64,000 nt of DNA, from positions 124,001-188,000 of the forward strand of contig NZ_CP014674.1 in the NCBI RefSeq assembly GCF_001787335.1, given 5' to 3'. This DNA comes from Kozakia baliensis. Its GTDB lineage: Bacteria; Pseudomonadota; Alphaproteobacteria; Acetobacterales; Acetobacteraceae. How positions within the stretch are numbered: position 1 is the first letter of the stretch; every line of letters begins with the position of its first letter. Below, piece after piece: positions 1 to 64,000 of this stretch. A program made the position numbers and the translations under genes. Below the pieces are notes generated by a model, which saw only the letters and a program-made list of their open reading frames with translations, had not been told where the DNA came from and ran no database searches.

Positions 1-150
1 CGTGAGATTATTCAGGGCGGGAAGGTGGATCGTCCTGCGATGATCGCGCGCATCCGCGATTTTTACCGCCGCTTCTACAGCTATGATTTGGGTGACGCGG
101 ATGCCACCCGTATTCTGGATGCCGAGCCGCCGATCGCAAAGAACGGATAG
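1..150 (+). CDS. C-terminal fragment of an unidentified protein
   Basis: The first reading frame is open from the window edge and ends in TAG at 148-150, leaving the last 49 residues of a protein whose body lies outside. The fragment is charged and aromatic-rich (RIRDFYRRFYSYD near residues 17-29) and ends in PPIAKNG. I do not recognise the family from this tail. It is convergent with the TonB receptor that ends at 178, and I see no clear terminator in the 27 bp between them. It is judged coding because the frame is open to the edge and composition matches the neighbours. Confidence 0.5.
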   Translation, partial: REIIQGGKVDRPAMIARIRDFYRRFYSYDLGDADATRILDAEPPIAKNG

Positions 151-177
151 CGGTGGCTCGGTTCGATCGGTGTAATC

Positions 178-2385
178 TTACCAGTTGAAGCCGATATTGG
201 CCTGGGCGTTCCGGCGCTCGCCGTAATAGCAGAATTCCTGGCCGTAGGACGCATAGGCAAGGCAGTTGGCGACGAAGTTCTTGTCGAAAAGATTGCGGAC
301 ACTCGCGCCGACTGTCCAACCCCGCAGCGAACGCGAAGCGTTGCCCAGATCGTAACGCAGAGAAGCGTCGAACACGGCATATTGCGGCACCCAAACGCTA
401 CCGTAGCTGGCCTCGCCACCGTAGGATTTCGAGGTGTAACGCATGCCGCCGCCGAAGCCGAGGCCCTTCGCCTGGCCTTTCGGCACGGTGTAGAAAGCGA
501 ACAACGAGGCATTGCCACGGCCGGACTGGATCAACGGTTTGCCCGTCGAATCGTCTTTCACTTTCTGAGTGCTGACGGCGGCGGTGATCATCAGGTTCTT
601 GAAGGCTTCGACGTGGGCTTCGAATTCGAAACCGTCCGAGTGTACCTTGCCGCTCTGGGTGTTGTATCCGTAATTGCCGACGGCAACGAGCACATTGCTT
701 TGCTCGATATGGAAGCCCGCCGCCGTCAGCAAAATCGGCGTGCCAGGAATTTGGTATTTCACACCGCCTTCCAATTGCTTGCCGAGCGACGGATCTGCTT
801 GGCGGAGCGTCTTGCCACCATCATTGGAGACGAGGCCCGACTGCGGTTGGAAGGATGTCGAATAGCTGACGTAAGGCGAGAGGCCGAAGTTGAAATGATA
901 GAGGCCCGATGCGCGCCACGTGATCTGGCTCGGGCTTTCGTTGGTCGTGCCGCCAGCCAGACGGTCCGTCTGGTGGGAGCGATACCAGTCGTTACGCAAG
1001 CTGCCCGTCAGGATCAGCCTGCGCCAACGAATTTCATCCTGCCCATAGACACCAGCTTGGTGTGAGTCCGTTTTGTAACTCACCCAAGGGTCCAGCGTGG
1101 GGTACGCCATGTGGTAGTTGGGGTGAAACACGTCCATATCCGCCGCACTGCCGTAGAAGCCCGTTTCGGTCGCGCTCTGCTGCATGTAGTCGAAGCCGAA
1201 CATCATCGTATGGCGTAGCGGCCCGGTGCGGACCTTGCCTTTGAATTGGCTGTCGAACGCGAGGTTGCGCGCGTGTTCGTTCGTCGCGATCGCGGAGCGG
1301 GCGAGAGTCGTGGGTTCGTCGGTAACGTAATAGCCGCTGTCATACACGCTACGATATTGAGTTTTGATGTCGTCGTAGCGCCCGCGGGATGTAAAGCTCC
1401 AATCGTCGTTGAAGCGATGATTGAAGATATAGGTAATGGCCCCGTGCTTACGGTTGAATTTCTCGAACGAGGTATCGCCATCATAGAAATTGCGCGGGAG
1501 GTAGCCGAAGGGCGCGGGCTTAAGTGAGCCGACCAACGGAACGCCGCCATAAGTGCCGTTCTCGGGGTCGTATTGGTAATTGCCGAGCAGCGTCAGCGTC
1601 GTCGGGCCATCACCGCCGAAAGTGAAGGATGGGCTGATGCTGAAACGACGGCTTCCCGTGCGGCTGAGTTGGCTGTGCTGACCGTTGACGGTGCCGTAAA
1701 TGCGATAGCGGACGAAACCGTTATCCGTCGCGTAGCCGCCCACATCGGCATCGACGCGATAGAGATCGAACATGCCGCCCGTGGTGTTGATGCCGCCGTA
1801 AGAGCGCTGGTTCGTCGGTAGTTTGCTGGACAGTGCGGCAAGACCGCCCGGGCTGGATTGCCCATAGAGCGCGGAAGCCGGGCCTTTGAGAATTTCCACC
1901 CGATCGAGCCGCGATGTATCGGTCTGAGCTACGGCATAGCCTGTGGGACTGTCCTGTAGCTTCAATCCATCGAGGAAGGTCGGGATCATGAAGCCGCGTA
2001 GGAGAAACTGATCGTAGCGTGTGCCTACGCCGCCCCCGCGCAAATCGGGGGTGATGCCCGCCGCGTAACGCACGGCTTGATTGAGGCTCAGCACGCCGCG
2101 AATATCCATCTCGTTGCGCGTGACGACCGTGACCGATTGCGCGGTCTCGATCAGCGGCGTGTCTGTTTTGGTTGCCGAGGAGGCGATCGTGGAAGGACGA
2201 CGTCCACGAATCTCTAATTTCTCAATTTGTGTGGCGCGTGTTTGAGATTTTGTGGCCGTCGGTTTTGCCTGAGAGGTGCCGACAACACGCGCCTGTCCGG
2301 ATTTTCCCTTCGTATCGGCCGCGAGGGCCGTTCCACTCGTAAGAAGTGAAAGAGGGATCACGTAGATAATCCTGCTGCGCTGCAT
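178..2385 (-). CDS. TonB-dependent siderophore receptor (FhuA/FoxA-like)
   Basis: Outer-membrane active transporter for a ferric siderophore, 735 residues. An N-terminal signal peptide (IIYVIPLSLLTSGTALAA) is followed by a plug domain with the typical stretch TPLIETAQSVTVVTRNEM, LRGF and LDRVEILKGPASALYGQSSPGG. The beta-barrel ends in an aromatic residue (GFNW), as these receptors do. A longer frame reaches 2457, but the ATG at 2385 is preferred because GAGGAA lies just before it and the signal peptide starts there. A Fur-like palindrome about 56 bp upstream (2442-2456) suggests iron repression. The ligand is not determinable; overall pattern resembles hydroxamate receptors, which is inference. 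Confidence 0.9.
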   Translation of the reverse strand: MQRSRIIYVIPLSLLTSGTALAADTKGKSGQARVVGTSQAKPTATKSQTRATQIEKLEIRGRRPSTIASSATKTDTPLIETAQSVTVVTRNEMDIRGVLSLNQAVRYAAGITPDLRGGGVGTRYDQFLLRGFMIPTFLDGLKLQDSPTGYAVAQTDTSRLDRVEILKGPASALYGQSSPGGLAALSSKLPTNQRSYGGINTTGGMFDLYRVDADVGGYATDNGFVRYRIYGTVNGQHSQLSRTGSRRFSISPSFTFGGDGPTTLTLLGNYQYDPENGTYGGVPLVGSLKPAPFGYLPRNFYDGDTSFEKFNRKHGAITYIFNHRFNDDWSFTSRGRYDDIKTQYRSVYDSGYYVTDEPTTLARSAIATNEHARNLAFDSQFKGKVRTGPLRHTMMFGFDYMQQSATETGFYGSAADMDVFHPNYHMAYPTLDPWVSYKTDSHQAGVYGQDEIRWRRLILTGSLRNDWYRSHQTDRLAGGTTNESPSQITWRASGLYHFNFGLSPYVSYSTSFQPQSGLVSNDGGKTLRQADPSLGKQLEGGVKYQIPGTPILLTAAGFHIEQSNVLVAVGNYGYNTQSGKVHSDGFEFEAHVEAFKNLMITAAVSTQKVKDDSTGKPLIQSGRGNASLFAFYTVPKGQAKGLGFGGGMRYTSKSYGGEASYGSVWVPQYAVFDASLRYDLGNASRSLRGWTVGASVRNLFDKNFVANCLAYASYGQEFCYYGERRNAQANIGFNW

Positions 2386-2441
2386 GTCGTTCCTCGGTTG
2401 TTGGCGTTTGCCGCCCAATGGCCAGAGGCACCTATCGTCAT

Positions 2442-2456
2442 TGCGAATTAATTGCA
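2442..2456. promoter_or_regulatory. Candidate Fur operator between divergent TonB receptors
   Basis: TGCGAATTAATTGCA is a near-palindromic 7-1-7 element. By eye it matches 10 of 15 positions of a Fur-type core (TGAGAATCATTCTCA). It shares the left half TTGCGAAT with the candidate upstream of bfd at 29384. The position, about 56 bp upstream of the receptor start at 2385, suits repression of that gene; an effect on the rightward receptor is less certain. No binding evidence is available. Confidence 0.4.
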
Positions 2457-2668
2457 AGCAGCATCAAAAAACATGAAAATATCGTCGCTCCGGTGTGGCT
2501 TTTGGCCCACTTGCGGCACTTGCGCGGTTCGGACGAAATTCTTGAAAAAGCTAAGTCCAACAAATGAAACGACATGCGCCGATCTCTCATGCGTTGGCGA
2601 AAGCCGCCCTATCGGCAGGCCGAATGAGAACTCTTCGTTTCGCCGATAAAATTTTTCTTGAACCCGAT

Positions 2669-2690
2669 GGCGCTTTCCTATCAAAGCGCC
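2669..2690 (+). other. Perfect 8-bp inverted repeat in the leader of the second TonB receptor
   Basis: GGCGCTTT, six bases, then AAAGCGCC. It lies about 55 bp before the preferred GTG start at 2744. It could be an operator or an mRNA hairpin. The rest of 2386-2743 (358 bp, divergent promoter region) shows only this repeat and the Fur-like site. Confidence 0.4.
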
Positions 2691-2743
2691 GTGATAAAAA
2701 GGATTTCAGGGGGAGAAGGAAAATCACCGGCGCTCAGTCTGTC

Positions 2744-5059
2744 GTGTGCCGTTTGCGGCGTATCGCATTTTCCTCCTCCCGCTTTGCGCTGGCTTTCCTG
2801 CTGGCGGGAAGCGTGCTCGGCGCAGCCCCATGTTTGGCGCAAGGGCAACAAAAACAGGCACGGCCATTCGCGGTGGGGAAACATCGTGCCTCTAAGCCCA
2901 AAGCCGCATCGAAAACGCCCCGGCCTGAACTTATCGAAGTCAATGCGCGCCGGCGGGATTTCAATCATCCAGCCGCGCAGCATTTACCGGATGCGGATAC
3001 GCGCCTGACGGCGGAAAGGTTGACGCAACGTGGCGTCGTCACATTGCGCGATATGGAGCGGGTTGCGCCCAATCTGACGGTGCAAAGCATCAACGGCACC
3101 GCTTCCACGAATTTCTATTTGCGCGGCGCCGGCTTCAACGATTTCACCCAAAACAATATGGGGCCGGTTCTTACTTATTTCGACGATGTGCCGTTCGCCT
3201 ATTCGACCATGGCCAGCGGTTTGATGTTCGATCTGGAAGATGCGACCGTCACTCCCGGCCCGGTCGGCACGCAGCATGGCCAGTCCGACACGGGGGGAGA
3301 AATTCGCTTCCGCACCGCCGATCCGACCGATCGTTGGCATTACGGCGCCAGCCAGGACATCGCCTCCTATGCACGCAGCCGGAGCGAGGCTTATATTTCC
3401 GGCCCCCTGGCGCGTAACCTCAGCTTTCGCCTGGCCGGGCAAACGCGCCAGGGCGGGGGGTGGCAGAATAACCCGATCAATGGCGACCGTTTAGGAGACG
3501 CCGATAGCTGGGCGTTGCGCGGTAAGTTGAAATGGACGCCGGATTCTCACACCACCATACTGCTTTCCGGCCATTTCGTTCAGGATAACAGCGAGGTCGT
3601 CACCGCCGTTCCCGTCCATCGACTGATCGGCTCCGCGCCTTTGCCGAAACTCTCGCATCAACAGGCTGAATGGTCGAGCCGCCCGGAATTCGCGCAATTG
3701 ATCGGGCGTAAGGAAGGCATCAAACCTAGCGAGCATAACCAGTTCTGGGGCTGGGATCTGCATTTCTCCCACGATTTCGGCTATGCGACCGTCACCTCGA
3801 TCAGCGCCTTCGAGACGGAGCGCGAAGGTGAGTACACCGATCAGGACGGAACGGCCCAATCCCAGGCGGACACTTACCGCACGGTGGACGCCAACGCTTT
3901 CACCCAGGAACTGCGCCTCTCCAACTCGCGCCCGAACGATCGTTTTCAATGGGTTGTTGGCGCGTTCTATCAGCGCAGCCAAATGCAGCAGCGCTTCTTC
4001 TTCGATTATACCGATTACGTTCCAGCGCGCGGCTATCTGCAGGCGACCAATTTTGGGCTGAATCAGGAAAGCACATCCGAGTTCGGTCATGTCAGCTATC
4101 GCTTGCCGCATCACGTCACGCTTTTCGCCGGATTGCTGCATCAACTCGACGATCGCGGCATTACCGGGCTGCAATCGCAGATTTTCGGCGGCAAGACGCT
4201 CAATTTCCATGCGGAGAACACGGCGTCATCGCAGTTCGCCGGGCAAGTCGGTGTTTCGTGGCAAATCATGCCGCGCGAATTGCTGTATTACAAGATGAGC
4301 AAAGGCTTCAAACCTGGAGGCTTTACCGCCAACAACACCCAAATCCAGGCGCAACTCGACCCGTTCAAGCCGGAAACCGTGCTGACTTACGAACTCGGGT
4401 TCAAAAGCGATCCGATTCCGGATCGGCTACGGATCAACGCGGCGGCTTTCTATAACGACTATCACAACCAGCAAATTCTCGGCACGGTGCTGATCCCCAA
4501 TTACGGGCCGTTGAGCGAGATCACCAATGCGCCAAAATCGGAAAGTTGGGGCTTCGAAGGCACGCTCGACATTCACCCGTTCAAGCATGTGTTCGTCACG
4601 CAGAATCTCGGCTGGCAACGCGGTAATTTCCAGGATTTCCCGACGGTGAACCGCGCCAAGACCAACGCTTACTATGCGCGGACGGGCACTTGGAAAGCGA
4701 TCAACGACAATTTCGGTGGGGTCGATAATGGGCAGCCAAAATTGACGTTGAATGGCGAGGCGAACTGGCGGCAAGCCATCGCCCCCGGTTACGGCATCGA
4801 GTTCGGGCCGGATTGGTCCTATCGCGGTAGCCAAGCCATTACGCCGGGTGGAACGGGCTTTTACCGCCTGCCGCCTTACTTCCTGCTCGGCGCGCATGTA
4901 ACGGTGCGGCCTTCTTCCGAGCGCTGGCAGGCGACGATCTACGCCAGCAACATCCTCAACCGCCAGTATTACGAAAGCGGCGGCCAAGCCACGACCACTT
5001 ATTTCTATATTCCCGGCGCGCCACGCTTCATCGGCGGCCGCATTTCCTGCGGGTTCTGA
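2744..5059 (+). CDS. TonB-dependent receptor
   Basis: Outer-membrane receptor of about 771 residues. After a twin-arginine-free signal peptide (RFALAFLLAGSVLGAAPCLAQ) come a plug domain (RGVVTLRDMERVAPNLTVQSI, FYLRGAGFND) and a long beta-barrel with SKGFKPGGF, ending in CGF. The plug resembles the broad TonB receptor class used for varied substrates rather than the classic siderophore group, so the ligand is open. The start is uncertain. The frame extends to an ATG at 2564, but that adds 60 unrelated residues and spans a perfect inverted repeat (2669-2690). The GTG at 2744 places the signal peptide at the N-terminus, though its ribosome-binding site is weak. It is divergent from the receptor at 178-2385. 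Confidence 0.85.
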   Translation: MCRLRRIAFSSSRFALAFLLAGSVLGAAPCLAQGQQKQARPFAVGKHRASKPKAASKTPRPELIEVNARRRDFNHPAAQHLPDADTRLTAERLTQRGVVTLRDMERVAPNLTVQSINGTASTNFYLRGAGFNDFTQNNMGPVLTYFDDVPFAYSTMASGLMFDLEDATVTPGPVGTQHGQSDTGGEIRFRTADPTDRWHYGASQDIASYARSRSEAYISGPLARNLSFRLAGQTRQGGGWQNNPINGDRLGDADSWALRGKLKWTPDSHTTILLSGHFVQDNSEVVTAVPVHRLIGSAPLPKLSHQQAEWSSRPEFAQLIGRKEGIKPSEHNQFWGWDLHFSHDFGYATVTSISAFETEREGEYTDQDGTAQSQADTYRTVDANAFTQELRLSNSRPNDRFQWVVGAFYQRSQMQQRFFFDYTDYVPARGYLQATNFGLNQESTSEFGHVSYRLPHHVTLFAGLLHQLDDRGITGLQSQIFGGKTLNFHAENTASSQFAGQVGVSWQIMPRELLYYKMSKGFKPGGFTANNTQIQAQLDPFKPETVLTYELGFKSDPIPDRLRINAAAFYNDYHNQQILGTVLIPNYGPLSEITNAPKSESWGFEGTLDIHPFKHVFVTQNLGWQRGNFQDFPTVNRAKTNAYYARTGTWKAINDNFGGVDNGQPKLTLNGEANWRQAIAPGYGIEFGPDWSYRGSQAITPGGTGFYRLPPYFLLGAHVTVRPSSERWQATIYASNILNRQYYESGGQATTTYFYIPGAPRFIGGRISCGF

Positions 5060-5095
5060 AGCGGGCGGGCTCGGTTCAATCGAGCGGTGCTGGAG

Positions 5096-6496
5096 TTATC
5101 CCGCTGGGGGTTCGATCGGCCAATCCTTCTGCCCCAGCGCAGGTGGAGCGATGCGCGCCATAATGGCGGCGAACGCCAGTGCGCCGATCGGCGGAACCCA
5201 CATCCACCATGTTGTATGTCGTGCTTCGATCAGCCAATCCAGATAGAACTGCACCAACATCATGATGCCGCCGAATGATAGCAGCATGATTAATCCCGGC
5301 CGATCCGATTTACGAAAAAGCAAAGCAATGCTCGGCAGATAACTGGCCCCCACCAAGATCGCGGCGCATGCCAGGCCTTCCGCTAACGCCAGCCCGGCAT
5401 GAGCCTGGCCGACACGCCACATCATCACGCCGAAAAATACTCCCAGAATGACCGCTGCTTGCATCGTCCGCAGCCCATGCGCCCTAAAGACCGCATAGGA
5501 AAAATCCGTCCGGCCGCCGAACGGACCGAGTGAAAGGAGGAAGGGCCAGTCCTGGCGCGAGCGCATCCAGCCGACAAGTCCCAACGCATTCAGGATAACG
5601 GTCTGCACCGAGGCCGAGCGCATGGCGTGTTTGAGCATGTCCCAACTTGGCCGCTTCATTTCCGACAAGCATACGGCCAGCATCATGAATAACCTGAACG
5701 CAGCCGCCATTAATATAATTTGCAACCCCAGCCCCAGGGGCGCGCCTGTCGAGAAACTGTTCGGCAATGGCACGCGTCGCAACCATGACGGCTGCCACAT
5801 GACCATTTGCACAATGCTCATGACCCATCGTGACGGCGTGCGGCTCTTTCGGGCGCGGCGTGCCTTTACGGGTGTTTCGTTCGCCATGGCATAGGAGCGG
5901 AAACGATATTCCTGCAATGCCATCGGTATCGTTACCAATAAGATTGCCGTCGCCACATACCAGGGTGCGGAGAGCAACCGGCTTTGCATCGAAGGCGCTA
6001 GGAGCACGATGAACGCGCCGAGATTGAGCACCAAACGCGGCACCCGCATCCGCGTCCGCATATTTCTAGGCCCGACCCGGTCCGAACCCGACCAGATCAC
6101 CACATTGATGGATTCCAGCGCCATGACGTTCAGCAGCGGCGCGCCCAGCGATAGAATCGGCAATGCCAGCACCACGAACAGCAACGGCAGTACGATATGC
6201 ACCGCCCCGTATTCGGCGGCCTGTAGGCGCGGGAGCATGAATGTCGCAGGTGAACGGACCTGCCGCCAATAATGGGTGCTGAGCGCCGTAAACCACGCTT
6301 GAAGCGAAAGCCACCAGAACGTCGCCAGTAAGCCGGGCATGGTGTAGCGTCCGTCATGCCAGAAATTCCGGCCCCAGTAAGTGTAGTCCATCCCAGCACA
6401 AAGCAGCAGATACACAACACCGGCATAGACGGTGACATTTTCACGGAAAAAGACTGGCGAGACGTAAAGGCGGAGCGCCTTCGAAATGTCTCTCAT
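5096..6496 (-). CDS. Multi-spanning membrane protein, probable ABC transporter permease
   Basis: A 466-residue hydrophobic protein with many predicted membrane helices (VYAGVVYLLLCAGM, GAVHIVLPLLFVVLALPILSLG, VATAILLVTIPMAL, AAVILGVFFGVMMW and more). Its start overlaps the stop of the ABC ATPase gene by four bases (ATGA), which strongly suggests it is the permease partner. No substrate-defining motif is visible and I do not recognise a named subfamily. It is convergent with the TonB receptor ending at 5059; no convincing terminator lies between them. Confidence 0.75.
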   Translation of the reverse strand: MRDISKALRLYVSPVFFRENVTVYAGVVYLLLCAGMDYTYWGRNFWHDGRYTMPGLLATFWWLSLQAWFTALSTHYWRQVRSPATFMLPRLQAAEYGAVHIVLPLLFVVLALPILSLGAPLLNVMALESINVVIWSGSDRVGPRNMRTRMRVPRLVLNLGAFIVLLAPSMQSRLLSAPWYVATAILLVTIPMALQEYRFRSYAMANETPVKARRARKSRTPSRWVMSIVQMVMWQPSWLRRVPLPNSFSTGAPLGLGLQIILMAAAFRLFMMLAVCLSEMKRPSWDMLKHAMRSASVQTVILNALGLVGWMRSRQDWPFLLSLGPFGGRTDFSYAVFRAHGLRTMQAAVILGVFFGVMMWRVGQAHAGLALAEGLACAAILVGASYLPSIALLFRKSDRPGLIMLLSFGGIMMLVQFYLDWLIEARHTTWWMWVPPIGALAFAAIMARIAPPALGQKDWPIEPPAG

Positions 6497-7323
6497 CGTG
6501 TCAGCGCCAGGAATAGACGCTCTACATCTCCCGGCAGCACGGGCGAGCCAGCATCTTCCAGATCCTCACGCCAACCGCGCACCCACACCGCGCCGTCATA
6601 ATCTTCCGCGAGGATCTCCAGCCCCAGCGCCGCATCCGGTGGCCCAGCCAGGCGTCGTACGCTGCCTGCCACTTCGCGCGCGCCGATATCCAGAACTAAC
6701 TGCCCTTTCCGCACCATCAGGAAGCGGTCACAGATATCTTCGAGATCGGAAATGATATGGGAGGAAATCAGAACGCTTGCGCCACTGCGCCGCACATATT
6801 CGGGCAAAAGCCGCATGAAATCGTGTCGCGCTTGTGGATCGAGGCTCGCCACCGGCTCGTCCAGAACCACCAGTTCGGGCGAAAACCGCAAGGCTAGGAT
6901 GATCGCCAGCCGTTGCCGCTCTCCGCCCGAGAGCGTCTTCACGCGCGCCTGCGGATCGAGCTTGGCCCAGGCGGCCCAACTCGTATCTTCGACATCCTCC
7001 GGCCGTCCGCGATACTGCGCGAGGTAATTCATCAATTCGCCGACGCGGAACCATGTCAGCCCCGTCATCGTCTGCGGCACAAACCCCACGCGCGCCCTGG
7101 TTTCCGGGCGCAACGCCGTCATATCCTCGCCCCAGAGCCGAACCGTTCCCTCGTCCGCGCTCAAAAGCCCGAGAATACATCCGATCAGGGTTGTCTTTCC
7201 TGCGCCGTTCGGTCCAAGCAGGGCCGTGATCTCGCCCGGTTGTAGGACAAACGAGATACGATCTAGAATACGCCGACCATCTAGAATTTTCACCAGATGC
7301 GTCACGCTGACAGGTGCGTTCAT
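6493..7323 (-). CDS. ABC transporter ATP-binding protein
   Basis: Cytoplasmic ATPase subunit of 276 residues that powers transport with the membrane protein encoded directly downstream. Walker A is GPNGAGKTT near residue 37, the signature is LSGGERQRLA near residue 133, and Walker B is LVVLDEP followed by the conserved SSHIISDLEDICD switch region. A small variable domain occupies the last 60 residues. The arrangement resembles exporters with separate ATPase and permease chains, but the cargo cannot be predicted. A sigma70-like promoter lies just upstream (7356-7382). Confidence 0.9.
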   Translation of the reverse strand: MNAPVSVTHLVKILDGRRILDRISFVLQPGEITALLGPNGAGKTTLIGCILGLLSADEGTVRLWGEDMTALRPETRARVGFVPQTMTGLTWFRVGELMNYLAQYRGRPEDVEDTSWAAWAKLDPQARVKTLSGGERQRLAIILALRFSPELVVLDEPVASLDPQARHDFMRLLPEYVRRSGASVLISSHIISDLEDICDRFLMVRKGQLVLDIGAREVAGSVRRLAGPPDAALGLEILAEDYDGAVWVRGWREDLEDAGSPVLPGDVERLFLALTR

Positions 7324-7355
7324 GAACTCTCAGACCCCTCGGGAAGAGAGAGAGT

Positions 7356-7382
7356 ATCATAATGTTACAGAAGGAAAGTCAA
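7356..7382 (-). promoter_or_regulatory. Candidate sigma70 promoter for the ABC transporter pair
   Basis: On the minus strand TTGACT (7382-7377) and TATGAT (7361-7356) are separated by 15 bp. The -10 element lies about 33 bp before the ATPase start codon. Both hexamers are one mismatch from consensus, but the spacer is short. Confidence 0.4.
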
Positions 7383-7412
7383 TTCGCGAAAATCGCTACA
7401 GAAAGCGAAATT

Positions 7413-7997
7413 TCAGGCGTGTCCGACCACGTCAGGCAGCGTTAGCGGATCCATATTGATCGTCGCCAAGGCGCGCCGCCATTTCGGCGCGTAGTCGTGC
7501 CCGAAAATCAGCGCGTCGTTCGCAGGCGCGCTCAGCCACGCATTGCCGCGCACGATCTCCTCCTCGAGTTGCCCGGCTTCCCATGCGGCATGGCCGAGCG
7601 CCAGAAGCGCATGTTTGGGGCCATCCCCGGCGGCGATCTCGCGCAGAACATCCAGGCTCGCCGTTAGGCAGACATGATCGTCAACGCGCAGGCTGCTTTC
7701 GCTGTTCCAGTCGGATGAATGAAGCACGAAACCACGCGTAGGATCGACAGGGCCGCCCGCGCACAGATTGATCCGGCGTTGGGGCGGGTTGGGCTCGATG
7801 TTCAACTGTTCGAGCAAATCATCCAGGTTCGGCTGTGAAACGCGACGGTTCACGACCAAGCCCATGGCACCGTCCTCCAAGGAGTGGGCGCAGATATAAA
7901 CGACGCTCTGGGCAAAATCCGACTCCGAGAGCGAAGGGCTTGCGATCAGCAATTGCCCGGTCAGATCGGATGGAGGAGCGGAGAGAGAGGAAGGCAT
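7413..7997 (-). CDS. yqgE: YqgE/AlgH family protein
   Basis: Conserved cytosolic protein of 194 residues belonging to the YqgE/AlgH (DUF179) family, whose biochemical role is not established. The recognisable family segments are LTGQLLIASPSLSESDFAQSVVYIC near the N-terminus, GAMGLVVNRRV, the GGPV motif, and the C-terminal LLALGHAAWEAGQLEEEI. The length is normal. It is a single gene, divergent from ydfG with 127 bp between, and not obviously in an operon with the ABC genes downstream. Confidence 0.9.
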   Translation of the reverse strand: MPSSLSAPPSDLTGQLLIASPSLSESDFAQSVVYICAHSLEDGAMGLVVNRRVSQPNLDDLLEQLNIEPNPPQRRINLCAGGPVDPTRGFVLHSSDWNSESSLRVDDHVCLTASLDVLREIAAGDGPKHALLALGHAAWEAGQLEEEIVRGNAWLSAPANDALIFGHDYAPKWRRALATINMDPLTLPDVVGHA

Positions 7998-8124
7998 GAT
8001 GCCGATGTCGGAAATTGCGAGGGAATTTGCAAGCCTGAGTTACGATCGGCAATGATACAAACGCAAAAGACCCCGAAGCGTAATATTCAAGATACGCAAA
8101 ATTTCTCGATTAAGGAGATCGACG

Positions 8125-8877
8125 ATGCCGACAGTTCTCGTAACCGGCGCAACTTCCGGTTTTGGCCACGCTATCGCGACACGCCTGATCCGAGATGGGC
8201 ATCGCGTTATCGCCACAGGTCGGCGGCGCGAACGCCTGCAGGAACTGGCCTCGAATTTAGGCAAAAATCTTCTACCTTTTCCGCTGGATGTAACCGATTC
8301 CAAAGCAGTTGCGGCACTTCCCAACAGCCTGCCCGCCGAATGGCGCGAGGTGGATGTGTTGGTCAACAATGCCGGTTTGGCGCTCGGCGTCGCCAAGGCG
8401 CAAGACGCTTCGGTGTCGGATTGGCAAACCATGATCCAGACGAATGCAACGGGTCTGGTGGAAGTCACTCATGCTTTGCTGCCCGGCATGATCGAACGCA
8501 ATCGCGGTTATATCATCTCCATCGGCAGCACGGCGGGAACCTACCCCTATGTCGGCGGAAATGTGTATGGCGCGACGAAAGCCTTCGTTGAACAGTTCAT
8601 GCGCAATTTGCGGACCGATTTGCTGGGAACGAAGCTACGGGCCTCCAACATCGAGCCCGGTCTATGCGGCGGTTCCGAATTCAGCAATGTGCGCCTGAAG
8701 GACGACCAGAAAGCCGCAGATGTCTATAAAAATACGACGCCGCTGAATTCGGAAGATATTGCGGAAACCATCTCCTGGCTCCTGAGCCTTCCGCCGCATG
8801 TCAATATCAACTCTATCGAGATGATGCCGGTATGTCAGGCAGCAGGCGGTCTCGCGGTGGATCGTACAATTGGCTGA
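8125..8877 (+). CDS. ydfG: YdfG-like short-chain dehydrogenase (3-hydroxy acid dehydrogenase)
   Basis: NADP-dependent cytosolic oxidoreductase of 250 residues. It has the Rossmann nucleotide-binding motif TGATSGFG (7-14), the structural NNAG, a catalytic serine in ISIGSTAG and the YGATK active-site pair. The sequence follows E. coli YdfG closely through LPAEWREVDVLVNNAGLALG and NINSIEMMPV; that enzyme oxidises serine and 3-hydroxy acids and also reduces malonic semialdehyde. AAGGAG lies well placed before the ATG. The PPK2 gene follows immediately, so the two are probably co-transcribed. Confidence 0.92.
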   Translation: MPTVLVTGATSGFGHAIATRLIRDGHRVIATGRRRERLQELASNLGKNLLPFPLDVTDSKAVAALPNSLPAEWREVDVLVNNAGLALGVAKAQDASVSDWQTMIQTNATGLVEVTHALLPGMIERNRGYIISIGSTAGTYPYVGGNVYGATKAFVEQFMRNLRTDLLGTKLRASNIEPGLCGGSEFSNVRLKDDQKAADVYKNTTPLNSEDIAETISWLLSLPPHVNINSIEMMPVCQAAGGLAVDRTIG

Positions 8878-8878
8878 T

Positions 8879-9775
8879 ATGAAAGAAATCGCTCCCGCCG
8901 ATCTGTCGAAGCGCTTCCGGGTCGAGGATGGAGAGGAGTTTCGCCTTTCTTCCATCGATCCTGGGGATCGTTGCGGCCTGAACAAAGCTGAGGCCAAGGC
9001 CATTTTGCGTGCGCGGCGCGAACATCTGGCGGCCTTGCAGGAACGCTTGGCGGCGGACAAATCCCGCAGCGTGCTCGTGGTGCTGCAAGGCATGGATGCG
9101 GCGGGTAAGGACAGTATGATCCGCCACGTCATGAGCGGCATGAACCCGCAAGGTGTGAAGGTGACCTCCTTCAAAACGCCGAGCGAAATCGAGCGCGAGC
9201 ATGATTTTCTCTGGCGCGTTCACGCGGCCGTTCCCAATAGGGGGCAAGTGGGCGTGTTCAATCGCAGCCATTATGAAGATGTGCTGATCTCGCGCGTCCA
9301 TGCGGACAAGCTCGATGCCAATGGTTTGGAAGGCGATCCGAAAGGCAGCCAATTCTGGGAGGACCGCCTAAAGGATATTCGTCATTTCGAGTCCTATCTG
9401 GCGCGGCAGGGCATGGCGATCGTCAAGATTTTTCTTTATCTCTCTCCCGATCGTCAGCGCCAGCGCCTGCTTCGCCGCTTGCAACGTCCGGAAAAGCGTT
9501 GGAAGTTCGATAGAAGCGATATTTTAGAACGCCAGTTCTGGCCTTCCTATCAACGCGCTTACGAGGAGGCCATTCGCACCACGGCCCAGCCGGAGGCACC
9601 GTGGTTCGTGGTGCCGTCCGACCATAAATGGCTTTCGCGAATCGTCGTGATGGAAACGCTGATCGAAACGCTTGAGGCGCTGAATCCGGAACCGCCGCCG
9701 CCATCTCCCGCCGTTTTGCGTAATCTGGAGAATCTGGAGGCGGAATTACGGTCCAGCGAAGTGCCGGCTTCCTAA
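8879..9775 (+). CDS. PPK2-family polyphosphate kinase
   Basis: Cytosolic enzyme transferring phosphate between polyphosphate and nucleotides, 298 residues from the ATG at 8879. It has a P-loop GMDAAGKDS (71-79), the PPK2 segment VFNRSHYEDVL (Walker B region, 127-136) and RQRLLRRLQRPEKRWKF, a lid region. Family length fits a single-domain PPK2, and the pattern looks closest to the nucleotide phosphotransferase subgroup, which is inference. A TTG nine bases upstream, overlapping the ydfG stop, is an alternative start. It is convergent with the DsbA-like gene, only 6 bp away. Confidence 0.9.
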   Translation: MKEIAPADLSKRFRVEDGEEFRLSSIDPGDRCGLNKAEAKAILRARREHLAALQERLAADKSRSVLVVLQGMDAAGKDSMIRHVMSGMNPQGVKVTSFKTPSEIEREHDFLWRVHAAVPNRGQVGVFNRSHYEDVLISRVHADKLDANGLEGDPKGSQFWEDRLKDIRHFESYLARQGMAIVKIFLYLSPDRQRQRLLRRLQRPEKRWKFDRSDILERQFWPSYQRAYEEAIRTTAQPEAPWFVVPSDHKWLSRIVVMETLIETLEALNPEPPPPSPAVLRNLENLEAELRSSEVPAS

Positions 9776-9781
9776 CCCGGA

Positions 9782-10546
9782 TCAGCCTTTGCGGGCGTCG
9801 CGGATATGGTTCTGCATATCCGCCATCGTCATGGCGCCGGGTGCGATGGATGCCGTACCGAAAATGAAAGTCGGCGTGCCATCCAGCCCGATGCCGCGTG
9901 CTTGCGCCAAATTCTCGTTGATCTGTGCGGAAACGGCTGATGAGTGTAGATCGGCTTCCAGCTTCTCGGCGTTGAGGCCGTTAGCGCTGGCCAGTTGCTT
10001 GATGCGCTCGATGGTGGGCGGCGTCGTGTCCTGCATCAGGGCGCGCTTCATCTTGTCGTAGCCGCCTTGCATGGCAGCCGCCAGAATCGCCTGCGAATCC
10101 AGAACGCTCTTATCGCTCAGAACGGGAATGATCTTCTCGACGAGCCGCAGCTTCGGATCGGAAGCTACCAGTTTATCGATAACCGGCACCAGGCTGCGGC
10201 AATAGCCGCATCGCGGATCGAGGAACTCGACAACCGTTACATCGCCATTGGGATTACCGCGAACGGCATAAGCAGGCGCGTTCTGGATCGCCGCATGGTT
10301 CTGCCGCACATATTTAAGCGCGTCGGTTTCCGCTTTCGCCTGAGCGCCCTGGCGCAAGGCTAGGATGGCGTCGCTTAGGATGCTGGGGTCGCTCTTGAGC
10401 GCTTGCCGCATGATATCGACGATCTCTTGGCGTTGCTGCGGCGTAAAGGCGGGAGCCGTTTCAGCTTGGGCGGAGACGGCTGAAATGGCGCTCACGCCGA
10501 GGGCGAGAAAGGCTCCGGCGAACCGGGCACGAAAAAGGCGGGGCAC
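9782..10546 (-). CDS. DsbA-family thiol:disulfide oxidoreductase, periplasmic
   Basis: Exported thioredoxin-fold protein of 254 residues. A signal peptide (GAFLALGVSAISAVSAQA) is followed by an N-terminal helical segment (TPQQRQEIVDIMRQALKSDP) seen in Com1/ScsC-like DsbA proteins. The thioredoxin domain has the active site CGYC (113-116) and the cis-Pro region LDGTPTFIFG. It probably oxidises or isomerises disulfides in exported proteins; no DsbB partner is in view. The start is GTG at 10546, preceded by GGAG. Confidence 0.88.
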   Translation of the reverse strand: MPRLFRARFAGAFLALGVSAISAVSAQAETAPAFTPQQRQEIVDIMRQALKSDPSILSDAILALRQGAQAKAETDALKYVRQNHAAIQNAPAYAVRGNPNGDVTVVEFLDPRCGYCRSLVPVIDKLVASDPKLRLVEKIIPVLSDKSVLDSQAILAAAMQGGYDKMKRALMQDTTPPTIERIKQLASANGLNAEKLEADLHSSAVSAQINENLAQARGIGLDGTPTFIFGTASIAPGAMTMADMQNHIRDARKG

Positions 10547-10598
10547 GGCGACAGCTCCAAAAAAAGATGTAGAATCATGGGACCCTTAAGCCAAACGA

Positions 10599-10624
10599 CC
10601 TTATTGCGCAAAGCAACAATAAGG
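10599..10624. other. Inverted repeat between the DsbA-like gene and the GGT-like gene
   Basis: CCTTATTG, ten bases, CAATAAGG: perfect 8-bp arms in the divergent promoter region, about 53 bp upstream of the DsbA-like start. It could be an operator; no T-run follows, so a terminator is unlikely. Confidence 0.3.
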
Positions 10625-10733
10625 TTGCGATGTTGCTCAGGGGGCGGATCACGGTTAGATGCGTACTTGAAGTGGAACAAAAACGGCGACGTTCTTCGGA
10701 CGCCGCCATAAACTCGCAAGAGGTTTAACCGCC

Positions 10734-12170
10734 GTGGAGAAACCGCAAGTGGCGCATCGTGGATCGTACCCATCCTGTCGCTCCCTCGGCGAAAACGCCT
10801 GGGGATCGCAGCTGAAAAAGGCGCTCTCCGGTGCGTTAGCCTTGTCTTTGGCCGGATGTTCGGGCGTCTCGGATCTGGGGCAGGAACTGTTCGGCAATTC
10901 CCGTGCGCAGCCCGTCGTCAGCGGCTATATCGGCGCGGTGGTGGCGGATGAGCCGCAAGCCGCGTTGATCGGGCGCGACGTGCTGGCGCATGGCGGCAAT
11001 GCGGCGGACGCCGCTGCGGCGGTCGGTATGGCTCTGGCTGTTACGCTGCCTTCGCGCGCGTCTCTGGGTGGTGGTGGCGCGTGTTTGGCCTCGCGGGCGC
11101 ATCAAGCGCCGCAAGCGTTCCTCTTCCTTCCCGCTGCATCGCAGAATGCCGCCGCAAGCCGCCCCGCCGCACTTCCGATGACGCCGCGTGGCCTGTTTAC
11201 GATGCAACTGCGTTATGGCAGCGTCGAATTCTCCGATACGCTCAAGCCCGCCATCCGTCTGGCGCGCTATGGCACGACCGTCAGCCGGGCGCTCGGAACC
11301 GACCTCGCCGCCGTGGAATCGGCGCTTCTGGCGGACGATTCCGCGCGCACAACCTTTACGAAAGCGGATGGCGGCATCTTAAAGGATGGCGATACGCTCT
11401 CGCAGCCGCGCCTGGCCAACTTCCTCGAACGTCTGAGCAATGTTGGCGTCGGCGATCTTTATAACGGCGCGTTGGGTTCGATTTTCGTGGAAGGCGCGAA
11501 CAGCGCCGGAGGCGGGCTCGATACCGCAGCTCTGCGCGCCGCCATTCCTGCGCAAAGCCCGGCGTTGCAGGTGACGTCCGGCAATAGCATCAGCTATTTC
11601 CTCCCGCCGCCTGCCGATGGCGGTTATGGCGCGGCTAGTGTGATGCGCAATGGCGGTTCGGCGCAGGGCGCGGTGGCCGCCTGGCGTGCGCAACATCATG
11701 AGACGACCGCCAATGCCGCGACGTTGGCCGCTGCGGCTCAGGAAGTTTTGGATAGCGGCACGACTGGAAGCGGCACGCTTCCGGCTCTCCCCGCTTCGAC
11801 GGCCTTTGTCGTGACCGATAATCATGGTGGGGCCGTGGCGTGCGCGTTGACGAACAACAACCTCTTCGGAACGGGGCGTATCGCTGAAGGCACCGGCGTC
11901 CTGCTCGCCGCTTCGCCTCAGACCATGCCGACACCGCTTCTCAGCGCCGCGATCGTTCAATCGCGTGGCGTGCTTAGAGGCGCGTTGGCGAGTTCGGGGC
12001 AAAACGACGCCGCGGATGCTCTGGCCGCCGCGACAAGAGCCGTCGTTCAAGGCACGACCATTCCGCATGAAGGTTCGGGCCGGGTCAATTCGGCGTTCTG
12101 CCGTGGCGAGCAATGCAGCGGCGATACCGATCCGCGCGGCGGTGGGTTGGCCACGGGCACCAATAACTAA
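10734..12170 (+). CDS. Gamma-glutamyltransferase-like lipoprotein
   Basis: A 478-residue protein with a hydrophobic leader ending in the lipobox LAGC (Cys42), so probably membrane-anchored. It carries the GGT N-terminal landmark DVLAHGGNAADAAAAVGMALAV and a later segment PASTAFVVTDNHGGAVACALTNNN that aligns with the autocleavage region, with Thr356 as the likely nucleophile. It is shorter than standard GGTs (about 550-590) and several substrate-binding signatures are altered, so it may not hydrolyse glutathione. The start is GTG after AAGAGG. It is convergent with fliP. Confidence 0.75.
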   Translation: MEKPQVAHRGSYPSCRSLGENAWGSQLKKALSGALALSLAGCSGVSDLGQELFGNSRAQPVVSGYIGAVVADEPQAALIGRDVLAHGGNAADAAAAVGMALAVTLPSRASLGGGGACLASRAHQAPQAFLFLPAASQNAAASRPAALPMTPRGLFTMQLRYGSVEFSDTLKPAIRLARYGTTVSRALGTDLAAVESALLADDSARTTFTKADGGILKDGDTLSQPRLANFLERLSNVGVGDLYNGALGSIFVEGANSAGGGLDTAALRAAIPAQSPALQVTSGNSISYFLPPPADGGYGAASVMRNGGSAQGAVAAWRAQHHETTANAATLAAAAQEVLDSGTTGSGTLPALPASTAFVVTDNHGGAVACALTNNNLFGTGRIAEGTGVLLAASPQTMPTPLLSAAIVQSRGVLRGALASSGQNDAADALAAATRAVVQGTTIPHEGSGRVNSAFCRGEQCSGDTDPRGGGLATGTNN

Positions 12171-12181
12171 GATCATCACAC

Positions 12182-12213
12182 GCCTCATCCGCCGCCAAAA
12201 CTGCGGATGAGGC
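12182..12213. terminator. Hairpin between the convergent GGT-like gene and fliP
   Basis: GCCTCATCCGC, ten bases, GCGGATGAGGC: a perfect 11-bp inverted repeat that overlaps the last codons of fliP and lies 12 bp after the GGT-like stop. The T-tract is weak on both strands, so it may be a barrier hairpin more than a classic terminator. Confidence 0.45.
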
Positions 12214-12922
12214 TTCCGGCTACCAGCTGCCAGCCATCGACGAGTACGAAGAAAATAAGCTTGAAAGGCAGGGAGACCGCACTGGGTGGCAGCATCATCA
12301 TGCCCAGGCTCATCAGGACGCTCGACGTTACGAGATCGATGATGAGAAAGGGCAGATAAAGAATAAACCCCATCTCGAAACCACGGCGCAGTTCCCCAAT
12401 CATGAAAGAGGGAACCAAGATTCGCCAGGGCGTATCCTGTGCCTGAGGCGGTGGCGCTATATGGGCGAGATTGAAAAACGCCGTCAGATCGCTGCTGCGT
12501 GCATGTTCCAGCATAAAGTGATGAAATGGCAGCGCGGCCGCCTGTAGTCCTTCCATTTCCCCGATTTGACCATTCATCATCGGCTCAAGCCCATGCTGCC
12601 ACGATTGATCGAGTGTCGGCTGCATCACGAAGAGCGTTAGAAACAGAGCCAGCCCGATCAGCACTGTGTTGGGCGGCGTTCCCTGCGCACCCAGCGCGTT
12701 ACGCAGCAGTGACAGGACGATCACGATCCGCGTAAAGGCCGTCATCATGACTAAAAGGCTCGGCGCGAGCGACAGGACAGTCATCAGAGCGGTTAATTGC
12801 ACCAAGCGACTGGTTGTGCCGGGACCGCTTTGGCCAAGGTCGATATTCAGCGATTGTGCCCAGGCGACGTGAGGAAAAAGAAAATAACCTCCGAGGCATA
12901 GTAACGGCCACAGACGCCTCAT
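12185..12922 (-). CDS. fliP: Flagellar export gate protein FliP
   Basis: Inner-membrane core component of the flagellar type III export gate, 245 residues. After a cleavable signal peptide (LCLGGYFLFPHVAWAQ) the chain shows the FliP hallmarks: VMMTAFTRIVIVLSLLRNALGAQGTPPN, FVMQPTLDQ, ILVPSFMIGELRRGFEMGFILYLPFLIIDLV and LMSLGMMMLPP near the C-terminus. It overlaps fliO by four bases. FliQ and FliR, its partners in the gate, are encoded on the other strand 2 kb away. Confidence 0.97.
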   Translation of the reverse strand: MRRLWPLLCLGGYFLFPHVAWAQSLNIDLGQSGPGTTSRLVQLTALMTVLSLAPSLLVMMTAFTRIVIVLSLLRNALGAQGTPPNTVLIGLALFLTLFVMQPTLDQSWQHGLEPMMNGQIGEMEGLQAAALPFHHFMLEHARSSDLTAFFNLAHIAPPPQAQDTPWRILVPSFMIGELRRGFEMGFILYLPFLIIDLVTSSVLMSLGMMMLPPSAVSLPFKLIFFVLVDGWQLVAGSLIRSFGGG

Positions 12923-13182
12923 TTTCCCTCTCCGCTGTTCTTGGGCGGCCAGGGCAAGAGGAAATCCTGGCCACCTCCTGTCAGCATCAGTAATTTTTGG
13001 CCTTCACACTGCACCAATGTCAGTTTTCGGGCGCGGTCCACGGATAAGGCGCCTTGGATTTGAAATAATGGGGTATTTTTCGTTCGTTGCTCAAAGCGGC
13101 GCAGGAATGGCCGAATCATGAAAATCGCCCCGATAATGGCGATGAGCGCGACAAAAGCCTGCAAGTATTCCATGATATCCAT
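12919..13182 (-). CDS. fliO: FliO-like flagellar biosynthesis protein
   Basis: A small 87-residue protein with one N-terminal membrane helix (LQAFVALIAIIGAIFMI) and a short cytosolic domain containing LSVDRARKLTLVQCEGQKLLML, the pattern of FliO. FliO assists FliP assembly into the export gate. Assignment rests on this short domain and on the four-base overlap with fliP. A second ATG three codons in is possible as the start. Its promoter must lie in the AT-rich 186-bp gap shared with flgB. Confidence 0.8.
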   Translation of the reverse strand: MDIMEYLQAFVALIAIIGAIFMIRPFLRRFEQRTKNTPLFQIQGALSVDRARKLTLVQCEGQKLLMLTGGGQDFLLPWPPKNSGEGK

Positions 13183-13368
13183 GAACGAGTCCGTATTGAG
13201 AAATAACGAACTGAAATTTAAAGGTTTTCCGTAAATAAGAGGTTAAGAAATTCTGAGAAAATAAAAGTGGAAATTTTTGATTTATATTTTTTCTAGAAAC
13301 GAAGGGTTAACTAATTTCCTCCAACAATATGCGTGATCCATCTTTTCGGTGTGAAAGGAAACATCCGC
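13183..13368. promoter_or_regulatory. AT-rich divergent flagellar promoter region
   Basis: The gap between fliO and flgB is markedly richer in A and T than its surroundings and contains TTAA elements at 13243 and 13307, the half-site type used by the alphaproteobacterial regulator CtrA. I could not find a convincing sigma54 or sigma28 promoter. Confidence 0.3.
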
Positions 13369-13761
13369 ATGTTGAATGTTGAGGCCACCCCACGCGGGAC
13401 GGATATTTTCTCCTTGGGTCGAAATAGGCTGGCCTGGCTTCAAGAGCGTCAACAGGTGCTGGCTGGTAATATCGCCAATGCGGACACACCCGATTATGCC
13501 CCGCGCGATGTATCGCCCTTTCAGGCGGCTCTTGGGCAATTCGATGTGTCTCTCGCCCGCACGGATGAACAACACATGAATCTGGGCGAAGATGGGAGCG
13601 ATATCGAAGTGCGTCCGGAAGCCGAGCGTTCTCTCGACGGCAACCGTGTCTCGCTCGATCACGAGATGGAACAGGTGGCGACCGTGAACGACCAACAGCA
13701 TCTCGTAGTCAATCTCTATGGAAAATACATGAATATGTTCCAAACGGCATTGGGTAGATAA
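13369..13761 (+). CDS. flgB: Flagellar basal-body rod protein FlgB
   Basis: Proximal rod subunit of the flagellar basal body, 130 residues from the ATG at 13369, chosen because AAAGGAAA lies eight bases upstream; an earlier in-frame ATG at 13333 has no such site. The N-terminal rod motif LAGNIANADTPDYAPRDV (family ANxxTPxYK) and the C-terminal amphipathic helix (HEMEQVATVNDQQHLVVNLYGKYMNMFQTALGR) are intact. It heads the flgB-flgC-fliE-fliQ-fliR-flhB run. Confidence 0.95.
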   Translation: MLNVEATPRGTDIFSLGRNRLAWLQERQQVLAGNIANADTPDYAPRDVSPFQAALGQFDVSLARTDEQHMNLGEDGSDIEVRPEAERSLDGNRVSLDHEMEQVATVNDQQHLVVNLYGKYMNMFQTALGR

Positions 13762-13776
13762 GAGAAGGCGATCATC

Positions 13777-14184
13777 ATGGATTTTGCTTCGACCCTCGGT
13801 GTTTCGGCTAGCGGAATGGATGCCCAGTCGCAACGACTGCGGGTTATTGCCGAAAATCTGGCCAATCAGGACACGACCGGCTCGACGCCGGGCGCCGACC
13901 CGTATCGCCGTAAAACCATTACGTTCTCGGAAGCTTTGAACGATGAAACAGGCGCAAGCGAAGTCGGTGTCGAGCGGATCGGGCGCGATGAGAGATATTT
14001 CGAAACGCGCTTCGATCCCTCGCACCCTGCTGCCAACGCGCAGGGTTATGTCAAAATCGCCAATGTCGATTCGATGGTGGAAATGACGGATATGCGTGAA
14101 GCGGAACGTTCCTACACGGCGAATCTGAATACGATGCAAACAACGCGTACGATGCTGTCGCGCACGCTCGATCTACTGAAATAA
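13777..14184 (+). CDS. flgC: Flagellar basal-body rod protein FlgC
   Basis: Proximal rod subunit, 135 residues. The N-terminus has the signature SASGMDAQSQRLRVIAENLANQDTT, and the C-terminal half ends in the rod helix SMVEMTDMREAERSYTANLNTMQTTRTMLSRTLDLLK. Both terminal helices form the coiled-coil that lets rod proteins stack. It is 15 bp after flgB and 4 bp before fliE, so it is in the same transcript. Confidence 0.97.
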   Translation: MDFASTLGVSASGMDAQSQRLRVIAENLANQDTTGSTPGADPYRRKTITFSEALNDETGASEVGVERIGRDERYFETRFDPSHPAANAQGYVKIANVDSMVEMTDMREAERSYTANLNTMQTTRTMLSRTLDLLK

Positions 14185-14188
14185 CATT

Positions 14189-14509
14189 ATGGATTTCATT
14201 GGAAATATTTCCCAGGCGCATAACGCCTATTCTCAAGCGGCCCGACGTCTTGGAAACAATGAGGGCGATACGGCTTCTTCGGGCAATTCCGTTTCCGATT
14301 TTGGATCGGTCTTGCATCAAGCCGTCAACGGCGTGGTTGAAAGTGGGCATGAGGCGGAGCGGCAGGCTGCGCAGGGGATCAAAGGCGGAGGGGACATGAC
14401 GCAAATCGTCACGGCGGTCTCTAATGCGCAATTGGCCTTGCAGACCACGACCGTGCTGCGGGACCGGTTCGTCCAGGCGTATCAAGACGTAATGCGGATG
14501 TCGATTTAA
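14189..14509 (+). CDS. fliE: Flagellar hook-basal body protein FliE
   Basis: MS-ring to rod junction protein, 106 residues. The conserved C-terminal region is present (IVTAVSNAQLALQTTTVLRDRFVQAYQDVMRMSI), matching the FliE pattern of NA..L.....VRDK...AYQEI.RM. The N-terminal half is variable, as usual. It is transcribed with flgC and fliQ, with intergenic spaces of 4 bp on each side. Confidence 0.95.
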   Translation: MDFIGNISQAHNAYSQAARRLGNNEGDTASSGNSVSDFGSVLHQAVNGVVESGHEAERQAAQGIKGGGDMTQIVTAVSNAQLALQTTTVLRDRFVQAYQDVMRMSI

Positions 14510-14513
14510 CGTC

Positions 14514-14786
14514 ATGTCCGCCGTCGATGTGCATGCCATATTGCAACAAACCTTCATCGTCGCGGTCAAATTGAGCGCCCCGGCTTTGTTGGCTGGGCTC
14601 GCGGTGGGTTTGATCGTCTCCCTTTTTCAAGCTGTAACCCAGATCAACGAAACGACGCTGGCTTTCGTGCCGAAGGTGCTCGCTATCGGGCTTGTATTGA
14701 TGATATCCGGCTCATTCATGTCGGCCACATTGCTGGCCTTTACCCGACATTTGTTCGACCAACTGATTCTTGTAGGCGGAACATGA
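14514..14786 (+). CDS. fliQ: Flagellar export gate protein FliQ
   Basis: Small inner-membrane subunit of the type III export gate, 90 residues with two membrane helices: APALLAGLAVGLIVSLFQAVTQINETTLAFVPK, which contains the family core motif, and VLAIGLVLMISGSFMSATLLAF. Family length is typical. The stop overlaps the fliR start by four bases, consistent with translational coupling of gate subunits. Confidence 0.95.
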   Translation: MSAVDVHAILQQTFIVAVKLSAPALLAGLAVGLIVSLFQAVTQINETTLAFVPKVLAIGLVLMISGSFMSATLLAFTRHLFDQLILVGGT

Positions 14787-15589
14787 CCGCCTCGCCGGAT
14801 GCTTTTCTGGTCTCATTGCCAGGCTTGGCGTTAATTTTTGCCTTGATCCTCTGTCGGGTCAGCGCGCTGGTGATGATCATGCCCGGACTAGGGGAGCAAG
14901 GCGCGCCAGCCATGCTTCGGGCCGGTATCGCACTTAGTCTGACCCTTCTATTGCTTCCATTATTACAGGGACATTTTCCTGCATTTTCAGATAGCTTATC
15001 GCCAATTCGCCTCGTTTCGCTCATCGCTTGTGAGATTTTCATCGGCGGATTGATCGGATGGTTGACGCGCCTTGTGGCGTTGATTTTACCTATTGCCGGG
15101 CAAATTCTTTCGTTGCTGGTTGGGTTGTCGAGCGTTCTTCAGCCTGATCCCGAATTAGGGGCTGAAACGGCCATATTGGGGCGTTTCTTCAACCTTTTGG
15201 CGCCTGTCATCTTGTCGATGACGAACGCCTACCTTCTGCCGATCCGCGCCGTTATCGGCAGTTACGATCTTTTCCCGCCGGATGTTTTATTTTCTGCTGC
15301 TTCTCATCCGGCACTCGTGGTCGATGCGGTACAAAGCGTTACGAGATTGACGGAGCGCGCGATGCTTTTGTCTGTGGAACTCGTTGCGCCTTTCATGTTG
15401 CTTTCCCTGCTTTGGCAAGCGGCGCTTGGCATTATGAGCCGTCTGATTCCCCAACTGCAAATCTACAATCTGGCCATGCCCCTTCAGGTATTGGGTGGTT
15501 TGAGCCTTGTGGCTTTGCTCGGACACCAGATGATCGCGGTTTGGTCTCATCGTGCGGACGACCTTCTTCGCCTGCTACCCGGTCTTTAA
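14783..15589 (+). CDS. fliR: Flagellar export gate protein FliR
   Basis: Inner-membrane gate subunit, 268 residues, about six hydrophobic segments. Family features include PGLGEQGAPAMLRAGIALSLTLLLLPLL, the segment EIFIGGLIGWLTRLVALILPIAGQILSLLVGLSS and LIPQLQIYNLAMPLQVLGGLSLVALL near the end. With FliP and FliQ it forms the export pore. FlhB follows after 3 bp. Confidence 0.95.
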   Translation: MTASPDAFLVSLPGLALIFALILCRVSALVMIMPGLGEQGAPAMLRAGIALSLTLLLLPLLQGHFPAFSDSLSPIRLVSLIACEIFIGGLIGWLTRLVALILPIAGQILSLLVGLSSVLQPDPELGAETAILGRFFNLLAPVILSMTNAYLLPIRAVIGSYDLFPPDVLFSAASHPALVVDAVQSVTRLTERAMLLSVELVAPFMLLSLLWQAALGIMSRLIPQLQIYNLAMPLQVLGGLSLVALLGHQMIAVWSHRADDLLRLLPGL

Positions 15590-15592
15590 CGT

Positions 15593-16669
15593 ATGGCGGA
15601 CAGTGAAGATCGCACGGAAGCTCCATCGCAACGTCGTCTCGATCAGGCGCGCGAGGAAGGTAATGTTTCCTTATCTCGCGAGGCATTGAGCGCGGCGGCG
15701 TTGGCGGTCGGCGTGTTGATGATCCCGAAGCTTATCAGCAATGTTCGGTATAGTTTTTACATCTTACGTGGCATGATGTGGCATGCGGGTGATCAGCCTT
15801 TAAGTTCTATCAATACAGCAAGAATATTAATGATCGTCCTGCGCACTATACTGAGCGTATTTTTGCCGTTTGGCAGTATGATTTTGGCCGCGATTTTGGC
15901 TTGTGGGCTGATGCAAACAGGGTTTCTGCTTCGCCCAGCAGGCATGGCGCCGGACTTCAAACGAATTTCGCCGTTGTCAGGAATAAGCCGCCTTTTCAGC
16001 GCTAGTGCCCTGGTCGAACTACTAAAGTCGGTAGCGAAATGCGGCGTGTTCGTAGCAATCGCTTTCGTATTGGGGCGCAGCTTTCTACAGCAAGGCCCGA
16101 CGCTTGTCGGTCTGAATCCAATAAAACTGACGGAAGCGTTTTCGTTATCTGTCAAACATTTGGGCATGGCGTTTATCGGCGCGCAAATCTTGATCGCAGG
16201 GGCGGATATCTTTTGGAATCGCACGAAACGCCTGTCGAAACTGAAAATGAGCCGGCAGGAATTAAAGGAAGAATATCGCCAGACGGAGGGTGACCCGCAC
16301 GTTAAAGGCAAACTTCGGCAGATACGCGCTAAATTATCACGGCAGAGAATGATGAATGCGGTGAAGGGAGCAACCGTTGTAGTGACGAACCCAACGCATT
16401 ATGCGGTGGCGCTGTTATACGAGAAAGGCAATGCGGGCGCGCCCAAGATCGTGGCGAAGGGAATGGATGAGGTTGCGGCGCGCATCCGCGAAGTAGCGCG
16501 TGAGAGCCGTGTGCCGATTATGCCCAATCCGCCACTCGCGCGTGCTCTTTATAATTTGCCCCTTGATACGGAAATACCGGTTGAACATTTTAAACTTGTG
16601 GCGTCGATCATCGCTTATGTCTGGAAACTAAAGCAGCCAGCACCGCTTCCTCCACGGCAAGACGGTTAA
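15593..16669 (+). CDS. flhB: Flagellar export switch protein FlhB
   Basis: Substrate-specificity switch of the flagellar export apparatus, 358 residues. It opens with the family signature EDRTEAPSQRRLDQAREEGNV, has four membrane segments in residues 30-205, and a cytosolic domain with the self-cleaving motif NPTH (266-269) followed by YAVALLYEKG. The autocleavage site is intact, so the switch should be functional. It is the last gene of the flagellar run; a T-rich stretch follows at 16673-16679 but without a clear stem. Confidence 0.97.
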   Translation: MADSEDRTEAPSQRRLDQAREEGNVSLSREALSAAALAVGVLMIPKLISNVRYSFYILRGMMWHAGDQPLSSINTARILMIVLRTILSVFLPFGSMILAAILACGLMQTGFLLRPAGMAPDFKRISPLSGISRLFSASALVELLKSVAKCGVFVAIAFVLGRSFLQQGPTLVGLNPIKLTEAFSLSVKHLGMAFIGAQILIAGADIFWNRTKRLSKLKMSRQELKEEYRQTEGDPHVKGKLRQIRAKLSRQRMMNAVKGATVVVTNPTHYAVALLYEKGNAGAPKIVAKGMDEVAARIREVARESRVPIMPNPPLARALYNLPLDTEIPVEHFKLVASIIAYVWKLKQPAPLPPRQDG

Positions 16670-16719
16670 CAGATTTTTTTCATTTTCTCTCTTGGCATCG
16701 GCCTGCCCGATCATGATAT

Positions 16720-16744
16720 GTTCTCTTAAGGAACAAACGCGAAC
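16720..16744. promoter_or_regulatory. Possible SOS (LexA) operator upstream of recA
   Basis: GTTC at 16720 and GAAC at 16731 are separated by seven bases, and a further GAAC follows at 16741 with a six-base gap. The alphaproteobacterial LexA box is GTTC-N7-GTTC, so neither pair matches exactly. The position, about 80-105 bp before recA, is plausible. Confidence 0.3.
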
Positions 16745-16825
16745 GAAAAGTTAACGCAATATGTAAATTGTTGCCGTTTCGAGCGAATTAGACAAAACTG
16801 CAAGAAGCAAACACGAGGAATGACT

Positions 16826-17863
16826 ATGGACAAGACCAAGGCGCTCGAAGGAGCGCTCAGCCAGATTGAGCGCGCTTTCGGCAAGGGGTCGATCATGCGT
16901 ATGGGCCAGCGGCCCAAGGAACAGGCGGATGTTGTCTCCACCGGTTCATTGGGACTGGACATCGCTTTGGGTATCGGTGGTCTGCCTCGTGGGCGCATTG
17001 TTGAGATCTATGGCCCGGAAAGCTCGGGTAAAACGACCCTAGCTCTTCATGCCATTGCGGAAGCGCAGAAAAAGGGCGGCACCTGCGCCTTTATCGATGC
17101 GGAGCACGCGCTCGATCCGGGTTATGCGCGCAAACTTGGTGTCGATGTCGATAATCTTTTGCTGAGCCAGCCCGACGCGGGTGAGCAGGCATTGGAAATC
17201 GCCGATACGTTGGTGCGTTCCGGCGCTGTGGACGTTCTGGTTGTGGATTCCGTCGCCGCACTGGTTCCGCGCGCGGAATTGGAAGGCGATATGGGCGATA
17301 GCCATGTCGGCCTGCATGCCCGCTTGATGAGCCAGGCATTGCGTAAGCTAACCGGCACCGTCTCACGCTCCAACACCATGGTGATCTTCCTCAACCAGAT
17401 CCGTATGAAGATCGGCGTCATGTTCGGTAGTCCCGAAACGACGACGGGTGGCAACGCGCTGAAGTTCTACGCCTCCGTGCGTTTGGACATCCGCCGCATC
17501 GGTTCGATCAAGGACCGTGATGAGGTCGTTGGTAACCAGACGCGCGTTAAGGTTGTCAAAAACAAGATGGCGCCGCCATTCCGTCAGGTCGAGTTCGACA
17601 TTATGTATGGCGAAGGCGTCAGCAAGATGGGCGAATTGATTGATCTCGGCGTGAAGGCGGGTATCGTCGAGAAGTCCGGCGCGTGGTTCTCGTTCGATAG
17701 CCAGCGCGTGGGTCAGGGCCGTGAAAACGCCAAGCAGTTCCTGCGTGACCATCCGGAAATGGCTGCGGAAATCGAGCGCCGGGTTCGTGCGGATGCAGGC
17801 GTTGTGGCGGAAGCCATGATGACGACGCCTGAGGAGCAGGAAGAAGCGGACGCCGCGGAATAA
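16826..17863 (+). CDS. recA: Recombinase RecA
   Basis: ATP-dependent strand-exchange recombinase and SOS co-protease, 345 residues. It has Walker A GPESSGKT, the MAW segment, Walker [13 protein letters not shown], the L1 region ([24 protein letters not shown]) and L2 with [28 protein letters not shown], then an acidic C-terminal tail ([10 protein letters not shown]). The ATG at 16826 is preferred over the one at 16820, because GAGG sits seven bases before it. A rho-independent terminator follows directly. Confidence 0.99.
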
Positions 17864-17877
17864 ATCGATGCTCCTTG

Positions 17878-17906
17878 AAGCCCTGCCTGAAAAGCGCGGG
17901 GCTTTT
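17878..17906 (+). terminator. Rho-independent terminator of recA
   Basis: AAGCCCTGC pairs with GCGGGGCTT with a single mismatch in nine, then TTTT. It starts 15 bp after the recA stop and ends at the 3' end of the convergent ferritin-like gene. Confidence 0.75.
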
Positions 17907-18765
17907 ACGTGGCGCGACGGCGTAAGAAGGGGCGGGATTTATCCCAAACGCCCAGCCCTTTGAGCGCCAGATCGGCAATGCCGGACAAAAGACGCGGCTG
18001 CATGAGAGCCGGGTCGAAAGCGTTCATCCGCCGTGCGTTCTCGCGGTAGCAATCTTCCACGAAGCCGCGAAAAGAAAATCCGTCCAAAAATAGATTGGTT
18101 TGCGTAATTGCAAAATCGCGCCCGTCATGCGGTTGTTGGCCGCGGTGCACCATGCTGAGCAGACGGCGCAAAGCACGGGCGTAAAAGCGCAGTGATTTGG
18201 CTGTTCGGCGAACAGGACCAAGCCCGCGCTGTTTTTCACGCCATGCCATATAATTGATGAAGAATACGATGTGGCGTGTTTCCTCGAACATCAGAATATC
18301 GAAGATATCGAACATCGATTCGGGAAGAAAATGGGATTGGCGTGCGCTTTTGAACGCGCCGAAGCCAAGAAAGGCGTCGAGACATTCACCAAAGCCGAAA
18401 TCGATGAATGCCGTTTCCAGATCGTCGGGAAAAGCTTCGATCGGTTGCGGATGGGCGTTAAGGCCATAGCGTTCGATCATGACACGAATTAAATCGGCAT
18501 GCCGCGCTTCTTCCAAGCCTTGCAGCCGGACGGCCTCACGCACGATCGGGTCCACGATTTGCGGCGTGAAAGCATCGACGATCGCGCCTGCGCGCCTCTC
18601 CGTATGATAGACTTCCTGCCAGAACGGCACGGTGCGTAGTCGTGCCAATTCCGCTTCAGAAAGTTCGGGCCAAGGCAATGTTTCCGGGTCGAAAACCTGA
18701 TGTGTGTCGATGAATTGCTTGCAAAAGAACGCTTTATGCGCGTCGGACCCGGCTTCGAACGTCAT
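17905..18765 (-). CDS. Ferritin-like putative di-iron protein (second of a tandem pair)
   Basis: Predicted all-helical cytosolic protein of 286 residues. Likely metal ligands are Glu56, Glu86 with His89 (EEARH), Glu127 (GFGEC) and Glu162 with His165 (EETRH), the E...ExxH...E...ExxH pattern of ferritin-like four-helix bundles. The first gene of the pair has the same residues with the same spacings. The function is unknown; a di-iron oxidase or oxygenase is an inference. The start overlaps the upstream gene's stop by four bases. No signal peptide is present. Confidence 0.75.
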   Translation of the reverse strand: MTFEAGSDAHKAFFCKQFIDTHQVFDPETLPWPELSEAELARLRTVPFWQEVYHTERRAGAIVDAFTPQIVDPIVREAVRLQGLEEARHADLIRVMIERYGLNAHPQPIEAFPDDLETAFIDFGFGECLDAFLGFGAFKSARQSHFLPESMFDIFDILMFEETRHIVFFINYMAWREKQRGLGPVRRTAKSLRFYARALRRLLSMVHRGQQPHDGRDFAITQTNLFLDGFSFRGFVEDCYRENARRMNAFDPALMQPRLLSGIADLALKGLGVWDKSRPFLRRRAT

Positions 18766-19766
18766 GCGGCCTCGTGTTTGGCGCCTTTGAACTCATGATG
18801 GAGTTTGGAAGAAAGTTTCTCCCAAAGTTTATAGGCGCCCAGCCCGAAGCGCACTAAGTTCGGCATGGTAGTGGGGCGCAACAGCCGGTGATCATAACCG
18901 GCGAAGCGACGATCGTTTTCGTCCAGGCACAACTGCATCAAGTCCGGCAGCTTGATATCCATATTGGTCATATCTTTCGCGCCGTTGACGGTAAAATTAT
19001 TGTCCTGCGTGTGTTCGTTGCCTTCTTCGTCCATGGAACGGGCAAGATCCATGCGCTCATAAGCGAGGAACGCCCAGACGGCCCAGACGCGCAACTCGAA
19101 ATAGGGGCGTTTCCACCAGGGCATCGTCGCACGGTGCCAAGCAAGCCAGTTCGCGAACAGGAGGATATGGCGACATTCCTCCTGCATGACCGGCTCGAAC
19201 GTTTCGATCAGTTCCATCGGGAACAGGCCTGCACGTTCTGCCAAGGCGAACAGGCCGAAGGCGAAGAAGCTATCCACGCACTCGGAAAAACCGGTCACGA
19301 GATAAGCCCATTCGGTATCTTTCGGCTCGATATAGGGCGGCTCCGAAGCCATTTTGATGTTATAGGCCTCGACGAGCTTGGAGAGCACCTCCTTATGGCG
19401 GTTCTCTTCCCAGGCATTGCGCGAGAGCGCGTCCTTCATATCAGGATCGTCGATCATGTTAGCATAGGCCGCCATACGTAGGCGGGCCTTGCCTTCGGTC
19501 TGCACGGCGATATCCCAAATGGGCAAGGAAGTGATGCGGTGCAGCGTTTCCGGATCGAGTTTGGGCCAATCGATAACCGAAGGTTTGTACGGGTTGAACG
19601 TCTCGCGGAACATCTGCGCCACGGCTCGTTTGTGCTCTTCGGAACCTGGCTTGAGCGGTCCGGGAACGGCGCTGCTCCAATGCCGGGATTCGTAATCCGC
19701 CTTGGCGAGGGTCTTCTCCGATGGGGCGTCGGGGAGATGGTTGTAGATATCCGCGAGACTTTTCAT
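18762..19766 (-). CDS. Ferritin-like putative di-iron protein (first of a tandem pair)
   Basis: Soluble protein of 334 residues, paralogous to the gene immediately downstream. Candidate ligands are Glu91, Glu121 with His124 (EENRH), Glu162 (GFSEC) and Glu197 with His200 (EECRH). Spacing between them (30, 41 and 35 residues) is identical in the partner. It has an extra 35-residue N-terminal segment and a longer, charged insert near residues 235-255. It lies 17 bp after clpP on the same strand, so clpP and the pair may form one transcript. Metal content and substrate are unknown. Confidence 0.78.
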   Translation of the reverse strand: MKSLADIYNHLPDAPSEKTLAKADYESRHWSSAVPGPLKPGSEEHKRAVAQMFRETFNPYKPSVIDWPKLDPETLHRITSLPIWDIAVQTEGKARLRMAAYANMIDDPDMKDALSRNAWEENRHKEVLSKLVEAYNIKMASEPPYIEPKDTEWAYLVTGFSECVDSFFAFGLFALAERAGLFPMELIETFEPVMQEECRHILLFANWLAWHRATMPWWKRPYFELRVWAVWAFLAYERMDLARSMDEEGNEHTQDNNFTVNGAKDMTNMDIKLPDLMQLCLDENDRRFAGYDHRLLRPTTMPNLVRFGLGAYKLWEKLSSKLHHEFKGAKHEAA

Positions 19767-19783
19767 AACCGTAACTCTGTCTG

Positions 19784-20494
19784 TTAGCCTTTGAGATCGC
19801 TCATTTTGTGAATGACGCGATTGACGAGGCCGTATTCGATCGCTTCTTCAGCCGACATCCAGTAATTACGGTCGGTATCCTTGGCGATCTTCTCGTAAGA
19901 ATGCCCGGTTTCGCGCGCAAAAAGACGGTTGAGGCGTTCGCGCATCTTGATGATCTCGCGCGCCTCGATGTCGATATCCGTCGCGGGTCCACGCACACCG
20001 CCCATCGGTTGATGCAGTAGGAAGCGCGTGTTGGGCAGGCACACGCGGCGTTCCGGGCGGCCCGCCGCGAAGATCAGCGCACCGGCGGAGGCGACCCAGC
20101 CTGTGCCGATCATGTTGATGGGCGCGACCGAATCCACAAAGCGGATCATGTCGTGAATGGTGTCGCCGCTCTCGACGTGGCCACCGGGAGAGTTGACATA
20201 CACGTCGATCGGCTTGTCGGATGCGCCGGCCAGCGCCAGGAGGCGGCCGGTGACGTCACGTGCGATTTTGTCGTTGATTCCGCCGAAGATCAGAACCTTG
20301 CGCTGCTCGAAGAGCTTGCCTTCGAGTTCGTTGATCGGCGAGTTCAGCGTCTTGTTATCGTCCGGCTCCTTCGGTTCCGGGCCGTTCGGCTCCGGCACGT
20401 CTGGCGTCTGGGGATCGGGTTCTTCATCATCGAGACGCACTGCGCGTGGTGAAGGATCGCGTGCTAAAAGGCGAGGGGGCGTCGTGCCGCGCAT
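19784..20494 (-). CDS. clpP: ClpP-like serine protease subunit with N-terminal extension
   Basis: Proteolytic subunit of a Clp-type ATP-dependent protease, 236 residues. The catalytic triad is visible as Ser136 (WVASAG), His161 (LLHQPMGG) and Asp208 (DTDRNYWMS). Residues 1-55 form an acidic, proline-rich extension (DDEEPDPQTPDVPEPNGPEPKEPDD) absent from standard ClpP of about 200 residues. No clpX or clpA is near. The ATG at 20494 is preferred over 20527, because AGGAAG lies just upstream. It may be a second ClpP paralogue alongside one elsewhere. Confidence 0.85.
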   Translation of the reverse strand: MRGTTPPRLLARDPSPRAVRLDDEEPDPQTPDVPEPNGPEPKEPDDNKTLNSPINELEGKLFEQRKVLIFGGINDKIARDVTGRLLALAGASDKPIDVYVNSPGGHVESGDTIHDMIRFVDSVAPINMIGTGWVASAGALIFAAGRPERRVCLPNTRFLLHQPMGGVRGPATDIDIEAREIIKMRERLNRLFARETGHSYEKIAKDTDRNYWMSAEEAIEYGLVNRVIHKMSDLKG

Positions 20495-20623
20495 GCTTTT
20501 CTTCCTATATTCCGTCAGCATGTTCATGCCGTATATCCTGCGCCTAGCCTGCGCCTCTCACAAGAGCATTGCGCGTTTTTACTGTGGATGGCTGCTCTCG
20601 CCAGAGTGAAGGCGAAACGCTAG

Positions 20624-20637
20624 GGTGCGATCGCACC
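20624..20637. other. Perfect 14-bp palindrome upstream of the OmpA-like lipoprotein
   Basis: GGTGCGATCGCACC lies between clpP and the divergent lipoprotein gene, 56 bp before the preferred start at 20693. It may be an operator. Confidence 0.35.
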
Positions 20638-20692
20638 AATGAAAACGAATGAAGCAACGGTGGGTTCGGTCGAGATTATGGTAGGAAAGAAG

Positions 20693-21661
20693 ATGCTGCG
20701 CACCGGAGCCGCACTGGCGGGCCTGCTGGGTCTATCCGCCTGCGCCCATCGCGATGCGGTCGATACCGTCGACAATTGGTGGCATCAATATCAGGGCGGC
20801 GTCATCGCGCAGCAGCGCCCGCCGCCGCCGGGAGCACACGCAACTTATCCGCATGTGGGCCTGACGCCGACGCAGCCTGCGGATGTGCCGAGCGCGCCAG
20901 CCCGCACGGCATTGACCGACAAACTGACCTTGCAGCGTAATTTCGGGCAGCGCCTGGCGGCGGCGGATGGGCCTTTGCCGAATCTACCGCCTAACCCAAC
21001 GCCGAGAAAGCCCGCCATGCCTTCGGCTTCCGCGCAAAGCGATAGCGGCTCTTCCATGACCGTGGATGCAGCGGGGCAAACGCCGTCGGCTCCAAGGCCG
21101 CCAGCCAACGCCAAAGGCGCGCCCGATGGGACCAAGCCGGTTTCGACCGCGCCGCCACAGAAAAAAACCGCCGATAAATCGCGCTCGGCTCCGGTGGCGT
21201 CCATGCCTGCCGTGACGCAATTCGCACCGCCTCCGATTCTACCGGGGCAAGTTCCGCAGATGATGTCGCCCCTGCCACCATCCGCGCCGCAATTTCCAGG
21301 TTTCGATATCCCGCGCGACGCCGACTTGCCGGATCGTCCGGCTCCAGCCTACGATCTCTCCAATCCGCACGGCACTTTGATTCGTTTCGCTCAGGCTTCC
21401 GATCAGATGATGCGGGGCCAGGAGCATGAACTCGGCTCCGTGCTCGGGCGTCGCGGCGGTCATGCGCTGGTCTATGTCAAAGGATTCGGCGAGGCGTCTT
21501 CCCTGCGCCCGATGGACCAGGCTTCGGGAATCCGGCTCGGATTGCTGCGGGCGCGCACGGTGGCCGAGGCGCTGATGCTGCGCGGCGTGCCGGGAAGCGA
21601 TATCCGCCTTGCCGCTGGAGCGCTGGGCCAGGGCGCGAGAATCGATCTGACGCCTTATTGA
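20693..21661 (+). CDS. OmpA-like lipoprotein with proline-rich linker
   Basis: A 322-residue envelope protein. It begins MLRTGAALAGLLGLSAC, a lipoprotein signal with lipobox LSAC (Cys17). The central 180 residues are proline-, alanine- and serine-rich and probably disordered. The last 90 residues (HALVYVKGFGEASSLRPMDQ to QGARIDLTPY) resemble the OmpA C-terminal peptidoglycan-binding fold, notably the LRARTVAEALMLRGVPGSDI helix. The ATG at 20693 is chosen over 20639, because TAGGAAAG lies five bases before it. A strong terminator follows at 21701. Confidence 0.72.
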   Translation: MLRTGAALAGLLGLSACAHRDAVDTVDNWWHQYQGGVIAQQRPPPPGAHATYPHVGLTPTQPADVPSAPARTALTDKLTLQRNFGQRLAAADGPLPNLPPNPTPRKPAMPSASAQSDSGSSMTVDAAGQTPSAPRPPANAKGAPDGTKPVSTAPPQKKTADKSRSAPVASMPAVTQFAPPPILPGQVPQMMSPLPPSAPQFPGFDIPRDADLPDRPAPAYDLSNPHGTLIRFAQASDQMMRGQEHELGSVLGRRGGHALVYVKGFGEASSLRPMDQASGIRLGLLRARTVAEALMLRGVPGSDIRLAAGALGQGARIDLTPY

Positions 21662-21700
21662 GACAGATAGTTTCTTGAAAAGGCGATCCAGGCTAGGGAA

Positions 21701-21737
21701 GATAAAGGCAGGGCAGTCGTTTCTGCCTTTATCTTTC
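21701..21737 (+). terminator. Strong rho-independent terminator
   Basis: GATAAAGGCAG, eleven bases, CTGCCTTTATC, then TTT: a perfect 11-bp stem between the lipoprotein stop and alaC. Confidence 0.8.
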
Positions 21738-21760
21738 AATCCCGTGTCCCCGAGCCGAGC

Positions 21761-22966
21761 ATGACCGAAGAGTTCCATCGCATCCGCCGCTTGCCCCCGT
21801 ATGTTTTCGCCGAGGTCAACAAGGCCAAGGCCGCGGCACGCGCCCATGGTGAGGACATTATCGATCTCGGGATGGGCAACCCCGACAGTCCAACGCCATC
21901 GCACATCGTCAAGAAGCTGGTCGAGACGGTGGCGGACCCGCGTTCCCACCGTTATTCCGTTAGCCGGGGCATTCCCGGTCTGCGCCGTGCGCTGGCGGGG
22001 TATTACGAGCGCCGTTTCGGCGTGCATCTCGATCCCGAAACCGAAGTGATCGCAACGCTCGGATCGAAAGAAGGCCTGGCGAATCTGGCCTCCGCTATCA
22101 CCAGCCCCGGCGATACGATTCTGGTGCCGAATCCGTCCTATCCCATTCATCAATTCGGCTTCATTATCGCCGGCGCTTCCGTGCGCTCGATTCCCGCAAC
22201 GCCTGATGAAAACATGCTACGTGCGCTCGAACGCGCCGTGCGTCATTCCGTGCCGAAACCGACGGCTCTGATCGTGAACTTTCCCTCGAACCCGACGGCG
22301 TTCACGGCCTCGCTCGATTTCTACAAGGAACTGGTCGCGTTCGCCCGCCGCGAGCAAATCTGGATCATGTCCGATCTGGCTTATTGCGAGATCTATTTCG
22401 GCGATGAGCCGCCGCCTTCGATTCTCGAAGTGCCGGGCGCAAAAGACATCGCCGTCGAATTCACCTCGCTTTCCAAGACCTATTCGATGGCCGGGTGGCG
22501 CATGGGCTTCGCGGCGGGCAATCCGCGCCTGATCCAGGCTTTGACCCGTATTAAATCCTATCTCGATTATGGCGCGTTCACGCCGATCCAGGTGGCGGCG
22601 GTTGCGGCGCTGAGCGGGCCACAGGATTGCGTGGCCGAAATTCGCGATCTTTATCGGGAACGGCGCGACGTGCTGTTGCGCGGATTGCATGCGGCGGGGT
22701 GGGACGTTCCCGCGCCGCAAGGCTCGATGTTCGCCTGGGCGCCGCTGCCGAAGGGCCTCGAGGACATGGGAAGCGTCGAATTCAGTAAGTTGCTGCTCAA
22801 AGAAGCGGGCGTGGCCGTCGCTCCTGGCTTGGGCTTCGGTGAATATGGTGAGGGTTTCGTGCGGATCGGATTGGTGGAAAACACGCAGCGCCTGCGTCAG
22901 GCGACGCGGGCGATCAAAGGGTTCTTGAACAAACAGGGCGTCAAAAGCGCCGAGGCGGTCTCGTGA
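21761..22966 (+). CDS. alaC: PLP-dependent aminotransferase (AlaC-like)
   Basis: Fold-type I aminotransferase of 401 residues. It follows E. coli AlaC closely: RRLPPYVFAEVN, DIIDLGMGNPDSPTP, YSVSRGIPGLRRALAGYY, LGSKEGLANL and PNPSYPIHQFG. The PLP lysine is in SLSKTYSMAGWRMGF. AlaC makes alanine from pyruvate and glutamate; related proteins act as LL-diaminopimelate aminotransferases, so substrate is not certain. The stop overlaps the GTG start of hom by four bases, linking it to aspartate-family amino acid synthesis. Confidence 0.88.
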   Translation: MTEEFHRIRRLPPYVFAEVNKAKAAARAHGEDIIDLGMGNPDSPTPSHIVKKLVETVADPRSHRYSVSRGIPGLRRALAGYYERRFGVHLDPETEVIATLGSKEGLANLASAITSPGDTILVPNPSYPIHQFGFIIAGASVRSIPATPDENMLRALERAVRHSVPKPTALIVNFPSNPTAFTASLDFYKELVAFARREQIWIMSDLAYCEIYFGDEPPPSILEVPGAKDIAVEFTSLSKTYSMAGWRMGFAAGNPRLIQALTRIKSYLDYGAFTPIQVAAVAALSGPQDCVAEIRDLYRERRDVLLRGLHAAGWDVPAPQGSMFAWAPLPKGLEDMGSVEFSKLLLKEAGVAVAPGLGFGEYGEGFVRIGLVENTQRLRQATRAIKGFLNKQGVKSAEAVS

Positions 22967-24261
22967 GCGGCAAACCTCTACGTTTAGGTATCGCAGGGCT
23001 TGGCACGGTTGGCGTCGGCGTTATCAAGCTGCTGCACGAAAATGCCCAGGCCATCGCGGCGCGTGCGGGGCGTTCGATCGAAGTCGTCTCCGTTTCGGCA
23101 CGCTCGCGCAACCGGGATCGTGGCGTCGATCTGAGCGGCCTGACATGGCATGACGATCCGCGCGCTCTGGCGGAGGACCCGAATGTCGATGTCGTTCTCG
23201 AACTGATCGGCGGGGCGGAAGGCGCGGCGCGGGAGTTGGTGGAAGCGGCGCTTCTGCGCGGCCGGGACGTCGTGACGGCCAATAAGGCGCTCCTGGCGCT
23301 GCATGGCGCGAGACTTGCCGATATGGCACGCGAGAACGGCGCTTCCCTGCTGTTCGAGGCCTCTGTGGCGGGCGGCATCCCTGCGATCAAACTGGTGCGC
23401 GAAGGGTTGGCGGCGGACCGGCTATTGCGCGTCGGCGGCATTTTGAACGGGACGTGCAACTATATTCTCACCGCCATGCGGGAAAGCGGACGCGGGTTCG
23501 ACGAAATTCTCGCTGAAGCGCAAGCGCTGGGTTATGCCGAGGCCGACCCTTCCACGGATGTCGATGGCTGGGATGCCGCGCATAAGCTGGCGATTTTGGC
23601 GGGCTTGGCGTTCGGGCGGCCGGTGGCGTTCAACACGCTGCATGTCGAAGGCATCCGCTCCATCGCAGCATGCGACCAGGCTTTCGCGCAGGAATTCGGC
23701 TATCGGATCAAGCTGCTTGGCACGGCGCGACGTGGCGAGGACGATGCGATCGAGGCATGGATGCGACCCTGTATGGTGGCGCAGACCGCGCCGATCGCGG
23801 CTGTGGACGGCGTTTTCAATGCCGTCATTACGGAAGGCGCGTTCAGCGGGCCGATGTTGATCGAAGGCCGTGGCGCGGGTGCTGGGCCAACCGCCAGCGC
23901 CGTTGTCGCGGATGTGATCGATTTGAGTCGTGGCACGGCATTGCCGGTATGGGGCACCGCACCCCGACCGGAAATTTCCTGCCAGCCGCGCGCCTCTTTG
24001 AGCGGCGAATATTATCTCCGGCTGCTCGTGCAGGATCGTTCCGGCGTGGTGGCGGAAATCGCCGCAGCCCTACGAGATGCTGGGGTTTCCTTGCGTGCGA
24101 TGTCTCAACATGCGGCGGAAGTGGGCACGCAAAGCGGCGTGCCTTTGGCGGTGATCACGCATGCGACGCAGGAATCGGCCATGCTTTCGGTTCTGACGGC
24201 GCTCGAAAAGCTCGATTCGGTTTTAGCAGAGCCGGTGCTCATGAAAATCGAGACGGTGTGA
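22963..24261 (+). CDS. hom: Homoserine dehydrogenase
   Basis: NAD(P)-dependent reduction of aspartate semialdehyde to homoserine, the branch to threonine and methionine. 432 residues with a GLGTVGVGVI Rossmann motif, the catalytic domain segment GGILNGTCNYILTAM, followed by EADPSTDVDGWDAAHKLAILA. A C-terminal ACT domain (YLRLLVQDRSGVVAEIAAALRDAGVSL, from about residue 350) suggests threonine feedback control. The GTG start overlaps alaC. Confidence 0.96.
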   Translation: MSGKPLRLGIAGLGTVGVGVIKLLHENAQAIAARAGRSIEVVSVSARSRNRDRGVDLSGLTWHDDPRALAEDPNVDVVLELIGGAEGAARELVEAALLRGRDVVTANKALLALHGARLADMARENGASLLFEASVAGGIPAIKLVREGLAADRLLRVGGILNGTCNYILTAMRESGRGFDEILAEAQALGYAEADPSTDVDGWDAAHKLAILAGLAFGRPVAFNTLHVEGIRSIAACDQAFAQEFGYRIKLLGTARRGEDDAIEAWMRPCMVAQTAPIAAVDGVFNAVITEGAFSGPMLIEGRGAGAGPTASAVVADVIDLSRGTALPVWGTAPRPEISCQPRASLSGEYYLRLLVQDRSGVVAEIAAALRDAGVSLRAMSQHAAEVGTQSGVPLAVITHATQESAMLSVLTALEKLDSVLAEPVLMKIETV

Positions 24262-24350
24262 TGCGGCATTTTCGTCGTAACGCGTCATAAGAAAGCCATG
24301 AGCTGCTCTGACGTATGACGTCATCTTAGAACCGAAGGAGAACCCGGAAG

Positions 24351-25343
24351 ATGCCTTTCTCGCAGAATTACAAGGTCACGGACCGTAATCTGGCATTGGA
24401 ACTGGTGCGCGTTACCGAAGCCGCCGCCATTTCCTCGGCGGCCTGGACGGGGCGCGGTAAGAAGAATGACGCCGACGGTGCCGCTGTGCAGGCCATGCGC
24501 ACGGCCTTCGATACGGTCGCCATCGAAGGCACCGTTGTTATCGGCGAAGGCGAGATGGATGAAGCGCCGATGCTGTATATCGGCGAGAAGGTGGGCGCTG
24601 GTGGCCCGGCGATGGATATTGCTGTCGATCCGCTGGAAGGCACCAATCTGTGCGCCAAGGATATGCCCAACGCCATGACCATGGTGGCGCTCGCCGAGAA
24701 GGGCAATTTCCTGCATGCGCCCGATATCTACATGCAGAAGCTGGTCGTCGGGCCGAACCTACCGGACGATCTGATCGATCTGGACGCGCCGATCGAGCAG
24801 ACCTTGAAAGACCTTGCCAAGGCGAAAGGACGCGACGTCTCGGAACTGACGATGTGTGCGCTCGATCGCGAACGTCATGAAGAACTGATCGCCCGTGCGC
24901 GTGAAGCCGGGGCGCGCGTCATGCTGCTGACCGACGGGGACGTGGCCGCCGCCATCGCCGCCTGTATCGATGATAGCAGCGTGGATATCTATGCCGGTTC
25001 GGGCGGCGCGCCGGAGGGCGTTCTGGCTGCGGCGGCCGTGCGTTGCGTCGGGGGGCAGATGCAGGGTCGTCTTCTGTTCGAGGACGATTCCCAGGTCGAG
25101 CGCGCGCGTTCGATGGCGCCGGATAAAGATCCGACCCGTAAGCTCGGTTTGCACGATATGGCGCGTGGCGACGTTCTGTTCTCCGCCACCGGCGTGACCA
25201 GCGGCACGCTGCTGCGTGGTGTTCGCTACACGGGTCCGTCGCGTGCGCGCACGCACTCGATCGTCATGCGTTCCAAATCGGGCACGGTGCGTTTCATCGA
25301 AGGCCGTCACGACTTTTCGACGAAAACCTGGGCGGGCCGCTAA
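24351..25343 (+). CDS. glpX: Class II fructose-1,6-bisphosphatase GlpX
   Basis: Hydrolyses fructose 1,6-bisphosphate in gluconeogenesis and pentose synthesis. 330 residues; metal-site segments are EGTVVIGEGEMDEAPMLYIGE and the DPLEGTNLC motif, with a later GGAPEGVLAAAAVRCVGGQMQGRL typical of GlpX. AAGGAG precedes the ATG by eleven bases. The gene stands alone in an 89-bp gap after hom, and recJ follows 21 bp on, possibly in the same transcript. Confidence 0.96.
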   Translation: MPFSQNYKVTDRNLALELVRVTEAAAISSAAWTGRGKKNDADGAAVQAMRTAFDTVAIEGTVVIGEGEMDEAPMLYIGEKVGAGGPAMDIAVDPLEGTNLCAKDMPNAMTMVALAEKGNFLHAPDIYMQKLVVGPNLPDDLIDLDAPIEQTLKDLAKAKGRDVSELTMCALDRERHEELIARAREAGARVMLLTDGDVAAAIAACIDDSSVDIYAGSGGAPEGVLAAAAVRCVGGQMQGRLLFEDDSQVERARSMAPDKDPTRKLGLHDMARGDVLFSATGVTSGTLLRGVRYTGPSRARTHSIVMRSKSGTVRFIEGRHDFSTKTWAGR

Positions 25344-25364
25344 TCCCTTTCTATAGTGCGGCGC

Positions 25365-27173
25365 ATGTCTGACGCCGCACTTCTTCTCGATGCCGATCCT
25401 CTCGTCCTGAACGTCCGCCAAAGCGCGGGCGGGCGGCGATGGGTCTGGCGGGACGCGGGGCTGGCCAACCTCGAAGAACGACACGGATTGGCGATTGCCC
25501 AACGTGCCGGAATCCCTGAACTACTCGGCCGTATTCTCTCCGCGCGTGGAGTCGAACTCACTCGCGCCGAGGCGTTTCTCGATCCAAGATTGCGCGATTG
25601 GTTGCCCGATCCTTCCTGCTTGCGTGGAATGGACGAAGCCGCGGCCCGTCTGGCCCAGGCCGTGCAGGAAGGGGCCTGTATCGGCGTTTTCGGCGATTAT
25701 GACGTCGATGGCGCTTGCGGCACGGCCATCATGACGGAAACGCTGCGCGAACTCGGTTGCGTGGTGCACACCCATATTCCCGATCGCCAGAAAGAAGGCT
25801 ACGGCCCCAACAAGGCGGCGTTGGAAGGGTTGCTGGCGCGTGGCGCATCGTTGCTGGTTTGCGTCGATTGCGGCACGGCGGCAGTCGATGTGCTGGATAG
25901 CTTTGCTGGGCGGGCGGATGTAATCGTGCTCGATCATCACAAGCCCGATGGCGGCGTGCTGCCGCAAGGCATCGTGGTCAATCCCAACCGTCTCGATTGC
26001 ACGTCCGGCTTAGGGATGGTGTGCGCGACAGCGGTGGCATTTCTTACGCTGGTCGCCGTGCTGCGCCAGTTGCGCCTGTCCGGTTGGTTTGCCGAACGCG
26101 CCGAACCCAACATGCTCCGTCGTCTCGATCTGGTCGCATTGGCGACGATTTGCGACGTCATGCCGTTGCGCGATCTCAACCGCGCTTTCGTCGCGCAGGG
26201 CTTGCGCATCCTTGGGCGAGGCGAGAGGCTTGGTTTGGCGACATTGGCTTCCGTGGCAGCTGTGAAGGAAGCCGCCAGCGCCATGGCCTGCGGATTCGCG
26301 CTCGGTCCGCGCATCAATGCAGGCGGGCGAATTGCTCAAGCCGATCTCGGATTACAACTTCTACTCAGCGACGATGCGTTTGAAGCGCGTTCCCTGGCCG
26401 AGAAACTCGACGAGGTGAACCGGCAGCGCCAGACGGTGGAAGCCGGTATCTTGCAGGAAGCGCAGGCCCAGGCCGAAATCCAATTGGAGGCAGGTCATGC
26501 GGTGATGTTCCTGCATGGCCCTCAATGGCATCCAGGCGTGGTCGGCATCGTGGCCGGACGTGTGAGGGAGCGCTGCAACCGCCCTGTGCTTGTGGGCGCG
26601 GAAACGGATGGCGTGATCAAAGGCTCGGCGCGCTCGGTTCCGGGTTTGGATTTGGGTGCGGCCATTATCGCCGCGCGTCAGGCCGGATTGTTGCTGACGG
26701 GGGGCGGGCACGCCATGGCCGCTGGTTTCACGCTTGAAAGCACGAAAGCGGCTGAACTGCATGCGTTTCTGGATGCGCGTTTAGGCGCGGCGCGGGAACG
26801 GCCACGTCAGGACGATCTTTTGCTCGATGGCGTGCTGACATTGCGTGGGGCTACCACGCAGGTGGCGACGCAACTGGCGCGGCTCGGACCGTTCGGGCCG
26901 GGCAATGAAGAGCCGATGTTGGCGATCAGCCGCGTGCGTTGCGTCAAAACCGAACGAATCGGCCGGGACGGCAATACGCTGCGCGTCATTCTGCAGGGCG
27001 AGGATGGCGGACGTCTGCGCGGATTGGTGTTTCGCGCAGCCGACAAGCCTTTCGCCGCCGTGTTGGAAGATGTCAGCACGCCCATGTTGCACGTTGCGGG
27101 GCATCTGCGTTGCGAGGTTTGGCAGGATCGCGAGATGTTAACTTTGTTTATTTCGGATGTTGTTGCGATTTAA
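25365..27173 (+). CDS. recJ: Single-stranded-DNA-specific exonuclease RecJ
   Basis: 5'-3' single-strand exonuclease of recombination and repair, 602 residues. The DHH-family motifs are present: FGDYDVDGACGTA (motif I), VCVDCGTAA, and LDHHKPDGGVLPQ (motif III). The DHHA1 domain is marked by GSARSVPGLDLGAAI and LLTGGGHAMAAGFTL. The C-terminal OB-fold ends the protein. The ATG at 25365 is used; a GTG nine bases earlier is an alternative, and neither has a clear ribosome-binding site. Confidence 0.95.
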   Translation: MSDAALLLDADPLVLNVRQSAGGRRWVWRDAGLANLEERHGLAIAQRAGIPELLGRILSARGVELTRAEAFLDPRLRDWLPDPSCLRGMDEAAARLAQAVQEGACIGVFGDYDVDGACGTAIMTETLRELGCVVHTHIPDRQKEGYGPNKAALEGLLARGASLLVCVDCGTAAVDVLDSFAGRADVIVLDHHKPDGGVLPQGIVVNPNRLDCTSGLGMVCATAVAFLTLVAVLRQLRLSGWFAERAEPNMLRRLDLVALATICDVMPLRDLNRAFVAQGLRILGRGERLGLATLASVAAVKEAASAMACGFALGPRINAGGRIAQADLGLQLLLSDDAFEARSLAEKLDEVNRQRQTVEAGILQEAQAQAEIQLEAGHAVMFLHGPQWHPGVVGIVAGRVRERCNRPVLVGAETDGVIKGSARSVPGLDLGAAIIAARQAGLLLTGGGHAMAAGFTLESTKAAELHAFLDARLGAARERPRQDDLLLDGVLTLRGATTQVATQLARLGPFGPGNEEPMLAISRVRCVKTERIGRDGNTLRVILQGEDGGRLRGLVFRAADKPFAAVLEDVSTPMLHVAGHLRCEVWQDREMLTLFISDVVAI

Positions 27174-27220
27174 GGGTTGACCGCCTGGGCGTGCTGGGAT
27201 ACCCACCCCTCACGCCTCCA

Positions 27221-27296
27221 GTCCCGTTCGTCTAGAGGCCTAGGACACCGCCCTTTCACGGCGGCAACACGGGTTCGAATCCCGTACGGGACGCCA
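27221..27296 (+). tRNA. tRNA-Glu (UUC)
   Basis: A full cloverleaf can be folded. The acceptor stem pairs GTCCCGT with ACGGGAC, the anticodon stem CCGCC/GGCGG encloses the loop CTTTCAC (anticodon TTC), and the T arm contains GGTTCGAAT. The 3' CCA is encoded. It reads GAA and GAG codons. Confidence 0.96.
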
Positions 27297-27381
27297 CATC
27301 TTTTGTCGATGTTGGGCAGATTTCAAATAAAAAATCAGCTATGAGTTTGGACAATCAAATTTTTGCCGGAACAATGCTGAT

Positions 27382-28197
27382 ATGAAAGTCGCCCTCGGCC
27401 AATTCGCCGTCACTTCGGACTGGCGCGTCAATCAAAAACAATGCCTGGATTATATCGCTCAAGCCAAGGCAGGCGGGGCCGATCTTCTTGTGCTGCCGGA
27501 AGGCATTCTGGCGAACGATATCAACAATCCGGAAATTCTGCCCCAGACTGCGCAACCGCTCGATGGGCCGTTCATGGAAGGGCTACGTAAGGCCGCTGAA
27601 GGCATCGTCGTTATCGGCTGCGTGAACGTGCCGGACGGAGAGGGGAAGTTCTTCAATACGCTTGTGGTGCTGCGAGAGGGGCAAATCGCGCTTCAGTATC
27701 GCAAAATCCATCTCTATGACGCCTTTACCATGCAAGAGTCCAAGCGCACGGTCGCCGGATCGGAGCCGCCGCCTGTTTTCGATGTGGCGGACATGAAGGT
27801 GGGCGTTATGACGTGTTACGACATCCGCTTCCCTGAAATCGCCCGATATCTGGCTTTAGCTGGGGCGGAGATCATCGTGGTTCCGGCCGCATGGGTGCGC
27901 GGCCCTGCCAAAGAGCGCCATTGGGAAATTATGGCGACAGCCCGTGCCATCGAAAATACCTGCTATGTCGTGGCGGTCGGTGAATGTGGGCAGCGCAATA
28001 TCGGTGCAAGCATGGTGATAGACCCGCTGGGCGTCGTCACGCTGGGGCTAGGTGAAGAACCGAGCCTCGGCTTCACGACGCTCGACCCTGCGCGAATCGC
28101 CCATGCCCGGCGCGTTCTGCCAGTGCTGCAAAATCGTCGTTTCACCGCGCCGCAACTTGCTACCGACGCTTCGCTTTTGACAAATATCAAAGGGTGA
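27382..28197 (+). CDS. Nitrilase-superfamily amidohydrolase (deaminated glutathione amidase-like)
   Basis: Carbon-nitrogen hydrolase of 271 residues with the Glu-Lys-Cys triad of the family: Glu40 (LVLPEG), Lys108 (YRKIHLYDAF) and Cys145 (GVMTCYDIRFPE). The KIHLYDAF and CYDIRFPELAR-type sequences match the Nit1/YbeM group, which removes the amide from deaminated glutathione. The specific substrate is inferred from motif context. Length is normal. It follows tRNA-Glu and precedes adhP in the same direction, 49 bp apart. Confidence 0.88.
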   Translation: MKVALGQFAVTSDWRVNQKQCLDYIAQAKAGGADLLVLPEGILANDINNPEILPQTAQPLDGPFMEGLRKAAEGIVVIGCVNVPDGEGKFFNTLVVLREGQIALQYRKIHLYDAFTMQESKRTVAGSEPPPVFDVADMKVGVMTCYDIRFPEIARYLALAGAEIIVVPAAWVRGPAKERHWEIMATARAIENTCYVVAVGECGQRNIGASMVIDPLGVVTLGLGEEPSLGFTTLDPARIAHARRVLPVLQNRRFTAPQLATDASLLTNIKG

Positions 28198-28246
28198 TTC
28201 GCGCCATCGTGCCATGGTCCGGCGAAAGTTCGGAGGAGGGCGTTTT

Positions 28247-29275
28247 ATGGCGGAAAAAATGAAAGCGGCGGTCGTTCGGGAATTCGGAAAACCGCTCGTA
28301 ATCGAAGAAGTCGATATTCCCGGAATTCGGCCCGATCAGATATTGGTCAAGGTCGATGCTTGCGGCGTATGCCATACCGATCTGCACGCCGCGCGGGGAG
28401 ATTGGCCCGCAAAGCCTAACCCGCCTTTCATTCCCGGTCATGAAGGCATTGGGCATATCGTAGCGGTCGGCAGTCAGGTCAAATACGCCAAAACCGGTGA
28501 TGTCGTCGGCGTGCCTTGGCTCTATTCGGCTTGCGGGCATTGCGAACATTGCTTGGGCGGCTGGGAAACGCTCTGCGAGAAGCAGGATGACACGGGCTAT
28601 ACGGTGAACGGATGTTTCGCCGAATATGTAGTGGCCGATCCGAATTACGTCGCGCATCTGCCCAAGAATATCGACCCGGTGAAAGTCGCGCCGCTGCTCT
28701 GCGCGGGTCTGACGGTCTATAAAGGCCTGAAGATGACCGAAGCGCGCCCTGGACAATGGGTGGCGGTTTCAGGCGTCGGCGGCTTGGGGCAAATGGCGAT
28801 CCAATATGGCGTCGCTATGGGGCTCAACGTCATTGCCGTGGACATCGATGATGAAAAGCTCGCCACCGCGAAAACGCTCGGCGCGGCGCTTACCGTGAAT
28901 GCGAAGGACACTGATCCGGCGGCTTTCGTGCATCAAAAAGTCGGCGGCGCGCATGGTGCGTTGGTGACGGCGGTGTCGAGAAGCGCTTTCTCCCAAGCCA
29001 TGGGCTATGCCCGCCGCGGTGGCACCATCGTGCTGAACGGTCTGCCGCCCGGTGATTTCCCCATTTCGATCTTCGATATGGTGATGAACGGCACCACCAT
29101 TCGCGGCTCTATCGTGGGCACGCGTCTCGATATGATCGAAGCATTGTCTTTCTTTACGGATGGCAAGGTGGAGACCGTGACGCGGACGGATAAACTCGAA
29201 AACATCAACGCTATTTTCGAGCATCTGGAAAAAGGCACGGTAGATGGGCGTATCGTCTTGGATTTTCGCAATTAA
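28247..29275 (+). CDS. adhP: Zinc-dependent alcohol dehydrogenase AdhP
   Basis: NAD-dependent alcohol dehydrogenase of 342 residues. The catalytic zinc ligands lie in CGVCHTDLHAA and GHEGIGHIV, the structural zinc in CGHCEHCLGGWETLC, and the nucleotide fold carries GVGGLGQMAIQYG. The sequence runs closely with the propanol-preferring AdhP group. The ATG at 28247 has GGAGGAGGG upstream and is preferred to 28214. It probably reoxidises NADH or handles ethanol in the cytosol, apart from the periplasmic dehydrogenases typical of acetic acid bacteria. A hairpin at 29281 follows it. Confidence 0.93.
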   Translation: MAEKMKAAVVREFGKPLVIEEVDIPGIRPDQILVKVDACGVCHTDLHAARGDWPAKPNPPFIPGHEGIGHIVAVGSQVKYAKTGDVVGVPWLYSACGHCEHCLGGWETLCEKQDDTGYTVNGCFAEYVVADPNYVAHLPKNIDPVKVAPLLCAGLTVYKGLKMTEARPGQWVAVSGVGGLGQMAIQYGVAMGLNVIAVDIDDEKLATAKTLGAALTVNAKDTDPAAFVHQKVGGAHGALVTAVSRSAFSQAMGYARRGGTIVLNGLPPGDFPISIFDMVMNGTTIRGSIVGTRLDMIEALSFFTDGKVETVTRTDKLENINAIFEHLEKGTVDGRIVLDFRN

Positions 29276-29280
29276 CAAAA

Positions 29281-29322
29281 AAGCGTTTCTCTTCCCTGCT
29301 GAGTAGGGAAGGGCGCTTCCTT
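29281..29322 (+). terminator. Probable terminator of adhP
   Basis: AAGCG and CTTCCCT pair with AGGGAAG and CGCTT around a six-base loop, with small bulges; a short T-poor tail follows. Confidence 0.5.
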
Positions 29323-29383
29323 AGCTTACCAAAGCTTCATGCGGATTTCGGCGAAGGAAGCCATTTTGTTTTCGTTTTGCTAT

Positions 29384-29398
29384 TGCGAATGGTTCTCA
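29384..29398 (+). promoter_or_regulatory. Candidate Fur operator upstream of bfd
   Basis: TGCGAATGGTTCTCA matches 12 of 15 positions of the Fur core TGAGAATCATTCTCA by eye. It lies between a plausible -35 (TTGCTA at 29377) and -10 (TTTAAT at 29401), separated by 18 bp, so a bound repressor would block the promoter. Bfd is commonly induced by iron starvation in other bacteria, which fits. Confidence 0.5.
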
Positions 29399-29437
29399 CT
29401 TTTAATACATCTATCTCATCTTGAATGGGATGGACCG

Positions 29438-29665
29438 ATGATCGTTTGCTCATGCAACGCGTTGACCAATCATGACGTTGAAGACGCTGTGCGGAAGGGG
29501 GCTTCCCGTCCACGTGAAATCTACGCTTCCAAAGGCTGCAAGGCGCAGTGCGGGAACTGTGTGCCGGGTATGGTCTGTGCGCTGAAAAGCCTGTTGCAGG
29601 CGCGTAAAACGCAGCAGACCTACGTCGCCGCGCCCGAGGCATTGCGCGCCATGGCGTCGGCCTGA
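29438..29665 (+). CDS. bfd: Bacterioferritin-associated ferredoxin Bfd
   Basis: Small [2Fe-2S] protein (75 residues) that donates electrons to bacterioferritin to release stored iron. Cluster ligands are Cys4 and Cys6 (MIVCSC) and Cys38 and Cys41 (CKAQCGNC). An in-frame start at 29339 would add 33 residues; the ATG at 29438 is right for the family. It is convergent with bfr across a shared terminator, and carries a Fur-like site at its promoter. Confidence 0.93.
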   Translation: MIVCSCNALTNHDVEDAVRKGASRPREIYASKGCKAQCGNCVPGMVCALKSLLQARKTQQTYVAAPEALRAMASA

Positions 29666-29670
29666 AAAAC

Positions 29671-29706
29671 AAAAAGCCCGAACCGTGAAGACGGTCCGGG
29701 CTTTTT
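29671..29706. terminator. Bidirectional terminator between bfd and bfr
   Basis: AAAAAGCCCG pairs with CGGGCTTTTT and an inner ACCGT/ACGGT stem closes a GAAG loop. Each strand ends in a T-run. Confidence 0.88.
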
Positions 29707-29727
29707 GCATGTTCCGAAAGGCTGGAA

Positions 29728-30219
29728 TCAGTCGGCTGTCTGATCTGGGGCCGGAGCGGAGTTGAGCTGGATATAACGCTCGATGCCGATCTGCTTGATG
29801 AGGTCGAACTGACGATCGAGGAAGTCTTCGTGCTCTTCTTCGTTGGCCAGAATCTTCAGCAGCAGATCGCGAGAGACGTAATCACGCACGCTTTCGCAAT
29901 AGGCGATGCCTTCGCGCAGATCGACCAGCGCCTTTTCTTCCAGCTTCAGGTCGCACGTCAGAATTTCTTCCACGCTCTGGCCGACTAGGATGGTGTTCAG
30001 GCGCTGAACGTTTGGCAAGCCACCGAGATAAAGGATACGCTCGATCAGCCAATCGGCGTGATGCATTTCCTCGATAGACTCGTCGTATTCTTTCTTGCCG
30101 AGCTTCGTCACGCCCCAATGGTTCAGGGTGCGGGCATGCAGAAAATACTGGTTGATCGCCGTCAGCTCGTTCGTCAGCTGGATATTGAGGTGCTCAACAA
30201 CTTTCGGGTCTTTTACCAC
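29728..30219 (-). CDS. bfr: Bacterioferritin
   Basis: Haem-binding iron-storage ferritin forming a 24-mer, 163 residues. Ligands keep E. coli numbering: Glu18, Glu51 and His54 at the ferroxidase centre and Met52 as haem ligand (IEEMHHADWLIERILYLGG). The start is GTG at 30219, with AAGGAGAA upstream; an upstream ATG at 30267 adds 16 unrelated residues. Its position opposite bfd groups storage and mobilisation in one locus. Confidence 0.95.
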   Translation of the reverse strand: MVKDPKVVEHLNIQLTNELTAINQYFLHARTLNHWGVTKLGKKEYDESIEEMHHADWLIERILYLGGLPNVQRLNTILVGQSVEEILTCDLKLEEKALVDLREGIAYCESVRDYVSRDLLLKILANEEEHEDFLDRQFDLIKQIGIERYIQLNSAPAPDQTAD

Positions 30220-30377
30220 AGGCGTTCTCCTTGAATCAGGCGGGACGTGGTCGTCATGATGACGCAAAACCAGCGCCGACTATGTTGGCAGATGAAGCAA
30301 AAAAGATATCCACCTGCAATAGTTCGGCCAAACATGAGAAACGGTGGCATTTGCGACTAGGTGTTGGGGCCGGAAAC

Positions 30378-30410
30378 AAAAACGCCCCGCCTGAGAAGGG
30401 CGGGGCGTTT
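30378..30410 (-). terminator. Rho-independent terminator of the DEAD-box gene
   Basis: A perfect AAACGCCCCGCC stem and its complement lie 30 bp after the helicase stop codon, and TTTTTG follows on the minus strand. Confidence 0.8.
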
Positions 30411-30438
30411 AAAGCCGACGAATGAACGTCCGAATTTA

Positions 30439-32226
30439 TTAGTAGCGCTTGCGGGAAGAGCCCTTGCCGCTGGCGGCCTTGCGGAACGGTGCTTTATCGC
30501 CCCGCGGCCCGCCTTTTCCACCGCCGCCGCGGCCTGCATAGCCGCTGCCGCCTTCGCGCGGCTTGCGCGGGCCGCCGCTCCGGGGTGCTGGGCCGGAAGG
30601 CGCGCTGGCAGGTTCGATCTTCGCCTCGTCCGCGTCGCTTCCCGCCACGCAGGCGCGGAAACGCTCGGCGCTGTCCGGTGCGATTTCAAACAAGGTATGA
30701 TCGCCGTTGATGCGGATGGCGCCGATCTCACGCTTGGTGACATTGCCCAGGCGGCAGATCAGTGGCACCAGCCATTTCGGATCGGCACGTTCGGAACGGC
30801 CGATGCTCAGGCTGAACCATTCCCCACCCAGGCTCTCCGCACGTGCGGGACGCTCGGCGCGGGTATGCTCGCCGCGCTCGGTGCGGGCACCACGTGCAGG
30901 AGCTTCCAACGTGACGGGGCGGATCGATTCGACGCGCGGCAGACGCGAGCTGTAGAGACGCACCAGCGCCGTCGCCAACTGGTGTGCATCATGCGCATTG
31001 GACAGACGCGCAGCCAGATCGTCCTCGGAAGCCTGAGACGGTGCGAACAGATCGGCATCCTGAAGCAGGCGCTGGGCGTCCTGCTCGTGGATGGCCTCGG
31101 CCGTCGGAACGGTTTCCCATTCCGCATTGTTGATCTTGGCTTGCATCAACAGGCGTTCGGCGCGGCGGCGCTGGTTCACCGGCACCATCAACACGCTGGT
31201 GCCCTTGCGGCCTGCGCGTCCGGTGCGGCCCGAACGGTGCAGCAATGTCGCGCCTTCGGTCGGCAAGCTTGCGTGAATGACGAGGTTCAGAGCCGGAACG
31301 TCGATACCACGCGCGGCGACGTCGGTCGCGACGCAAACACGGGCGATGCCGGAACGAAGCGATTCGATGGCGCGGGAGCGCTCGTTCTGCCCCATCTCGC
31401 CGGAGATGGCGACGGAAGCAAAGCCGCGTTCCAGCAGCGCGGCCTGCACTTGCGCGACCATGGCGCGCGTGTTGCAGAACAGCATCGCCGTCGGGCTTTC
31501 GTAATAACGCAATACGTTGACGACAGCGCGACCGAGATCGTTCGCCGCGGTCAGAACGCATTTATACGTAATGTCCGAATGCTGCTTGGCGTTGGAGGCG
31601 GTATCGATCCGCTCCGCATTCTTCTGGAAACGCCGAGCCAGGTTCGCGATCTCGCGCGCGATGGTGGCGGAAAACAGCAGGGTGCGGCGTTCGATCGGCG
31701 CGGCGTCGAGCAACTTTTCCAGTTCGTCGCGGAAGCCCAGATCGAGCATCTCGTCCGCTTCGTCCAGCACCACGGCGCGCACGCCGGAGAGATCGAGATT
31801 GCCGCGTGAGAGATGATCGCACAGACGTCCTGGCGTGCCGACGACGATATGCGCGCCGCTGGACAGCGAGCGTGCTTCGCGGCGGGCATCGGTGCCGCCG
31901 ATGCAGCTGGCGATGCGCGCACCTGTTTCGGCATAGAGCCATTGCAGTTCGGACTGCACCTGCAACGCCAATTCACGCGTCGGCGCGATGACCAGTGCCA
32001 GGGGCTTTTCAGCGTAGGGCAGGCGTTCCGCGCCTTCAGGCAGCAATGTCGGCGCAATGGCGAGGCCGAACGCCACCGTTTTGCCCGAGCCTGTCTGGGC
32101 GGAGACGAGCAGGTCGCGTTCCTCCAGGCCCGGCTGTAGCACGGCTTCCTGAACGGGCGTCGGCGTTTCATAGCCGCGCGCCGCGAGAGCGCGGCTCAAA
32201 GGGGGGGCGGTATCGGGAAAAGGCAT
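30439..32226 (-). CDS. DEAD-box RNA helicase with DbpA-like C-terminal domain
   Basis: ATP-dependent RNA helicase of 595 residues. The Q motif (GYETPTPVQEAVL), motif I (AQTGSGKT), DEAD (VVLDEADEMLDLGF), SAT (LLFSATIA) and motif VI (HRSGRTGRAGRKG) are present. Residues 455-520 (EWFSLSIGRSERADPKWLVPLICRLGNVTKREIGAIRI) match the DbpA RNA-binding domain, and the last 70 are glycine-, arginine- and lysine-rich. It probably works in ribosome assembly or cold-stress RNA remodelling. Upstream ATG at 32322 is rejected, because the family begins at MPFPDTAPPLSRAL. Confidence 0.92.
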   Translation of the reverse strand: MPFPDTAPPLSRALAARGYETPTPVQEAVLQPGLEERDLLVSAQTGSGKTVAFGLAIAPTLLPEGAERLPYAEKPLALVIAPTRELALQVQSELQWLYAETGARIASCIGGTDARREARSLSSGAHIVVGTPGRLCDHLSRGNLDLSGVRAVVLDEADEMLDLGFRDELEKLLDAAPIERRTLLFSATIAREIANLARRFQKNAERIDTASNAKQHSDITYKCVLTAANDLGRAVVNVLRYYESPTAMLFCNTRAMVAQVQAALLERGFASVAISGEMGQNERSRAIESLRSGIARVCVATDVAARGIDVPALNLVIHASLPTEGATLLHRSGRTGRAGRKGTSVLMVPVNQRRRAERLLMQAKINNAEWETVPTAEAIHEQDAQRLLQDADLFAPSQASEDDLAARLSNAHDAHQLATALVRLYSSRLPRVESIRPVTLEAPARGARTERGEHTRAERPARAESLGGEWFSLSIGRSERADPKWLVPLICRLGNVTKREIGAIRINGDHTLFEIAPDSAERFRACVAGSDADEAKIEPASAPSGPAPRSGGPRKPREGGSGYAGRGGGGKGGPRGDKAPFRKAASGKGSSRKRY

Positions 32227-32508
32227 TCGGGTCGAACTCGATAAAACTGCGCGGAAACAAATGCGCCGTGGGAAATGCTGGCGATGAGATGCAAGCAGGG
32301 CGGCGCAGGGAACGGGCTGCATAAAGAAATTGGGCTTGAAATGCCAGGAATAAAACTGCGGATGGTGAATTGTGTCCGATTTTATAAGAAATAAGCCGTC
32401 AGGATTGGAGCGGAAGCGTGCGAGGAGCGGGCATGATGGGAGTCGTACGCCAAAATCACACTTTGTCGCGCTATATGGAATTGGCGCGGAACATCATCGT
32501 CGCTTGGC

Positions 32509-34704
32509 ATGAAATGTAGTATGCGAGCCTCCATGATACGGCGCGTGACTTCATGGATCATAAATAGCTCGCTTGGGCGCAAACCCATTACCGATTGGCC
32601 GCTTGCCTGGGTATACGCACCAAGCATGAACGCCGTGGAGTTCGCAACGCGTAATACCGTTGCCTCCCTCGTGGCGTTGGCGATCGCTTTCTGGATGGAA
32701 CTCGGCGAGCCGCAATGGGCGGCGATGACGGTTTGGATCACCGCCCAGGGTTCACGCGGCGAAAGCTTGTCCAAGGGGCGCTGGCGTCTCGTCGGCACGG
32801 CCATGGGCATGATCGCCGCCGTCAGCTTGCTGGCGGCTTTTCCGCAGGCGCCCTGGCTGTTCTTTCCCGCCTTGGCGCTGTGGGCCGGGCTTTGCGCGGG
32901 CTTGGCGACGGTCGTGCATAATTTCCGCTCCTACGCCTTTGTGCTGGCCGCCTATACCTGTGCGATCATCGCCATGGGCGCGAGTTCGCAGCCCGATCAC
33001 GTCTTTCAGGTCGCCATGGCGCGTGGCACCTATATCTGCCTGGGTGTGATCTGCGAGATGGTCGCAGGCGTCGTGTTTTCCGCCTCTCTCGCGGTCAAGG
33101 CGCGCGCTTTCATGCGCACACGGCTGATTCAGGCCATTTCAAGCGCCACAGCCGCCGTTTACGATATTCTGCGGGAGGAACCGCCGCCGGAGAGCGATAT
33201 TCGGGCGGTATTCAGCCAAACCCTCACTTTGAACGACCAGATCGAGTTCACGGCGGTGGAGGTCGGGCATAACGAGCGCGCCATTCAATGCGCTTATGCC
33301 ACGATCGGTATTCTTTCGCGCATCATGTCCCGCGCGCTCGGGCTGCGTACTCGCCTGGCCTCGGTGCCCAATCGATCCGCCGTTTCTCAAGATGTCCTGA
33401 TCCGCGCCGCCGAATTTCTCGAAGCTATGCCGCAGCGGTTGAACGATCTGGAAAACGTTCACGCCGCCCGACGGCAGCTTGAGGATTTGCTGCATCTTTG
33501 CGTTCAACGCGTCCAGCAGACGCTCCAAGAAGAACATATCGAGGAAGAAGAGCAGATCGCCGTCAATGATCGCATCGCGCTTCAGGGCGTGCGCCTTCTG
33601 CTGAATGAATATCGCGACCTGCTGACCTATTTCGCCGCCGACCCGACGGAAAAACTTCGCCCCGAGGCTTACCGCCTGCGCCACATGATCAATTGGCGCG
33701 TCGCCTTTCATAACGGCACCCGTTCCACTGTCGCGATTTTGCTCGCCAGCCTGATTTGGGAAGTGACGGCGTGGCCCAACGGCGCGGCTTTCGTCTCGTT
33801 CATCGCCGTTGTCTGCGGGCGTTTCGCGACTTTCGAAAATACGGTGCTGGTCAGTAATAAATTCTTCTACGGAGCCTGCGCCGCCGCGCTTGCCTCCATC
33901 ATTCCCGTGTTTCTCATGCTTCCCGTCGCGCCTAGCTTCGGTGCGTTGGCGCTGGCGATCACCATGCCGATGTTCGTCGGCGGTCTCGCGGCGCGAAATC
34001 CGTCCACGGCGCTTCCGGCAGCTTCGTTCAGCACCTTTTTCCCGGCCCTTCTCGGGCTGGATAACCAGGGCCGCCTCAACGAATTGCAATGGTTCAACAG
34101 CACGATGGCGCTTTTGTTCGGTTTAGGTGCGGGCGTGATCGTCTTTAAATGCGTGCTGCCGTTCGATGAGCGCCGTGTTTGCTGGATTATGCGTGATCGT
34201 GCGCTCAACGGTTTGCGTCGCATCAGTCGCCTTGCCACCAAAGCGTTGGACGAGAATCGTTGGATCGGGCGCAACACCCAAAGCATGGAGCGTTTGATTC
34301 GCTACGCCGGCACCAACATCACACCGCTGATGGATACCTATCTGCATGGCACGCTCGCGGTCATGACCATCGGGCGCAATCTCATGCATTTGCGACAGAT
34401 GCAGAACGATCCGGGCCTGCCATCGGAAGCCGCGCAGATCATCCGCGAGATGTTCTCGCGTATCGCGCACCATGGCGTGACGACAAAACGCCGCGAGGCG
34501 GAGATTTATCGCACGCTCGAAGCCCTGCGCGTCATGGAGCATGAATGGCCGGATATGGAGCAGCGCCTTCTCCTGACGGACGCCATTGGCAGTCTTATGA
34601 TCGTGACCACCGAACTCGAAGGTAATGCGGCGTTCCTCGACACCAAGAAATTCGCCGCTGGCATCATGTCGTCGAATGCGGTGGCGAGCGGCACGCCGTC
34701 CTGA
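32509..34704 (+). CDS. FUSC-family membrane protein (putative aromatic-acid exporter)
   Basis: Inner-membrane protein of 731 residues with two membrane blocks, near residues 45-190 and 405-550, separated by a helical cytosolic region containing ERAIQCAYATIGILSRIM and EEHIEEEEQIAVN. This duplicated layout is typical of FUSC/AaeB/YccS proteins. RNTVASLVALAIAFWMELGEPQWAAMTVWIT is the FUSC signature. Several ATGs (32509, 32521, 32533) are possible starts. No partner membrane-fusion protein is adjacent, so export is inferred from the family. It ends one base before the convergent methyltransferase stop. The 282 bp upstream hold no feature I can support. Confidence 0.85.
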   Translation: MKCSMRASMIRRVTSWIINSSLGRKPITDWPLAWVYAPSMNAVEFATRNTVASLVALAIAFWMELGEPQWAAMTVWITAQGSRGESLSKGRWRLVGTAMGMIAAVSLLAAFPQAPWLFFPALALWAGLCAGLATVVHNFRSYAFVLAAYTCAIIAMGASSQPDHVFQVAMARGTYICLGVICEMVAGVVFSASLAVKARAFMRTRLIQAISSATAAVYDILREEPPPESDIRAVFSQTLTLNDQIEFTAVEVGHNERAIQCAYATIGILSRIMSRALGLRTRLASVPNRSAVSQDVLIRAAEFLEAMPQRLNDLENVHAARRQLEDLLHLCVQRVQQTLQEEHIEEEEQIAVNDRIALQGVRLLLNEYRDLLTYFAADPTEKLRPEAYRLRHMINWRVAFHNGTRSTVAILLASLIWEVTAWPNGAAFVSFIAVVCGRFATFENTVLVSNKFFYGACAAALASIIPVFLMLPVAPSFGALALAITMPMFVGGLAARNPSTALPAASFSTFFPALLGLDNQGRLNELQWFNSTMALLFGLGAGVIVFKCVLPFDERRVCWIMRDRALNGLRRISRLATKALDENRWIGRNTQSMERLIRYAGTNITPLMDTYLHGTLAVMTIGRNLMHLRQMQNDPGLPSEAAQIIREMFSRIAHHGVTTKRREAEIYRTLEALRVMEHEWPDMEQRLLLTDAIGSLMIVTTELEGNAAFLDTKKFAAGIMSSNAVASGTPS

Positions 34705-35352
34705 TCAGGCCGCCAGCGTTTTACGGCCGATCACGGCGCGCACGGTATCGTTCCAGGCATTGAGATCTTCCGGCGGCACGACTTCGCCGGTATCCAAATC
34801 CACGAAACCGGCCCGCGTCATCAGGATGCTGATAAGTCGCACGCGATCTTCCGGCTCCAGCGCCTGCCACATGGCGGTGGCCTTGGCGGCATGGAAATTA
34901 TCCGAGAACGTAATGATCAACGGCGCTCCGGGCCGCAGAACGCGCAATGCTTCCTTCAGCACGGCAATCGGCTGGGTGAGATAGGCTAGGCCATCGCACA
35001 GACAAACAGCATCCATGCAATCGTCGGGCATATCGAGTTGCGGATTGGCGTTAAGGTCCTGCACCACGCGTTCCGTCAGCGCGGAGTTGGCGTCCAGCGC
35101 CGCGCGGCTCACATCGATGCCGATGACGCTATTGGGGGACAATTCTTCAGGTAAATGGCTGAGCGAGCCGCACATCAGATCCAGGATACTGCCCGTGGCA
35201 GGCAGGGCAGTCTGATATAACGCCGTGACGGCGGTGCGCGCGCCAGCATCCATCAGCGTGTCTTGCTGGCGTTTTGCGAAAAAGATGGTGTCGGGCTCGT
35301 TATTGGCGCGAGTAAATGCGCCAGGATGAAAGCCTTCCAATTCGTCGGCCAT
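34705..35352 (-). CDS. SAM-dependent methyltransferase (class I)
   Basis: Class I methyltransferase of 215 residues. The motif I glycine region is ILDLMCGSLSHLP, followed by VIGIDVSRAAL and MDAVCLCDGLAYLTQPIAVLKEALRVLRPG, the motif IV/post-II region. The acceptor is unknown. The start at 35352 has GGACAGG upstream; the frame extends to 35412 without support. The gene is the 3' partner of a short luciferase-like gene 63 bp upstream. Confidence 0.8.
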   Translation of the reverse strand: MADELEGFHPGAFTRANNEPDTIFFAKRQQDTLMDAGARTAVTALYQTALPATGSILDLMCGSLSHLPEELSPNSVIGIDVSRAALDANSALTERVVQDLNANPQLDMPDDCMDAVCLCDGLAYLTQPIAVLKEALRVLRPGAPLIITFSDNFHAAKATAMWQALEPEDRVRLISILMTRAGFVDLDTGEVVPPEDLNAWNDTVRAVIGRKTLAA

Positions 35353-35415
35353 AACCTGTCCGTGACATGTGGCGGGAGCGCCCGAGATGGGGCCACCGCG
35401 CCACGACGTCAAGTT

Positions 35416-36042
35416 TTACAGCGCCGCCCCATGCCAATCGAACGTGCCGCTCGTGACGGTATCGTGCTGGGGCCGCGTCTCGACTTCCGGGGTGAGCGTC
35501 GTCAGAAGCGGGAGCAATTTCTCGCATACGGCTTCGTAAGGCGCGCGTTCCGGCGGGGCGGTCAGGACGATATCGTGAATGCCCAAAGCGCGGTAATCGC
35601 CAAGGCGGAGCGCGATTTCGGCAGGCGTTCCGATCAGGGCGGAGGCGGCGACGGGAGCAGGCAGCCCTGTGGCGATCAGGCTCTCAGTGCACTCCCAGGC
35701 CGCTTGGGTATGATCTGCCATAACGATATCCAACGCGACGGCGCTATGCGGCGGATGATCGACGATTTGCGATGGCAGGCAGTTTTCATAGAGCCTGAAT
35801 TGCTCGATCTGTGCACCATCCCAGCCTGTGCGGACGAGTTTTTCTCCCTCGCGCACGAATATCCGTAAATGTGCGCCAGTTTCGCGCAACCATTTCGCTT
35901 GCGATGCGTCGACTAAAAGCCCGGTGCCGACAGGACATTGAGCGGCATGCTCGAAAAGGACGTCTCGATCCATGCCGATAACGGACCAGATCAGGCCGAT
36001 GCGCTGGCTTATGATTGAAGAGTCGTAAGGTGCGATAAACAT
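35416..36042 (-). CDS. Short luciferase-like monooxygenase-related protein, possibly degenerate
   Basis: A 208-residue protein. Its C-terminal part ([47 protein letters not shown]) resembles the end of flavin-dependent luciferase-like or SsuD-type monooxygenases. The usual N-terminal 150 residues, with the flavin-binding barrel start, are missing and no matching frame lies upstream, where dapF begins in the opposite direction. It may be a truncated remnant or a short family member. AGGAAA precedes the ATG at 36042, so it can be translated. Function unknown. Confidence 0.5.
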
Positions 36043-36147
36043 CTCGATTTTCCTGCGCCGCCTTTTCCGGAGGCGGCGGTTGCCTCGCAACGCACCCGAT
36101 ACGGTTTTACCGTGCCGAATGCTGATGAACGCTTTATAAGAGCGCGC

Positions 36148-36930
36148 ATGAGCGTTCGGTTCCAAAAGATGCAAGGCCTGGGCAACGATTTCGTCGTGAT
36201 CGACAAGCGCCATCAGGCTTTCTCGCCCACATTAAATAATGTTTCTAAAATCTGCGATCGTCGCCTCGGCATCGGGTGCGACCAGTTCGTCCTGCTCGAT
36301 ACGCCGAGCCTGCCGGGGGCGGATGTGCTTGTGCGTTTCTTCAATCCCGATGGTTCGGAGGCGGGCGCTTGCGGCAATGCCTCGCGTTGCGTGGCGGCGT
36401 TGCTCGGTCATGCGCCCGTGTTGCAAACCCAGGTCGGATTGCTGCCTAGCTTGGTGACGGAAACGGGTGAAATCGGCATCGATATGGGCGCGCCGCGCCT
36501 GGGGTGGCGCGAGGTGCCGCTGGCGCGGGAGACGGACACGCTCGTTCTGCCGCTTCCCGGCGCTCCGGCGGCTTGTTCCATGGGCAACCCGCACGCCACG
36601 TTCTTCAACGGCATTCGGGATGCGGCGCAGTTCGGGCCGGAACTCGAGCATGATCCGCTTTTTCCTGAACGCGCCAATATCGGCTTCGGCCAGATTCGTG
36701 CGCGCGATAATCTGCGCTTGCGCGTTTGGGAGCGGGGTGCGGGGCTGACGCCAGCCTGCGGTTCCGGTGCCTGTGCGGCCGTCGTCAACGGTGTGCGCCG
36801 TAATCTGCTGGATCGGCGCTGTATTGTGGAAATGGATGGCGGTTCGTTGCGCATCGAATGGCGGGAGGACGGGCATGTGTTGATGATCGGTCCCGCTACG
36901 TTGGTGTTCGAAGGGGAATGGCCCCAATGA
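36148..36930 (+). CDS. dapF: Diaminopimelate epimerase
   Basis: Interconverts LL- and meso-diaminopimelate for lysine and peptidoglycan synthesis, 260 residues. Two catalytic cysteines are Cys75 (GACGNASRC) and Cys204 ([10 protein letters not shown]), and QGLGNDF near the N-terminus is the family start pattern. An upstream ATG at 36112 is less likely. The stop overlaps the start of mtaB, and both with ftsY form a compact run. Confidence 0.95.
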
Positions 36931-38171
36931 GCGGCGCGGAACTTCTCACTTTCGGCTGCCGCCTCAACCTGCATGAAAGCGAGCGTATGCAAGCGCAGAC
37001 ACGGCATCTGGATGATGTCGTGATCGTCAATACCTGCGCAGTCACCGGTAGCGCGGAGCGCCAGGCGCGTCAGGCCATTCGCCGCGCGCATCGCGACCGC
37101 CCTCAGGCGCGCATCGTCGTGACCGGATGTGCGGCGCAGGTTGCGCCGGAGAAATGGTCGGCCTTGCCGGGCGTGGCCCGCGTTTTGGGCAATTCGGAAA
37201 AGCTGGAGGCGAAAAGCTGGACGGAAGCGGCGCTGCGAGAGGCGCGCCCGGTCGAGGACATCATGACTGCGCCGCCCGTCGCCGCTTCGCCCGTCGTAGA
37301 AGCCAGCGGCCATACGCGCGCCTTGTTGCAAGTTCAGCAAGGCTGCGATCATCGCTGCACGTTCTGCATCATTCCCTATGGCCGCGGCCCATCGCGCTCC
37401 GTGCCGGAAGATGAAGCCATTGCCCGCGCCCGGGCCTTGGTGGCGGCAGGGCATCGGGAAATCGTGCTCACCGGTGTGGATATCGCTTCCTGGGGGGCGG
37501 ATCTAACGGGCCAGCCTCGTCTTGGCGCGCTTTGTCGCGCTTTGTTGTTGGCTGTTCCCGAGTTGCCACGTTTGCGGCTTTCCTCGCTCGATCCGGCGGC
37601 GGTCGATGACGATTTGTGGCGCCTTCTGGCCGATGAGCCGCGCTTCCTGCCGCATCTGCATCTTTCCCTTCAGGCGGCAAGCGATATGGTGCTCAAGCGT
37701 ATGAAGCGCCGTCATTCCGTAGCGCAGGCAGGAGAGTTGATCGAACGTGCCCGTGCCTTACGCCCCGATCTCGGGGTTGGCGCGGACTTGATCGCAGGCT
37801 TCCCTACCGAGACGGAAGAGCAAGCCGAAGAGACGCTGCATTTCGTGCGCGCGCATCGCATCCCTTATTTGCATGTCTTTCCCTATAGCGAGCGCCCCGG
37901 CACACCGGCGGCGCGAATGCCCGCCGTGCCGAACGCACAGCGTCAGGCCCGCGCGGCGGTCTTACGCGCGGCGGGGGAAGAAAACCGCACGGAATTTTGG
38001 CGTAGTCTGGTCGGTCGTGAACTCGATGTTTTGATGGAAGGGCCGGAGCGCGGCCATTCCGCGCAATTCGCCTCCGTTCGGCTCGACGGGAGTGTGGCGA
38101 CACGCGGCACGGTGCAGCGTTTGCGCGCCCTCTCTCTTGACGACGAAGGCTTGGTAGCCGAGATCATCTGA
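36927..38171 (+). CDS. mtaB: MtaB-type tRNA methylthiotransferase
   Basis: Radical-SAM enzyme adding a methylthio group to t6A37 of tRNA, 414 residues. The N-terminal UPF0004 cluster ligands include Cys at FGCRLN, NTCAVT and VTGCAAQV; the radical SAM site is [15 protein letters not shown] (CxxxCxxC). A C-terminal TRAM-like region ([24 protein letters not shown]) binds RNA. The FGCRLN signature and MtaB-like length favour MtaB over MiaB. Start overlaps dapF by four bases. Confidence 0.93.
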
Positions 38172-38172
38172 C

Positions 38173-39120
38173 ATGGCTGGATTTTTCTCACGTTTGAAGC
38201 AGGGGCTGACGCGTTCGACGCAAAAGCTCAATGCTGCCCTCACGCATCGTCATCTTGATGAGACGGCGCTGGAAGAACTCGAAGACGAACTCATCGCCGC
38301 CGATCTCGGCCCGGCCGTGGCAGGGCGCGTGATCGAGGGATTCCGCGAGTCACGCTTCGGGCGGGACGTGACGACCGAGGAAATCCAAGAAGCCCTGGCC
38401 ACCGAAATCTCTCGCGTACTGGCCCCGGTTGCGGTTCCGTTCGAGCCGGACCCGGCACACAAACCTCATGTCGTGCTCGTGGTCGGCGTCAATGGTGTGG
38501 GCAAGACCACGACGATCGGAAAAATGGCGCGCTGGTTCGGTGAGCAGGGCAAATCCGTCATGATGGTGGCGGGCGATACATTCCGCGCTGCCGCCGTCGA
38601 ACAGCTTCAGGTTTGGGGAGAACGCACCGGCGCGCCGGTCATCGCCGGCAAGCCGGGGGCGGATGCTGCGGGCTTAGCGTTCGAGGGCATCAAGCGCGCC
38701 AAGGAAGCCGGAGCCGATCTTCTTTTCGTCGATACTGCGGGGCGTCTGCACAATAAGGGCGCGCTGATGGAGGAGTTGGCGAAGATCATCCGCGTGATGA
38801 AGAAGTTCGACGAAACCGCACCCCATTCCGTCCTGCTCGTGCTAGACGCCACAACGGGCCAGAATGCGATCGAACAGGTGCGCGTATTCCGCGAATTGGT
38901 GAACGTGACAGGTCTGGTCGTCACCAAACTCGATGGCTCCGCGCGCGGCGGTATCGTCGTCGCGCTGGCGGAGGCGTTCAAGCTGCCCGTTCATATGGTG
39001 GGCGTGGGCGAACAAGCCGAAGATTTGCGGCCCTTCTCCGCCCAGGATTATGCGCGCGGCCTCGTCGGCGGCACCGGCAACCTCGCCGCGCGCCTCGTGG
39101 ATGACGCGCCTCAGCCTTGA
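38173..39120 (+). CDS. ftsY: Signal recognition particle receptor FtsY
   Basis: SRP receptor GTPase that docks ribosome-nascent-chain complexes at the membrane, 315 residues. N domain in residues 1-90, then G-domain motifs GVNGVGKTTTIGK (G1), DTFRAAAVEQL (G2), DTAGRL (G3), TKLDGSARGG (G4) and VGVGEQAEDLRPF (G5). It lacks the long acidic A domain of E. coli FtsY, as many alphaproteobacteria do. It is 1 bp after mtaB, and its stop overlaps the convergent MFS gene by ten bases. Confidence 0.97.
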   Translation: MAGFFSRLKQGLTRSTQKLNAALTHRHLDETALEELEDELIAADLGPAVAGRVIEGFRESRFGRDVTTEEIQEALATEISRVLAPVAVPFEPDPAHKPHVVLVVGVNGVGKTTTIGKMARWFGEQGKSVMMVAGDTFRAAAVEQLQVWGERTGAPVIAGKPGADAAGLAFEGIKRAKEAGADLLFVDTAGRLHNKGALMEELAKIIRVMKKFDETAPHSVLLVLDATTGQNAIEQVRVFRELVNVTGLVVTKLDGSARGGIVVALAEAFKLPVHMVGVGEQAEDLRPFSAQDYARGLVGGTGNLAARLVDDAPQP

Positions 39121-40385
39121 GTCGGCGCGGGAAGCGGTTCGAGCTTCCCCACCACGAAAAGGTAGGAGAGCGCGCCCAATATGCAAAGCGCTCCCGCCAA
39201 GCCAAGCGGTATGATGAACGAGCCATGAGTGATGGTGAGCATCACGCCAGTAAAGGTGGAAATCCCGATTCCTGCCAGATTAGCGGCGCAATTCTGTAGC
39301 GCGCCGATGGAGGCGACATTGCCGGGCGAGGGCGAAACTTCTCCCGGCAGGGACCACACATTGGCTGCCGTGAAAGCCAATGCGGAATAAGAAATCGCCA
39401 TGAGGGCGAGTGCTGCGAATGTGCTGTTCGTCAACGGGGCGAATGCGATGACGCAGGATACCAACATTCCACCGACAAGACACGTTTTGCGCGCCTGGGT
39501 GGCGGTGAAGCCATGTCGTATCATGCGATCGGAGACGAACCCGCCGATCCATCCGAACGGAATGGCGATCAGCGCCGGAATCATGCCGTAGGTCTTGATG
39601 TCGTCCAGTGAGAAATGACGCGCCTGGATGAGATAGCTCGGGAACCAGGTAATGAAAAAATAGATCGCGAAATTGAGGCAGAAGAACCCGAACATCATGC
39701 CCCAGATCGTGCGGTAGCGTAGTAACTGCCTTAGTGTCACGGGCGGGGTCGTGTTGAATTCCTGGTGGCTGGTTTGGGATTGAGCGAGCGCGGCGCGCGC
39801 CTGGGGCGTCATTTTCGGATGTTCCGCCGGATCGCGATAAAGCAAAAGCCACACGCCGACCCAGACGATTCCCAAAGTGCCGGTCCAGATGAAGGATTGC
39901 CGCCAGCCGACAGTTGCGACCAGCCATGCCACGACCGGAAGCGCCAAAGCGGAACCGACGCGCGATCCGCTATCGAAGATGCTGCTCGCCAGGGCGCGTT
40001 CGGTGCGGGGAAACCAGTTGAACGCAACCTTCGCGAAACCCGGCAACGCTCCGGCCTCGCCGACGCCAAGCATCAGGCGGGCGCCCAGCAAGCTCGGTAA
40101 CCCCGAGACAAAGGATGTGGTCGCCGTAAAGAGCGACCACCAGAACACCGAACCCGCCAAACATTTGCGCACGCCGAAGCGATCGATCATCCAGCCGACT
40201 GGAATCTGCATCAATGCGTAGGTCCAGAAAAAGCCGCTCAGCGCCAATCCGGTCATGGCGGGGGAGAGATGCAAATCCGCCTGGATATGCGGCACCGCGA
40301 CTGCAAGATTTGAGCGATCCAGAAAGTTGATAATGTTTGCAACGAAGCACAAGGCGATCATTTGCCAGCGTAGATGGCTCATCAA
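39111..40385 (-). CDS. MFS transporter of the anion:cation symporter type, probably sugar acid uptake
   Basis: Twelve-helix inner-membrane transporter of 424 residues. The N-terminus (MIALCFVANIINFLDRSNLAVAVPHIQADLHLSP) and the loop GWMIDRFGVRKCL are typical of the ACS family, which carries hexuronates, galactonate and related acids. It is divergent from an L-idonate 5-dehydrogenase, so idonate or a similar acid is the inferred substrate. The ribosome-binding site AGAAGG lies inside the right arm of a perfect 10-bp inverted repeat (40387-40413), which could control its translation. It overlaps the end of ftsY. Confidence 0.88.
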   Translation of the reverse strand: MMSHLRWQMIALCFVANIINFLDRSNLAVAVPHIQADLHLSPAMTGLALSGFFWTYALMQIPVGWMIDRFGVRKCLAGSVFWWSLFTATTSFVSGLPSLLGARLMLGVGEAGALPGFAKVAFNWFPRTERALASSIFDSGSRVGSALALPVVAWLVATVGWRQSFIWTGTLGIVWVGVWLLLYRDPAEHPKMTPQARAALAQSQTSHQEFNTTPPVTLRQLLRYRTIWGMMFGFFCLNFAIYFFITWFPSYLIQARHFSLDDIKTYGMIPALIAIPFGWIGGFVSDRMIRHGFTATQARKTCLVGGMLVSCVIAFAPLTNSTFAALALMAISYSALAFTAANVWSLPGEVSPSPGNVASIGALQNCAANLAGIGISTFTGVMLTITHGSFIIPLGLAGALCILGALSYLFVVGKLEPLPAPTQG

Positions 40386-40386
40386 A

Positions 40387-40413
40387 AATACCTTCTCTTT
40401 TGCAGAAGGTATT
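40387..40413 (-). promoter_or_regulatory. Inverted repeat hiding the ribosome-binding site of the MFS gene
   Basis: Read on the minus strand, AATACCTTCT, seven bases, AGAAGGTATT, then TTTG and ATG. The second arm contains the Shine-Dalgarno AGAAGG. In the mRNA the hairpin would sequester it. A separate repeat TATTCC-N7-GGAATA at 40410-40428 partly overlaps it. Confidence 0.55.
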
Positions 40414-40527
40414 CCGCAAGCTGGAATATTAAAAAAATTACATATCTGTGAGTGCCACGGCTTAGTGAGACTGAAACATCATTTTTTAATATGGCAGCGG
40501 AAAGTTCTTAACTTGCGAAAGACCATC

Positions 40528-40545
40528 TCACACGAGTTCGTGTGA
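40528..40545. promoter_or_regulatory. Perfect inverted-repeat operator upstream of idnD
   Basis: TCACACGA, GT, TCGTGTGA: an 18-bp palindrome 91 bp before the idnD start. Size and symmetry suit a GntR- or LacI-type repressor controlling the divergent transporter and dehydrogenase; no regulator gene is adjacent. Confidence 0.55.
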
Positions 40546-40635
40546 CACGTTCTGTTGAGACAAAAGCCAGCAAAAAACGCGGTAAGGTCGTAATCTTACG
40601 GGTTTTTAATGTTTATGTTCAGTCTGGAGCCAAAC

Positions 40636-41655
40636 ATGCTGGCGATTGTCATTCATGGGCCGCACGACCTGCGTATCGAGACGCGGGAAACAGCCCCTTT
40701 GCAAGCCGGCCAAGTTCTCGTGCGTATCGAAGCCGGTGGTATTTGCGGCTCGGATTTGCATTATTATCATCATGGCGGTTTCGGAAATATTCGTATCAAA
40801 CAGCCCATGATTTTGGGGCATGAAATTGCCGGACGCATTGCGAAGATCGGCGCGGGCGTGACGCATCTGGCCATTGGTGATCTGGTGGCGGTCAACCCCA
40901 GCCAGCCATGCGGAAAATGCGAAATGTGCCTGGCTGGGCTTTCCAACCATTGCACGGATATGCGCTTTTACGGCAGCGCGATGCGTAACCCTCACATCGA
41001 CGGTGGTTTCCGTGATGAGTTGGTATGCCAGGCGAGCCAATGCTTCGTCGCCAAGCGGATGGACGCCTCGGCACTTGCGCTTGCGGAACCTTTCGCGGTG
41101 GCGCTTCATGCGGTCAATCAAGCCGGGAGCTTGATGGGAAAGCGCGTATTGGTCACAGGCTGCGGGCCGATCGGCGCGCTGGTCGTGGCGGCAGCACGGT
41201 TTTACGGGGCGCAGGATATCGTAGCGACGGATGTCGTGCCCGAACCGTTGGCGATCGCCCGCGCCTTGGGCGCCGACCGTACCATCGATATGCGCGACCG
41301 GTCCGAGGTGTTGAAAACGGTGGCCAATACGGTGGACGTGATGTTCGAATGCTCGGGCAATGAGCGCGCGTTGCGCAGTGGGTTGGAAGTGATGCGCCCT
41401 TGCGGAACGGTCGTGCAGGTCGGCCTCGGCGGAGACGCCGCGTTGCCGCAAGGCTTGCTTGTCTCTAAGGAACTCACCCTGCGCGGCTCCTTCCGGTTTA
41501 GAGGTGAATTCGGCGTGGCGGTGTCTTTAATCGATTCAGGGCGTGCCGTGCTGGATGCACTCGTCACGAAGCATTTTCCGATGCGGGACGCGGTGGCGGC
41601 ATTCGAACTCGCGTCCGATCGCCGGGCCGCCATGAAAGTGCACTTGGCGTTTTAG
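40636..41655 (+). CDS. idnD: L-idonate 5-dehydrogenase
   Basis: Zinc-dependent dehydrogenase oxidising L-idonate to 5-keto-D-gluconate, 339 residues. It tracks E. coli IdnD in GGICGSDLHYYHHGGFGN, NPSQPCGKCEMC, HCTDMRFYGSAMRNPHIDGGF and the NAD fold (GCGPIGALVV). The ATG at 40636 has GGAG upstream; 40609 is an alternative. Ketogluconate metabolism is a known feature of acetic acid bacteria, and the divergent MFS transporter probably supplies substrate. A strong hairpin follows its stop. Confidence 0.93.
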   Translation: MLAIVIHGPHDLRIETRETAPLQAGQVLVRIEAGGICGSDLHYYHHGGFGNIRIKQPMILGHEIAGRIAKIGAGVTHLAIGDLVAVNPSQPCGKCEMCLAGLSNHCTDMRFYGSAMRNPHIDGGFRDELVCQASQCFVAKRMDASALALAEPFAVALHAVNQAGSLMGKRVLVTGCGPIGALVVAAARFYGAQDIVATDVVPEPLAIARALGADRTIDMRDRSEVLKTVANTVDVMFECSGNERALRSGLEVMRPCGTVVQVGLGGDAALPQGLLVSKELTLRGSFRFRGEFGVAVSLIDSGRAVLDALVTKHFPMRDAVAAFELASDRRAAMKVHLAF

Positions 41656-41665
41656 GCGATCTGCT

Positions 41666-41708
41666 TGCGAACGGTGCCGATAGAAACCGTTCGCAGACGC
41701 TTATTTTC
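41666..41708. terminator. Bidirectional terminator between idnD and the secreted protein gene
   Basis: TGCGAACGGT, ten bases, ACCGTTCGCA: a perfect 10-bp stem, followed on the plus strand by GACGCTTATTTT. Confidence 0.6.
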
Positions 41709-42153
41709 AATCCATCGGCACGGCGACGGATAAGCCGCCCGCCATGCTGCCATGGCCACGCCGTTGCTCGTTATCGGCGGACCCACCCGCAAGGGCATCC
41801 CCAACCTGATGCGCATTGCGGCGAAAGAAATCCGGGCGCACGGATGTTGCATGATAATCCTGCGCCGATTGCGGCTCCTCTATATTGTCGTCCGGCAGGG
41901 GCGCTGCTGAGAAGCGCGCTTGAGCGCTTGCGGGAACGACGGGCGCTTTCTCGGCGATGACCGCATTACGGATCAGGGGAGGCGGCTCGGTGGAGTTGGT
42001 TTCCAGCGAGAAATTGCTGATTTTTCCAAAATGATTTGGAAGGCGTTCCGCTGTCTGATGAGCGGGCAGCGGCATCGTCGGCGCGGCCAATGCCGTGCCG
42101 CCAGTCAGAAGCGCTAAAACCGGCCCATGCCGTAAAATCGCTTTTGAAAACAT
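41707..42153 (-). CDS. Small secreted protein of unknown function
   Basis: A 148-residue protein beginning MFSKAILRHGPVLALLTGGTALAA, a clear signal peptide. The mature part is low in hydrophobic residues and has no motif I recognise. A longer frame reaches 42345 but adds a stretch with no support. It lies downstream of pgk on the same strand, with 160 bp between; that gap contains a small hairpin (42256-42272, CGCCGAT TGT ATCGGCG). Confidence 0.6.
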   Translation of the reverse strand: MFSKAILRHGPVLALLTGGTALAAPTMPLPAHQTAERLPNHFGKISNFSLETNSTEPPPLIRNAVIAEKAPVVPASAQARFSAAPLPDDNIEEPQSAQDYHATSVRPDFFRRNAHQVGDALAGGSADNEQRRGHGSMAGGLSVAVPMD

Positions 42154-42313
42154 TGCAGATCTCTCGGCGTGGAAAATTCCAAGAAAATGCACGCCCACGC
42201 TGCGCAGTGCAGGGTTAACTCTGCGTGCGCGAAAGAGAGAAAAGCAACGATATTGCGCCGATTGTATCGGCGTGTTGCAAAACGTGATGCAACCGGCGCA
42301 AGAGCAGTAAGAA

Positions 42314-43534
42314 TTAGAGCGGCGTGACGTTGCGCGCCGCGTCATTCAAAACGGAGATGCCCGGAAGCAGCTTGCCTTCGAGCCATTCGAGGAAAGCACC
42401 GCCCGCCGTAGAGACATAACTCAGATCGTGCAGGACCCCGGCATGGCGCAGTGCGGAAACCGTATCGCCGCCACCCGCGATGGTCTTGAGTTGACCAGCC
42501 TTGGTCAACCGTGCCGCCGCCTTGGCCACGGCGATCGTCGCGCCATCGAAAGGCGGAATTTCGAATGCGCCGAGCGGGCCGTTCCAAACCAACGTTTTTA
42601 GCTGCGCCAAGCGATCTTCGATCAACGCTACCGTGCGCGGACCGACATCCAAAATCATCGAATCGGAAGGCACTTCGCCGATCGGGCACGTTTCGGCGGG
42701 AGCGTTTGCGCGAAATTCCAGCGCCACCACCGCATCCACCGGCAGGATGATCTCGCAACCCTTTTCCTGCGCCTGAGACACGATCCGGCGCGCTGTTTCA
42801 TGCATGTCCGGCTCCTGCAAGGAACGGCCGACATTGATGCCTTCGGCGGCAAGGAACGTATTGGCCATCGCGCCGACGATGAACAGCGTGTCCACGCGAT
42901 CCAGCACATTGGCGATCAGATCGAGCTTGGTCGAAATCTTCGCCCCGCCGATCAGTGCGCCGACCGGGCGTTCCGGCTTCTCCAAAGCTGCGGAAAGCGC
43001 GTTGAGTTCCGCTTCCATCAAACGCCCGGCGAAGGCGGGTAGGTGCCGCGCCAGACCTTCCGTGGAGGCATGAGCGCGATGCGCCGCCGAGAACGCGTCA
43101 TTGACATAGAAATCGCCATGCCGCGCCAGCATCGCGGTGAATTCGGCGTCGTTCGCCTCCTCGCCTGCATGAAAGCGCGTGTTTTCCAGCACCAGAACCT
43201 GTCCGTCCTGAAGGCGATCTACGGCAGCTTCCGCTTCCGGGCCGATGCAGGTCGGCTGGAAAAACACATGGTGCTTAACCTTGGATTCCAGCATTTCCGC
43301 CACCGGCGCCAGCGACATATGCGGCACTACCTTGCCTTTGGGCCGGTCGAAATGGCTGAGCACAATCACCTGCGCGCCCTTATCCGCCAATTCGCTGATA
43401 GTCGGAATAACGCGGTCGATGCGCGTCGTGTCCATGATGACGCCGTCACGAACCGGAACGTTCAGGTCGGCGCGTAGCAGAACGCGCTTTCCCTTGACCG
43501 AGGACAAATCGTCGAGCGTGCGGAATTCGGGCAT
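42314..43534 (-). CDS. pgk: Phosphoglycerate kinase
   Basis: Glycolytic enzyme making ATP from 1,3-bisphosphoglycerate, 406 residues. The N-terminal [24 protein letters not shown] is followed by the substrate-binding [15 protein letters not shown] and [13 protein letters not shown], a [12 protein letters not shown] hinge, and the nucleotide loop [20 protein letters not shown] lies upstream of the ATG. It is 18 bp after gap, a common gap-pgk operon. Confidence 0.98.
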
Positions 43535-43552
43535 AGCGGCAAACTCCAGAGA

Positions 43553-44572
43553 TTAAAGGCTGCCGAACAGGGCGGCGGTATCGGACATGCGGTTGGAGAA
43601 GCCCCATTCGTTGTCGTACCAGGAACAGACGCGCACCAGCTTGCCGCCCTCGACCAGCGAGGTCTGAGTCGCATCGAAGGTGGAGGAAGCGAAGGAGTGG
43701 TTGAAGTCGCTGCTCACCAACGGCGCATCGTTATATTCCAGCACGCCATGCAGCGCGCCCGCAGCGGCTTCCTTGACCGCGGCGTTGACCGCTTCGACGG
43801 AGGCCGGCGCGCGCGTGGGAATGAAATCGAGCGAGACGATCGACACGTTGGGCGTCGGCACGCGGATCGAGGTGCCGTCCAGGCGGCCCTTCAGGTGCGG
43901 GAGCACCAGGCCGATCGCCTTGGCCGCGCCCGTCGAGGTCGGGATCATGTTCAGCGCCGCCGCACGGGCACGGCGCGGATCGCGGTGGTGGGTGTCCACC
44001 GTGCGCTGGTCGCCCGTGTAGGAATGGATCGTGACCATATAGCCCGCTTCGATGCCGAACGCCTCGTCCAGCACTTTGGCGATCGGGGCGAGGCAGTTCG
44101 TGGTGCAGGAGGCGTTGGAGATCACCGTCATGTCCGGCGTCAGCATGTTGTTGTTGACGCCATAGACGATGGTGGCGTCCACATCCGTGCCCGGCGCGGA
44201 GATCAGCACCTTGCGCGCGCCCGCTTTCAACAGGGCGGAGGCTTTCTCCTTGGAGGTGAACAGGCCCGTACATTCCATGGCCACGTCCACGCCCTCAAAC
44301 GGCACGGCGGAGGGATCGCGCTCGGAGGAGACGCGGATCGGGCCATAAGTGCGGCCGTTCGCTTCGATGATCAGATTGTGGCCTTCGACGCGGATCGTGC
44401 CGGGCAGGCGGCCATGCACGCTGTCGTAGGCCAGAAGATGCGCGCTCTCCGCCACCGAACCGAGATCATTGATCGCGACCGGAACAACGTCCTTGCGCCC
44501 GCTTTCGATGATACCGCGGAGCACCAAGCGCCCGATACGTCCGAACCCGTTGATTGCGATCTTCACTGCCAT
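43553..44572 (-). CDS. gap: Glyceraldehyde-3-phosphate dehydrogenase
   Basis: NAD-dependent oxidising phosphorylation of glyceraldehyde 3-phosphate, 339 residues. NAD fold INGFGRIGRLVLR, catalytic SNASCTTNCLAPIAK with Cys and the downstream HSYTGDQRTVDTHHRDPRRARAAALN, and WYDNEWGFSNRM near the end. The ATG at 44572 follows GGGAGA; 44623 is an unsupported extension. It is the promoter-proximal gene of gap-pgk. Confidence 0.98.
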   Translation of the reverse strand: MAVKIAINGFGRIGRLVLRGIIESGRKDVVPVAINDLGSVAESAHLLAYDSVHGRLPGTIRVEGHNLIIEANGRTYGPIRVSSERDPSAVPFEGVDVAMECTGLFTSKEKASALLKAGARKVLISAPGTDVDATIVYGVNNNMLTPDMTVISNASCTTNCLAPIAKVLDEAFGIEAGYMVTIHSYTGDQRTVDTHHRDPRRARAAALNMIPTSTGAAKAIGLVLPHLKGRLDGTSIRVPTPNVSIVSLDFIPTRAPASVEAVNAAVKEAAAGALHGVLEYNDAPLVSSDFNHSFASSTFDATQTSLVEGGKLVRVCSWYDNEWGFSNRMSDTAALFGSL

Positions 44573-44744
44573 CGATAATCTCCCGGCCAATTGGCGGTTT
44601 TCATTAGAGTGGGCAAAATCCATAGCACCGCTATCGAGGATGGCGAGAGGCGTTCAACGTTTCTGACGCAAATTTGCAAAAAAAAATACTTTGAGGCGCT
44701 GATCTCTTGCCGAACCTCCTGCTTCCTGCGCATTTTCCCCCATC

Positions 44745-45230
44745 ATGACGACCAAATCCGCTCCTTCACGTGCGCCTTTTCGCCTCGTTTCCGCCGCCGG
44801 AATGGGTGTTTTGGCGTTGTCCCTGAGCCTGAGCGGGTGCGCTCCGCCGGGGCAGCGGCTGTTCAATCCGAACGCCGGGCGTCCGCCCAAACCCTATATT
44901 CCCCCAGCACCGCCCGCCAAACCGGCGCCTGCGCCGTTCGTGCAGGTGGTGAGCGGCACGCCGGAGGCGGATTGGCGGGCTGCCATCATTCAGGTGGCCA
45001 AGCGTGCCCTAGCGCGCAAACCGAATGTCTTGTTCATCGTGAGCGTGCTCTCGCCACGAGTCGATAGCCCCGCAGGGCAGGTCGAGGCTTTGACGCATCT
45101 AACGCAAACCGATGGCCGGGCGATCGGCGATGCGCTGATTGCGGCAGGCGCCGTGCCCGAGCAGGTGCAGATCGAGGCGCGGACCGAACAGGGAATCGCA
45201 TCGCCTCGGACTCGCATTGATGTGCGGTAA
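44745..45230 (+). CDS. Small lipoprotein of unknown function
   Basis: A 161-residue protein with signal MGVLALSLSLSGC, lipobox LSGC (Cys32), a proline-rich linker (PPKPYIPPAPPAKPAPAP), and a C-terminal domain of about 95 residues (DWRAAIIQVAKRALARKPNVLFIVSVLSP to RTRIDVR). That domain's GRAIGDALIAAGAVPEQVQIEARTE recalls OmpA-like folds only faintly. It may be exposed in the periplasm. Not in an obvious operon; the next gene starts 65 bp on. Confidence 0.6.
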   Translation: MTTKSAPSRAPFRLVSAAGMGVLALSLSLSGCAPPGQRLFNPNAGRPPKPYIPPAPPAKPAPAPFVQVVSGTPEADWRAAIIQVAKRALARKPNVLFIVSVLSPRVDSPAGQVEALTHLTQTDGRAIGDALIAAGAVPEQVQIEARTEQGIASPRTRIDVR

Positions 45231-45295
45231 GGCGTAGAAGCCCCTTCGTCATTTTTTGACATAATTGGCGAATTCGGAGGCGATGGAGGTTCCCG

Positions 45296-46225
45296 GTGGG
45301 GTTGCGCAAGGATATCTGGCGTTCGGCCATCTGCATGGCGTCCATAGAAGACATCATGGCGCGCGGTGCGATCGGCGATGCGCCGCTTCACTGGTTGCCG
45401 CCCATGCCCAAATCGTTTCAGTTTCTAGCGGACCCATTTGGTTTCTGGCGCGATGGCAAGCTGCATGTATTCGCCGAAGCGTACGATTACCGGGATCGCA
45501 TCGGGAAGATCGAACTTTTCGTCTATGATGAGGCGTTTTGCCTGCTTTCGCGATGTATCGTGCTTTCCGAACCTTGGCACCTTTCCTATCCTTTCGTTTT
45601 CGAGGCGGAGGGCGAGATTTGGATGTTGCCGGAGGCGTTTCGTTCCGGCGCACTGACACTCTATCGCGCGGTCTCCTTTCCCGATCGCTGGGAGCCGGAA
45701 TGCCGGATCGATCTTGGTAACGATATTCCCGTGGACGCGACCGTCACATTCCACGATGGGCTTTGGTGGATGTTCTACACACCCGCACGCCCCGGCTCCT
45801 CGCGCCCCGGTTGCCTGAACGTGGCTTATGCCGAACACATTCGCGGCCCTTGGACACGCCATCCGCTCAACCCGGTGCGCACCGATTCCGCCAGCACGCG
45901 GCCCGGCGGCACCGCCAAGTCGTTCGATGGGCGCGTTATGTTGCCGGTGCAGGATTGTTCCTGGACCTATGGCGGCGCGATCCGCCCGCTTTGGTTCGAT
46001 GCTTTGACGCCTGAAATCGTGTTGACCCATGCCGGCGGTAAAATCGGTATTCCGCCACGCTTCGGGCGGTACCGTGAGGGGATGCACACACTTTCAGCGG
46101 CCGGCGATGTCACGCTGATCGATGTCAAACGCACGGAATTTTCCCCACGCGGACTGTCGATCGAAGCCATCCGCGAAAGCAAGAAGCTGATGCGGTGCTT
46201 TTCGCAAAAACACCGTCTCGCATGA
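45296..46225 (+). CDS. Putative glycan-active protein with a five-bladed-propeller-like N-terminal pattern
   Basis: A 309-residue protein. Segments FLADPFGFWRDGKLHVFAEAYDYRDRIGKIELF, YPFVFEAEGEIWMLPEAF and HDGLWWMFYTP resemble repeated blade motifs in glycoside-hydrolase-43-like propellers and in the N-terminal domain of glucosamine inositolphosphorylceramide transferases. It may bind or transfer sugar on a surface glycan; this is inference from pattern. The start is GTG at 45296, after GGAGG. It overlaps the next glycosyltransferase gene by four bases, supporting a shared pathway. Confidence 0.65.
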   Translation: MGLRKDIWRSAICMASIEDIMARGAIGDAPLHWLPPMPKSFQFLADPFGFWRDGKLHVFAEAYDYRDRIGKIELFVYDEAFCLLSRCIVLSEPWHLSYPFVFEAEGEIWMLPEAFRSGALTLYRAVSFPDRWEPECRIDLGNDIPVDATVTFHDGLWWMFYTPARPGSSRPGCLNVAYAEHIRGPWTRHPLNPVRTDSASTRPGGTAKSFDGRVMLPVQDCSWTYGGAIRPLWFDALTPEIVLTHAGGKIGIPPRFGRYREGMHTLSAAGDVTLIDVKRTEFSPRGLSIEAIRESKKLMRCFSQKHRLA

Positions 46226-47337
46226 CGCAAACCTTTTCCGTCGGCATTGTTCTGCAGGATTTCGCGCTTGGCGGGACGGAGCGGATCGCCATCCGCCTTG
46301 CTAATCAATGGGCGCGAAGCGGCGTTCCGGTGACGATTTTCGCCGGGACGGGTCAGGGACCACTGCGCCCGTTATTGGCGGGAAATATCAGGCTTGTTCT
46401 CGCTCATCCGCCCATTCCGCGCGGTCCTGGTTCCATGCTTACCTTGGCCAAGGCAGCGGCGCGTTTTTGGCGTCGCCAGCCGCAAAGCGCCTGTTTCGTG
46501 CCGGGCAATTATCATTGGCCGATTGCTTCAGCGCTCGCTCGTTTGCCGAAAGCCACTCGCCCTGTCATCGTCACGCAAATCAGCACGTGTCTGCACAAGG
46601 CGGAGCGCGGATGGCTGCGGCAGAAGCTTTATAATGCGCGGATGCGGTATCTGCTGCGCGGAGTGGACCATCTCATTGCACTGGCGCCTTCCGAGGCACG
46701 GCAGGCCAATAACATTCTGGGCCGCCCCGTGAGCCGAACCGTTCCTCTCCCGGCTTTGGCGGATGATACGCCACCGCCCGTGCCAGTGCCGCCCGGCCAT
46801 CCGACCATTCTGGCCGCAGGGCGTTTGGTGCATGACAAGGGCTTCGGCGTGTTGATCGAAAGCTTCGCGCAGGTGCATCGCGTCATGCCTGAAGTGCGCT
46901 TGCAGATTGCCGGAAGCGGCCCCCTGCGGGATGAATTGATGGCGCAGGTTGTGGCAAACGGGTTAGATCACGTAGTGGAATTTCTTGGATGCGTCGCGAG
47001 TATCCGCCCGTTTCTCGATGCCTGCCGGTGTTTTGTCCTCTCGTCTCGAAGCGAAGGCTTTCCGGCCGTCATTCTCGAAGCGTTTGCGGCCGGGCGGCAG
47101 GTCATTTCCACCAGTTGCACGCCCGCGACAAAAATGCTGCTGACAAAACCGGAATATGGGTGCGAGGTTCCGGTCGGCGATGCGCAGGCTTTGGCGCAGG
47201 CGATAATCTCCGCCCTGCAGAGGCCGACACCATCGGAAAACGAACTCGCCGCTTGCGTCCAAAATTACCGGATCGGCCCGATTGCCGCCGAATATCTCGA
47301 TCTCATGCGGGCGAGATATCGCGACGCTACACCTTAA
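46222..47337 (+). CDS. Family 4-type glycosyltransferase
   Basis: GT-B fold retaining glycosyltransferase of 371 residues. Signs are the N-terminal LQDFALGGTERIAIRLANQWARSG, the donor-binding AAGRLVHDKGFGVLIESFA, IAGSGPLRDEL, and the EGFPAVILEAFAAGRQVIST region, with the E-x7-E motif. A cell-surface polysaccharide or lipid-sugar role is likely, together with the overlapping upstream gene; the substrate is unknown. It ends against the convergent histidine kinase, the stops overlapping by four bases. Confidence 0.88.
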   Translation: MTQTFSVGIVLQDFALGGTERIAIRLANQWARSGVPVTIFAGTGQGPLRPLLAGNIRLVLAHPPIPRGPGSMLTLAKAAARFWRRQPQSACFVPGNYHWPIASALARLPKATRPVIVTQISTCLHKAERGWLRQKLYNARMRYLLRGVDHLIALAPSEARQANNILGRPVSRTVPLPALADDTPPPVPVPPGHPTILAAGRLVHDKGFGVLIESFAQVHRVMPEVRLQIAGSGPLRDELMAQVVANGLDHVVEFLGCVASIRPFLDACRCFVLSSRSEGFPAVILEAFAAGRQVISTSCTPATKMLLTKPEYGCEVPVGDAQALAQAIISALQRPTPSENELAACVQNYRIGPIAAEYLDLMRARYRDATP

Positions 47338-50300
47338 TTGGGGCGGGCGGTTTTCTCGCTATTCGTTGTGCTCCCGCCTGCCATCGTCTTGCGGATGATC
47401 GACACGATCTCCTCACCATTATAAGGCTTTGACAAGGTTTGGACGTTTTCGACGTCCAGTTCCGCCAATCCTGTGGTGTCTCCCGTCGCGAAGATAATGC
47501 CTAGATTCGGGTAGAGCTTGCGCGCGGCGGAAGCCAGTTCTTTGCCGGAATGGCCGGGAAGGTTGACGTCCGTCACCAATACGTCGATCGGATTGGCCTG
47601 CAAAGCAGCATGCGCCTCCTCGACATTCGACGCCTCGACGACCCGATAGCCGGAGTCGGAGAGGATTTCCGCCGTGCAAATCCGGATGAGTTCATCGTCC
47701 TCCACCAGGAGAACGGACGATTCTTTCGGCGGATCGACGCGGGAAAGCCCCGTATCGGCAACCGGCGTGGGAAAGGCGGGAACATCGAATTTCTTCGGTG
47801 CCGTTGGCGCCAATTTGCTCCGCTGTGCGCGGTTGTTCAACACATGGCGCACCTTCCGTGCCATGGCTTCGCGCGTATAGGGTTTGGAGAGCAGTTCCAC
47901 CCCGGCATCGAGCCTACCGCCATGGACGATCGAGTTCTCCGTGTAGCCGGACGTATAGAGCACCGCCAGGTTGGGCAGGCGCTGGCAGGCTTTCCGTGCC
48001 AGTTCCGGGCTTTTCATCGTGCCAGGCATGACGACATCGGTGAACAGCAGATCGATGGGAATGCCGCTTTCGATCACGGCCAGTGCATTCGCGGCATCGC
48101 AAGCTTTCAGCACGGCGTATCCCAGGTCGGAGAGCATCTCCACGACCGTCGCGCGCACTTCGTCGTCATCTTCCACGACCAGGACCGTCTCCGATCCGCC
48201 GATGGCGGGCGCGGCATCGATGACGACTTCGATATCCTCGCTTTCCATCGCGCGCGGCAGATAAAGACGGATCGTCGTGCCATGTCCCGGTTCGGAATAA
48301 ATCTTCACATGGCCGCCGGATTGTTTGACGAAACCGTACACCATCGAAAGGCCCAGCCCCGACCCTTTGCCTTCCGCCTTGGTGGAGAAGAACGGCTCGA
48401 ACACTTTTTCGATGATATTCGGGGTCATGCCGCAGCCGGTGTCCGACACGGCGAGCATGACATATTGGCCCGGTTCGACCTCGTCATGAGAGAGCGCGTA
48501 AGCATCGTCGAGATGCGTGTTGGCCAGTTCGATCGTCAGCTTGCCGATACCGTCCATCGCATCGCGCGCATTGATGGCGAGATTCAGCAATGCGTTTTCG
48601 ATCTGCGCCGGGTCGATGAAGGTGTTCCATAATCCGCCGCTATAGATCGTCTCGATCTCAATGCTCTCGCCCAGCGCACGACGCAGGATGTCGTCCATGC
48701 CCTGCACGAAGCGCGTGACGTTGACGACTTTCGGTTCCAGCGCCTGCCGCCGCCCGAACGCCAGCAATTGAGAGGCCAGTTTGGAACCGCGCGAAACCGC
48801 CGCCATGGCGTTCGCCACACGCCCCTCGGCGCGAAGTTGGCCCGCGATATCCTTGGAAAGCAGTTGCAGATTTCCGGAGATGACCTGAAGCAGATTGTTG
48901 AAGTCGTGCGCTACGCCGCCCGTCAGCTTGCCAACGGTTTCCATCTTCTGTGCCTGCGCCAGCTTCATCTCGGTCGCCCGTCTTTCCGCGATCTCGGCAA
49001 TGACGCGCGCTTCCAGATTCTCGTTCAACTCACGCAGCTGCAATTCCGCGCGCTCACGGTGGCGCACCTGCCGTGCGAGATGGTCGGCCTGCTCGCGAAG
49101 CGCGGCTTCCGCTGCCCGTTGGTGGGTGATGTCGGTATGAATGCCGACCCACTCCACAATTTCCCCATCATCGTTGAGGATCGGCATGCCGCGCACCAGA
49201 AAGTTACGGTAAACGCCGTCATGACGGCGCATCCGGTGCTCGATCACATAGACTTCGCGGCTAGCGCTGGCCTGCCGCCAAGCTTCGCGCACGGCGGCGC
49301 GATCGTCCGGATGAACCGCGTCCATCCAGCCTTGGCCTGCGAATTGCGCGTAGCTTTGCCCTGTCCAGGAACTCCAGCCCTGCTGGTCATGCACCATGTT
49401 GGCTTGCGCATCCGTCACCCATAAGATGCCGTGCGCGGCTTCGATGGCGGCCTGAAAGCGCCGGTTGCTGCGTTCGAGCGCCTTGCGATGATCGACACGC
49501 TCTTGCATGTCCACGCTGAAAACATAAAAACCCGGAACCGAACCATCCGCCTCGATGCGGGGCAAATAGTTCATCTCCACCATCCGTTGGCCGCCCTTGC
49601 GGCAGGGGAGGGAAGTTTCCCTGATGATCGGCTCGCCCGTCAGGGCTCGCTCGATCTCCAAACGACGCGACTGATAATATTCCTCGCCGATGACTTCGCG
49701 TATCGGACGGTTGATGATGTCTTTCCGGTCCAGCCCGAACCATTCTTCGTAATAGCGATTGACGAAGCGATAGATCTGATCGCGGTCGATGAAGGAGATC
49801 AAGATCGGCAGCGCGTCCGTCACCGTGCGCAGCTGATACTCGCTTTCTTTCAGCGCCTTTTCGGCGGCGATCCTTTGGGTCGTTTCCAGCACGGTGCACA
49901 TCACGCCGTCCACCGTGCCTTCCGCAGCGCGAATAGGTGTATAGAACAGATCGAACGTTACCTGTTCCGGCGTATCGTGCCGCGCCACGACGAAAGGATG
50001 ATCGCGGAACGCAACGGCCTGCCCACGATGGGCCTTTTCCAGAACATCGCGGTTGAACGCCCACATTTCCGGCCAGGCCTGCTCCGCCGGCTTGCCGAAA
50101 GCGGCGGGATGATAGCCGCCAACGATCTCGATATAGGCGTCATTATAAAGCATGACATGCTTCGGTCCCCAGGTCAGCACCTTAGGAATCGGCGAATTGA
50201 CGATATTGCTGATCGTCGTGCGGAGGGCCGGACTCCACGAGTCGATCGGGCCGAGATCAGTCTCTGCCCAGTCGCGCTCACGAATGTGGCGTCCACATTC

Positions 50301-50399
50301 TCCGCCGCCAATGGGCCATTGCAGATTGGGAGAAGGAGATGCCGGCAAGATTTCTCTTTGCTCGTTCCCGCTTTCCGTCGCAGCGTCTGTTTTCATCAA
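47334..50399 (-). CDS. Hybrid sensor histidine kinase with PAS domains and two receiver domains
   Basis: A 1,021-residue cytosolic signalling protein with no membrane segment that I can see. About residues 50-170, 190-300 and 310-430 look like PAS domains (RFVNRYYEEWFGLDRKDIIN; GQGWMDAVHPDDRAAVREAW). The phosphorylated His is His498 in GGVAHDFNNLL, and the catalytic core has NLAINARDAM, DTGCGM and GKGSGLGLSMVYG. Two receivers follow (LLFTDVVMPG and VLVTDVNLPG). No output domain is present, so a separate regulator should receive the phosphate. The input is unknown. It ends against a glycosyltransferase gene. Confidence 0.92.
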   Translation of the reverse strand: MMKTDAATESGNEQREILPASPSPNLQWPIGGGECGRHIRERDWAETDLGPIDSWSPALRTTISNIVNSPIPKVLTWGPKHVMLYNDAYIEIVGGYHPAAFGKPAEQAWPEMWAFNRDVLEKAHRGQAVAFRDHPFVVARHDTPEQVTFDLFYTPIRAAEGTVDGVMCTVLETTQRIAAEKALKESEYQLRTVTDALPILISFIDRDQIYRFVNRYYEEWFGLDRKDIINRPIREVIGEEYYQSRRLEIERALTGEPIIRETSLPCRKGGQRMVEMNYLPRIEADGSVPGFYVFSVDMQERVDHRKALERSNRRFQAAIEAAHGILWVTDAQANMVHDQQGWSSWTGQSYAQFAGQGWMDAVHPDDRAAVREAWRQASASREVYVIEHRMRRHDGVYRNFLVRGMPILNDDGEIVEWVGIHTDITHQRAAEAALREQADHLARQVRHRERAELQLRELNENLEARVIAEIAERRATEMKLAQAQKMETVGKLTGGVAHDFNNLLQVISGNLQLLSKDIAGQLRAEGRVANAMAAVSRGSKLASQLLAFGRRQALEPKVVNVTRFVQGMDDILRRALGESIEIETIYSGGLWNTFIDPAQIENALLNLAINARDAMDGIGKLTIELANTHLDDAYALSHDEVEPGQYVMLAVSDTGCGMTPNIIEKVFEPFFSTKAEGKGSGLGLSMVYGFVKQSGGHVKIYSEPGHGTTIRLYLPRAMESEDIEVVIDAAPAIGGSETVLVVEDDDEVRATVVEMLSDLGYAVLKACDAANALAVIESGIPIDLLFTDVVMPGTMKSPELARKACQRLPNLAVLYTSGYTENSIVHGGRLDAGVELLSKPYTREAMARKVRHVLNNRAQRSKLAPTAPKKFDVPAFPTPVADTGLSRVDPPKESSVLLVEDDELIRICTAEILSDSGYRVVEASNVEEAHAALQANPIDVLVTDVNLPGHSGKELASAARKLYPNLGIIFATGDTTGLAELDVENVQTLSKPYNGEEIVSIIRKTMAGGSTTNSEKTARPN

Positions 50400-50439
50400 G
50401 ACCGCATAAACCCAGTTTGAAGCAGCGCTTATGCCCCGC

Positions 50440-51639
50440 TTAGAAGCCTAAAGTGACGTCCCCACCGAAGGTGAACATACCGTCGTTACGAAAATCGTTG
50501 AATGGGCTGGTACCATTCAATGAACGATCGAACCGGATTTCCGGACGAATTTGAAAGAACTTAATATGGTGTCCGAGCGTGGGGTGCCAAGCGGCATTTA
50601 GGCTTAAAGAACCATAAGTTGTGGCCGGGGCGTTCTCTGTGCGCGCCGGATCGCCCAAAAGCGCCTTGGCATAAGCCGTGTCGGAGAGAAACTGGGTGAC
50701 CATCAACCCGCTATTATCGCGGTAAATTTCACCGCGATAATTGAGCGTGAGACTCGGCGTGACATTCCAAGCAAGCCATGTCACCGCGCTATAGGTCTCC
50801 GCGCGCAGCCCTTCATCGTGAAGAAAATTGAACTCGGCGTAAACGGTCAGCTTGTCCGTAATTTTGTAATTGCCGTTGAGGTCGTTCCAAATGCGCATCG
50901 CCGAATTGGCGCTTGGGCCCAATGCGCGCACGCTATCCTCAGGCCCAAGGCGTGTCAGATAGGTAAGGGATAATTTACCGTCGAGCAGATTATTGGCGGT
51001 CAGGCCGATATAGCCAGCCGGTTCGGCATTATCGTCTTTTCGCCCGAAGGTTGTCTGGTTGCCGGTGTCGATGCCGAACTGGATGTCGTAATGATCGTCC
51101 AGATGCCATTGAAACATCGCGCCGACATGCTCGAACGGCGTGGAATATTCGGTCGTGTAGGCCAGGGTGTAGAAAGGCCGGGTGGAAGGATCGAGCGTTT
51201 CGACACCCATCGGCGCGGTGAATATGCCCACTTGCCCATCCAGCCCTTTTTGGGTCAGCCACGGCATGTGGAGCGCCACGTTGGCGAAAACCGGCATGAT
51301 CTGATACCGGCTGCTGAAAGCCCGATCGGAAATACCGGCGATATTATAAATTCGCGCGTCCGACCCATAAAGCAGCCTCAGATTGACTCCCAACCCATAA
51401 CCGCCGCCGATCGGATCGACCGGTTTGGTGAAGGTTAGGGTAATCTGATTGAGCGAGGGTTGATTGGCGTGATCGGCCAGAAGCTGGCCGAAATTTTCTC
51501 CATCCGTCGGGCGCGCCGGGTTGGCCATGATCCCGCCCTCGATCTGTCCGTTCAAAGTCGTGTCGCCAAACCAACTGCTTGCCCGTGCCGGTGTCGTGGA
51601 AACACAGACACAAGCCGCGATGATCCAGATTTTCTTCAA
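50440..51639 (-). CDS. Outer-membrane beta-barrel protein (porin-like)
   Basis: A 399-residue exported protein. The signal peptide is IWIIAACVCVSTTPARA, followed by alternating aromatic-polar strands (NGQIEGGIMANPARPTDGENFGQL, YDIQFGIDTGNQTTFG, FNDFRNDGMFTFGGDVTLGF) and a final phenylalanine, as in barrels inserted by BamA. It resembles the putative porin-2 group; the channel substrate is unknown. Its start is 10 bp after the haem monooxygenase stop, so the two are probably co-transcribed. Confidence 0.75.
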   Translation of the reverse strand: MKKIWIIAACVCVSTTPARASSWFGDTTLNGQIEGGIMANPARPTDGENFGQLLADHANQPSLNQITLTFTKPVDPIGGGYGLGVNLRLLYGSDARIYNIAGISDRAFSSRYQIMPVFANVALHMPWLTQKGLDGQVGIFTAPMGVETLDPSTRPFYTLAYTTEYSTPFEHVGAMFQWHLDDHYDIQFGIDTGNQTTFGRKDDNAEPAGYIGLTANNLLDGKLSLTYLTRLGPEDSVRALGPSANSAMRIWNDLNGNYKITDKLTVYAEFNFLHDEGLRAETYSAVTWLAWNVTPSLTLNYRGEIYRDNSGLMVTQFLSDTAYAKALLGDPARTENAPATTYGSLSLNAAWHPTLGHHIKFFQIRPEIRFDRSLNGTSPFNDFRNDGMFTFGGDVTLGF

Positions 51640-51649
51640 CGGAAGCTGC

Positions 51650-51964
51650 TTAGGCTTCTACGTTTTGTAGAACTTCGAACCCTTCGAATTGCGGCGGTCC
51701 AACCGTCAGCGGCTTGCCTTGCCCGGCATTGGCATGGGCCGCCCGGAATTGCTCGGACTGTGTCCAGCCCACGAACGCTTCGTAAGACGCCCAGACGGTA
51801 TGGGAAGCATAAAGCACATAATCCTCATGCGTCGGGCCTTTCAGAAACTGAAAGCTGACGAAACCCGGCACCGTTTTCAAATGCACTTCGCGGTCCAACC
51901 AACGCGCGCGAAAAGCATTCTCGCTATCGGGACGCACGCGAAAGCGATTCATGGCGATATACAT
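51650..51964 (-). CDS. IsdG-like haem-degrading monooxygenase
   Basis: A 104-residue ferredoxin-fold antibiotic-biosynthesis-monooxygenase domain. Asn6, Trp67 and His77 occupy positions matching the haem-cleaving triad of IsdG enzymes, in MNRFRV and YEAFVGWTQSEQFRAAHA. It probably opens haem to release iron. The start at 51964 has AAGGAGA eight bases upstream; the frame extends to 52153 without support. The porin-like gene follows in the same direction. Confidence 0.85.
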   Translation of the reverse strand: MYIAMNRFRVRPDSENAFRARWLDREVHLKTVPGFVSFQFLKGPTHEDYVLYASHTVWASYEAFVGWTQSEQFRAAHANAGQGKPLTVGPPQFEGFEVLQNVEA

Positions 51965-52057
51965 TGGAAAATCTCCTTTTTCGGGATGGCGTTCCCGCAA
52001 GGGCTTGGCGATGCTGCCGTCGGTTCTTTTATAGAAGATAATACGTAATTGTGTGAA

Positions 52058-53512
52058 ATGGACGCGGCACAAATGATTTTGACCAATAGCTACACGCGTC
52101 TGCCGGAGAGGTTCTTCGCACGCTCCGCCCTCACGCCGGTCGCCGCGCCACACCTCATCGCCTTGAACCGCCCCCTTGCGGAGGAGCTTGGTTTGGATGC
52201 CGATTGGCTGGCCGGGCCAGAAGGCTTAGCGATGTTGTCCGGTAGCGAAATGCCAGAGGGGACGGATCCGGTGGCGCTCGCCTATGCCGGGCATCAGTTC
52301 GGACAGTTCGTGCCGCAACTTGGCGATGGACGGGCATTGCTGCTGGGCGATGTTATCGATCGGCATGGCGTGCGGCGCGATGTTCAACTCAAAGGCTCGG
52401 GGCCGACGCCTTTTTCACGTCGGGGGGATGGGCGCGCTGCATTGGGGCCGGTTCTGCGCGAATATCTGGTGAGCGAAGCCATGGCGGCGCTCGGTGTGCC
52501 GACCACCCGCGCGCTCGCGGCGGTGACGACGGGAGAAACCGTTCTCCGCATGACGGCCTTGCCCGGCGCCGTTCTGGCCCGCGTTGCCGCCAGCCATTTG
52601 CGTGTGGGCACGTTCCAGTTTTTGGCCGTGCGCGACGATCTCGACGGGCTACGAGCGCTGACGGATTATGCCATTGAGCGGCATTATCCCGAAGCGCGCG
52701 AGGCGGCCAACCCAACCTTGGCGTTCTACGATGCCGTGGTGAACGCTCAGGCACGATTGATCGCGCGCTGGATGAGCTTGGGCTTCATTCATGGCGTGAT
52801 GAATACCGATAATACATCCATTTCCGGCGAGACGATCGATTACGGCCCGTGCGCGTTTTTAGACGAATACGACCCTGGCAAGGTGTTCAGTTCCATCGAC
52901 CAAGGTGGCCGCTACGCCTACGCTAATCAACCGCGCATCGGCATGTGGAACCTCGCCCGCTTGGCGGAAACGTTGCTGCCTTTGATCGATGAGGATGCGG
53001 AACGCGCTGTGGCAGCGGCGCAGGAATCCCTCAGTCGTTTTTTGAATTATTACGAAAATGCCCATTTGGCAGAAATGTGCGCCAAATTAGGGCTGAAAAC
53101 TGCGGAAGACGGCGACAAAGAGCTCATCGAAGGGCTGTTCGACCTTATGGCGAAGTCAGCGGCGGATTTCACGTTGACCTTCCGCGCCTTGAGCGAAAAT
53201 CCCGATTCGGCACGCGCTCTATTTTCCGCGCCGGAAGATTTCGAGGCTTGGAAGGCGCGCTGGAAGGCCCGTCTTGCTCGGGAAGGAACGGAAGATGAAG
53301 CGCGCCGTGCGGCGATGCGTGCGGTCAATCCCGCGATCATTCCGCGTAACCATCGCATCGAAGAAGTGATCGACGCCGCCGTTCAGCGGGAAGATTTCGC
53401 ACCGTTCGAAGCGATGCTGGCCGCCGTTACCACCCCATACGAAGAACGGCCGGACTATGCCCGGCCGCCTTCTCCGCAAGAGCGGGTGTGGGAAACGTTC
53501 TGCGGAACGTAA
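52058..53512 (+). CDS. selO: SelO-family protein adenylyltransferase
   Basis: Pseudokinase that transfers AMP to protein side chains, 484 residues from the ATG at 52058; TTG at 52049 is an alternative start. Family features are [41 protein letters not shown] (nucleotide pocket) and [29 protein letters not shown] (metal and catalytic aspartates). It lacks the C-terminal selenocysteine-like Cys of animal SelO, as expected for bacteria. It is convergent with the aldehyde dehydrogenase, and a small inverted repeat (53495-53510) covers its stop. Confidence 0.93.
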
Positions 53513-53523
53513 TCCCTGTCGTG

Positions 53524-55833
53524 TTATGCCGTGGTCTTGTCGCCGTTCAGCGCGGCAAGCACGGTTTTCGGGCGGATCGGCAAATGGCGCATCCGCACGC
53601 CGACGGCATTGAAGATCGCGTTGCCGATTGCGGGTGCGATCACCGTCACGCCTGGCTCGCCCAGACCCATCGGCTTTTCCGTGCTTTCGACGAACTCGAT
53701 GTCCATCTCCGGCACATCGCCGATGCGCAGCGGTGTGTAGGTATCGAGGTTACGGTCCTTGATCGTGCCGTTGACCAGTTCCGTGCCTTCGAACAGCGCC
53801 ATGCTCAGGCCCCAAAGCGCCGCGCCTTCCGTTTGCGCCAAAGCGCCACCCGGATCGACGATCGTGCCCGCATCTACCAACAGCCACACCTTTTGGCAGG
53901 TGACGATGCCGGTCTTGCGGTCCACATGCACTTGGGCCGCGCCTGCCGTCCAAGTCGGCATGCCACGTTCCTGGCCGAAAGTCGTGGCCACACCCAGCGC
54001 CGTATCGGCCGGGAGCTGCGTTTTGCCCCAGCCGATCTTGTCGGCCAGACGTTGCAGCACCGCGGCCTGACGCTTCGCACCGCCGTTGGAATCCGGCGCT
54101 TCACCAGCGTTGCGGCCTTGTGCCGTCAGCATGGAGAGGCGAAACGCCACCGGGTCCTGCTTCAGTTCATGCGCGACTTCGTCCATGAACGATTCCAGCG
54201 CCCAAGGTGTCCAGCCCGAACTCACCGAGCGCAGCCAACCGGGACGGAAGGTGCGATTGGCCAGATCGTTGCTGATGGTGCGCAGTTGCGTCGGCCCGGT
54301 TTCATACCAATGATCCGCGCCTGCCGTGGCGAACTGATCGTAGGGCTTGTTATCGATGCCCTTGGACATGAACGCCGCCGCCATCACCTGCGTCGGCCAA
54401 CCTGCCGTCACGTCATACCGCATCCCCACGATCTTATCGTCGTTCAGCGCAACACGAATATTCTGCAAGGACGGTGAGCGGATCGAGTCGAATGCCATAT
54501 CGTCCGAACGCGTCAGAATCATCTTCACCGGCTTGCCGCCCAGCGCCTTGGAGGCGAGCGCGACGGGAACCGAGTAATCGCCGTTCAAGCGCCGTCCGAA
54601 GCCACCGCCCAGCAGATAAGTCCGCATGACGATCTGCTCTTTCGGCACCTGCAACGCTTCGGCCAACTGCGGCAGAACGAGAGATTGCCACTGGTTGCCG
54701 GTATGGATTTCCCATACGCCGTCAACCTGATGCGCGATCGCGTTCACCGGTTCGAGCTGATAATGCGCGACGGAAGCGCAAGTATAGCTGCGTTCCAGCG
54801 TTTTCGCGGGAGACTGGAACGTCTCCTTCGTGCCTTTATCGTCGAAGATGTAAACGCCGCCATCGGGCTTGGCGATGAGCTTGCGCCCATGCTCGATGAT
54901 CTCGGCTTCACTGACCGTCACCGTCTCGCCCGGTGTCCAGTTCACTTTCAGCGCGTCCGCCGCCTTGATCGCCGCCGGATAGGTCTTGGTGATGACCATC
55001 ACCCAGCCCGGCACGATGTTGGACGGGTCCTCCAGCACGACATAGCGCAGATAACCTGGAATTTTACGGGCTTCGCTGTCATCCACCGAAATGACCTTCG
55101 CGCCGTAACGCGTCGGCGGCATTTTCGGGCGGGCATACACCATGCCGTCGATCTTGGCGTCGATGCCGTAGATCGCGGCACCCGTCGTCTTGGCGGGGAT
55201 ATCCAGCGCCGCGACCTTTTTGCCGATCAAACGCCGCTCGCTGGCGGGTTTGAGCGGCAATTTCGCCATTTCTTCCGGCGTATATTGCTTGGTCGGCTTC
55301 GCCCGGGCGACGATATCGCCATAGGAGATGCTGCGGCCATTGGCTGTCACCATGCCGTTGCGCGCCGAGCACGCGCTCGGTGTGGCGCCGAGCAGTTTGG
55401 CGCCTTCCTCGATCATGATCGTACGCGCCGCCGCGCCCGCCTGGCGGAACACGTCCCACGTCATCCAGACCGACCACGAACCGCCGGTGACCATCAGGCC
55501 CCATTTCGGATCGGTATCGACCTGCGTGATCTTTACCTTGTCCCAGTCGGCTTCCATCTCATCGGCGATGATGCGCGCTAACGCGGTACCGACATGCTGG
55601 CCCATCTCCGCGCGGATGACGTTCACGTTCACCGTGCCGTCTGGGGCGATCGAACACCAGATGTTCGGCTCGAACATGCCGCCGCCCGGAAGATTGGACG
55701 GATAAACCTGGGAAGCGCTGGCAGGACGTGCGAAGCCGAAAGCCAGCCCCGCGCCCATTGTCGTCATCAAAAAGCCGCGGCGTGAAAGCGTTCGGCCTTC
55801 GCGCTCGGCGGATAATCGCTCTAATTTACCCAT
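53524..55833 (-). CDS. aldH: Molybdopterin-binding large subunit of membrane-bound aldehyde dehydrogenase
   Basis: Catalytic subunit of 769 residues, related to isoquinoline 1-oxidoreductase beta and the acetic-acid-bacterial AldH. A twin-arginine signal ([17 protein letters not shown]) marks export of the folded Mo-protein. Cofactor-binding segments include [11 protein letters not shown] and [25 protein letters not shown]; the catalytic Glu is Glu726 in GLGEPGV. It oxidises aldehyde to acid in the periplasm and passes electrons through the [2Fe-2S] and haem subunits. This family uses molybdopterin cytosine dinucleotide. Third gene of the operon, overlapping the second by 8 bp. Confidence 0.93.
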
Positions 55834-56305
55834 GGAGCGTCTCCCCGCCTGAAGCAGCTTCGGCCGCTTCCTTGATGGCTTTACGTATGCGGATATAGGT
55901 CATGCAGCGGCAGAGGCTCCCTCCCATCACACCGTCGATCTGCTCGTCGGTCGGATTGGGATAGTCCTTCAAAAGGCTTGCGGCCTGCATGATCTGGCCG
56001 GATTGGCAGTAGCCGCATTGCGGCACCTGCTGGTCGCGCCATGCAACTTGTACCGGGTGTGCGCCTTGCGGGTCCAGCCCTTCGATCGTCGTGATCGAAG
56101 CACCGTCGACGGAAGCCAGCGGCGTGATGCACGAACGCGTGGCGCGCCCGCCGACATGCACCGTGCACGCGCCGCATTCACCGATACCGCAGCCGAATTT
56201 GGTGCCGGTCAGGTTCAGGTCGTCGCGAAGCACCCACAACAGCGGTGTGTCATCCGGTGCGTCAACCGAAACCGGCTGACCATTGAGTTCGAATTTCGTT
56301 GTCAT
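55826..56305 (-). CDS. [2Fe-2S] small subunit of the molybdenum aldehyde dehydrogenase
   Basis: A 159-residue iron-sulfur protein with two cluster sites. The plant-type cluster uses Cys39, Cys44, Cys47 and Cys59 ([22 protein letters not shown]) and the second uses Cys97, Cys100, Cys132 and Cys134 (CGYC and LCRC). It carries electrons from the Mo centre to the haem subunit. It has no own signal; it is probably exported bound to the large subunit. Second of three genes, between the cytochrome and aldH. Confidence 0.94.
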
Positions 56306-56333
56306 GTCTTATCCCCTGCGATGCGCGGCCAGA

Positions 56334-57722
56334 TCAGTGCGAAGCATTGATCGGCGGGGTTTTCAGGGTGGCGCGCATCTGGGCGGCTTTCTTTTCCAGA
56401 TCGGTCCAGGGCGGCAGATTGGTGCGGGTGCGGCGCAGATAGGCGGCGATGCGCGCCATGTCGGCATCGGTCAACCCAGCGTAGAAGCTCGGCATCGCGA
56501 TCTGATCCTGGCCTTCCTTCGCGCCGATGCCATGCAGCATCACCATGAACAGATTGTTCGGTTCATCCAGCCAGAGCGCGTTGTTCAGCGCCAATTCCGG
56601 GCGACCCAGAACCGGGCCGGGGGCGGAATTGTAATGGCAGGCGGCGCAGGCGGCCTGATAGAGGCGCGCATCCGCGTCGTCAGTCTGCGGTCCGACCAAG
56701 TTTTTCTTGGAGCGCTCCATGGCCGTGGCGATCGCCGCCGTGTTCTGGCCTTGGCGCTGCTCGGCATGGTCGACATCGGCATAGTAATGCGCGATCGCCC
56801 GAACATCCGATTCCGGCAGCTTGGAGAGGAAGGAATGCGGGATCGGAGACATCGGTCCCGCCGCCGAACCGTGCAGCGGCGCTACGCCGAAGCGCAGGTA
56901 CTGGAACAATTCGTCCTCGGTCCAGACCACGGGCGTCGGGTTATGATCGTTCAATGGCGGTGCGATCCAGCCGTCAATGACGTTGCCGTCATAGGCATGG
57001 CTCAGCTTTTCGGCGCCCATGGCGTTACGTGGCGTATGACAAGCGCCGCAATGCGCGTCGCCTTCCGCCAGATATGCGCCGCGATTCCATTGTGCGTCGT
57101 GGTTCGGATCGTTCTTGTAACGCCCAGGCGAGAAGAACAGCAGCTTCCATGCAGCCTGACCGATGATGCGGATATTGACCGGGAACGGCACGGTATTGTC
57201 ACGCGGTTGCAGATGCACCGCCGGGCGGCTCATAAGATAAGCGTAAAGGTCCGAAACGTCCTGATCGCTGACTTTCGTAAAGTGATCGAACGGGAAGGCC
57301 GGGTAAAGCTGCGTGCCATCTCGTGCGATGCCCAAATTCATGGCGCGCTTGAAGGCGGCTTCCGACCAGTTGCCGATACCCGTTTCCGGATCGGGCGTGA
57401 TGTTCGACGAATAGATATTGCCGAACGGCGTTTCCATCTGGAAATCGCCCGCCATTTCTGGGCCTTTATGCCCATCCGTGCGCGTATGGCACTCCGCGCA
57501 ATATCCGGCGGCGGCCACGAGTTCGCCGCGCTTGACGGCTTCCGGCGAGAAGAAAGAAGCGGCGGGGCGGCTGATGGGGGCGATGGAAGGATACCACGCA
57601 TAGGCGAGGAACCCGGCGCCACCCACAACTCCTAGCCCGACGACTGCGGCGGCAATGCGCTTTGCTAGCGCGAACTTACCTGAATTTTTTTGAGAAGGAG
57701 CGATCGACATGCGCGCAGACAT
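56334..57722 (-). CDS. Triheme cytochrome c subunit of the aldehyde dehydrogenase
   Basis: A 462-residue membrane-anchored cytochrome. One N-terminal helix (IAAAVVGLGVVGGAGFLAYAW) is followed by three c-type haem sites: CAECH (75-79), CGACH (225-229) and CAACH (359-363). It accepts electrons from the FeS subunit and reduces ubiquinone, as in AldF-type subunits of acetic acid bacteria. The first ATG lacks a clear ribosome-binding site, and 57710 is an alternative. First gene of the three-gene operon. Confidence 0.93.
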   Translation of the reverse strand: MSARMSIAPSQKNSGKFALAKRIAAAVVGLGVVGGAGFLAYAWYPSIAPISRPAASFFSPEAVKRGELVAAAGYCAECHTRTDGHKGPEMAGDFQMETPFGNIYSSNITPDPETGIGNWSEAAFKRAMNLGIARDGTQLYPAFPFDHFTKVSDQDVSDLYAYLMSRPAVHLQPRDNTVPFPVNIRIIGQAAWKLLFFSPGRYKNDPNHDAQWNRGAYLAEGDAHCGACHTPRNAMGAEKLSHAYDGNVIDGWIAPPLNDHNPTPVVWTEDELFQYLRFGVAPLHGSAAGPMSPIPHSFLSKLPESDVRAIAHYYADVDHAEQRQGQNTAAIATAMERSKKNLVGPQTDDADARLYQAACAACHYNSAPGPVLGRPELALNNALWLDEPNNLFMVMLHGIGAKEGQDQIAMPSFYAGLTDADMARIAAYLRRTRTNLPPWTDLEKKAAQMRATLKTPPINASH

Positions 57723-57782
57723 GGCAGACGCGCGGCATCAACGCAATCGCGCACGCAAATATGTGAGGTATCTGTATTTTTA

Positions 57783-57798
57783 GTAACGTTCTCGTTAC
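57783..57798. promoter_or_regulatory. Perfect inverted repeat upstream of the aldehyde dehydrogenase operon
   Basis: GTAACG, TTCT, CGTTAC, about 61 bp before the cytochrome start. It may be an operator for the TetR-containing regulator nearby; this is inference. Confidence 0.45.
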
Positions 57799-57877
57799 CA
57801 ATAAAGCGCCGCGATATTTCTTATAACTTTGATATCCTGACCATAATTATTGAAAATGAAAATCAATTTCAACTTAA

Positions 57878-60061
57878 TTAGAAGTCGATTTCCATCGTGA
57901 AATGATAAGTGCGCGGTAGGCCCGCCACGGCGGAATTGGTCGCCGTTCCGGTGCCGCCGTTGATGGTGTTGGGGTAAACGGATGCCCAGTAGCTTTGGTT
58001 CGTCACATTATTCACGCCGAACCGGAAAACGATCGGCTCTTTGTAGACATGCGTCGCATAGCGCGCACCTAAATCTAACGTGACATAAGAACCTGCGAAG
58101 GTTTCGTTTTTCACGTCCGCCGCGCGGCGTGCCATGTAATGCACGCTTGCGTTCACCGCAGCTCCCTTGGCCCAAACAGGGTGGTAATCCAGTAGCACAT
58201 TGGCCTGGACCGGCGGCACGCCTACGACTTCCTTATGCGATGTCGAGGCGGTGCCGGTATTGCCGAGTTGCGCATCCATCCACGTCATGCCGCCCAAGAC
58301 ACTTAAGGAACGCGTGACGCTGCCTGCCGCCTGGAACTCGACGCCATAATTGCGCTGGTTGCCGAACGTGCCGAAAACATTGGTGGTCGGGTCGGTGTAG
58401 CCATAAGGGCGGCTCATGCGGAAACCCGCGACGTTCAACTGAAAGCCGTTGTCGAATTGGTATTTATACCCGACTTCGTATTCTTCCGAACGCAGTGGCG
58501 CGAGGGTCTCGTTGGCGTTTTTTACGCCGTCCGGCGCGGTCGGCCCGGCTTCGATGCTGCGGCCCCAGGTGAAATAAGCGCTTTGATTGCGCGTCGCCTT
58601 ATAGATCAGGCTCGTCATGGGGCTGAACGCCGCATTGCGCGCGTAGGAATCAGTTTTGACGTTGTTCTTGTTGTAATTATTGGTGCTGAGCCAACCCCAG
58701 GCGAGTGTACCCATGATTGCCCAATGGTCGCCCAACGAGATCGTATCGCCGGCAATTAGCGATTGCTCGGTGGTGACGGCGGATTTGTAATTGCCCGAGA
58801 AATAGGGCTGGCGGCCGGAAAATTTCGCCGGGTTGCCGAGGCTCGCATTGCCGAGCGTAAAGCTCTGCCCGACGGTCGGATTGTAATTCCCCATCGTGTA
58901 ACCGTTACTGCCGATCACGATCTCATGCTTGAGCGGGCCGGTATGAAAACGCCCGTTCAGGTAGGCGAGATTGCTCCCGACCTTAAAGTTCTTGGCCGTC
59001 GCCGCGGCGCTGATCGTGCTCGTGTAATCGCCTGCCGAGTTCAGCAATTGATTGCTGACGCTGAAGACCTGCCGATAGGCGTTTTGATAAAGGCCGCCGA
59101 GGGTGAGGGACCAATCATCGTTGAAATGATGAATGATCTTCGCCAGCGCCGTGTTGGTTTCCATATTGAAACCGGCATAAGGCTGACCGTAACCTTGCTT
59201 GCTCAGATCCGGCGCATTCGGCAACTGGATGCCCGTTTTATAAGTGAATTGCCCCGGATAACCGCGTTCCGCAAAGCTATATTGGCTGGCATCGATCTGA
59301 ATGACGGTTCGGGGCGAGAGATGAATATCGAAATCGCCGCTGACCATGTCGCGGCGCAAATGCGACCCGGCCACGAAGCTTTCGCCCTGCTGGTTAAGCA
59401 GATTGAGCCGATAGCCGAACCAGCCATGACGGCCCACGCGCCCCGAAACATCGAGGCTCTCCAACGGCGCGCCAATGGAATCCACACCGGCGACGAAACG
59501 TTCCGTCATGCGGTCGGTCGGGCGCTTGAGCGTGTAGCTGAATGTGCCCGCCGGATTTTGCGGCCCGTAAAGCGCCCCGGACAAGCCGTTGAGCACTTGC
59601 AGATTATCGAACTGCTCCGCCGCGTAAGGCGTGGTGATGACCATATTCAAGCCATCGATACGAGAGTTGGACACCACATCCGCTTCGAACCCGCGTGATT
59701 GCGGGCGAGACGTGTTCGGGTCGCCGCGTTCTTCCAACTGCACGGAGGGCATATATTGCGCGAGATCGTTGATATTGCGCGCCTGCTGGTTGGCGATGAC
59801 GTCCTGCGTGACGGTCATGATCGAAAATGGCGTATCGAGCGTGGGGCGATCGCCGAGCGGACCGAGAACCGCCGTTTTCTTGCTGTACTGCGCCGTGGTG
59901 CCGGTCGCGACACGCCTGTGAACGTTCACTTGTTCGACGGCGGGCGTTTTCGCCTTGGGCTTGGCAGGTTGGACCGATGTTTCCGCAGCATGCGCGGGAA
60001 GACTGAAGACTATCGATGCAGCGCTCGCCAACAAAACTTGTTCAGTCAGACGAAACCGCAT
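57878..60061 (-). CDS. TonB-dependent siderophore-type receptor
   Basis: Outer-membrane receptor of 727 residues. The signal peptide (LLASAASIVFSLPAHAA) is followed by a plug with TLDTPFSIMTVTQDVIANQQARNINDLAQYMP, SRGFEADV and NLQVLNGLSGALYGPQNPAGTFSYTLKRP. The barrel ends in TMEIDF. The position inside a molybdenum gene cluster is unusual, and the substrate could be a siderophore, a metal chelate or a cofactor. It is 201 bp downstream of the MocA-TetR fusion, whose gap contains a strong inverted repeat, and 155 bp upstream of the dehydrogenase operon. Confidence 0.88.
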   Translation of the reverse strand: MRFRLTEQVLLASAASIVFSLPAHAAETSVQPAKPKAKTPAVEQVNVHRRVATGTTAQYSKKTAVLGPLGDRPTLDTPFSIMTVTQDVIANQQARNINDLAQYMPSVQLEERGDPNTSRPQSRGFEADVVSNSRIDGLNMVITTPYAAEQFDNLQVLNGLSGALYGPQNPAGTFSYTLKRPTDRMTERFVAGVDSIGAPLESLDVSGRVGRHGWFGYRLNLLNQQGESFVAGSHLRRDMVSGDFDIHLSPRTVIQIDASQYSFAERGYPGQFTYKTGIQLPNAPDLSKQGYGQPYAGFNMETNTALAKIIHHFNDDWSLTLGGLYQNAYRQVFSVSNQLLNSAGDYTSTISAAATAKNFKVGSNLAYLNGRFHTGPLKHEIVIGSNGYTMGNYNPTVGQSFTLGNASLGNPAKFSGRQPYFSGNYKSAVTTEQSLIAGDTISLGDHWAIMGTLAWGWLSTNNYNKNNVKTDSYARNAAFSPMTSLIYKATRNQSAYFTWGRSIEAGPTAPDGVKNANETLAPLRSEEYEVGYKYQFDNGFQLNVAGFRMSRPYGYTDPTTNVFGTFGNQRNYGVEFQAAGSVTRSLSVLGGMTWMDAQLGNTGTASTSHKEVVGVPPVQANVLLDYHPVWAKGAAVNASVHYMARRAADVKNETFAGSYVTLDLGARYATHVYKEPIVFRFGVNNVTNQSYWASVYPNTINGGTGTATNSAVAGLPRTYHFTMEIDF

Positions 60062-60208
60062 CTTGCTTCTTGCTCCGTGGATCAGGGAAATTAATGCGGC
60101 GTTCCTGACGGATGCGGAATGGCTTGTCCACGCGGAAATTCGAGGGAAAGAGTGAAAATTTCTCGCGTAGATAGTATTAGATGACTGAAATAAAAAGAAT
60201 AAATTGGT

Positions 60209-60237
60209 GTGATTGTGACTTTGAATGTCATCATCAC
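60209..60237. promoter_or_regulatory. 29-bp near-perfect inverted repeat upstream of the TonB receptor
   Basis: GTGATTGTGAC, seven bases, GTCATCATCAC: nine of eleven base pairs match. A second repeat, TCACG-ATTC-CGTGA, follows at 60234-60247, and TCACG recurs at 60263. It lies in the gap between the fusion gene and the receptor gene and may be the binding site of the TetR half. Confidence 0.5.
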
Positions 60238-60262
60238 GATTCCGTGAATTTGTCTTTCTGTG

Positions 60263-61471
60263 TCACGATATCGCGGTTTCGGCAGTCTGTCCGAAGATCT
60301 TCCCGAAATCCTCACGCCTCTCTTTCTTCAACCATTCATCGAGAGCGCTGCGATAAAGTGCAATGCCGATGCGAGCTTTGAGCGTGGCGGTTTTCTGTCG
60401 GCTGCTCGTTTTGGGAAGGCGCTTCTCCAATCCCCTCGTGATGCCGCCTTCCCATTCCGCATATTTCGCCAATGCGGCGCCGCACAGCGCTTGGGACGTT
60501 TTGATCAAGCTTATGAAATCGAGCTTCTCTTGTTCCTGCAAGACGGCCTGACGCATCATGCGTTCGAAGGCTTGGCGCAGGGCCTGATCCGGCGTGAGAT
60601 CGTCCGGTGCATTTTCGATGGAGGTTTGCAAAAAATCGGTCATCTCGCTCATCCATGCGAGAACGATATCGCTCTTGGTGGTGAAATGGCGGAAAAACGT
60701 GCGCGTTGAAATGCCTGCGGCGGCGGCGATGTCTTCCACCGTCGTTTCATCGTAACTGCGATCGGCGAAAAGATGTGCCGCTTGAGCGATGACGGTTTCG
60801 CGGATGCGAGATTGCTTGAGTTCACGAACGCCAAGGGCTGGTTTCTCCTGCGCCTCGTCGCTGAGTGTCGGTTTCTCCAAACGTCGTCCATCGATCCAGC
60901 GGCGGCGGATCGCCATGGCCAGTTGGTCTGGCGTATCGAGATCGAAGGCCAGTTCAGGCGCATCGACAAAGAGCAATCGTTCGGGATGTTGCCGCCAAAG
61001 CTGGCCGAAACCGCGATCGCCGCGCAATGCGCTGGCCAAGCGCATGGTCTTGGCCGTCACCAAAGCGGGGATACCGAAATTTTCCGCATCGTAACGGCTG
61101 ACGACGTCGTGGTGATGATCCTGGGCTTTGAGAAGCGCTTGAAGATGCGCGAATTTAAGGCGGCACTGGTCCACGCCGCTGATGAGTGTCGGTCCGTCAT
61201 GATCGCGCAGCGCAGAGGCGACCGCACGCACGGAGGTCGATAAGCCTTCTCGCCAATCCGGGTTTTGAATGAGGCGTATGGGCAAATCGGCAAGATGAGC
61301 CGAAACGGCGGGCTGGCTGACGACGACGTAAAGCCTGGCCGGCTTGGTTCTGAGCAAGAGCTGCGCCATCCGCCGCACCAGCGGCTCGCCTTGTATGGTC
61401 AGTTCCTGTTTCGACTGCCCCAGCCGCGAGCTTCCACCTGCCGCCAGCAGCACGGCCACATGTGCGCTCAT
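60263..61471 (-). CDS. Fusion of a MocA-like nucleotidyltransferase and a TetR-family regulator
   Basis: One 402-residue chain. Residues 5-190 are a MobA/MocA-like nucleotidyltransferase: LLAAGGSSRLGQSKQEL is the CTP/GTP loop, GVDQCRL (Asp101, Gln102) and DLDTPDQL are the metal and substrate aspartates. Residues 217-402 are a TetR regulator, with helix-turn-helix TTVEDIAAAAGISTRTFFRHF at 243-263 and an all-alpha C-terminal domain. I followed the frame base by base across the junction near 60880 and found no stop. It sits upstream of a Mo aldehyde dehydrogenase. An MCD-cofactor-making regulator is inferred. Confidence 0.85.
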   Translation of the reverse strand: MSAHVAVLLAAGGSSRLGQSKQELTIQGEPLVRRMAQLLLRTKPARLYVVVSQPAVSAHLADLPIRLIQNPDWREGLSTSVRAVASALRDHDGPTLISGVDQCRLKFAHLQALLKAQDHHHDVVSRYDAENFGIPALVTAKTMRLASALRGDRGFGQLWRQHPERLLFVDAPELAFDLDTPDQLAMAIRRRWIDGRRLEKPTLSDEAQEKPALGVRELKQSRIRETVIAQAAHLFADRSYDETTVEDIAAAAGISTRTFFRHFTTKSDIVLAWMSEMTDFLQTSIENAPDDLTPDQALRQAFERMMRQAVLQEQEKLDFISLIKTSQALCGAALAKYAEWEGGITRGLEKRLPKTSSRQKTATLKARIGIALYRSALDEWLKKERREDFGKIFGQTAETAIS

Positions 61472-61490
61472 TCGTTTCGTCTCTCGCGCT

Positions 61491-61769
61491 TTAATTGGAG
61501 GAATTGGTTTTGCGGCCGGTGGTTTTGCCCGTCCATAACCAAAGGATCAGGCATGGCACGAAGAAGTAAAGCGCCACGGCGACGATCAGCACGCGCAGGA
61601 GATAAGACAGATCGGTGTGAAGAAAGAGGCGGCAGATGAGATTGGCCAACCCCAACATGAGCGCGACGCAAATAAACCCGCCGAGATTGACGAGGAGGCT
61701 GCGTCCGTCATTCACCTGTTCGATCGGCGCGATGAAGGCGGGTATTTTTTCATTGGGCGTCTTTGTCAT
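61491..61769 (-). CDS. Small membrane protein of unknown function
   Basis: A 92-residue protein with two predicted membrane helices (GGFICVALMLGLANLICRLFL and LLRVLIVAVALYFFVPCLILWLW) and a charged C-terminus. I do not recognise a family. It starts the minus-strand run and ends 19 bp before the MocA-TetR fusion, so the two may be co-transcribed. A role in molybdate handling is only suggested by position. Confidence 0.6.
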   Translation of the reverse strand: MTKTPNEKIPAFIAPIEQVNDGRSLLVNLGGFICVALMLGLANLICRLFLHTDLSYLLRVLIVAVALYFFVPCLILWLWTGKTTGRKTNSSN

Positions 61770-61894
61770 CGTGCGGTGTCCGTCATTAATAAACCTCCAT
61801 CCGTGCCTAAACGAGCATGAGATGGCGTATAGAAACGACCGTCATAGGACTTGTGGTGGCAATCGTCACGAAAACAGAAGGCAAGGAACGTGTC

Positions 61895-62101
61895 ATGAAA
61901 CTAAGCGCACGTAACCAATTGAAGGGCCGGATTGTCGAAATCGTCAAAGGCGCGACGACGTCCCATGTGAGGATCGACGTGAACGGCGCGGTCATTACCA
62001 GCGCGATCACCAACGAATCCGTGGCCGATCTCCAACTCGAAGTCGGTAAAACGGCCTATGCCGTCATCAAGGCTTCCAGCGTGATGGTGGGCGTGGACTA
62101 A
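61895..62101 (+). CDS. mop: Molybdenum-pterin-binding protein (Mop, molbindin)
   Basis: A single TOBE/Mop domain of 68 residues: MKLSARNQLKGRIVEIVKGATTSHVRIDVNG, then ITNESVADLQLEVGKTAYAVIKASSVMVGV, the full family pattern. Molbindins form hexamers that bind several molybdate ions and act as a cytosolic store. The ATG at 61895 has AAGGAA eight bases upstream; the longer frame from 61817 has no support. It is divergent from the small membrane protein and the fusion, placing Mo storage beside Mo-cofactor and Mo-enzyme genes. Confidence 0.92.
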   Translation: MKLSARNQLKGRIVEIVKGATTSHVRIDVNGAVITSAITNESVADLQLEVGKTAYAVIKASSVMVGVD

Positions 62102-62113
62102 CCACGCGCGGCA

Positions 62114-63502
62114 TTACAATTCCGCACCGCTCGGGGAGAAGCCGAAGGACGCCAAGGCGAGTTCCGGAGCGGTTTCATGGCGCAGCAGGGCCGGGAGAGC
62201 CGGAAGAAGGCTCAAAGCCGGATCGCGCGCATAAAGGGTGTCGATTTTCTCTTCGCGCAGTCGCACCCAATACCAGATGTCGCCATGCGCGCCTTCCACC
62301 GCGCCGAAACCCTCCCCACTCCCGACGGGCGGCATGGGCGGGGCGGGAAGCTCCGCCGCGAAACCCGCGCCGATCCGTTCGATCCGGCGTAGGGAATCCC
62401 GAATTTCCGCCAGTCGGAGGCGCTCTCGCGCCCAGGCGTCTCCGGCAAGTAGCGATCCGGCGCGACCGGGAACATGGCGCATATCGTCCTCATGCTGGCG
62501 GAGATCGAACGACCGCCCCGAAGCACGGCCCGTTAGCCCGCCGATGGAGAGCGCTTCGATTTGGCTTAGGCTGATCAGGCCGATCCGCCGAAGATTTTCA
62601 CTGAATTGTCGATGCAGCTTATCGAGCAGCGGCAGGCGCGGCATGAGCGCGGTATAGGCGGCTTGGGCCAGGGGTGGCGCTTCGATTCCTGGGGCGATGC
62701 CTTCGGGCGTGATGCTGTCGAGCAGACGCCTGGACGCCCCATGGCGCAGGCATAGCTCAGCAAGAAGATCTTCCGCCAGTTCCGCATGAGTGGCGAGAAG
62801 CCCGGCCCCGGTGAGGCGCGCCGTGGCGGCGATATCGCGCAGATGCACGCTGATCCGCTCGATTTCCGAAAGGATACTGCGCCCGTCTCGTGCGGCGGCG
62901 GTCGGGCGAACGCCGACGGCTTGCTCGATGGCGCGGGAATAAGCCAAAGCATGCGCGACGAAACCGCTGGCCGTGGCGCGCCCGACGAAGCGCAGCGCCT
63001 CCTCAGGCTTCAGGCCGTGCATGTTCTGCAACAGGCCCCGATGAGAAAAGCCGAGTTTGAGGGTAGGGCCGTTGAGCGCGAATGGCCCGGTGCGATCGCG
63101 GAACGGCTCATCCTCCGCGCGTAAGGGTGGTGGCGCGGCACCTGGGCCGGAGCGGGACGACCACGGCCAGCCGCGCGTCCAAAATCCGTGATCCAGCGCT
63201 GGGTCCGTGTCTGCGGCATCCAGCGGCTGCGTGCCCCATAGATCCTGCGCGATGCGTTCGGGCCAGGAGGCCGCGGGGAGACGAGAGGACAACGCGAAAT
63301 AGCGTTTTTGCGAAAGCGCCGTACTGGCCAGAAGCGGGCGCTCGCGCTCCAGAAACAGCGCGTAGGCGCGACGGTCGTCACACCAATGGGCGATGAACCA
63401 CAGCGGCGCGGCATCGATCATGGCGCGCCATTGAGCCTCGTCGAGTTCGTAATGCGCGGGCGCCACGCGTTCGCCCGTGCGGATGATGTCGGCCATGCTC
63501 AT
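62114..63502 (-). CDS. NuoD/HycE-like large subunit lacking Ni-binding cysteines
   Basis: A 462-residue protein related to complex I 49-kDa and group 4 hydrogenase large subunits. Residues 60-105 resemble the NuoC segment (SRLPAASWPERIAQDLWG); residues 150-230 contain LGFSHRGLLQNMHGL and VAHALAYSRAIEQAVGVRPTAAARDGRSILSEIERISVHL. The CxxC pairs that hold NiFe are absent, so it is not a working hydrogenase; an ion-pumping or hydrogenase-related complex is inferred. The start at 63502 (ATGA overlap with the upstream gene) is used instead of 63616, which would overlap by 118 bp. Confidence 0.75.
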   Translation of the reverse strand: MSMADIIRTGERVAPAHYELDEAQWRAMIDAAPLWFIAHWCDDRRAYALFLERERPLLASTALSQKRYFALSSRLPAASWPERIAQDLWGTQPLDAADTDPALDHGFWTRGWPWSSRSGPGAAPPPLRAEDEPFRDRTGPFALNGPTLKLGFSHRGLLQNMHGLKPEEALRFVGRATASGFVAHALAYSRAIEQAVGVRPTAAARDGRSILSEIERISVHLRDIAATARLTGAGLLATHAELAEDLLAELCLRHGASRRLLDSITPEGIAPGIEAPPLAQAAYTALMPRLPLLDKLHRQFSENLRRIGLISLSQIEALSIGGLTGRASGRSFDLRQHEDDMRHVPGRAGSLLAGDAWARERLRLAEIRDSLRRIERIGAGFAAELPAPPMPPVGSGEGFGAVEGAHGDIWYWVRLREEKIDTLYARDPALSLLPALPALLRHETAPELALASFGFSPSGAEL

Positions 63503-64000
63503 GAGGGACGCCACGCCAGGGACCAAGGAAGAAGCATCAGCAGAGGGCTGCTTAGCCCCAATGCCAACAGCAACCAGAGCGCGGCATCCTGCCGCCATGC
63601 CAAAAGAGTGGGCCAACGCATTTCGGTGCGGGCCGCCTGAATGGCGAGTGCGGCCAACACCGCCAATCCGACGAAAGGATGCGGCATAAGCAATACGCTG
63701 AGCAACAGAAGGGAAGCCGTGAAATGAGGATAGGGCGGCAAGCTGGAGGATGCCCAGCGGGCGGAACGCTCCGTCATTTCACCACTGCAAATCGCTAATC
63801 CGCCCGTCATGAATAGCAAGGCCGGAAGCACCGCGCCACCTTGCGCCGCGCAAAGCGTGGCCAGGGCGGCATGAAGACGCGGGCCGCATTGCCGCGCCAG
63901 CACGGCCAGCCATAATGTTCCCAACCCGGCCAGGAGGAACACCATATGCGTCACGTCCCGGTCCGGCAGGCGCAGCATCAACGCGAGCGCGCCGATCCGC
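63499..64000 (-). CDS. C-terminal part of a membrane protein, probably a HyfF/NuoN-like subunit
   Basis: The frame is open to the window edge, with at least 167 residues visible. It is hydrophobic, with segments MVFLLAGLGTLWLAVLA, GAVLPALLFMTGGLAI, FTASLLLLSVLLMPHPFVGLAVLAALA and ALWLLLALGLSSPLLMLLPW. The DVTHMVFLLAGLG and AVLPALLFMTGGLAI segments recall the membrane antiporter-like subunits of complex I and hydrogenase-4. It ends with ATGA overlapping the NuoD/HycE-like gene, and in hyf operons the F subunit precedes the G subunit. Identity is tentative. Confidence 0.55.
   Translation of the reverse strand, partial: RIGALALMLRLPDRDVTHMVFLLAGLGTLWLAVLARQCGPRLHAALATLCAAQGGAVLPALLFMTGGLAICSGEMTERSARWASSSLPPYPHFTASLLLLSVLLMPHPFVGLAVLAALAIQAARTEMRWPTLLAWRQDAALWLLLALGLSSPLLMLLPWSLAWRPS

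Follow-up and report, generated by a model that had tools for sequence, protein, structure and literature searches.

The question raised by this locus is whether one gene joins a molybdenum-cofactor enzyme to a transcriptional regulator and, if so, what the two halves would do together. In the window, that is, the whole stretch of 64,000 nucleotides analysed, the gene was read as a 402-codon frame on the minus strand with an ATG start and no internal stop (Table 1), so the initial annotation of one continuous frame without a frameshift at the junction holds. Enzyme-type and DNA-binding domains are combined in this chain, NTP_transf_3 scoring 91.6 bits against a Pfam cut-off of 27 and TetR_N 55.4 bits against a cut-off of 24. 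Within codons 190–240 the sole start-like codon was a TTG (codon 198), which no Shine-Dalgarno sequence precedes. No internal start at the junction was conserved in the other four fusions described below, on which ground separate translation of the TetR half was rejected.

Table 1. Features of the fusion gene and its surroundings (window positions).
Feature	Coordinates	Strand	Basis and remarks
Fusion gene, MocA-type nucleotidyltransferase + TetR regulator, 402 aa	60263..61471	-	ORF and Pfam domains
NTP_transf_3 (MocA/MobA-like), residues 6-162	60986..61456	-	Pfam E=7.7e-26, Foldseek
Nucleotide loop LLAAGGSSRLGQSKQEL, about residues 8-24	61400..61450	-	Intact in this and three other fusions
D101-Q-C-R motif (presumed metal-binding Asp retained; Cys where DQP has Pro)	61160..61171	-	Alignment
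Low-confidence linker, about residues 174-218	60818..60952	-	pLDDT below 50
TetR_N helix-turn-helix, residues 228-272	60656..60790	-	Pfam E=5.3e-15
TetR C-terminal dimerisation/ligand domain, MftR-like	60278..60655	-	TetR_C_14 E 1.6e-4, just under cut-off; Foldseek
Candidate operator GTGATGATGACATTCAAAGTCACAATCAC between fusion gene and TonB receptor gene	60209..60237		Palindrome
TonB-dependent (siderophore-type) receptor, presumed target	57878..60061	-	Pfam/NCBIfam; adjoins fusion in 4/5 genomes
Cytochrome c subunit of Mo aldehyde dehydrogenase	56334..57722	-	Pfam
2Fe-2S subunit of Mo aldehyde dehydrogenase	55826..56305	-	Pfam/NCBIfam
Molybdenum cofactor-binding subunit of Mo aldehyde dehydrogenase	53524..55833	-	Pfam/NCBIfam
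Mop/TOBE molybdate-binding protein	61817..62101	+	Pfam/NCBIfam; near fusion also in Brytella and G024

A sample of 397 genomes of the family (acetic acid bacteria) yielded full-length matches at 44–53% identity in four genera besides that of the window genome (G000), namely in Brytella acorum LMG 32668, Tanticharoenia sakaeratensis NBRC 103193, Acidomonas methanolica DSM 5432 and genome G024. Both Pfam domains passed their cut-offs in all the fusion proteins, and the search for NTP_transf_3 followed by TetR_N that had been suggested at the outset thus recovered this order in four further genera; the MocA-TetR fusion is real, and at least five genera of acetic acid bacteria have it. Since these four independent genomes carry the same fusion with both domains above threshold, the chance that two genes were joined through an error of sequencing or assembly is practically nil. 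Scans of public contigs gave no match with a single-protein query and three fusions with an alignment query. Sampling at the level of the class (385 genomes) and of the phylum (398 genomes, overlapping in part with the former) gave no fusion outside the family, and no plasmid record covered 80% of the fusion query.

The first half of the chain gave Foldseek matches to 3d5n, Rv0371c and IspD. The MocA equivalog TIGR03310 (NCBIfam) scored 86.6 against a cut-off of 186.45, and a stand-alone relative likewise fell under it (103). The P-loop Lys, the presumed metal-binding Asp (D101) and DLDTP (D-x-DTP) are all present in the window protein, so the earlier description of the nucleotide loop and acidic residues as intact was borne out for these residues; it did not extend to the replacement of DQP by DQC, to the Gly in place of Arg after GDxGF (G-F/L-R motif), or to one loop that is three residues shorter. 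All three changes are common to the five fusions (DQC in 5/5, versus DQP in nearly all stand-alone relatives), and with such shared changes near the active site the activity or specificity may differ. From these residues the window NTase half is likely to be active, with altered specificity being possible.

All four genomes with the Mo aldehyde dehydrogenase retain the nucleotide loop, D101 and DLDTP in their fusion. Among the five fusions only that of Acidomonas has a degenerate P-loop (LAAGGGARLDRPEHAS; Lys to Glu, Gln to His) and has lost the DTP, its frame still being open over 441 codons. These features, together with the active-site changes common to all fusions, would suit an NTase half that is no longer an enzyme and was captured as a ligand-sensing domain for the repressor; the intact P-loop and acidic residues of the other four genomes make this improbable, as does the window genome, which has an XO-family Mo enzyme, yet no other MocA-type gene was found in it. 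The fusion is the only MocA-type member of its 10 NTP_transf_3 matches, the two others of Moco type being MobA-like. The window genome has two nearly identical MobA-like genes (L147:7351-7977 and L148:6462-7088), one of which, on contig C2, has an FdhF/YdeP-type oxidoreductase gene and transposases as neighbours.

Bacterial XO-family enzymes bind Mo-MPT or molybdopterin cytosine dinucleotide (MCD), MocA makes MCD, and in described operons mocA genes lie beside xdhC (PMC2997495). By its family membership the window Mo enzyme would use MCD. No mocA was found beside xdhC in G000, Brytella and G024, though xdhC is present in all three. The fused NTase half is probably the cell's only MocA-type cytidylyltransferase, and it is somewhat more likely than not that it makes MCD.

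The neighbouring dehydrogenase genes were confirmed with Pfam and NCBIfam, in agreement with the initial annotation, which had placed the fusion beside a Mo aldehyde dehydrogenase. In G000, Brytella and G024 the genes follow one order, Mop protein first, then fusion, TonB receptor, cytochrome c, 2Fe-2S and Mo subunit, and in these three genomes the Mo aldehyde dehydrogenase genes adjoin the fusion. Brytella and G024 have the cofactor cluster on the opposite flank of the fusion; that of the window genome starts some 10 kb past the Mop gene. In Tanticharoenia the fusion and the receptor are kept together, the Mo enzyme is elsewhere, and moeA, moaA and mobA are found about 20 kb from the fusion on the same contig. 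The Acidomonas fusion stands alone: no ortholog of the Mo subunit was found in this genome (best match 32%), and another MocA gene lies beside xdhC. Mo-related neighbours had been expected in other genomes carrying the fusion: Mo cofactor genes adjoin it in other genera, and in Acidomonas it has no Mo neighbours.

Directly upstream of the fusion gene, positions 61491-61769 (minus strand) encode a 92-aa predicted membrane protein with no Pfam or NCBIfam match, and no homologue of it was found in the other neighbourhoods. Farther out, at 62114-63616 (minus strand) and beyond (L198:115-5447), a Complex I 49-kDa-like protein is followed by several membrane proteins resembling NADH-dehydrogenase or hydrogenase-4 type subunits. 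On a Xanthomonas sacchari plasmid (L211:8018-16640) a TonB receptor gene is the immediate neighbour of xdhC, a MocA-like gene and genes for Mo hydroxylase subunits, so that the proximity of such a receptor to a Mo hydroxylase is not confined to acetic acid bacteria.

Split versions of the two halves occur in the same family. In the tree the five fused NTase halves formed one clade (support 100/100) joined to the xdhC-linked, stand-alone MocA of the type found in genus g78. There the MocA-type protein has about 195 aa, its gene overlaps or abuts xdhC directly after it, and the surrounding cofactor cluster comprises moeA, moaA, moaC, mobA and moaE; a mocA-xdhC cluster was also found in a small-genome relative (G093). 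The TonB receptor gene of g78 has a separate, convergent tetR gene as its neighbour in 7/7 genomes where the tetR region was read. Five other genera carry the TetR gene only, which where read does not adjoin the receptor gene, and their MocA, where read, is of a more distant type.

The C-terminal half was modelled with the all-helical TetR fold, with Foldseek matches to SCO3201 and M. tuberculosis MftR, and the MftR equivalog TIGR03968 scored 90.3 against a cut-off of 224.9. The fused TetR half shares only 35–37% identity with the separate TetR proteins whose genes converge on the same receptor gene, and a single origin of the fused TetR halves was weakly supported in the tree (62/47) and not rejected. 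Besides the fusion, Tanticharoenia has another TetR, which stands alone and is of the split type (L072:6252-7028; 58% identity to the g78 TetR).

Two binding sites had been predicted in the window. The one at 60209-60247 contains the candidate operator 60209-60237; the other, at 57783-57798, was abandoned, being only a near-palindrome for which inspection of the same gap in Brytella and G024 gave no counterpart. Brytella, G024 and Tanticharoenia each have a single genomic copy of GTGYCN4TCACN6GTGAN4GGCAC, located in all three cases in the gap from the fusion to the TonB receptor gene; there these genomes carry GTGYCNNNNTCACNNNNNNGTGANNNNGGCAC, with one copy per genome at up to three mismatches. 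As this shared motif was derived from the three fusion-receptor gaps, its presence there is by construction, unlike its uniqueness per genome and the Tanticharoenia copy, a perfect 32-bp palindrome. At up to three mismatches the motif is absent from the G000 and Acidomonas genomes. The window's own palindrome does not match it; this site lies in the same place as the shared one, is the only copy in the window genome at up to 2 mismatches, and has a symmetry that is not significant alone (P 0.07 to 0.29). Symmetry was rejected as the sole evidence for an operator, its significance being clear only in Tanticharoenia and marginal in a few split genomes. The recognition helix of the window TetR half reads STRTFFRHF versus SRRTLFRYF, and this difference would fit a changed operator site. 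In genus g78 inverted repeats of the GTGCCA/TGGCAC type were seen about 60 bases before the TonB receptor start in several upstream regions. No sigma-70-like promoter was found within 60000-62200. Repression of the receptor gene by the TetR half from this site is quite probable, and this gene is a more consistent target than the Mo enzyme because the Tanticharoenia fusion keeps the receptor as its neighbour and not the Mo enzyme.

The reading that we favour, with a probability of about one half, is that the protein combines a working cytidylyltransferase with a local repressor of the receptor, and perhaps also of the Mo-enzyme operon. The N-terminal MocA-type CTP:molybdopterin cytidylyltransferase would supply MCD to the aldehyde dehydrogenase encoded downstream, and the C-terminal TetR repressor would keep the receptor off by binding the intergenic palindrome ahead of the TonB receptor gene; through read-through the Mo-enzyme operon would perhaps be kept off as well. 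In the most speculative step, DNA binding would change when the NTase half carries its substrate or product, so that cofactor supply would set receptor expression. Catalysis, DNA binding, repression and sensing are all inferred for the window fusion. Counted in favour of this explanation were the presence of the fusion in five genera, the NTase clade, the synteny, the places of mocA and tetR in the split genus, xdhC without mocA, the lack of another MocA-type NTase among the G000 matches, the motifs kept wherever the Mo aldehyde dehydrogenase is present, and the operator-like site of three genomes; counted against it were the shared active-site changes, the MocA score below its cut-off, the mismatch and symmetry of the window site, the low TetR identity, the weak single origin of the TetR halves and the lack of a sigma-70-like promoter.

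The alternative that fares best is that one chain holds two independent functions with no allosteric coupling, the fusion merely co-expressing a cytidylyltransferase and a repressor of the TonB receptor. An AlphaFold2 model of the fusion (four sequences) gave two folded halves (mean pLDDT 75.6) with a pTM of 0.47 and a predicted disordered linker of about 45 residues, which would suit such independence. The halves also change independently, the TetR half being very diverged and the NTase half conserved in Tanticharoenia, and the reverse being found in Acidomonas. We regard this alternative as unlikely, although less so than the captured sensor, since five genera have kept the two frames fused at the identities given above, and the halves belong to neighbouring functions where they are split. 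On the preferred reading of an enzyme tied to a repressor, an effect of active-site occupancy on DNA binding is a tentative proposal, and from the gene context alone molybdopterin status may be coupled to transcription. The fullest version, in which the last enzyme of MCD synthesis itself represses the outer-membrane receptor, perhaps also the Mo enzyme, substrate or product occupancy releases the DNA, and the receptor is part of Mo nutrition, is doubtful.

The fusion resembles MocA (TIGR03310) in domain fold, nucleotide loop and presumed metal-binding Asp, and the stand-alone relatives of its NTase half adjoin xdhC as in described operons (PMC2997495); it differs in the sub-equivalog score and active-site changes given above, in carrying a TetR half and in not lying beside xdhC. 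MftR-type TetR proteins (TIGR03968, TetR_C_14) are the closest named family to the other half and share TetR_N and the fold, whereas the fusion scores far below the cut-off, is fused behind an enzyme and was seen in no mycofactocin context. ModE, the molybdate-responsive regulator, combines an HTH with Mop/TOBE; Mo-related regulation would be common to both, but here Mop is a separate gene near the fusion. In NadR, and in BirA (PMC6391492), a cofactor-metabolism enzyme and a DNA-binding repressor form one chain. With these enzyme-repressor proteins NAD and biotin supply, respectively, set expression. The window fusion likewise joins an enzyme-type domain to a DNA-binding one, and differs from both in DNA-binding domain, enzyme and cofactor, and in that its coupling is a proposal. 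The MocA-TetR pair would be an addition to such proteins, and a search confined to open-licence PMC papers found no earlier description of a MocA-TetR fusion.

One protein may thus physically tie the supply of cofactor to the control of genes. The split and fused versions in one family, together with the degenerate P-loop of Acidomonas, constitute a natural experiment on the role of each half. Should the coupling be real, the fusion would sense molybdenum-cofactor synthesis directly by way of an enzyme, much as BirA does for biotin and NadR for NAD, and a TonB receptor would be implicated in molybdenum nutrition.
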